Of a stretch of 23,384 nucleotides of DNA, positions 1 through 23,384 are shown piece after piece (position 1 is the stretch's first letter; each line of letters begins with the position of its first letter). The notes beneath the pieces were generated by a model. It was not told the origin of the DNA. It was given only the letters and a program-made list of their open reading frames with translations, and ran no database searches. Both the position numbers and the translations under genes were made by a program. Origin of the DNA: a virus; IMG/VR virus record IMGVR_UViG_3300010153_000123, positions 1-23,384 of that record. One strand, 5' to 3'.

Positions 1-137
1 CTCAATCTTTATTCCCAGAAAATAATATTACATTTCCTTCTTCAACTGCAATTCAAGGAAACTTAACAACACCTATAAATGTAATAGGTAATAAAACATC
101 AGTGACTCATCCAACACAGATAAAATTAAGAAAGTAG
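1..137 (+). CDS. 3' end of an upstream gene, partial
   Basis: The frame beginning at base 3 stays open from the left edge to a TAG at 135-137, giving the last 44 residues of a protein. The visible part is rich in Thr, Asn, Ile and Pro, has no Cys, and ends in a short basic tail (IKLRK). That composition would suit a beta-rich structural protein, but no family can be recognised from so little. It is followed by a 59-base gap that carries a promoter candidate, so it probably ends a transcription unit. Confidence 0.6.
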   Translation, partial: QSLFPENNITFPSSTAIQGNLTTPINVIGNKTSVTHPTQIKLRK

Positions 138-146
138 GTAAATAAT

Positions 147-178
147 TTGGAACTTAATAAAATAATTGTATAACTTTG
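147..178 (+). promoter_or_regulatory. Bacteroidota-type promoter candidate
   Basis: A TAACTTTG box at 171-178 is an exact match to the -7 consensus TAnnTTTG known for Bacteroides and Flavobacterium. A TTG at 147-149 lies 21 bases upstream, within the spacing reported for the -33 element. The start codon at 197 follows 18 bases later, leaving a very short leader that contains ACCAAAA. It would drive the 197-4559 gene run. Confidence 0.6.
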
Positions 179-196
179 CAACCAAAAACATAACAT

Positions 197-511
197 ATGA
201 ATAATGATAACGTAAACTGGGACGACTTTAGTAAAATGAATGAGATGGATCAAATAAAAAATGAAGAAGCTTTTATTCATCATGCATTCTTAAATTCATA
301 CCGCCTTCTTATAGGGAATGTTACATATGAAAGATTCTTAGAAGAAGGAGAAACAAAAGGGCCTCTCACATTTATGCATGACATTACTATGAGTGATGAT
401 CCAGATCCAGATGATGTTTTGAACTTAATTGACTATTTTGCAAATTTAGATGACTTTGATAAGTGCATAATGCTTAGAGATAGGTTTATTAAGAAGAAGA
501 AGAGTAAGTAA
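197..511 (+). CDS. Acidic protein of unknown function
   Basis: A 104-residue protein of no family I recognise. The body is acidic and probably helical, with an Asp/Pro-rich stretch near residues 67-74 (DDPDPDD) followed by an amphipathic helix, and it ends in a lysine-rich tail (IKKKKSK). There is no signal peptide or membrane segment. The ATG at 197 lies 18 bases after a TAnnTTTG box, which supports this start. It is the first gene of the downstream run, and the gap to the PhoH-like gene is only 14 bases, so the two are probably co-transcribed. The acidic body might suggest a small regulator or a DNA-mimic type protein, but that is speculation. Confidence 0.65.
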   Translation: MNNDNVNWDDFSKMNEMDQIKNEEAFIHHAFLNSYRLLIGNVTYERFLEEGETKGPLTFMHDITMSDDPDPDDVLNLIDYFANLDDFDKCIMLRDRFIKKKKSK

Positions 512-525
512 CTAAATTATTTGTT

Positions 526-1191
526 ATGCCAACAGCAAACAAAAGTAAGACTCCACCACGTGGAGCAGTCAGATTCTCAATATCTCTATCTGAAGAACAA
601 AAAAGAGCTAAAACTGAAATATTAAAAACTCCATTTAATTTTCTTGTTGGAAAAGCAGGTAGTGGAAAAACACTATTAGCAGTACAGATAGCATTAGACC
701 AGTTTTTCAAAAGACAATATAATAAGATTATTATTACAAGACCAACTATATCTACAGAAGATAATGGTTTTCTTCCAGGTTCTGAACGTGAAAAAATGGA
801 ACCATGGCTTGTTCCTATACGTTCTAATATGCGTAAGGTATATAATAAACCAAGCCTATTAGATAAAATGGAAAAGGATGAGTCTATTGAATTAGTATCC
901 TTGGCACACTTTAGAGGACGTACATTTGATAATGCAGTTGTCATAGTAGATGAGTTCCAAAATTTAACTAGAGGTCAGTTAGCTATGGCTATAGGAAGAT
1001 TAGGTAAAGATTCTAAGATAATATTTTGTGGTGACTCATATCAAATAGATCTTAAGGATAAAAACTGGTCAGCATATCATGATATGGCTAAGTTAATCAA
1101 TTCAAAATATGTTTTTAAAGCTCAATTAGAAGATTCCCATAGACATGCTGCAATAGATGACTTACTGGAATTATTAAATGGGTATCACTAG
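526..1191 (+). CDS. phoH: PhoH-like P-loop ATPase
   Basis: A 221-residue protein with the core of the PhoH family. It has a Walker A GKAGSGKT at residues 42-49, a TRP motif at 71-73, a Walker B VVIVDEFQN at 138-146, and a GRLGKDSK...CGD segment around 157-170 that matches the sensor region. The length is close to the PhoH ATPase domain alone, with no added PIN or KH domain. PhoH-like genes are common in marine phages; the family has been linked to RNA metabolism and phosphate stress, but the phage role is unproven. It precedes a 110-base gap with a promoter, so it probably closes the first small unit. It ends in TAG. Confidence 0.9.
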   Translation: MPTANKSKTPPRGAVRFSISLSEEQKRAKTEILKTPFNFLVGKAGSGKTLLAVQIALDQFFKRQYNKIIITRPTISTEDNGFLPGSEREKMEPWLVPIRSNMRKVYNKPSLLDKMEKDESIELVSLAHFRGRTFDNAVVIVDEFQNLTRGQLAMAIGRLGKDSKIIFCGDSYQIDLKDKNWSAYHDMAKLINSKYVFKAQLEDSHRHAAIDDLLELLNGYH

Positions 1192-1248
1192 ATAAGAATT
1201 AAACTTATTTCATTTAATTTCAAAAAAAATTCAAAAAGATAAACCTTA

Positions 1249-1272
1249 TTTGTTTATTTTTTTGTATCTTTG
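1249..1272 (+). promoter_or_regulatory. Bacteroidota-type promoter candidate
   Basis: TATCTTTG at 1265-1272 matches the TAnnTTTG -7 box exactly. A TTTG at 1249-1252 lies upstream, but at a spacing (12 bases) shorter than usual for the -33 element, so only the -7 box is convincing. It sits in a 110-base gap between two genes, 29 bases before the ATG at 1302, and the leader carries AAACCAAT at 1288-1295. Confidence 0.5.
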
Positions 1273-1301
1273 TAATATATTAATCATAAAACCAATTTAA
1301 A

Positions 1302-1586
1302 ATGGCAAAAGAAACAATGCAACAAGAACTATCAGACGAAGAGATGGTAGCAAAACGTGAAGAAATTACAGCGTTTTACAAAGAAAACATTGAACACTTA
1401 GAAGTTCAATTAAAGTATGAAACAATGTTAAAAGACATTGAGAAAGCACGTGCTGAAAGAGTACAGGCTCAAATGTTTTTAGCACAGGCGGCTGCTCCAG
1501 CACCATCTCCTGAGAATAATAACTCAACTCCTGATGAAGTACCAGCCAAAAGGACTTTAAAGAGAGTACAAGATGAGGTACAGTAG
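1302..1586 (+). CDS. Small helical protein with Pro/Ala linker
   Basis: A 94-residue protein not assigned to a family. Residues about 10-65 are strongly helical and highly charged, with a heptad-like pattern that suggests a coiled coil. A low-complexity linker of Ala, Pro, Ser and Asn follows (about 66-82), then a basic C-terminal segment (AKRTLKR). It overlaps the next gene by 14 bases, so translation of the two is probably coupled. The ATG at 1302 is the first codon after a promoter and an AAACCAAT leader element, which fixes the start. It could be a small structural or assembly helper, but nothing in the sequence decides this. Confidence 0.7.
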   Translation: MAKETMQQELSDEEMVAKREEITAFYKENIEHLEVQLKYETMLKDIEKARAERVQAQMFLAQAAAPAPSPENNNSTPDEVPAKRTLKRVQDEVQ

Positions 1587-2196
1587 AGAGCAAATCAAAA
1601 GAACCTTAGAGAGTAAGGGATATAAATACTTTGAGAATGGTGACTACAATGTAAATATTGTAGGAATAAGAAATTCTGAGACTGCAGGTAGAGTAACTAA
1701 TAGATTTGATGATACTATTACTGTATCATATAAAGTAGATGGTGAATGGCAATATCATGAATTTGATTGCACTACAGATCCAGGATCACATTATATGGAT
1801 GCACCAATTGTAAAATCAAAAGGTTGTGCAGTACTAAAGGAAGGACAATATCCTAAATCTCATAAGATTAGAAAGCACCAAGGTAGATATGAAGCATTAG
1901 GACAACAAAATCCTGTAACTGTTTATAGAGATAATAATAGAGATGACATATATAATATGAACTCTGAGAATACAGATACAGGCTTATTTGGAATTAATAT
2001 TCATAGAGCTACCAAATTTGCTGGTAAAAAGTCAACACAAGTAGATAAATGGTCAGCAGGATGTCAAGTAATTGCAGCTAATGATGATTGGACTAAGTTC
2101 ATGAAAATTATGAGGAAAGCAAGAGATACCTGGAACAATAATTTTACTTATACTTTAGTCAACAGTAATGATATAGTCAAAACATGGCTATCGTAA
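1573..2196 (+). CDS. YkuD-like peptidoglycan enzyme, candidate endolysin
   Basis: A 207-residue protein whose C-terminal half resembles the L,D-transpeptidase (YkuD) catalytic core. GINIH at residues 140-144 is followed 16 residues later by SAGC at 161-164, which fits the family spacing H-x(14-17)-[ST]-H-G-C. The predicted catalytic pair is His144 and Cys164. The second histidine of the classic SHGC motif is Ala162 here. Upstream, TTDPGSHY (67-74) and VYRDNN (117-122) look like conserved loops. There is no signal peptide, so a phage-type holin or lysis partner elsewhere would be needed to reach the periplasm. It may cut host peptidoglycan at lysis, or act in the virion at entry. Its ends overlap the neighbours by 13-14 bases. 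Confidence 0.55.
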   Translation: MRYSREQIKRTLESKGYKYFENGDYNVNIVGIRNSETAGRVTNRFDDTITVSYKVDGEWQYHEFDCTTDPGSHYMDAPIVKSKGCAVLKEGQYPKSHKIRKHQGRYEALGQQNPVTVYRDNNRDDIYNMNSENTDTGLFGINIHRATKFAGKKSTQVDKWSAGCQVIAANDDWTKFMKIMRKARDTWNNNFTYTLVNSNDIVKTWLS

Positions 2197-2537
2197 ATAA
2201 GGTAGATAAAAGAGTTAGGGTAACTAAAGATGATGTAATAAAATATCAAATAGTTACATACTGTTTCTTAAATGATATTCAAATAAGTAAGGCAGACTTA
2301 GAATGTTTATGTGAGTTAGCTAAGCTTAAAGATGCTGAATTAAATAAATTTTGCAAGGTAATATCTGAGAAACAAATCTTCAAAAGCCCTCAATCATGCA
2401 GAAATGCAATCCAGAAAGCAAAAGCAAAAGGACTGATTGAGAAGGTTGATAAGAAAATTCTTTTATCATCTGATATACAACTACAGGTAGAGGGTAGTGT
2501 TTTTTTAGATTATAAAATTCTTTGTGTTGAAGAATAA
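2184..2537 (+). CDS. Basic helical protein, possible winged helix
   Basis: A 117-residue, lysine-rich protein of unknown function. It appears to be several short helices, with a segment around residues 64-86 (KSPQSCRNAIQKAKAKGL) that resembles a recognition helix, followed by two short beta strands near residues 90-112. This pattern could be a winged-helix DNA-binding fold, but no motif proves it. The ATG lies inside the last codons of the candidate endolysin gene (13-base overlap). Its own 3' end overlaps the HU/IHF-like gene by 14 bases, so it is embedded in a translationally coupled run. It may act on DNA together with the next gene. Confidence 0.65.
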   Translation: MAIVNKVDKRVRVTKDDVIKYQIVTYCFLNDIQISKADLECLCELAKLKDAELNKFCKVISEKQIFKSPQSCRNAIQKAKAKGLIEKVDKKILLSSDIQLQVEGSVFLDYKILCVEE

Positions 2538-2898
2538 TATAAAACCAAAAACATACAAAATCTTCTACTCAGATGTAGCAGAAGAGTGTGAAGTACATGA
2601 GAATTTGGTAGAAGAGTTCATAAGATTTTTCTATAGTGAGATAAGAAAGCATCTAGAGGAACTAGATCATACAAGAATTCTTTTACCAAATCTCGGTACC
2701 TTCATAATAAGAAAGAATAGAATTGAGAGATCCATTAAGAGACATAAGGATATGTTAGGTAACATGGAAAAAACAACATATACAGGATATGGTAAACACT
2801 TACCAGTTAAAGAAAAGTTAAATAAAATGGAAAAATCTCTTAAACGTATTGAAAAAGAATTAGATAATAAGAAAAAATGGAAAGATGAAAATAAATAA
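2524..2898 (+). CDS. HU/IHF-like DNA-binding protein with GTG or TTG start
   Basis: A 124-residue protein with features of the bacterial HU/IHF fold: two N-terminal helices and the turn LPNLGTF at residues 54-60, which corresponds to the conserved G-x-F at the base of the beta arms. A basic segment (RKNRIERSIKRHK) follows in the arm region, and a charged helical extension fills the C-terminal third. HU/IHF proteins bend DNA, and crAss-like phages usually carry such genes. There is no in-frame ATG before residue 77, so the start must be GTG at 2524 or TTG at 2527; both lie inside the preceding gene. The gene overlaps the next by 14 bases. Confidence 0.7.
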   Translation: MLKNNIKPKTYKIFYSDVAEECEVHENLVEEFIRFFYSEIRKHLEELDHTRILLPNLGTFIIRKNRIERSIKRHKDMLGNMEKTTYTGYGKHLPVKEKLNKMEKSLKRIEKELDNKKKWKDENK

Positions 2899-3214
2899 AC
2901 TTTTAAATGCAGTTAAACACCTTGATAAAGTATATGAAGGTGTAAAGAATAGTATATGGAAAGATGAATTTGTTGAAGATATTGCAAATGATAGATACAA
3001 AAAATGTACTAGTTGTGCAATGTTTGATCTAAAAGGATTACACTGCGCAATGCCTAAATCACAACCTTGTTGTGCAAGTTGTGGATGTAGCCTGGCATTT
3101 AAACTAAGATCTTTATCATCAGGCTGTCCATTAGGACATTGGCCTGAAGTTATGAGTCAAGAGGATGAAGATAAACTGACAGTAAGTAGACATAAATCAA
3201 AAAAAAATAAATAA
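2885..3214 (+). CDS. Cys-rich probable zinc-binding protein
   Basis: A 109-residue protein with eight cysteines in the middle: C41-x2-C44, C54, C62-C63, C66-x-C68 and C81, followed by His85 and Trp86. The spacing suggests one or two zinc sites such as a zinc ribbon or treble clef. The N-terminus is an amphipathic helix and the C-terminus is basic (RHKSKKNK). No known family can be named with confidence. Its location between a DNA-bending protein and a nuclease suggests a nucleic-acid role. It overlaps the HU/IHF-like gene by 14 bases and touches the nuclease gene through a TAATG junction at 3212-3216. Confidence 0.65.
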   Translation: MKINKLLNAVKHLDKVYEGVKNSIWKDEFVEDIANDRYKKCTSCAMFDLKGLHCAMPKSQPCCASCGCSLAFKLRSLSSGCPLGHWPEVMSQEDEDKLTVSRHKSKKNK

Positions 3215-4047
3215 TGCCTGTAATATTTAAAGAAGACGGACATATATATCAAAGTTTAGATGAGAACTTAGATAAGGATAATATAAATTGGACAAGTGTT
3301 ACATCCTTTATTTCAAAGTTTAAACCTAAGTTTGATCAAAAAGCCGTTGCAAAAAAATCCTGTAAGAATAAACGTTCAAAGTGGTATGGTCTCAAACCTA
3401 AAGAAGTTATAAAAATTTGGGAGAAAGAAACAGATAGAGCAATCACGTTAGGTAATTGGTATCATAATCAGAGGGAATCTGATATGCTTGATTTTAAGAC
3501 AATAGAACGTGAAGGGGTAGAGATACCTATAATAAAACCTTTAGTTGATGCTACGGGTATTAAAATGGCTCCTGTGCAGAAATTAGAGCCTGGTGTTTAC
3601 CCAGAGCACTTTGCATTCCTAAAATCAGCTTGTATCTGTGGACAAGCAGATCTTGTAGAAGTGGTTAATGGAAAAGTAAACATTACTGATTACAAAACTA
3701 ACAAAGAGATAAAAGAGAAAGGTTTTACAAACTGGGAAGGTGTAACATCTAAAATGTTTAAACCTTTGACACATCTTGATGATTGTAATTTAAACCATTA
3801 TAATATACAATTGAGTATATACATGTATATTATACTTAAACATAATCCAAAGTTAAAAGCTGGAAAACTTACTATTCAACATGTATCCTTTGAAAAAGAG
3901 AAAGATGATGAAAATGGGTACCCAATCAATAAGTATGACTCTAATGGTGACCCTATAATAAAAGAAATAAAAATGCATAATCTTCCATACTTAAAGGATG
4001 AAGTAAGAAGTCTTATAATGTGGTTAAAAGATAATCCTCTATGTTAG
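3214..4047 (+). CDS. PD-(D/E)XK (RecB/Cas4-type) nuclease
   Basis: A 277-residue protein with the RecB-type nuclease motifs in order: H84-x3-E88 (YHNQRE), G143-QAD146 with the first acidic ligand, D159-Y-K161 as the D-x-K catalytic core, and Q199-x3-Y203 (QLSIY), the QxxxY motif. It probably cuts DNA with a divalent metal. The family includes phage exonucleases, Cas4 and RecB nuclease domains; no iron-sulfur cysteine set is visible, which argues against Cas4 proper. The location just before the packaging genes suggests genome processing or recombination. It starts at the TAATG junction with the Cys-rich gene and overlaps the next gene by 7 bases. It ends in TAG. Confidence 0.8.
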   Translation: MPVIFKEDGHIYQSLDENLDKDNINWTSVTSFISKFKPKFDQKAVAKKSCKNKRSKWYGLKPKEVIKIWEKETDRAITLGNWYHNQRESDMLDFKTIEREGVEIPIIKPLVDATGIKMAPVQKLEPGVYPEHFAFLKSACICGQADLVEVVNGKVNITDYKTNKEIKEKGFTNWEGVTSKMFKPLTHLDDCNLNHYNIQLSIYMYIILKHNPKLKAGKLTIQHVSFEKEKDDENGYPINKYDSNGDPIIKEIKMHNLPYLKDEVRSLIMWLKDNPLC

Positions 4048-4559
4048 TAAAGTTATTTGATATACAAAATGATAAGGTGATTCCATCAGAACACTGTTAT
4101 ACAATTAAAAGTTTAAAGAGTATAATGGATAAATATCCTGATACATACATGAGTGTTTATCTTTATGTATTCTATATGACATGTCCAGATCCAGATATGA
4201 ACCCCTTCTTTAACATGCCTGAACATGAGAAAGAGGAAATTATAATAGAGGAAATTGGATTAGAGGAATCTCCAGAAGATGAGATAATAAGAAATGCTAT
4301 AACTAGATGTGAAGATTTGTATCAAACTCCTACATTTAGAGCATATAAAGGTATTAAGTCTATGTTAGATAGACTTGCAAGATATATGGAAACCACATCT
4401 ATTGAACATGGTAGAGATGGTAATTTAACATCACTAGTAAACACCGCTGCAAAGTTTGATCAGATTAGACAATCATTCAAAGGTGCTTATAATGATATGA
4501 AAGATGAACAAAAAAGTCAAGTTCGTGGAGGACAAGGTTTGGCTTATGATCAAATGTAA
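4041..4559 (+). CDS. Unknown protein in small-terminase position
   Basis: A 172-residue protein with no recognised domain. The N-terminal half (1-65) is mixed with aromatic residues and a CPDPDMNPF segment; a very acidic stretch follows at about 66-85, then a long helical region (about 85-165) and a Gly/Gln-rich tail. The helical C-terminal half and the place just upstream of the co-chaperonin and large terminase would fit a small terminase subunit, but no helix-turn-helix is obvious, so this is inference only. The ATG is inside the last codons of the nuclease gene, suggesting translational coupling. Confidence 0.65.
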   Translation: MLVKLFDIQNDKVIPSEHCYTIKSLKSIMDKYPDTYMSVYLYVFYMTCPDPDMNPFFNMPEHEKEEIIIEEIGLEESPEDEIIRNAITRCEDLYQTPTFRAYKGIKSMLDRLARYMETTSIEHGRDGNLTSLVNTAAKFDQIRQSFKGAYNDMKDEQKSQVRGGQGLAYDQM

Positions 4560-4579
4560 TAACTTTAAAAACTAAAAAA

Positions 4580-4855
4580 ATGCAAAAAATTATCCCATTA
4601 GGTAACAAGGTGTTAGTCAAGTTACATGAAAAAAAAGAGACATACGGTGATTCTGGTATATTTATACCTGACTCTGCACAGCAAGAACCTATGACGGCTG
4701 TAATAATGTCAGTAGGTGAAGAAGTAACAACAATGAAAGAAGGAGATAATGTCAGACTCAGTGAGTTTGGTACTCCAATGTCAATTGAATCTGAAGGTGT
4801 TACTTGTTTATTATTTAACTCACAAGATATTGTTGCTAAAGTAGTTGATGTATAA
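4580..4855 (+). CDS. groES: GroES-like co-chaperonin
   Basis: A 91-residue protein of the Cpn10/GroES family, slightly shorter than E. coli GroES. It starts with the typical strand IIPLGNKVLVK, then a mobile-loop region (about residues 19-35) carrying SGIFIP where GroES has GGIVL, then AVIMSVGEE, EGDNVRLSEFG and a C-terminal DIVAKV that all match conserved positions. GroES caps the GroEL ring. Phage versions such as T4 gp31 replace host GroES so that the major capsid protein can fold, and its position here, one gene before the terminase, fits that role. A TAACTTTA at 4560-4567 is one base off a TAnnTTTG box, so a private promoter is possible. It overlaps the terminase start by 8 bases. Confidence 0.9.
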   Translation: MQKIIPLGNKVLVKLHEKKETYGDSGIFIPDSAQQEPMTAVIMSVGEEVTTMKEGDNVRLSEFGTPMSIESEGVTCLLFNSQDIVAKVVDV

Positions 4856-7037
4856 AACAGTTCCAACATATAAGGACGGTGAATGGTCTGAGACTGAATT
4901 TGAATCAATAGAGGATTTTAGATCTTTTATTGATTCAATATTTAAAGAACCTGGTAAATATGGTTTTGATTCTACTGCCTTATTGTTTAATGAACAAGCA
5001 GTTAAATTTAATACTGATAATGTTTATTGTGATAAACCATTTAGATCAAAAGACTTTATAAAATATTGGAATGATCAAAAAAACAAATGTAGAGAAGGTG
5101 TAATATATCACAGTGGTAATAAAAGCTGGTATATTACTAGAGATTATTATATGTGGTTAAATTTCTTACCTATATTTGATAAAGAAGAAAAGAAATATGG
5201 ATTTGCAAAGATAAGAGATGCACAATATCACATGGCCTTATATGAGATAATGGCTGAGATAAACTACAAACATGTGGCAATACTTAAAAAAAGGCAAATT
5301 GCTTCTTCTTATTTTCATATGGCAAAGATTGTTAATCAATATTGGTTTGAGGAAGGGTCAATATGTAAGATTGGTGCTTCATTAAAAGATTATATTAATG
5401 ATAAAGGTTCATGGAAATTCTTGGATGAGTATGCAACATTTCTTAATCAACATACAGCATGGTATAGACCTAACAACCCAGATAAAGTTCTTCTTTGGGA
5501 ACAAAAGATTGAAGTTAGAATTAATAATAGAAAGACTCAAAGAGGATTAAGATCAAAGATACAGGGTGCATCATTTGAAAAGAATGCAACAACGGGTGTA
5601 GGTGGACCATGTACTTATTTCTTCCATGAAGAAGCAGGTATTGCTCCTAAGATGGATCAAACATATGAGTACATTAGACCAGCAATGTCCTCTGGTATGA
5701 TGACTACGGGTCAATTTATTGCAGCTGGATCTGTGGGTGATCTAGATCAGTGTGAACCATTAAAGAAGATGATATTAAATCCTGAAGCAAATGGCATACT
5801 TGGAGTTGAAACGGACTTAATGGATGATAAAGGTACAATAGGAATTGCTGGATTATTTATTCCAGAACAATGGTCAATGCCTCCTTTTATAGATGACTAT
5901 GGTAACTCTTTAATTGAAGAATCATTAGTTGCTATTGATGCAGAAAGAGGTCAATGGAAAGATGAATTAGATCCTGAACAATTTCAATTACGTATATCTC
6001 AGAAACCAATCAATATAAATGAGGCATTTGCATACAGGAAAGCTTCAATATTCCCACAAAGTTTCTTAACTAAACAAATGAGAAGGATTGAACGTAAAGA
6101 ATACTCATATGAATTTATTGAATTAGAAAGAACTGATAAAGGACTCAAAGCAAATACATCTAATAGAATACCAATAGATGAATTTCCAGTAAGAAAGAAG
6201 AGAGAAGATAAAGGGGGTGTATTACAAGTGTGGGAGAGACCAATTAAGGATCCTGGTTTTGGAACTTATTATGCATCTATTGACCCTGTGTCAGAAGGTA
6301 AAACAACAACATCAGACTCACTTTGTAGTATCATTGTATATAAAAATCCAATAGAGGTTACAAAAGAAACTCCTGAAGGTTTGGAAACATTCATTGAAGG
6401 AGATAAAATTGTTGCTACATGGTGTGGAAGATATGATGATATTAATAAAACACATGAACAACTAGAAAAGATAGTTGAATGGTATAATGCATGGACAATT
6501 GTTGAGAATAACATATCACTATTTATTCAGTATATGATTTCTAGAAGAAAACAAAAATATTTAGTTCCAAAATCACAGATGGTATTTCTAAAAGATCTTG
6601 GTTCAAATAGTAATGTATTTCAAGAATATGGATGGAAGAATACTGGAACATTATTTAAGAGTCATCTTATATCATATGCAATTGAATTTATTAGAGAAGC
6701 TATAGATGAAGAATTAGATGATAATGGTGAAGTAAAGAAAGTTACATTTGGTGTAGAGAGAATACCTGATAAAATGCTTATAACAGAAATGCTTCAATAT
6801 TACCCAGGATTAAACGTGGATAGACTTGTGTCATTTGCAGCATTAGTGTCATTTGCTAAGATGCAACAGGCAAATAGAGGGTATGTTAAACGAAAAGAGA
6901 AAGATAAGTCACTAGAATCTTTGGAAAATTCACAAAATTTGTATAAATTGAATATGAGACCATTTAGTAATTTGGGTAGAAGAAAAAATAATTCTACCAT
7001 GAAAAAGAAAAGAAGTCCATTTAAAAGAATAAAATAA
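4848..7037 (+). CDS. terL: Terminase large subunit
   Basis: A 729-residue DNA packaging motor, long as in crAss-like phages. The ATPase half has a deviant Walker A, KKRQIASS at about 147-154, and a Walker B FFHEEAG at about 258-264 with the catalytic Glu. A GS-rich coupling segment (IAAGSVGDLDQ) follows near 291. The nuclease half has the RNase H-like acids: SIDP at 478-481, VENN at 552-555 and NVDRL at 656-660. A basic tail (RRKNNSTMKKKR) ends the protein. It drives DNA into procapsids by ATP hydrolysis and cuts the concatemer. An in-frame TTG at 4845 precedes the ATG at 4848; ATG is preferred. The gene overlaps groES by 8 bases. Confidence 0.9.
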   Translation: MYKTVPTYKDGEWSETEFESIEDFRSFIDSIFKEPGKYGFDSTALLFNEQAVKFNTDNVYCDKPFRSKDFIKYWNDQKNKCREGVIYHSGNKSWYITRDYYMWLNFLPIFDKEEKKYGFAKIRDAQYHMALYEIMAEINYKHVAILKKRQIASSYFHMAKIVNQYWFEEGSICKIGASLKDYINDKGSWKFLDEYATFLNQHTAWYRPNNPDKVLLWEQKIEVRINNRKTQRGLRSKIQGASFEKNATTGVGGPCTYFFHEEAGIAPKMDQTYEYIRPAMSSGMMTTGQFIAAGSVGDLDQCEPLKKMILNPEANGILGVETDLMDDKGTIGIAGLFIPEQWSMPPFIDDYGNSLIEESLVAIDAERGQWKDELDPEQFQLRISQKPININEAFAYRKASIFPQSFLTKQMRRIERKEYSYEFIELERTDKGLKANTSNRIPIDEFPVRKKREDKGGVLQVWERPIKDPGFGTYYASIDPVSEGKTTTSDSLCSIIVYKNPIEVTKETPEGLETFIEGDKIVATWCGRYDDINKTHEQLEKIVEWYNAWTIVENNISLFIQYMISRRKQKYLVPKSQMVFLKDLGSNSNVFQEYGWKNTGTLFKSHLISYAIEFIREAIDEELDDNGEVKKVTFGVERIPDKMLITEMLQYYPGLNVDRLVSFAALVSFAKMQQANRGYVKRKEKDKSLESLENSQNLYKLNMRPFSNLGRRKNNSTMKKKRSPFKRIK

Positions 7038-7153
7038 TGTATGATTGGGTAACAACAACTACTATTGATAATGACGGGTTCTACGGTTCCATTCAGTATA
7101 TTTTTGTATACTGTAGTTACGCTCCTGGTGATGATATTATCCATAATAAATAA
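7037..7153 (+). CDS. Small 38-residue gene between terminase and portal
   Basis: The ATG at 7037 overlaps the terminase stop as TAATG, the same junction type used elsewhere in this run, and the frame reaches TAA at 7151-7153, just 10 bases before the portal start. The predicted peptide has 38 residues, with a run of four Thr, several aromatic residues (Tyr, Phe, Trp) and one Cys. It is too short to assign. The close packing on both sides is the main argument that it is translated. Confidence 0.45.
   Translation: MYDWVTTTTIDNDGFYGSIQYIFVYCSYAPGDDIIHNK
7099..7106 (+). promoter_or_regulatory. Weak promoter candidate before portal
   Basis: TATTTTTG at 7099-7106 fits TAnnTTTG and continues into TTTGTATACTGT, close to the TTTGTATATT sequence before other late genes. 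No good -33 TTG is placed upstream, and the site lies inside the small 38-codon gene. It is 57 bases before the portal ATG. Confidence 0.25.
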
Positions 7154-7163
7154 ATATTAGAAT

Positions 7164-9932
7164 ATGAAAGTATTAAGTGCAATGCAATTAAAGAAGGGTG
7201 CTAAAGCTGATAAAGGAGCCCATGTTGCAGCATCATTAACTCAACCACTTCAATTTTTACCTGCCCAAGAAAAAGATGATAAATGGGCTGCGTGGAATTT
7301 AGACTGGTTAGAAACCAGAGGGCTTGACTATCTAAGAGATAATGCAAGAAAGGTATTAAAAAATTATAAACTTGCAAAGGGTATAATTGATAAAACAGAT
7401 TATATAGTTGAAGAGGATAATGATTATACTGAGTTAATTGACATTCTTACTAAAGAAGATGAGACTGCATTAGAACTTAAATTCTATCCCATCATACCGA
7501 ATGTAATTAATGTTTTAGTTGGAGAATTTTCTAAAAGATATTCTAAGGTTCAATTTAGAGCTGTTGATGATACATCTTACAATGAGATGTTAGAACAAAA
7601 AAGATTACAGATTGAGGAGACTCTACTTACTGATGCAAAAAATCAGTTAATGTTAAACATGATAAAGCAAGGTGCAGATCCTGCATCAGAAGAATTCCAA
7701 CAAGCTGTAGCTCCAGAGACATTAAAATCATTACCAGAAATACAAGATTTCTTTTCTAAAGATTATAGAAGTATGGTAGAAGAATGGGCTCATCATCAAT
7801 TAAATGTTGATGAAGAGAGATTTAAAATGCAAGAACTTGAAGAGAGAGCTTTTAGAGACATGCTTATTTGTGATAGAGAATTCTGGCATTTCAGAATGAT
7901 GGAGGATGATTATAGTGTGGAGTTATGGAATCCTGCTCTGACATTCTATCAAAAATCTCCTGACTCAAGATATATATCAGATTCAAACTTTGTAGGTAAG
8001 TGTGATATGATGAGTGTTGCAGATGTAATAGATAATTATGGTTATTTATTAGATGCTGATCAACTTAAATCTTTGGAGAGATTATATCCAGCAGCAAATG
8101 CACTGTACCTAGATAACGGACATCAGAATGATGGTTCATATTATGATCCTACTAGATCTCATGAATGGAATACACAAAGACCAGGATTAGCTTATAGAAA
8201 ACTTATGAGTAACTCTGATCAAAATTCCAGTAAATATGGTGGAGACATTGTTCAAGCCATCTTACAAGAAGGAGATGATATAGGAAGATGGGGTGATTAT
8301 AATATGATGCGTGTTACAACATGTTATTGGAAGACACAAAGAAAGGTAGGACACCTTACTAGACTTACAGAAGATGGTGATCTGATTCAAGAAATAGTTG
8401 ATGAAGTATATAAAATATCTGATAAACCTGTTTATAATACAAAACTATTTAAACAAAGAACAAAAGAAAACTTAATTCAGGGAGAACATATTGATTGGTT
8501 CTGGATTAATGAAGTTTGGGGTGGTATTAAGATTGGACCTAATGCACCATCATCATGGAGAAGTGAAACAAATGAGGAATCACCATTATATATTGGGATT
8601 AATCAACAGAAACCAGGAAGAATAGAATATCAATTTAAAGGTGATGATTCATTATACGGTTGTAAACTTCCAGTTGAAGGAAGAGTATTCTCTGATAGAA
8701 ATACAAAATCAACATCACTTGTTGATTTAATGAAATCTTATCAAATAGGTTATAACATGGTGAATAACCAAATAGCAGATATACTAGTAGATGAATTAGG
8801 TACTGTTATTATGTTTGATCAAAATGCATTACCACGTCACTCAATGGGAGAAGACTGGGGTAAAAATAATTTAGCAAAAGCATATGTAGCAATGAAGGAT
8901 TTTGGTATGATGCCATTAGATACTTCTATTACAAATACGGAAAATGCTACAAACTTTAATCATTACCAAACATTAAATCTTGAACAAACAAATAGATTAA
9001 TGTCAAGAATTCAATTAGCTAATCATTTTAAAACTCAAGCATTTGAATCAATAGGTATTAACCCACAACGTATGGGTGGTGCAATAGCACAACAAACAGC
9101 AACAGGTGTAACACAAGCAATGAATCAGTCATATGCACAGACTGAAATGTATTTTACACAACACTCTGATCATTTAATGCCACGTGTTCATCAGATGAGA
9201 ACAGATTTGTCACAGTATTATCACAGTACAAATCCTTCAATTAGATTAAGTTATATAACTACAGAGGCAGAGAAGGTTAATTTCCAGATAAATGGAACTA
9301 AACTATTATTAAGAGATTTTAATGTATTCTGCACTACTAAAACTAATCACAGACAGATTCTTGAACAATTAAAACAAATGGCAATTCAGAATAATACAAC
9401 TGGTGCGTCAATCTATGATTTAGGTAATGTTATTAAATCTACAAGTATTGCTGAAGTAACTGATGTACTTAAAGATGCTGAAACTAAACAGCAACAACAA
9501 CAACAGCAACAACAACAATCTCAACAGCAGATGGCTCAACAACAACAAGAAGCTGCTGCACAACAAGCTGAAGCTCAAAGACAATTTGAGGCTGAAGAGA
9601 AAGAGAAAGAGAGACAGAAGGATATTACAGTTGCTGAAATCAGATCTGCAGGATATGGTGCTATGCAGGATATTAATGAGAATAAGCAAAGTGATTATAT
9701 TGATGCACTTGATGATATTCGTCAGAGAGATCAATATAGAGAGCAAATGAATCTTAAAAGAGAACAACTAACTGATAAGAAGTCATATGATAATAGCAAA
9801 TTAGCAATTGATAAGGAAAAATTAGCTACTCAAAGACAAATAGCTGATAAGAATCTTGCTATTGCTAGGGAGAATAAAAACAAATATGATGTAAAAACAG
9901 AAGTTAAATCTAAAGACAAGAAGAAAAAATAA
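7164..9932 (+). CDS. Portal protein
   Basis: A 922-residue protein placed directly after the terminase, as expected of a portal. The central part is rich in Trp, Tyr and Asp, with mixed alpha/beta segments typical of the portal wing and clip, and a region near 590-680 (QTATGVTQAMNQSY) resembles the stem and crown helices. The last 150 residues are a low-complexity helical extension: a glutamine tract at about 776-800, then an Ala/Glu/Gln-rich coiled coil, then a lysine-rich end. Such long portals are usual in crAss-like phages. It forms the ring at the DNA entry vertex to which terminase and connector proteins bind. The identification rests on position, size and general appearance rather than a single motif. 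Confidence 0.8.
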   Translation: MKVLSAMQLKKGAKADKGAHVAASLTQPLQFLPAQEKDDKWAAWNLDWLETRGLDYLRDNARKVLKNYKLAKGIIDKTDYIVEEDNDYTELIDILTKEDETALELKFYPIIPNVINVLVGEFSKRYSKVQFRAVDDTSYNEMLEQKRLQIEETLLTDAKNQLMLNMIKQGADPASEEFQQAVAPETLKSLPEIQDFFSKDYRSMVEEWAHHQLNVDEERFKMQELEERAFRDMLICDREFWHFRMMEDDYSVELWNPALTFYQKSPDSRYISDSNFVGKCDMMSVADVIDNYGYLLDADQLKSLERLYPAANALYLDNGHQNDGSYYDPTRSHEWNTQRPGLAYRKLMSNSDQNSSKYGGDIVQAILQEGDDIGRWGDYNMMRVTTCYWKTQRKVGHLTRLTEDGDLIQEIVDEVYKISDKPVYNTKLFKQRTKENLIQGEHIDWFWINEVWGGIKIGPNAPSSWRSETNEESPLYIGINQQKPGRIEYQFKGDDSLYGCKLPVEGRVFSDRNTKSTSLVDLMKSYQIGYNMVNNQIADILVDELGTVIMFDQNALPRHSMGEDWGKNNLAKAYVAMKDFGMMPLDTSITNTENATNFNHYQTLNLEQTNRLMSRIQLANHFKTQAFESIGINPQRMGGAIAQQTATGVTQAMNQSYAQTEMYFTQHSDHLMPRVHQMRTDLSQYYHSTNPSIRLSYITTEAEKVNFQINGTKLLLRDFNVFCTTKTNHRQILEQLKQMAIQNNTTGASIYDLGNVIKSTSIAEVTDVLKDAETKQQQQQQQQQQSQQQMAQQQQEAAAQQAEAQRQFEAEEKEKERQKDITVAEIRSAGYGAMQDINENKQSDYIDALDDIRQRDQYREQMNLKREQLTDKKSYDNSKLAIDKEKLATQRQIADKNLAIARENKNKYDVKTEVKSKDKKKK
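9489..9547 (+). repeat. CAA/CAG microsatellite encoding polyglutamine
   Basis: A near-continuous run of CAA and CAG triplets, interrupted by TCT and ATGGCT, encodes about 17 glutamines in the portal C-terminal extension. Shifted frames across it produce long artificial Asn-rich or Leu-rich reading frames. Triplet runs of this sort can change length by slippage. Confidence 0.8.
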
Positions 9933-9997
9933 CATACTTAGCTATATACTACAAAAAACTTTATCTAAAATAAAAATTTTTAAGGTTTAGTGATAAA

Positions 9998-10020
9998 AAC
10001 TTTTGTATATTGTATATGTA
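9998..10020 (+). promoter_or_regulatory. Promoter candidate before scaffold and capsid genes
   Basis: In the 121-base gap after the portal gene, AACTTTTG at 9998-10005 is one base off TAnnTTTG and continues as TTTGTATATTGTATATG. The TTTGTATATT core is also found before the genes at 16325 and 22837. Two AACCAA elements (10023-10029 and 10041-10048) follow, and the scaffold-like ATG is at 10054. A -33 TTG is not clear. Confidence 0.4.
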
Positions 10021-10053
10021 ATAACCAAGAATTTTAATTAAAACCAATATATT

Positions 10054-11373
10054 ATGTCAGAAAAAATGGAACAAACAACGACAGTTCAAGAAGTAGATGT
10101 TAACCTAGATGAGATCTTTAGTGGAGCTCCTGGTGCAGGATCTGTTGTTACCCCTGAGAAAGAAACTAAAAAACCAAATGTATTTTCAAAAGCAGAGAAT
10201 GTAGATTTATCATTCCTAGATGATGGTAGTGTTAACGATTCAACAAAAGAAGAGAGTAAACAAGATGGAGAAGAAGTTACTGCTTCTTCAAATGAAGGTG
10301 CTAATGTTGATTCACCAGAAGTTACAGAAACACCAAAAGCAGCTGAGGGAGGAGATTCAGTCTCTAAAGATGAAGTAGATGAAATACTTAATGAAGGACT
10401 AGACTTAGCTGAATCAGAAGATGATAAATCTACTGCTAAAGGTAGAAAGAGAATTAGTGATATGGCTAGTGTCTTTGAGAAAATGATTGAGAATGAGGAA
10501 ATTATTCCTTTTGATGATGACAAACCATTGGAGGATTACTCAGCTAAGGATTGGAAAGAACTTATCCAAGCTAATATGAGTGAGAGAGCTAACAAGGTTA
10601 GACGAGAAACTCCTAAGCAATTTTTTAATAGTTTACCACAAGAATTACAAGTAGCTGCAAAATATGTAGCAGATGGTGGTACAGATTTAAAAGGATTATT
10701 TGGTGCATTAGCTCAAACAGAAGAAGTAAGAGCTCTGTCATTATCTGATGAAGATGGTCAAGCACATATTGTAAGAGAGTACCTAACTGCTACAGGATAT
10801 GGTTCTCCAGAAGATATTCAAGAAGAAATAGAAATTTGGAAGGATTTAGGCAAGCTTGAAAAACAAGCTTCTAAATTTAAACCAAAATTAGATAAGATGC
10901 AAGGGCAAGTTGTTGCAAGAAAATTACAACAACAAGAGCAAATGAAAGCTCAACAACAAAAAGCATCAGAAAATTACATGGCAAATGTATATCATACATT
11001 GAAGGATGGAAAGATTGGAGATATGAAAGTTAATAAAAAGACACAGTCTCTATTATATAATGGACTTGTTAATCCTTCATACCCATCTATAAATGGTCAG
11101 AGTACAAACTTATTAGGACACTTGTTAGAGAAGTATCAATTTGTTGAGCCAAACTATAACCTTGTTACTGAGGCGTTATGGTTATTAGCTGATCCAAAAG
11201 GATACAAATCACAATTGATGACAAAAGGTACTAACAAAGCGGTTGAACAAACAGTTAGAAAATTAAAGACTGCACAATCAACTAAGACAGCTAGTACAGG
11301 TGGAATACAAGAAGCTGCTCCAAGTAGAAAAAGAACTCTACCAAGAAATAACAATGTATTTAAAAGATTTTAA
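10054..11373 (+). CDS. Probable capsid scaffolding protein
   Basis: A 439-residue protein just upstream of the major capsid gene, the classic place of a scaffold. The first ~135 residues are acidic, rich in Ser, Thr, Glu and Asp, and probably disordered. A mixed helical region follows, then a Gln/Lys/Glu-rich coiled coil at about 275-310, a compact region at 310-395, and a basic tail ending RTLPRNNNVFKRF. Scaffolds often use a basic C-terminal helix to hold the capsid protein, which fits this layout. No protease motif is visible. The function is inferred from position and composition. An AAACCAAT element ends 5 bases before the ATG. Confidence 0.6.
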   Translation: MSEKMEQTTTVQEVDVNLDEIFSGAPGAGSVVTPEKETKKPNVFSKAENVDLSFLDDGSVNDSTKEESKQDGEEVTASSNEGANVDSPEVTETPKAAEGGDSVSKDEVDEILNEGLDLAESEDDKSTAKGRKRISDMASVFEKMIENEEIIPFDDDKPLEDYSAKDWKELIQANMSERANKVRRETPKQFFNSLPQELQVAAKYVADGGTDLKGLFGALAQTEEVRALSLSDEDGQAHIVREYLTATGYGSPEDIQEEIEIWKDLGKLEKQASKFKPKLDKMQGQVVARKLQQQEQMKAQQQKASENYMANVYHTLKDGKIGDMKVNKKTQSLLYNGLVNPSYPSINGQSTNLLGHLLEKYQFVEPNYNLVTEALWLLADPKGYKSQLMTKGTNKAVEQTVRKLKTAQSTKTASTGGIQEAAPSRKRTLPRNNNVFKRF

Positions 11374-11417
11374 AAATAGAACAACAACAATAATTATTAA
11401 TTAAAAAAAGTGAAAAA

Positions 11418-13046
11418 ATGGCAACACCGGTTTTAAACAACGGTCTCTTTTTAAGAGACACCTCATACTCGGCTAGTTCACATCTTGATTCATATCACTT
11501 AACACAAATGCTTGGTGACGCAGAACCAATGGACATGGGTCCAGTGGAGCTGTGGGCAATGACGCAAAAGGTAGAAATGCCTTTGTATCAGATGGCATCA
11601 TTTGGTGGTAAGAATACAATCATGGTGGACAATGCAAGAGGAGAGTACAAATGGCAAACTCCAATTTCTGAATCTTTACCAATGTCCCTAGGGATTGTAA
11701 CAGGTACAAGAGATGGAGATGGTGCTGATGGACAACCTTTCAAGATCAGATTATCTAAAAGAGAATTTGGTCATGGAGACATCATTACCTATGACAAGTA
11801 TAATGGTCTTGAATTCTACATTACTGCAGACGATATTGTTCCTGTAGGAGATGGATGGGTTTATACTGTTACTCTTGTAAATAATTCTAACGCTCAAGGT
11901 ATAGAAGTAAAATATCTTGCTGCTGGAACTAAATTCTTTAGAAAAGGTTCTGCAAGAGGTGAATACGGAGAAAGATTCTCTGATATTTCAACTGGAGCAG
12001 GATTCAGAGAATTCTATAACTTTGTTGGAGGAGCTGAAGCTCACGTACACTATTCAGTTTCATCACGTGCTGATCTTATGATCAAAGGTGGTATGAACGC
12101 TGATGGTACTGTACCTGTAACTGAGATTTGGAGAAACTTTGACAAGAACATTGATCCTTCTTTAGATTCTATTGAGTCTATTGCTGGCACAATGGGTAAA
12201 GACTATGTTAAAAAAGCATTTGATAATGGTACTCTTTCTAGAACGTTCTTAACTTCTATGGAAGCAGCACACCTTACTAAAATTGCAAATGACATTGAGA
12301 CTTACTTAATGTGGGGTCATGGTGGTAGAGTTAAGCAAGATGGACCAGATGATATTAGATTATCAGTTGGTTTATGGAGACAATTAGATAACTCTTTCAA
12401 ACGTGTATACAACAAGTCAGCATTTAGCTTAGATATGTTCAAGAATGAACTTTACAACTTCTACGCTGGAAAAGTTGAATTTGATGGTCCAGATCCAAAG
12501 AGACAATTAATTGTTCAAACTGGAATTGGAGGTATGCAGTTAGTAAATGCAGCTATTAGCGCTGAAGTAAATGGCGTTTCTGGTTCTAACGGAATGGTAA
12601 CAAATCTTGATAACATTGGTGCAATCACTGGAAAGGGAATGGACTTAGGTTACGGATTTGCTTACACAAGTTTTGTTATACCGTTCTTAGCAAACGTTAA
12701 GTTTGTATTGAACCCAGCATTTGATAACTTACACACTAATGACATTGAGAATCCATTAGTAGATGGTCGTCCATTATCTTCTTACAGCTTCATCATCTTT
12801 GATGTAACTGATGAAGGAAATGACAACATTTACTTATTGAAACTTTCTTGGGATAATGCTCTTAAGTGGTTCTACCAAAATGGTACTATGGACTACATGG
12901 GAAGATCACAAGGATTTGCTTCTTCAGGACACTTCAATGGTTATCGTGTAATGATGACTCAAACCATGCCGGCTGTATGGGTTAAGGACCCAACTAAGGT
13001 ACTTAAGATAGTTATGAGAAACCCAGTTACTGGAGGATCATTCTAA
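11418..13046 (+). CDS. Major capsid protein
   Basis: A 542-residue protein consistent with the HK97-fold major capsid protein of crAss-like phages, in which it builds the icosahedral shell. Supporting points are the order scaffold-capsid-terminator, the length near 500 residues, an N-terminal region without a signal peptide, many short beta strands with Gly and aromatic residues, a long helical region near 250-330 (the likely spine helix and neighbours), and a C-terminal VMRNPVTGGSF strand. Codon use looks richer in C-ending codons (TTC, AAC, TAC) than its neighbours, as expected for high expression. A strong intrinsic terminator follows 16 bases after the stop. No maturation cleavage site can be identified by eye. 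Confidence 0.82.
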   Translation: MATPVLNNGLFLRDTSYSASSHLDSYHLTQMLGDAEPMDMGPVELWAMTQKVEMPLYQMASFGGKNTIMVDNARGEYKWQTPISESLPMSLGIVTGTRDGDGADGQPFKIRLSKREFGHGDIITYDKYNGLEFYITADDIVPVGDGWVYTVTLVNNSNAQGIEVKYLAAGTKFFRKGSARGEYGERFSDISTGAGFREFYNFVGGAEAHVHYSVSSRADLMIKGGMNADGTVPVTEIWRNFDKNIDPSLDSIESIAGTMGKDYVKKAFDNGTLSRTFLTSMEAAHLTKIANDIETYLMWGHGGRVKQDGPDDIRLSVGLWRQLDNSFKRVYNKSAFSLDMFKNELYNFYAGKVEFDGPDPKRQLIVQTGIGGMQLVNAAISAEVNGVSGSNGMVTNLDNIGAITGKGMDLGYGFAYTSFVIPFLANVKFVLNPAFDNLHTNDIENPLVDGRPLSSYSFIIFDVTDEGNDNIYLLKLSWDNALKWFYQNGTMDYMGRSQGFASSGHFNGYRVMMTQTMPAVWVKDPTKVLKIVMRNPVTGGSF

Positions 13047-13062
13047 TCTTAATTAACAATAT

Positions 13063-13101
13063 GAAAGAAGGGGGAGCCTAGTGCTCCTCCCACTTTCTTT
13101 T
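13063..13101 (+). terminator. Intrinsic terminator after the major capsid gene
   Basis: A long hairpin has outer arms GAAAG (13063-13067) and CTTTC (13093-13097), a GC-rich inner stem (GGGGGAGC against GCTCCTCC) and a CTAGT loop, followed by TTTT at 13098-13101. It is much more GC-rich than the surrounding DNA. It lies right after the capsid stop and before the next gene. Confidence 0.85.
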
Positions 13102-13134
13102 AAACCAAAAATAATAACCAATAAAAATTGAAAA

Positions 13135-14148
13135 ATGGAAAACATTACAATAATTGAAAATACAACTGCAGTAAAGGATACTACAATTGCTATCCGTGCT
13201 TACTTTAATGCTGATTTAGATAATATGGGATTAGAGAAGTATAATATGTCACTACATGAAGGTGCATACCATAGTGAAAGTATTGCATGTTTAGAAAGAA
13301 ATGGAATAAAAAGATACCTCACAGGATTAAATGAATTTGCTCCTGAGATAAAGAAGTTACCTGAAGCACAAAAGAAAGCTAAGGTAAAACAAATCAGACA
13401 ACACGTAATTGACCTTGAGAAAGAATTAGCATCTAATGTTATTGATATTGATGATAAAGACTTTTGGAAGAAAGTTCAAGTAGTTAGACCTGATAATGAT
13501 GCATTTTGGAATAAGATAATTATAAAAGTAGGAAATGATCCTGTTTACTTAGACCCAAAGGTAGATGCATATGATAAGATTAAATTACTAGCTATTGAAG
13601 CTGGAGGTTTTTCTTTAGTTGCAGATAGCCTAGCTACTGCTAAAACAACTGGGAAATTTAAGTTCTACCTAGATAGAGTTTTACAAACTGCTGGTACAAG
13701 AACTAAAAATGCTAAGATTAAAAATAAAGCTCTTGGAATACTAAGTGAACTTTATGATGAAGATAAAACAAGATTAATGCATGTTGTTAAGACATTGACT
13801 TTCAATAGTTCACAGTATACTCACACTACTCCTATTGATGTATTATATGAAGATGCAGATGGATATATAAATGGTAACGGGAGAGAATCTGATGTAGCAA
13901 AAGCTTCTAAGAATTTTGTTGATGCTGCTAAACTTCCTACTGAAGATTTGTATATACACTCAATGATTAAAGATGCTCTAGCATTTAATATATTAACAAC
14001 TAAAGCTGATGGATATATCTATGAGAAGAAGTCAAGTAGTAAAATTGCTACAACAAAAGAAGGTGTAGCAGAGTTTCTTAAGAATCCAGAATATGATGAA
14101 ATGTTAATGGGTATTAAAACAGAAGTTGAATCAATGTTAAATAATTAA
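13135..14148 (+). CDS. Probable capsid-associated structural protein
   Basis: A 337-residue protein between the capsid and connector-like genes. It is mainly helical, lysine- and aspartate-rich, with no cysteine after residue 50. A helical segment at about 75-100 could form a coiled coil, a DFWKKVQVVRPDNDAFW stretch at about 104-120 follows, and the C-terminal third holds repeated Asp/Ala/Lys helices. I do not recognise the family. Position suggests an auxiliary capsid or head-completion protein. The leader between the terminator and the ATG holds two AACCAA elements (13102-13109 and 13116-13122). The stop is 2 bases before the next ATG, so the two genes are probably coupled. Confidence 0.65.
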   Translation: MENITIIENTTAVKDTTIAIRAYFNADLDNMGLEKYNMSLHEGAYHSESIACLERNGIKRYLTGLNEFAPEIKKLPEAQKKAKVKQIRQHVIDLEKELASNVIDIDDKDFWKKVQVVRPDNDAFWNKIIIKVGNDPVYLDPKVDAYDKIKLLAIEAGGFSLVADSLATAKTTGKFKFYLDRVLQTAGTRTKNAKIKNKALGILSELYDEDKTRLMHVVKTLTFNSSQYTHTTPIDVLYEDADGYINGNGRESDVAKASKNFVDAAKLPTEDLYIHSMIKDALAFNILTTKADGYIYEKKSSSKIATTKEGVAEFLKNPEYDEMLMGIKTEVESMLNN

Positions 14149-14150
14149 CA

Positions 14151-14855
14151 ATGAATAATACTACTCTACAAATAAAATTTAGACAGAGGCTTAACAAGCT
14201 TGCTAGTAATGACTATGATAATATAGAATGTTGGCAAATTGTTGAATCTTTTAATAAGGCACAGATAGAGTGGTGTAGAAGACAACTTCATGGTACTAAT
14301 CCAACAAGAACGTCTGATGAACAAACTAAGAGACGTATTGATGACTTACAAATACTATTAACAACACAACCAATTACAGGTTCAATACAAAGTGATTATT
14401 TTTTGGGAACAAACTTTCCAAATAATTACATGGAGTATAAAAGGGTTGATACAGATGCAACAACAGAATGTTGTGGTAAAGATCCTAGATCAATGACTGT
14501 TTATTTAGCTGAAGAAGCAAATGTAGATATGATTATGAGAGATCCTTTGAAAAGACCTGATTTTGAGTGGGGTGAAACTTTTTGTACTATGCAAAATAAT
14601 ACAATAAGGATTTATAAGAGAGAATTTGATGTAATTAATCCTAGGATAACATTTTATAGAAAACCTAGGTATATTGAAATTGAAGGTTGTTCTGATCCGT
14701 ATACTAATAATATTTCAGCAGCAGATATTGAATCTGAATTTAAAGATGACATTGTTGAAATAATGATTGATGAGGCTTGTGCAATTATAGCAGGAGACAT
14801 AAATGATGCTAATAATTACATAAGAGGACCACAACAGGCTGAAAAAAATAATTAA
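14151..14855 (+). CDS. Probable head-tail connector or ring protein
   Basis: A 234-residue protein that looks like a phage adaptor. The N-terminal part is helical with a basic patch, the middle holds a beta-rich segment with CTMQNNTIRIYKREFDV at about 144-160, and a C-terminal helical segment (DDIVEIMIDEACAIIAGDI) is typical of connector proteins that bind the portal ring. Cysteines occur at about 28, 43, 105-106 and later. Position after the capsid genes and before the tail genes supports a head-tail joining role. The start follows the previous stop by 2 bases. The assignment is inference from architecture and order. Confidence 0.55.
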   Translation: MNNTTLQIKFRQRLNKLASNDYDNIECWQIVESFNKAQIEWCRRQLHGTNPTRTSDEQTKRRIDDLQILLTTQPITGSIQSDYFLGTNFPNNYMEYKRVDTDATTECCGKDPRSMTVYLAEEANVDMIMRDPLKRPDFEWGETFCTMQNNTIRIYKREFDVINPRITFYRKPRYIEIEGCSDPYTNNISAADIESEFKDDIVEIMIDEACAIIAGDINDANNYIRGPQQAEKNN

Positions 14856-14904
14856 TATGTTGCTTATCTAGTAGAAAAGTATTATATTATAATGTAAACA
14901 GGGG

Positions 14905-14949
14905 TAGGAGTTCAGGTTTGGGTACTTCTATTCTGGTATAATAAACCCA
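14905..14949 (+). ncRNA. Possible RNA pseudoknot in a 5' leader
   Basis: In the 147-base gap before the 15003 gene, TAGGAGT (14905-14911) can pair with ACTTCTA (14924-14930), seven pairs with one G-U. The TGGGT at the 3' end of the loop (14919-14923) can pair with ACCCA (14945-14949). Together they form an H-type pseudoknot. The region is locally richer in G than its surroundings. No function is known; it could control translation or stability of the downstream structural gene. Confidence 0.3.
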
Positions 14950-14963
14950 TTCTTTTTGTAATT

Positions 14964-14993
14964 AAAAAAAGCCCTCTGAATACATAAAGAGGC
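14964..14993 (-). terminator. Hairpin that reads as a terminator on the - strand
   Basis: GCCCTCT (14971-14977) pairs with AGAGGC (14988-14993) around a ten-base loop, and an A run at 14964-14970 lies on its left side. On the - strand this is a short hairpin followed by seven T residues. No - strand gene exists nearby, so on the + strand it may instead be a leader hairpin that stabilises the mRNA 9 bases before the ATG at 15003. Confidence 0.4.
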
Positions 14994-15002
14994 ATTAGAA
15001 AA

Positions 15003-16199
15003 ATGAGTTATTTTAATCATGCTTATGTTAAAGCAGCTGTAATCAGCTCTTTAGAAGAAGTAAAAGATGTTGCAACTATTGACCTTGAAGCAGGTGAATT
15101 AGGAGTAGTAGATGCAACAACCTACGTAACAGTAGATTGGCCGGCAGCGGCAGCAGGTGTTCCTGCAGAAACTTTACTTGTTTTTGGTAATTATAATCAG
15201 GTAGACACACTTGATGGTAAGGCTACAAAGTCTTCACACGGTGGTTACTCTGAATCTATCAAAACAAAAATGATCAAGCCACATTACGTAAACAAATTGT
15301 GGAAATCAGAGTGTGTAGCTGTTGAAGCTCAATACATTGAAATTACAATTCCTGATGGATGTTTTCTGTGTGATGGATCTACAGCTGCTTCAAATCAATT
15401 AAGAATTGATATTAAAGGTGATGAAGCATTACGTTACTTAAACAGATTCTCTTATGTTACTTTAGACTATAGAGAGTGTTGTGCTCAAGGTACAGAAGTT
15501 ACTGGTGCAACTGTTGTATCTGCATGGGTAGATAGAATCAATGAAGATCCTTTATTGAATCCATTTATTACTGCATCTGCAGTATCTGGTGGTTCAACTA
15601 ATAACAGATTAAAGTTAGTTATTGACTATACTGCAACTTTCTTTGATAACTGTTCATTTGATACTAGAGACTGGCATGCAACTGCTCCTTTATCAGCAAT
15701 TGTTTCTCCAGTTGATGATGATGGCGATGCTTGTAATGATACATGTATGACTGCTGCTGTATCTGGTGTAGCTGTTGCGGAATTTGGTAAATATTCTGCA
15801 TATGCAGTTTCTACTAAAGCTGAAACTACAGGTGAAACAGTAATTGATGAAATCATTCTTGAAGGTAGATACAGACAAGATGGTGGATGGAATCAAGGTA
15901 ATAAAGATTCTGCACGTTTTAGAGAAATCCAACACGGAGATGCATTACTTGGTTGTGGTACTGGAGCAGTAGATAGAACAGCATTCTATGCTTGTTACTA
16001 CTTACAACACTCAGTTCCTAGATTTAACAATCCAACTGGAGTATTTGATAATGATCAGTATTTATATAAGTTCTACTTACCTTGTACAGTTAAGAATGAC
16101 AAAGGTGAGGCTGTAACAAATCCTGATTTAGCTAAGATGGATGCTATGATGGGTTATTTTGCTACAGCAGCTGGTATCACATTTACAACTGGGTACTAA
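15003..16199 (+). CDS. Abundant-looking virion structural protein
   Basis: A 398-residue protein in the tail region. It is rich in Ala, Gly, Val and Thr, with alternating beta strands and few long helices, and a dozen or so cysteines, including a CFLC cluster at about 120-123, CC at 160-161 and C-x3-C near 239-243. It looks like a tail tube, sheath-like or surface-decoration protein, but no motif decides among these. Codon use with frequent TAC, AAC and GTA, its own long leader and a strong terminator after it all suggest high expression, as for a major virion component. The ATG follows a leader with two predicted RNA structures. Confidence 0.5.
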   Translation: MSYFNHAYVKAAVISSLEEVKDVATIDLEAGELGVVDATTYVTVDWPAAAAGVPAETLLVFGNYNQVDTLDGKATKSSHGGYSESIKTKMIKPHYVNKLWKSECVAVEAQYIEITIPDGCFLCDGSTAASNQLRIDIKGDEALRYLNRFSYVTLDYRECCAQGTEVTGATVVSAWVDRINEDPLLNPFITASAVSGGSTNNRLKLVIDYTATFFDNCSFDTRDWHATAPLSAIVSPVDDDGDACNDTCMTAAVSGVAVAEFGKYSAYAVSTKAETTGETVIDEIILEGRYRQDGGWNQGNKDSARFREIQHGDALLGCGTGAVDRTAFYACYYLQHSVPRFNNPTGVFDNDQYLYKFYLPCTVKNDKGEAVTNPDLAKMDAMMGYFATAAGITFTTGY

Positions 16200-16222
16200 T
16201 CTATTAGTTTTATATATTAAAG

Positions 16223-16263
16223 AAAGAGTGAGGTTAAATTCTCACTCTTTTTTTTTTCTTTTT
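16223..16263 (+). terminator. Intrinsic terminator after the 398-residue structural gene
   Basis: AAAGAGTGAG (16223-16232) pairs perfectly with CTCACTCTTT (16241-16250) around an eight-base loop, followed by a long T-rich run to 16263. It lies 23 bases after the stop codon. Confidence 0.9.
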
Positions 16264-16273
16264 ATTAATATAT

Positions 16274-16302
16274 TTTGTATATTATTAATAGATACTACTT
16301 TG
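16274..16302 (+). promoter_or_regulatory. Promoter candidate for the tail/adhesin block
   Basis: TTTG at 16274-16277 is followed after 17 bases by CTACTTTG at 16295-16302, one base off TAnnTTTG; the spacing fits the Flavobacterium TTG/TAnnTTTG pattern. It sits just after a terminator and 22 bases before the ATG at 16325. The first 16 bases (TTTGTATATTATTAAT) recur exactly at 22808-22823. Confidence 0.5.
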
Positions 16303-16324
16303 TAATAAGGACTAAAATAAAATT

Positions 16325-16870
16325 ATGGCCGCTAAACACATACTAAGCTTAGAAGTTTTACCTGTATCTAATACTGAAGTATTTAGTGTTAAAGATACAA
16401 GTACCTATGCTAAAAATTTAAAAATTGATTGTCCAGAATTGTTAATTACTGTACCTGGATTTAATCAACCAGCATTAATAAAAGTTACTGAAAATTTTGA
16501 TCTTACAATAAATGCTTGTGCATTAAATGTACAAACAACAAATTGTAATAATACACGTGTCATGATTCCTGATGGTTTATATATTATCAGGTATCAAGTT
16601 AGTCCTCATGATAAAGCATATGTTGAGTATAATCACTTAAGAGTTACAAACTTAATGAAACAATATTATGATAAGTTATGTCAACTAGATATTACCCCAT
16701 GTGTACCAAATTCAGAAAGGAAACAATTATTAAGTGATTTAAATGATATTAGAATGTATATTGATGCTGCTGTAGCAAAAGTAGAATATGCAGCAAATCC
16801 TAGTGCAGGTTTAGAATTATTTAATTTTGCTAAGAAACTATTAGGTAAAATTACCTGTCCCACATGTTAA
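16325..16870 (+). CDS. Beta-rich tail protein with helical C-terminus
   Basis: A 181-residue protein not assigned to a named family. Residues 1-105 are beta-rich with a conserved-looking strand MIPDGLYIIRYQVSP (about 80-94) followed by YVEYNHLRVT. The C-terminal part is helical (about 105-172) and ends in CPTC, a possible metal-binding or disulfide pair. There are cysteines at several other sites, including about 38, 59, 66 and 119. It opens the Cys-rich block that includes the giant adhesin, so it probably belongs to the tail or to attachment of the adhesin. It has its own promoter candidate and follows a terminator, so it starts a new unit. Confidence 0.6.
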   Translation: MAAKHILSLEVLPVSNTEVFSVKDTSTYAKNLKIDCPELLITVPGFNQPALIKVTENFDLTINACALNVQTTNCNNTRVMIPDGLYIIRYQVSPHDKAYVEYNHLRVTNLMKQYYDKLCQLDITPCVPNSERKQLLSDLNDIRMYIDAAVAKVEYAANPSAGLELFNFAKKLLGKITCPTC

Positions 16871-16895
16871 ACCAATAACCAATAAATTATAAATA

Positions 16896-17036
16896 ATGGC
16901 ACAAAATTGTTCACATTGCAAAAGACCAATAGGATGCGGTTGTCAAAAGACAACAGCAAGTAACAAACAAATTATTCACAAGGGTTGTAAACCAGCATAT
17001 GAAGCTGCACTTGCTGCAGGAATAGTTAAGAAATAA
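16896..17036 (+). CDS. 46-residue Cys-rich small protein
   Basis: A short gene that is easy to overlook. The peptide has C5-x2-C8, C14-x-C16 and C31, which suggests a small zinc knuckle or a disulfide-linked domain, followed by a short Ala-rich helix ending in two Lys. Two AACCAAT elements (16869-16876 and 16877-16883) lie ahead of its ATG, as for other genes with real leaders. The stop is 2 bases before the ATG of the giant adhesin, so the two are tightly coupled. It could be an assembly partner of the adhesin. Confidence 0.6.
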   Translation: MAQNCSHCKRPIGCGCQKTTASNKQIIHKGCKPAYEAALAAGIVKK

Positions 17037-17038
17037 GA

Positions 17039-20000
17039 ATGGAACCAAAGAAAGACAATATTATACAGAAGATCAATACTGAACGTGGTTTTGCTGATGA
17101 GATATTTAAGAAGTATAGATTTGATAGATATGGGATTGGGTCATGTTGTGGCTCAAACCTCCCTTCTTATATAAAGGATAAATATCTTTGTGATTATCAG
17201 GATAATAAAATATCACAGTATGATAATGTTGAGGTAGTAAAAACCTCTTATGTTCCACCAGAAGGAGGGGCTTCAGAAGATCTAGAAAGACCTGCTTGGG
17301 TTGATCAATATTGTGGAGATGTACAAGGAGATGTAGATATATACTTCTACTATGATGCAACATCATTAGGATTAGGAGCTGTTATGAATGCATATAATGC
17401 CAGTTCTGAATGGGTAGGAATTATTAGATCTGGGAATTTAGATGCACCTTCTGGTTCTTGTGCAGGTGGAGAAGCAGTTGGTATAAATGAATATCATACA
17501 GCAATATTTGGAGAAAGATGGCTTGATTGGGCTACATCTGCAATGACCGGTACATATCAGAATGCTGGTAGTTGTGGTGGTAATGGTACACCAATGGCTA
17601 ATGGAAATCCATGTACAACAGGACAACCTGTAGATGCAGATCCAAATCCCCTAAGAAATTTTGGTATAAATGATTGTGGTAGTGTTGCAGATTCAGCTTT
17701 TCCAGAAACTGTTCAAGCAAATAATAAATTTTGGAGTATTCTTAATTGGGCACAATCTACTGGAGTAACTATGTATAATGCAGGGATTCCAGGTGCAACA
17801 GTTGCAAACAGTTGTATTACTGATAATTCTGGAGGAATTTTTAGTAGTGTAGTTACAATTGGACCACCTCCGTCAGCTACAAATAAAAACTTATTGGTTG
17901 TTGTATTTGCTGATGAATCAACATCATCAACTCATAAACAACCTTATCATGATCTAGGTCCAACTGTTAGTTGGAATACTGCAACAGATGGTACTGGTAC
18001 AATGACACCATGTTGGGGTGCTGACCATGCTGAATTTATTGCACAAAGAGCTGTCTGGATGAATGCACAACCAGGAAGACAATCAGACTTCTTTCTATAT
18101 CCTTCTAATCCAGCAGGTGGACCTGGTAATGGACAATTACCTTTCCCATTACATTCATTAGGTGCAGTATCCAGTGGAGATAAACCATCTGCACTTGCTA
18201 GTGCTACAATAACATTTACAGGAAATCCAGTAGATGGTGAGTTCTTAACAATACAATCAACGGCCTTTCCAGGACTTGGATTAACATTAACATATTTTGC
18301 TGATGCAGCAACTGATTTAAACACAAGAAAATTTAATAGTTCAGGTACACCATCTGATATTGCAACTGAATTAAAAGCATGTATTGAATATATGCAACCA
18401 TATGGACATGGAGGTGATATAACTGTAACACAGAATGGAGGAACCTTAACTCTTACACAAATAACTGACACCTCACATGGTGATACAACAATCATAACTG
18501 ATTTAACTAATGCTACAGTGCCTGCTGCATTTTCTGGAGGATTTCCAGATGGTATGTTTAATACAATACCTTTCTGTTCTATAGCATCAATGAATCCTAT
18601 TGGTACATCAAATCCTTACTTTGCACAAAAATCTGGAGCTCTTGACCAACATGGCTGGGGTGTTGATCCTGCAATGTTGTCTTTCCAGTCAAGCACATTC
18701 CAAGAGGATCTAACTGAATTTACTAACTTAACAACTTGTAATGACTCAGAATGTTTTCTATTTGTTGTTAAAAATCAAAACGGTGATCCAGTAGAAGGAC
18801 ACCCAATAATAATGCAAGGTGGTATAATAGGATATACTGATGAGAATGGTTTACTTAGATGGTGTGTGGAAGATGCTTCTGTAAATACACATCATGTATT
18901 AGACTTATGTACATGTCTTTCAACAACAGGAGGGTGTGCATCACAAAAAGTATCAATAACATTAACAGATAGCAGTCTTACCTCATGTCCTACAACACCT
19001 TTTCAAGCATGTGATCCTGATGCAGAAGAACAATCATCTGGTAATGAAAATGAAGGTTGTACAGATCCGGCTGCAGATAATTATGATCCAAATGCAGGTG
19101 TAGATGATGGATCATGTACATATTGTCAATCCTTTACTATAGCAGAGATCAGTAGAACTGATGCTACTGAAACAGCAGGAGGTGTATGTAATGATGATGG
19201 GGCTATTGACATAACAGTAAATGGTGGAACAGCTCCTTATACTTATTATTGGACTGGACCAGGTGGATTTACAGCAACAACACAAGATATATCAGGCTTA
19301 TGTGGTGGTCAATATACAGTAATGGTAACGGATAGTTCAACCCCAAGTCCGTGTGTAGAAACAGAAGTTTTCCTTATAAATCAACCTAATGCAATTGTAT
19401 ATGGTTGTACAAATGCAGAAGCATGTAATTATGATGCTTCAGCGAATATGGATGATGGATCCTGTTTATTTGATGGATGTACTGATATATCAGCAACAAA
19501 TTATAATGCAAGTGCTACAGCAGATTGTAATTGTAATGGAGTAGGTACTGCTCAATATCAAAATCTTGTTGGATGGGATAGTTGTTGTACAGGATGTGTA
19601 GATGGTTGTATGGATCCATTAGCAAATAATTATGATGCTGCAGCTACTTGTGATGATGGAAGTTGTACATATAATTGGAACTGTATAGAAACAACTACAA
19701 CAGGTGGATCAGAACAACAAATATCTTGTCCTACACAAACATACGTTGGAACATTTGGTGTAGCAGCTCAAACATATGCTGAAGCTCAAGAAGTCTTCTT
19801 AGATTATATTGGTGATCCTGGAAATGGTCTTGATAATACTGATATACCATCAATGAAATGGTCATCTATCTGCCTTGCACCTGTTGGTACTAATGGTTGT
19901 ACAGATACTGTAGCTAATAATGGTGGAACTATGCACATAGTATCAGGTATTTCTATGGGTTATTTTAACAATGATTGGCCTAGTGTTACATGTGGATGTT

Positions 20001-22774
20001 CAACTACTAACTGTTGGCCATCAGGATGGACATGGACACCTAATATTAATGGATGGTCTCATCATCATACTGGTACATGGCTTGAGTGGGTAGCTTTATT
20101 AAACTCAACTATAGCTGATGGTCAAACTTGGGTAGATCAGAATGGAGGTGGAGTAGCAACATTTACCGGTCTATTATATACAGAAATTAGAGCTATTATA
20201 AGTGCATCTCAAGGTAGTTGTGCCAGTCAAAATGGAGCTCCTCTAACAAACTTACTTTTCCCTGAATGTTGTGGCCTTTTAAATACTTTTAACGAAAATA
20301 CTGAAGGTATTGGATATTGTTCATGTGAACTAGGTACTATAACTGAATGTAACTGTACAGAAATGACTGATGGTTCGGGTATATACCCAACTGAAGATGA
20401 TTGTTTAAATGCTGCAGAAAGTTGTTGTAATAACCCTGGTCCTGACAATTACACTTGTATACCAGGAACTTTTACTAATAGTTGTTCAAATAAAACTGAA
20501 GCTAATCCAGGTACATCTTTACCATATAGCATGGATATTGATATAGTTATTGCTGATGAATGGACATTAACCTTTTCATCAAATACAAATCCTATTGATT
20601 ATTATTGGAATGTAATGACAGCAGGATCTAACATAGTTGCGGGTGGTTGTTATGATCCTAATACAGGAACTTCACTATATTATCTCAAATCAATAACCTT
20701 TGAAAGAGAAGGAGTATTAGTTGTTGAAATAGATGATGCAGTTTCACCTGTAGATTCTTGGGGTACTTTTTTAGGTGATTTAGCTACAACATATGGATAC
20801 GATGGTACAACTTACCCATCCGTAGCTGGTATGACATACACACAAGTAGTAGTTCAATTAGCAACTTCTGAACCAGGAATCTGGAGTTCATTACCTATTA
20901 TAGCTATATGTAATTGTAACCCAAGTAATAATTGTGATTGTATATCAGATCCTAATGGTCTCTATACAGATTATACAACTTGTTATGGTGATTGTTGTCC
21001 TTTATTATATTATGGATGTACAGACCCAAGTGCATTTAATTTTAGTTCAGTAGCTAATGCTGATCAAGGAGGTTGTTTATATTGTGAAGATGGTACTTTT
21101 AACTTAACACCTGCTGGAGATATTACAATAACAACTACTGATCCAACATCAAATGGTGCAACAGATGGATCAATAACTATTACTTTTAATTCACTTAATG
21201 CATATTATACTCCAACTCCTGGAGCAACAACTCCTGCAGGAGGAACTGTGATAACATTATATGATGCTACAACAGGTAATCAAATAGGTGTTCCTTGGAT
21301 GCCAGGAGGAGGTGTTAATGCAGCTACTTATGCTGTAATGACTTTTGAAAATCCTGATTATCAAATTGGTTATGGAACATATATAATAACTATAGAAGAA
21401 GTCCACGTATACAATGGTATAACTTATGTAGTTTGTAATGATACATTTACTGTAAATGATCTTGCAGGTTCTGGAACATCATTATGGGAATGTCAACCTG
21501 GAACATTTCTTGATGAATCATTAGTAACACCTGGTGTAACATTAGATTCAGTACTTCAAAATACTACTGGCGTATATGTAAATGTAGCTCAATTAAATGC
21601 AGGTAATACAAATGGTCTTGGATATTATGCAACTTATTCAGATGCAATAGATGATTGGAATTGGTCTTCCATTTATCAAAATCCTATAGGTTGGACTTGG
21701 CCTTGGTGGTACCAAGTTAACGCTACAGCACCTACAACAACAGGTGATGTTCAATGTCAAAGTGATAGTACAAATGCATATAAAACATCCTTCCTAAAAA
21801 TAGAATATAAAAATACTAATACTGGTGTAGTAATGTATACATGTGATGACAACACCCCTTGGCCTGATTTAGTTAGTTTTGTTGAAGGAAACATAGGTAG
21901 TACTTTTGCTCCAAATGTTAAGTTTAGCGTACTAAGAGCTGCTATAATAGCAAATGATCCTAATGAAGATTTAGTAGTAGATTTAAAAGCTGTTATTTGT
22001 GATTCAATTAATTGTGAGTGTGTACAATCACCAACAGGAACGTATACTAATGAAGTAGCTTGTAATCAAGACTGTTGTACAAATGGTTGTACAGACCCTG
22101 CAGCTGATAACTATTATGCTAATGCTATTTGGGATGATGGTAACTGTATTTACTGCAGTACATTTTCAAACATAGTTACAATTACTGATCCAACTTCACC
22201 TCCTGGAGCAACAAATTGGAATGCTGGTAATATAAACGTTAACAACGGAGCAATCAATGCTACAGGTATTGGAGGTTCTGGTAACTATAGTTATACCGTT
22301 GCTTTTGCAGGATACAATAGTAATCAATTTGTTAATCCAAATGCACTATGGCCTGGTTTTTATGAAGTTGTAGTTACTGATGATACTTTGGGTTGTTCAG
22401 TTACAACTTATCATCAGTTAAGTCCATTATATACTAAGTGTCATGATAATGGTACTCCTTGGTTACCAAACAGTCAATCACAATGGATGAGTACAGGTGG
22501 TGTTTATAATTATTTAATTATTGATAATGCACCTAATGGTAATACTACAAGTAATGTTTATGCTTCTAATGGAGATACAATAAATATTGCTAACCTACTT
22601 GGTACCTATCTTTCTATTGATATATATGATAGCAGTGGTACTCAAGTTGCAGGAGTAACTAATACATCTAGCTTCTCATGGATTGGTGCAACACCAGGTG
22701 ATACATATTATATTGAAATAAAACAAGCTACCGATTGTGCATACGTTGGAGTTATATTTACAATGCCAGTATAA
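17039..22774 (+). CDS. Giant Cys-rich modular adhesin / tail protein
   Basis: A 1,911-residue protein, the largest in the window. It has no signal peptide, so it is probably a virion part rather than a secreted protein. In order: an N-terminal region (1-95) with an SCCG motif; a vWA-like segment with DIYFYYDATS at 100-109 and LLVVVFADES at 285-294; a carboxypeptidase-regulatory-like beta domain at about 572-612 (NGDPVEGHP, YTDENG); six GCTDP...DDGSC-type motifs; SprB-like beta repeats at about 700-785 and 1707-1797 and a looser one near 1350-1478; three divergent ~190-260 residue modules; and a beta-rich C-terminal domain. SprB repeats are known from the gliding adhesin of Flavobacteriia. It probably binds the host surface. 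It starts 2 bases after the 46-residue gene. Confidence 0.75.
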   Translation: MEPKKDNIIQKINTERGFADEIFKKYRFDRYGIGSCCGSNLPSYIKDKYLCDYQDNKISQYDNVEVVKTSYVPPEGGASEDLERPAWVDQYCGDVQGDVDIYFYYDATSLGLGAVMNAYNASSEWVGIIRSGNLDAPSGSCAGGEAVGINEYHTAIFGERWLDWATSAMTGTYQNAGSCGGNGTPMANGNPCTTGQPVDADPNPLRNFGINDCGSVADSAFPETVQANNKFWSILNWAQSTGVTMYNAGIPGATVANSCITDNSGGIFSSVVTIGPPPSATNKNLLVVVFADESTSSTHKQPYHDLGPTVSWNTATDGTGTMTPCWGADHAEFIAQRAVWMNAQPGRQSDFFLYPSNPAGGPGNGQLPFPLHSLGAVSSGDKPSALASATITFTGNPVDGEFLTIQSTAFPGLGLTLTYFADAATDLNTRKFNSSGTPSDIATELKACIEYMQPYGHGGDITVTQNGGTLTLTQITDTSHGDTTIITDLTNATVPAAFSGGFPDGMFNTIPFCSIASMNPIGTSNPYFAQKSGALDQHGWGVDPAMLSFQSSTFQEDLTEFTNLTTCNDSECFLFVVKNQNGDPVEGHPIIMQGGIIGYTDENGLLRWCVEDASVNTHHVLDLCTCLSTTGGCASQKVSITLTDSSLTSCPTTPFQACDPDAEEQSSGNENEGCTDPAADNYDPNAGVDDGSCTYCQSFTIAEISRTDATETAGGVCNDDGAIDITVNGGTAPYTYYWTGPGGFTATTQDISGLCGGQYTVMVTDSSTPSPCVETEVFLINQPNAIVYGCTNAEACNYDASANMDDGSCLFDGCTDISATNYNASATADCNCNGVGTAQYQNLVGWDSCCTGCVDGCMDPLANNYDAAATCDDGSCTYNWNCIETTTTGGSEQQISCPTQTYVGTFGVAAQTYAEAQEVFLDYIGDPGNGLDNTDIPSMKWSSICLAPVGTNGCTDTVANNGGTMHIVSGISMGYFNNDWPSVTCGCSTTNCWPSGWTWTPNINGWSHHHTGTWLEWVALLNSTIADGQTWVDQNGGGVATFTGLLYTEIRAIISASQGSCASQNGAPLTNLLFPECCGLLNTFNENTEGIGYCSCELGTITECNCTEMTDGSGIYPTEDDCLNAAESCCNNPGPDNYTCIPGTFTNSCSNKTEANPGTSLPYSMDIDIVIADEWTLTFSSNTNPIDYYWNVMTAGSNIVAGGCYDPNTGTSLYYLKSITFEREGVLVVEIDDAVSPVDSWGTFLGDLATTYGYDGTTYPSVAGMTYTQVVVQLATSEPGIWSSLPIIAICNCNPSNNCDCISDPNGLYTDYTTCYGDCCPLLYYGCTDPSAFNFSSVANADQGGCLYCEDGTFNLTPAGDITITTTDPTSNGATDGSITITFNSLNAYYTPTPGATTPAGGTVITLYDATTGNQIGVPWMPGGGVNAATYAVMTFENPDYQIGYGTYIITIEEVHVYNGITYVVCNDTFTVNDLAGSGTSLWECQPGTFLDESLVTPGVTLDSVLQNTTGVYVNVAQLNAGNTNGLGYYATYSDAIDDWNWSSIYQNPIGWTWPWWYQVNATAPTTTGDVQCQSDSTNAYKTSFLKIEYKNTNTGVVMYTCDDNTPWPDLVSFVEGNIGSTFAPNVKFSVLRAAIIANDPNEDLVVDLKAVICDSINCECVQSPTGTYTNEVACNQDCCTNGCTDPAADNYYANAIWDDGNCIYCSTFSNIVTITDPTSPPGATNWNAGNINVNNGAINATGIGGSGNYSYTVAFAGYNSNQFVNPNALWPGFYEVVVTDDTLGCSVTTYHQLSPLYTKCHDNGTPWLPNSQSQWMSTGGVYNYLIIDNAPNGNTTSNVYASNGDTINIANLLGTYLSIDIYDSSGTQVAGVTNTSSFSWIGATPGDTYYIEIKQATDCAYVGVIFTMPV
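19055..19126 (+). repeat. DDGSC motif 1 of the adhesin
   Basis: Encodes residues 673-696, starting GCTDPAADNYDP and ending DDGSCTYC. It is the cleanest copy and marks the border between the N-terminal domains and the first SprB-like repeat. Confidence 0.8.
19136..19399 (+). repeat. SprB-like beta repeat in the adhesin
   Basis: Residues about 700-787 read as a SprB-type repeat: a DGAIDITVNGGTAPYTYYW strand pair, then a loop with TTQDISGL, then GGQYTVMVTD, and a final conserved Cys. This is the typical G-x-Y-T-V-x-V-x-D ending of the Bacteroidota family. Confidence 0.65.
19403..19672 (+). repeat. DDGSC motifs 2, 3 and 4 in a cluster
   Basis: Motif 2 spans 19403-19471 (GCTNAEACNYD to DDGSC). 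Motif 3 follows directly at 19475-19540 and is degenerate: the DDGSC end is replaced by DCNCNG. After a short Cys-rich linker, motif 4 spans 19604-19672 (GCMDPLANNYD to DDGSC). Confidence 0.75.
19673..20446 (+). repeat. Adhesin large module, copy A
   Basis: Residues 879-1136. It begins WNCIE, holds a W-x2-W-x-x-L-x-x helical motif (WLEWVALLN) and an LLYTEIRAII segment, and closes with C-x-C (1104-1106), GIYPTEDDC and CC. The same order of marks is seen in copies B and C. Confidence 0.45.
20447..21013 (+). repeat. Adhesin large module, copy B
   Basis: Residues 1137-1325. It begins YTCIPGTF, has SWGTFLGDL and MTYTQVVVQL at the places of the copy A helices, and closes with CDC (1299-1301), GLYTDYTTC and CC right before DDGSC-type motif 5. 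Confidence 0.5.
21014..21085 (+). repeat. DDGSC motif 5, degenerate
   Basis: Residues 1326-1349, GCTDPSAFNF to DQGGCLYC; the DDGSC end has become DQGGC. Confidence 0.7.
21482..22084 (+). repeat. Adhesin large module, copy C
   Basis: Residues 1482-1682. It begins WECQPGTF, has WPDLVSFVEGN and FSVLRAAII at the equivalent places, and closes with CEC, GTYTNEVAC and CC before DDGSC motif 6. Copies B and C share the C-x-P-GTF opening and the same ending. Confidence 0.5.
22085..22156 (+). repeat. DDGSC motif 6 of the adhesin
   Basis: Residues 1683-1706, starting GCTDPAADNYY and ending DDGNCIYC. Its first nine residues are identical to motif 1, 3 kb away. Confidence 0.75.
22157..22431 (+). repeat. 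Second SprB-like beta repeat
   Basis: Residues about 1707-1797: NNGAINATGIGGSGNYSYTV, then a loop, then WPGFYEVVVTDDTLGCSV, ending with QLSPL. It follows the SprB pattern (GxGxYxY, GxYxVxVxDxxxC). Confidence 0.55.
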
Positions 22775-22807
22775 AATGATTAAAATGATTGTTAAAATGA
22801 TAAATAA

Positions 22808-22823
22808 TTTGTATATTATTAAT
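22808..22823 (+). promoter_or_regulatory. Promoter-like TTTGTATATTATTAAT element
   Basis: The 16 bases are identical to 16274-16289, which also lie in a gap before a gene. Here the element ends 13 bases before the ATG at 22837. The gap of 62 bases is AT-rich and also contains three copies of an AAAATGAT-type unit at 22774-22803. No clear -7 TAnnTTTG box follows; TAGATATG at 22832-22839 is one base off but overlaps the start codon. Confidence 0.35.
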
Positions 22824-22836
22824 GTAGAATATAGAT

Positions 22837-23384
22837 ATGATACCAACTAATTCAAATAACCCAAACAATTGTGATCCAATTTCATCCAATTGTGTAGTAT
22901 GGCAAGGACCAGACCTGGCATGTGTAGATGTATGTCAAGGAGATAGCATAAGTGATGTAGTAGCAGCACTATGTACACAACTTATTCTTTTAGAAACACT
23001 TATTGGAACAGGTAATACTGAGTTCAATATTGCTAATATTAATCAGTCAGAGTTAACAGGATCTACAGCAACTAATTTAGAGGAGCTAATTCAGTTAATG
23101 ATTGATAATATAGTTATTAATCAAGGAGGACAAGGTACAGGTACAGGAACAGGTGACCATGGAAAACATATGGATTGTGATGATGTAATGGCTTGTTCTG
23201 TTACAGGAATGCCTCCATGTTTTGAAGAACTTGTTGGTTTTTCTAATGGAGAAAGTTTAACAAGATGGTTATCTGCTGTTGCACAAGAACTTTGTGATTT
23301 ACAAACTTCTGGAGGAACAACACAAGCAGTAACTACTGAATTAGCAGCTAAGGTAGCAAATTTAGAAACACAACCAGTTGGAGA
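22837..23384 (+). CDS. Fibre-like tail protein, 5' part only
   Basis: The frame from the ATG at 22837 stays open to the right edge, 182 codons, so the gene is truncated by the window. The N-terminus is rich in Asn, Pro, Cys and Ser. Two similar helical units are visible: GDSISDVVAALCTQL near residues 35-49 and GESLTRWLSAVAQEL near 138-152. A Gly/Thr-rich linker (about 115-126) and a Cys-containing segment (CDDVMACSVTGMPPC) lie between them. Such repeated short helices with Gly-rich linkers suit a trimeric fibre or collar protein. It probably belongs to the tail with the giant adhesin. Confidence 0.6.
   Translation, partial: MIPTNSNNPNNCDPISSNCVVWQGPDLACVDVCQGDSISDVVAALCTQLILLETLIGTGNTEFNIANINQSELTGSTATNLEELIQLMIDNIVINQGGQGTGTGTGDHGKHMDCDDVMACSVTGMPPCFEELVGFSNGESLTRWLSAVAQELCDLQTSGGTTQAVTTELAAKVANLETQPVG

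Follow-up and report, generated by a model that had tools for sequence, protein, structure and literature searches.

Gene order in the window

The window, by which we mean the whole stretch of 23,384 nt analyzed here, covers part of the genome of a marine crAss-like phage related to the crAss phages of the gut; all window coordinates given below are on the + strand. Genes for the large terminase (TerL; phrog_6681, E 2.3e-65), the portal (phrog_6547, E 5.8e-95), the crassvirus major capsid protein (MCP; 11418-13046; PF23898, E 9.5e-30, and phrog_11589) and ring proteins lie 5' of a giant gene at 17039-22774. An HU-like protein of 124 aa is encoded 5' of the packaging genes (2524-2898; PF18289, E 1.7e-6), and a GroES-like co-chaperonin just 5' of the large terminase (4580-4855; PF00166, E 8.8e-16). 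Promoter and terminator scans of the region gave results at chance level.

Profile comparison with crAss001 returned gp33 as the best partner of a 337-aa gene and R4/R5 as that of the 234-aa ring/adaptor protein (14151-14855; phrog_29507, E 1.8e-7; a match to the ring protein of phage csAssE-Sib), the latter at low probability yet over 205 aligned columns. Directly upstream of the giant gene are a conserved 181-aa gene (16325-16870), 95% identical in the related locus L005, and a 46-aa Cys-rich, zinc-ribbon-like mini-ORF (16896-17036; MAQNCSHCKRPIGCGCQKT...) that ends 2 nt before it. The next gene of the slot exits the window, leaving its start (22837-23382), and is 380 aa long in L005. The window ends before the genes further 3', which in L005 encode an fn3 protein and homologs of R2 (223 aa; hhalign probability 95%), R1 (300 aa; hhalign probability 86%) and the muzzle protein (a 1,953-aa ORF; 34% in profile comparison). 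The C-terminal stretch of this muzzle-like protein of L005, at a contig end (L014:16757-17125; VDIVIAVDSSNS...), reads like a von Willebrand A domain and looks similar to aa 85-380 of the giant protein; Pfam gave no match to it.

The giant gene occupies a conserved virion-gene slot flanked by R4/R5-like and R2-like genes, and the crassvirus MCP, the portal and TerL, together with ring-protein genes colinear with those of crAss001, identify a Crassvirales virion block. Since the MCP itself scores just 31% against the crAss001 MCP by profile comparison, the gene order is more telling than the individual scores. At this place crAss001 encodes AUX, THA and THB, and the hub there is the docking place of the fiber gp22 (PMC10172136); given the matching gene order, the slot corresponds to the position of AUX, THA and THB in crAss001. 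Profile comparison of the 181-aa and 380-aa neighbors with THA, THB and gp22 gave no match, so that a candidate assignment of the 181-aa protein as a THA/THB homolog was rejected, and the 398-aa gene gave no convincing match to AUX; placement at the collar is thus read from gene order. The preliminary description had spoken of a tail block; the gene does lie within the virion block, and "tail" is a reading of its position. The same block is found in Cellulophaga phage phi17:2, Leptolyngbya phage Lbo-JY46 and phage csAssE-Sib; in csAssE-Sib, genes for collagen, pentaxin and carbohydrate-binding proteins stand further along it.

Modular architecture of the giant protein

The reading frame is open over 1,911 codons from an ATG start, in agreement with the 1,911-residue protein first described. 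With the giant protein as query, IMG/VR yielded homologs in L003, L004 and L005 (54-59% identity in the best segments), and further relatives there were reached through its modules and neighboring genes; among 50,697 named phage records there was no match at E 1e-5. Whole-protein Pfam and PHROG scans gave nothing: hmmscan of the whole protein missed SprB, which a scan of a 230-aa segment recovered at 32 bits. The proposed check against the Pfam SprB profile (PF13573) proved positive, with a match at 19187-19264 (residues ~717-742; 34.9 bits, E 3.9e-10) above the curated cut-off of 28. Pfam scans of the whole protein and of segments found no recognized carbohydrate-binding or receptor-binding family, and Pfam scans of the protein found no BACON domain and no pb10-type or other known capsid-binding domain.

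The repeats were mapped with two profiles of cellular origin, both excluding the window: a full-length SprB profile based on nine repeats that all come from a single flavobacterial locus, and a DDGSC profile for which 218 distinct units of 21 aa were used (the search pattern admitted 21-27 aa, and no unit longer than 21 aa was seen). Together they recognize six DDGSC units, one of them shortened, and one strong and one weaker SprB repeat, whereas 20 shuffles of the giant protein gave zero matches to either profile.

At its N terminus the protein has an anchor (aa 1-60; 17039-17218), defined in a 20-sequence alignment by the motif ..E..FAD..FK..R..RYG...CC....K..LCD..D. An alpha/beta domain follows (aa 85-380; 17291-18178), to which Pfam and PDB sequence searches gave no match; strands alternate with helices in its model, which is of low confidence (the N-terminal part is poorly modeled, with a mean pLDDT of 48.6). 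The strand-helix order of this domain and a DxTS motif brought up von Willebrand A as a candidate, which Pfam, PDB sequence and fold searches left unsupported. A beta-rich insert delimited by alignment (aa 383-500; 18185-18538) is optional, being present in the window, L116, L194 and L195 and absent from L187/L005, L188, L191 and L193/L003. Next comes an Ig-like core (aa 561-650; 18719-18988), phage-specific, with invariant C/T/G/H residues in a 19-sequence alignment and weak similarity to MG4, Big_1 and CarboxypepD_reg.

Beyond the core, DDGSC unit 1 (aa 673-693; 19055-19117; 35.6 bits) precedes SprB repeat 1 (aa 718-788; 19190-19402; 63.6 bits, E 4e-20), for which the model gives a confident Ig/PKD-like fold (pLDDT about 90). 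Unit 2 (aa 789-809; 19403-19465; 28.5 bits), the shortened unit 3 (aa 813-829; 19475-19525; 19.0 bits) and unit 4 (aa 856-876; 19604-19666; 36.6 bits) lead to distal domain X1 (aa 881-1130; 19679-20428), which has a Cys-rich end and is 53% identical to its L187 counterpart. Distal domains X2 (aa 1141-1320; 20459-20998) and X3 (aa 1485-1680; 21491-22078) are paralogous (24% identity over 165 aa, E 8e-11 without composition correction), with unit 5 (aa 1326-1346; 21014-21076; 18.6 bits) between them and unit 6 (aa 1683-1703; 22085-22147; 23.1 bits) after X3. Also between X2 and X3, PF13573 matches weakly at aa 1363-1391 (21125-21211; E 4.6e-4, below the cut-off), and the full-length SprB profile lends no support to a repeat there. 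Toward the C terminus, SprB-type domain 2 (aa 1735-1789; 22241-22405; 18.4 bits, E 5e-6) looks by eye like the GGSxNYxxxV...NPFGL variant that cellular proteins of L018 and L042 have. The anchor, the Ig-like core, the alpha/beta domain and the ~200-aa distal domains had no cellular match in this analysis.

The SprB-like repeats of the preliminary description are thus upheld, one at strong and one at weaker score. Its six GCTDP...DDGSC motifs exist as a family of six units, of which the first alone has the literal string; units 2-6 read GCTN...DDGSC, GCTD...DCNC, GCM...DDGSC, GCTDP...DQGGC and GCTDP...DDGNC. A solved structure for the unit is provided by residues 328-353 of perforin-2 (MPEG1; PDB 6u2j), which match it at E 8e-4; perforin-2 is a eukaryotic immune protein and beyond the DDGSC unit shows no likeness to the giant protein.

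Short and extended forms in related phages

The relatives examined were loci in which the 181-aa upstream gene or the ring gene is present. Among 42 non-identical core proteins the anchor was detected in 41, the remaining one being cut by a contig end, and the common plan of the slot protein is the phage-specific anchor plus the Ig-like core. Short forms, which stop no more than 30 residues past the core (190-695 aa), account for 19 of the 42; in 14 extended forms the core is followed after 20-24 aa by DDGSC and after a further 14-27 aa by SprB. The arm after the core is ~1,250 aa long in the window's clade, opening with DDGSC and then SprB. In L127, L128, L176, L208 and L210 more sequence lies ahead of the anchor, an N-terminal extension that has DDGSC units of its own, so that the anchor is not necessarily N-terminal; these slot proteins are 2,119-3,249 aa long and have DDGSC both before the anchor and after the core. 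In L135/L206 separate genes, in different frames and with a 10-nt overlap, encode the core and the DDGSC arm (L206:10675-11247 and 11238-15241), a split that is either natural or due to a one-base assembly error.

In the tree built from the 181-aa protein, one clade contains almost all DDGSC arms, and a second, smaller gain is seen in L122 and L133. The mini-ORF is present in 17 of 19 testable DDGSC-arm loci, the split one included, and in one of the other loci; among slot genes with a fused DDGSC arm it lies upstream of 16 of 19, and of two further genes, and it is absent from 17 of the 19 short forms; on the same tree its distribution reads as a single clade-level gain. Repeated co-gain of mini-ORF and DDGSC arm was considered and rejected, the association being confined to one clade.

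In short-form genomes the next gene of the slot encodes 1,170-1,466 aa (e.g., L220:12468-16439), against 380 aa in L005, and some of these proteins combine collagen repeats with a conserved region at the C terminus (TDITVFIDTN...). From this difference, the two slot genes seem to trade length.

A role outside the virion, for example at the infected-cell surface or in lysis, has in its favor the very high Cys content (84 Cys). Against it stand the conserved anchor, the position in the virion block and the clade-wide short forms at the same position; moreover, the N terminus (MEPKKDNIIQKINTERGFAD) is charged and, by inspection, has no hydrophobic core and no evident signal peptide, and searches that found the T9SS sorting domain in the flavobacterial protein of L016 gave no match to a type A or type B C-terminal sorting domain in the giant protein. 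We regard a non-virion protein as very improbable.

Identity falls from the anchor to the C terminus

Compared with the nearest relative, the anchor is 88% identical, the core 80% and the SprB cassette 72%, while the X domains reach 43-53%, the distal arm 43-61% and the C terminus 44%. Neighboring genes are mostly at 87-96% (MCP 96%, ring protein 95%, 181-aa gene 95%), the 398-aa neighbor also being fairly divergent at 74%. Fast divergence is typical of receptor-binding parts, and the conserved virion-proximal end, the variable distal end and the occurrence of short and extended forms follow the pattern of receptor-binding and tail-fiber proteins. Because identity falls from the anchor to the C terminus and most neighbors stay steady, we take the protein to be a virion appendage. 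The host-type DDGSC-SprB cassette is among the better-conserved parts of the arm, and so may be a spacer rather than the tip.

Cellular counterparts and origin of the DDGSC-SprB composite

When genomes were scanned with the DDGSC-SprB segment, 50 loci were obtained; almost all belong to Flavobacteriales or other Bacteroidota, and one is from a Marine Group III archaeon. In 14 cellular proteins SprB follows within 60 aa of DDGSC, often through a phage-like DDGSCTYC linker, and in the cellular Flavobacteriales proteins it follows after 9-30 aa. Such proteins, like SprB itself secreted through the T9SS (e.g., that of L016), share the order DDGSC then SprB and a similar linker with the giant protein; they carry T9SS sorting domains (PF18962/TIGR04183) and, by inspection, a signal peptide, often with many SprB repeats, whereas the giant protein lacks a sorting domain and contains just one or two SprB repeats. 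The L016 protein (1,373 aa) combines an M12-type metallopeptidase with a T9SS sorting domain and has nine stretches that pass the SprB cut-off, against the one strong and one weaker repeat of the phage protein. Four such genomes (1.7-2.0 Mb) have 60-144 SprB matches each, compared with 0 in 14 control genomes.

The Ig-like core is distributed differently. It matches phage records at E about 1e-35 or better, and the full domain is missing from 296 Flavobacteriales genomes, two of which have half-domain matches at E about 1e-5; this difference between a phage-specific core and a host-type cassette supports acquisition. Host to phage is the direction we infer for the transfer, on the breadth of the two distributions; a FastTree phylogeny of 63 SprB domains (~75 aa) groups the window family together (support 0.82) and does not settle direction. 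Leaving aside the family of the window itself, the nearest sequence by BLAST is cellular, that of L016 (54%).

Inheritance of the SprB-type Ig domain from other phages, with the likeness to host adhesins reflecting deep shared ancestry and not capture, has to be set against this. Phage decoration proteins do contain a homologous domain, T5-type pb10 matches PF13573 at 26.2 bits, just under the cut-off, and DDGSC is present in cyanophage virion proteins. Yet the flavobacterial SprB profile gives the window domain 63.6 bits and the T5-type domain 19.3 bits, the joint DDGSC-SprB order and linker are shared with cellular proteins, and the nearest BLAST sequence outside the family is cellular; on balance we think a purely phage ancestry improbable. 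Capture of host modules, as originally suggested, fits the presence of the composite in secreted Flavobacteriales proteins, some of them T9SS-sorted, but a protein "built from" such modules is an overstatement, because only ~250 of 1,911 residues (~13%) are DDGSC or SprB. Secreted adhesins of the host are the probable source of the DDGSC-SprB composite, which one phage clade would then have kept, and the phage binding arm seems to be constructed partly of host-type pieces.

Relationship to known virion proteins

In the PDB the SprB region matches T5 pb10, a neck-whisker protein and another decoration protein (E about 1e-6). Fold searches with the model returned the N4 and Moo19 capsid reconstructions, the Aureispira grappling-hook protein and PKD domains, and in BFVD the top entry is a crassvirus muzzle protein of Virus NIOZ-UU157, with a long but poorly superposed alignment; two phage proteins named SprB repeat are also listed there. 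T5 pb10, N4 gp17-type and Hoc proteins share with the giant protein a homologous, virion-exposed Ig-like domain, but are much smaller, have capsid-binding domains of their own, lack DDGSC and are encoded at another genome position.

A general attachment role has been proposed for Hoc and BACON proteins, and the giant protein could likewise be a head decoration or head-fiber protein that attaches virions to particles, mucus and polysaccharide generally instead of an infection receptor. The kinship of its SprB region with the T5 pb10, N4-type and Hoc-type decoration Ig domains agrees with this, as does the existence of head fibers in crAss001, which are described as Ig-like (PMC10172136, PMC10136315), and the adhesion of gut phages to epithelium through Ig/BACON/PKD proteins (PMC13370021). 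The slot, however, is flanked by ring-protein genes and does not adjoin the MCP gene, Pfam scans found no known capsid-binding domain, and the steep distal divergence suits a host-matched function; a head protein of this general kind thus appears rather unlikely.

DDGSC units also occur, one to three per protein, in cyanophage virion proteins encoded among tail-fiber genes (Synechococcus phage S-H9-2; Marine virus AG-345-P14); these come from a different phage family, are about 475-514 aa long and have no SprB match, anchor or core. Many other viral contigs, some with a crass-type MCP or portal, encode large DDGSC proteins, and in L070, L071, L074, L087 and L096 viral contigs have DDGSC proteins of 2,529-3,119 aa, some beside virion structural genes. 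The closest parallel in kind is offered by the BACON tail proteins of crAssphage and its gut relatives, likewise Bacteroidota-type Ig-like repeats tied to tail genes, for which host-surface or mucus binding and gain by transfer and duplication have been proposed (PMC6949934, PMC10136315, PMC13370021). The giant protein differs from them in its SprB and DDGSC modules, its marine clade and its distinct base of anchor and Ig-like core.

In the literature searched we found no paper on SprB in crass-like phages, which is not proof of absence, and a literature search for the string DDGSC gave chance matches only. The preliminary description was not aware of a described phage protein with this mix; the BFVD "SprB repeat" proteins, the T5 pb10 and N4 decoration proteins, the cyanophage DDGSC proteins and the BACON adhesins (PMC6949934, PMC13370021) are nevertheless precedents. 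Host-type Ig modules in crAss-like tail proteins are already known through BACON (PMC6949934, PMC10136315, PMC13370021), and what is new here is the module type, the marine clade, the anchor, core and arm anatomy, and the series from short to extended forms.

Proposed role and implications

The reading we favor, with moderate confidence, is that the giant protein forms a long appendage, probably a spike or fiber, on the particle of this marine phage and binds the surface of a Flavobacteriales host, its presence and location in the virion, binding activity and target all being predicted. The appendage would most likely be a tail-collar fiber, possibly a head fiber. The N-terminal anchor (aa 1-60) would dock on the particle, the Ig-like core (aa 561-650) would form a conserved shaft base common to the short versions, and the region 660-1911 would be the outward arm. 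Within the arm, the SprB-type Ig domains may act as stiffening and spacing units and the DDGSC Cys/Asp units as linkers or knots, with the ~200-aa X domains and the C terminus as the putative contact-making parts.

A bolder version, to which we give little credence, has the arm mimicking the secreted adhesins of the host, binding their sugars or partners and gathering on the same surfaces or adhesin layer, with the 46-aa protein as a dedicated folding or assembly partner; if true, such mimicry would explain how phages concentrate near their hosts in dilute water.

As a virion appendage, the giant protein extends to the sea, with a different host-type module, the idea developed for BACON proteins in gut crAss-like phages. 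The slot offers a before-and-after series, a short anchor and core in many genomes and an added arm of ~1,250 aa in one clade, which opens the acquisition of surface-binding modules by phages to test. With profiles of the anchor and core, binding proteins can be sought by sequence across a large marine clade that is uncultured, and Flavobacteriales are indicated as its hosts.
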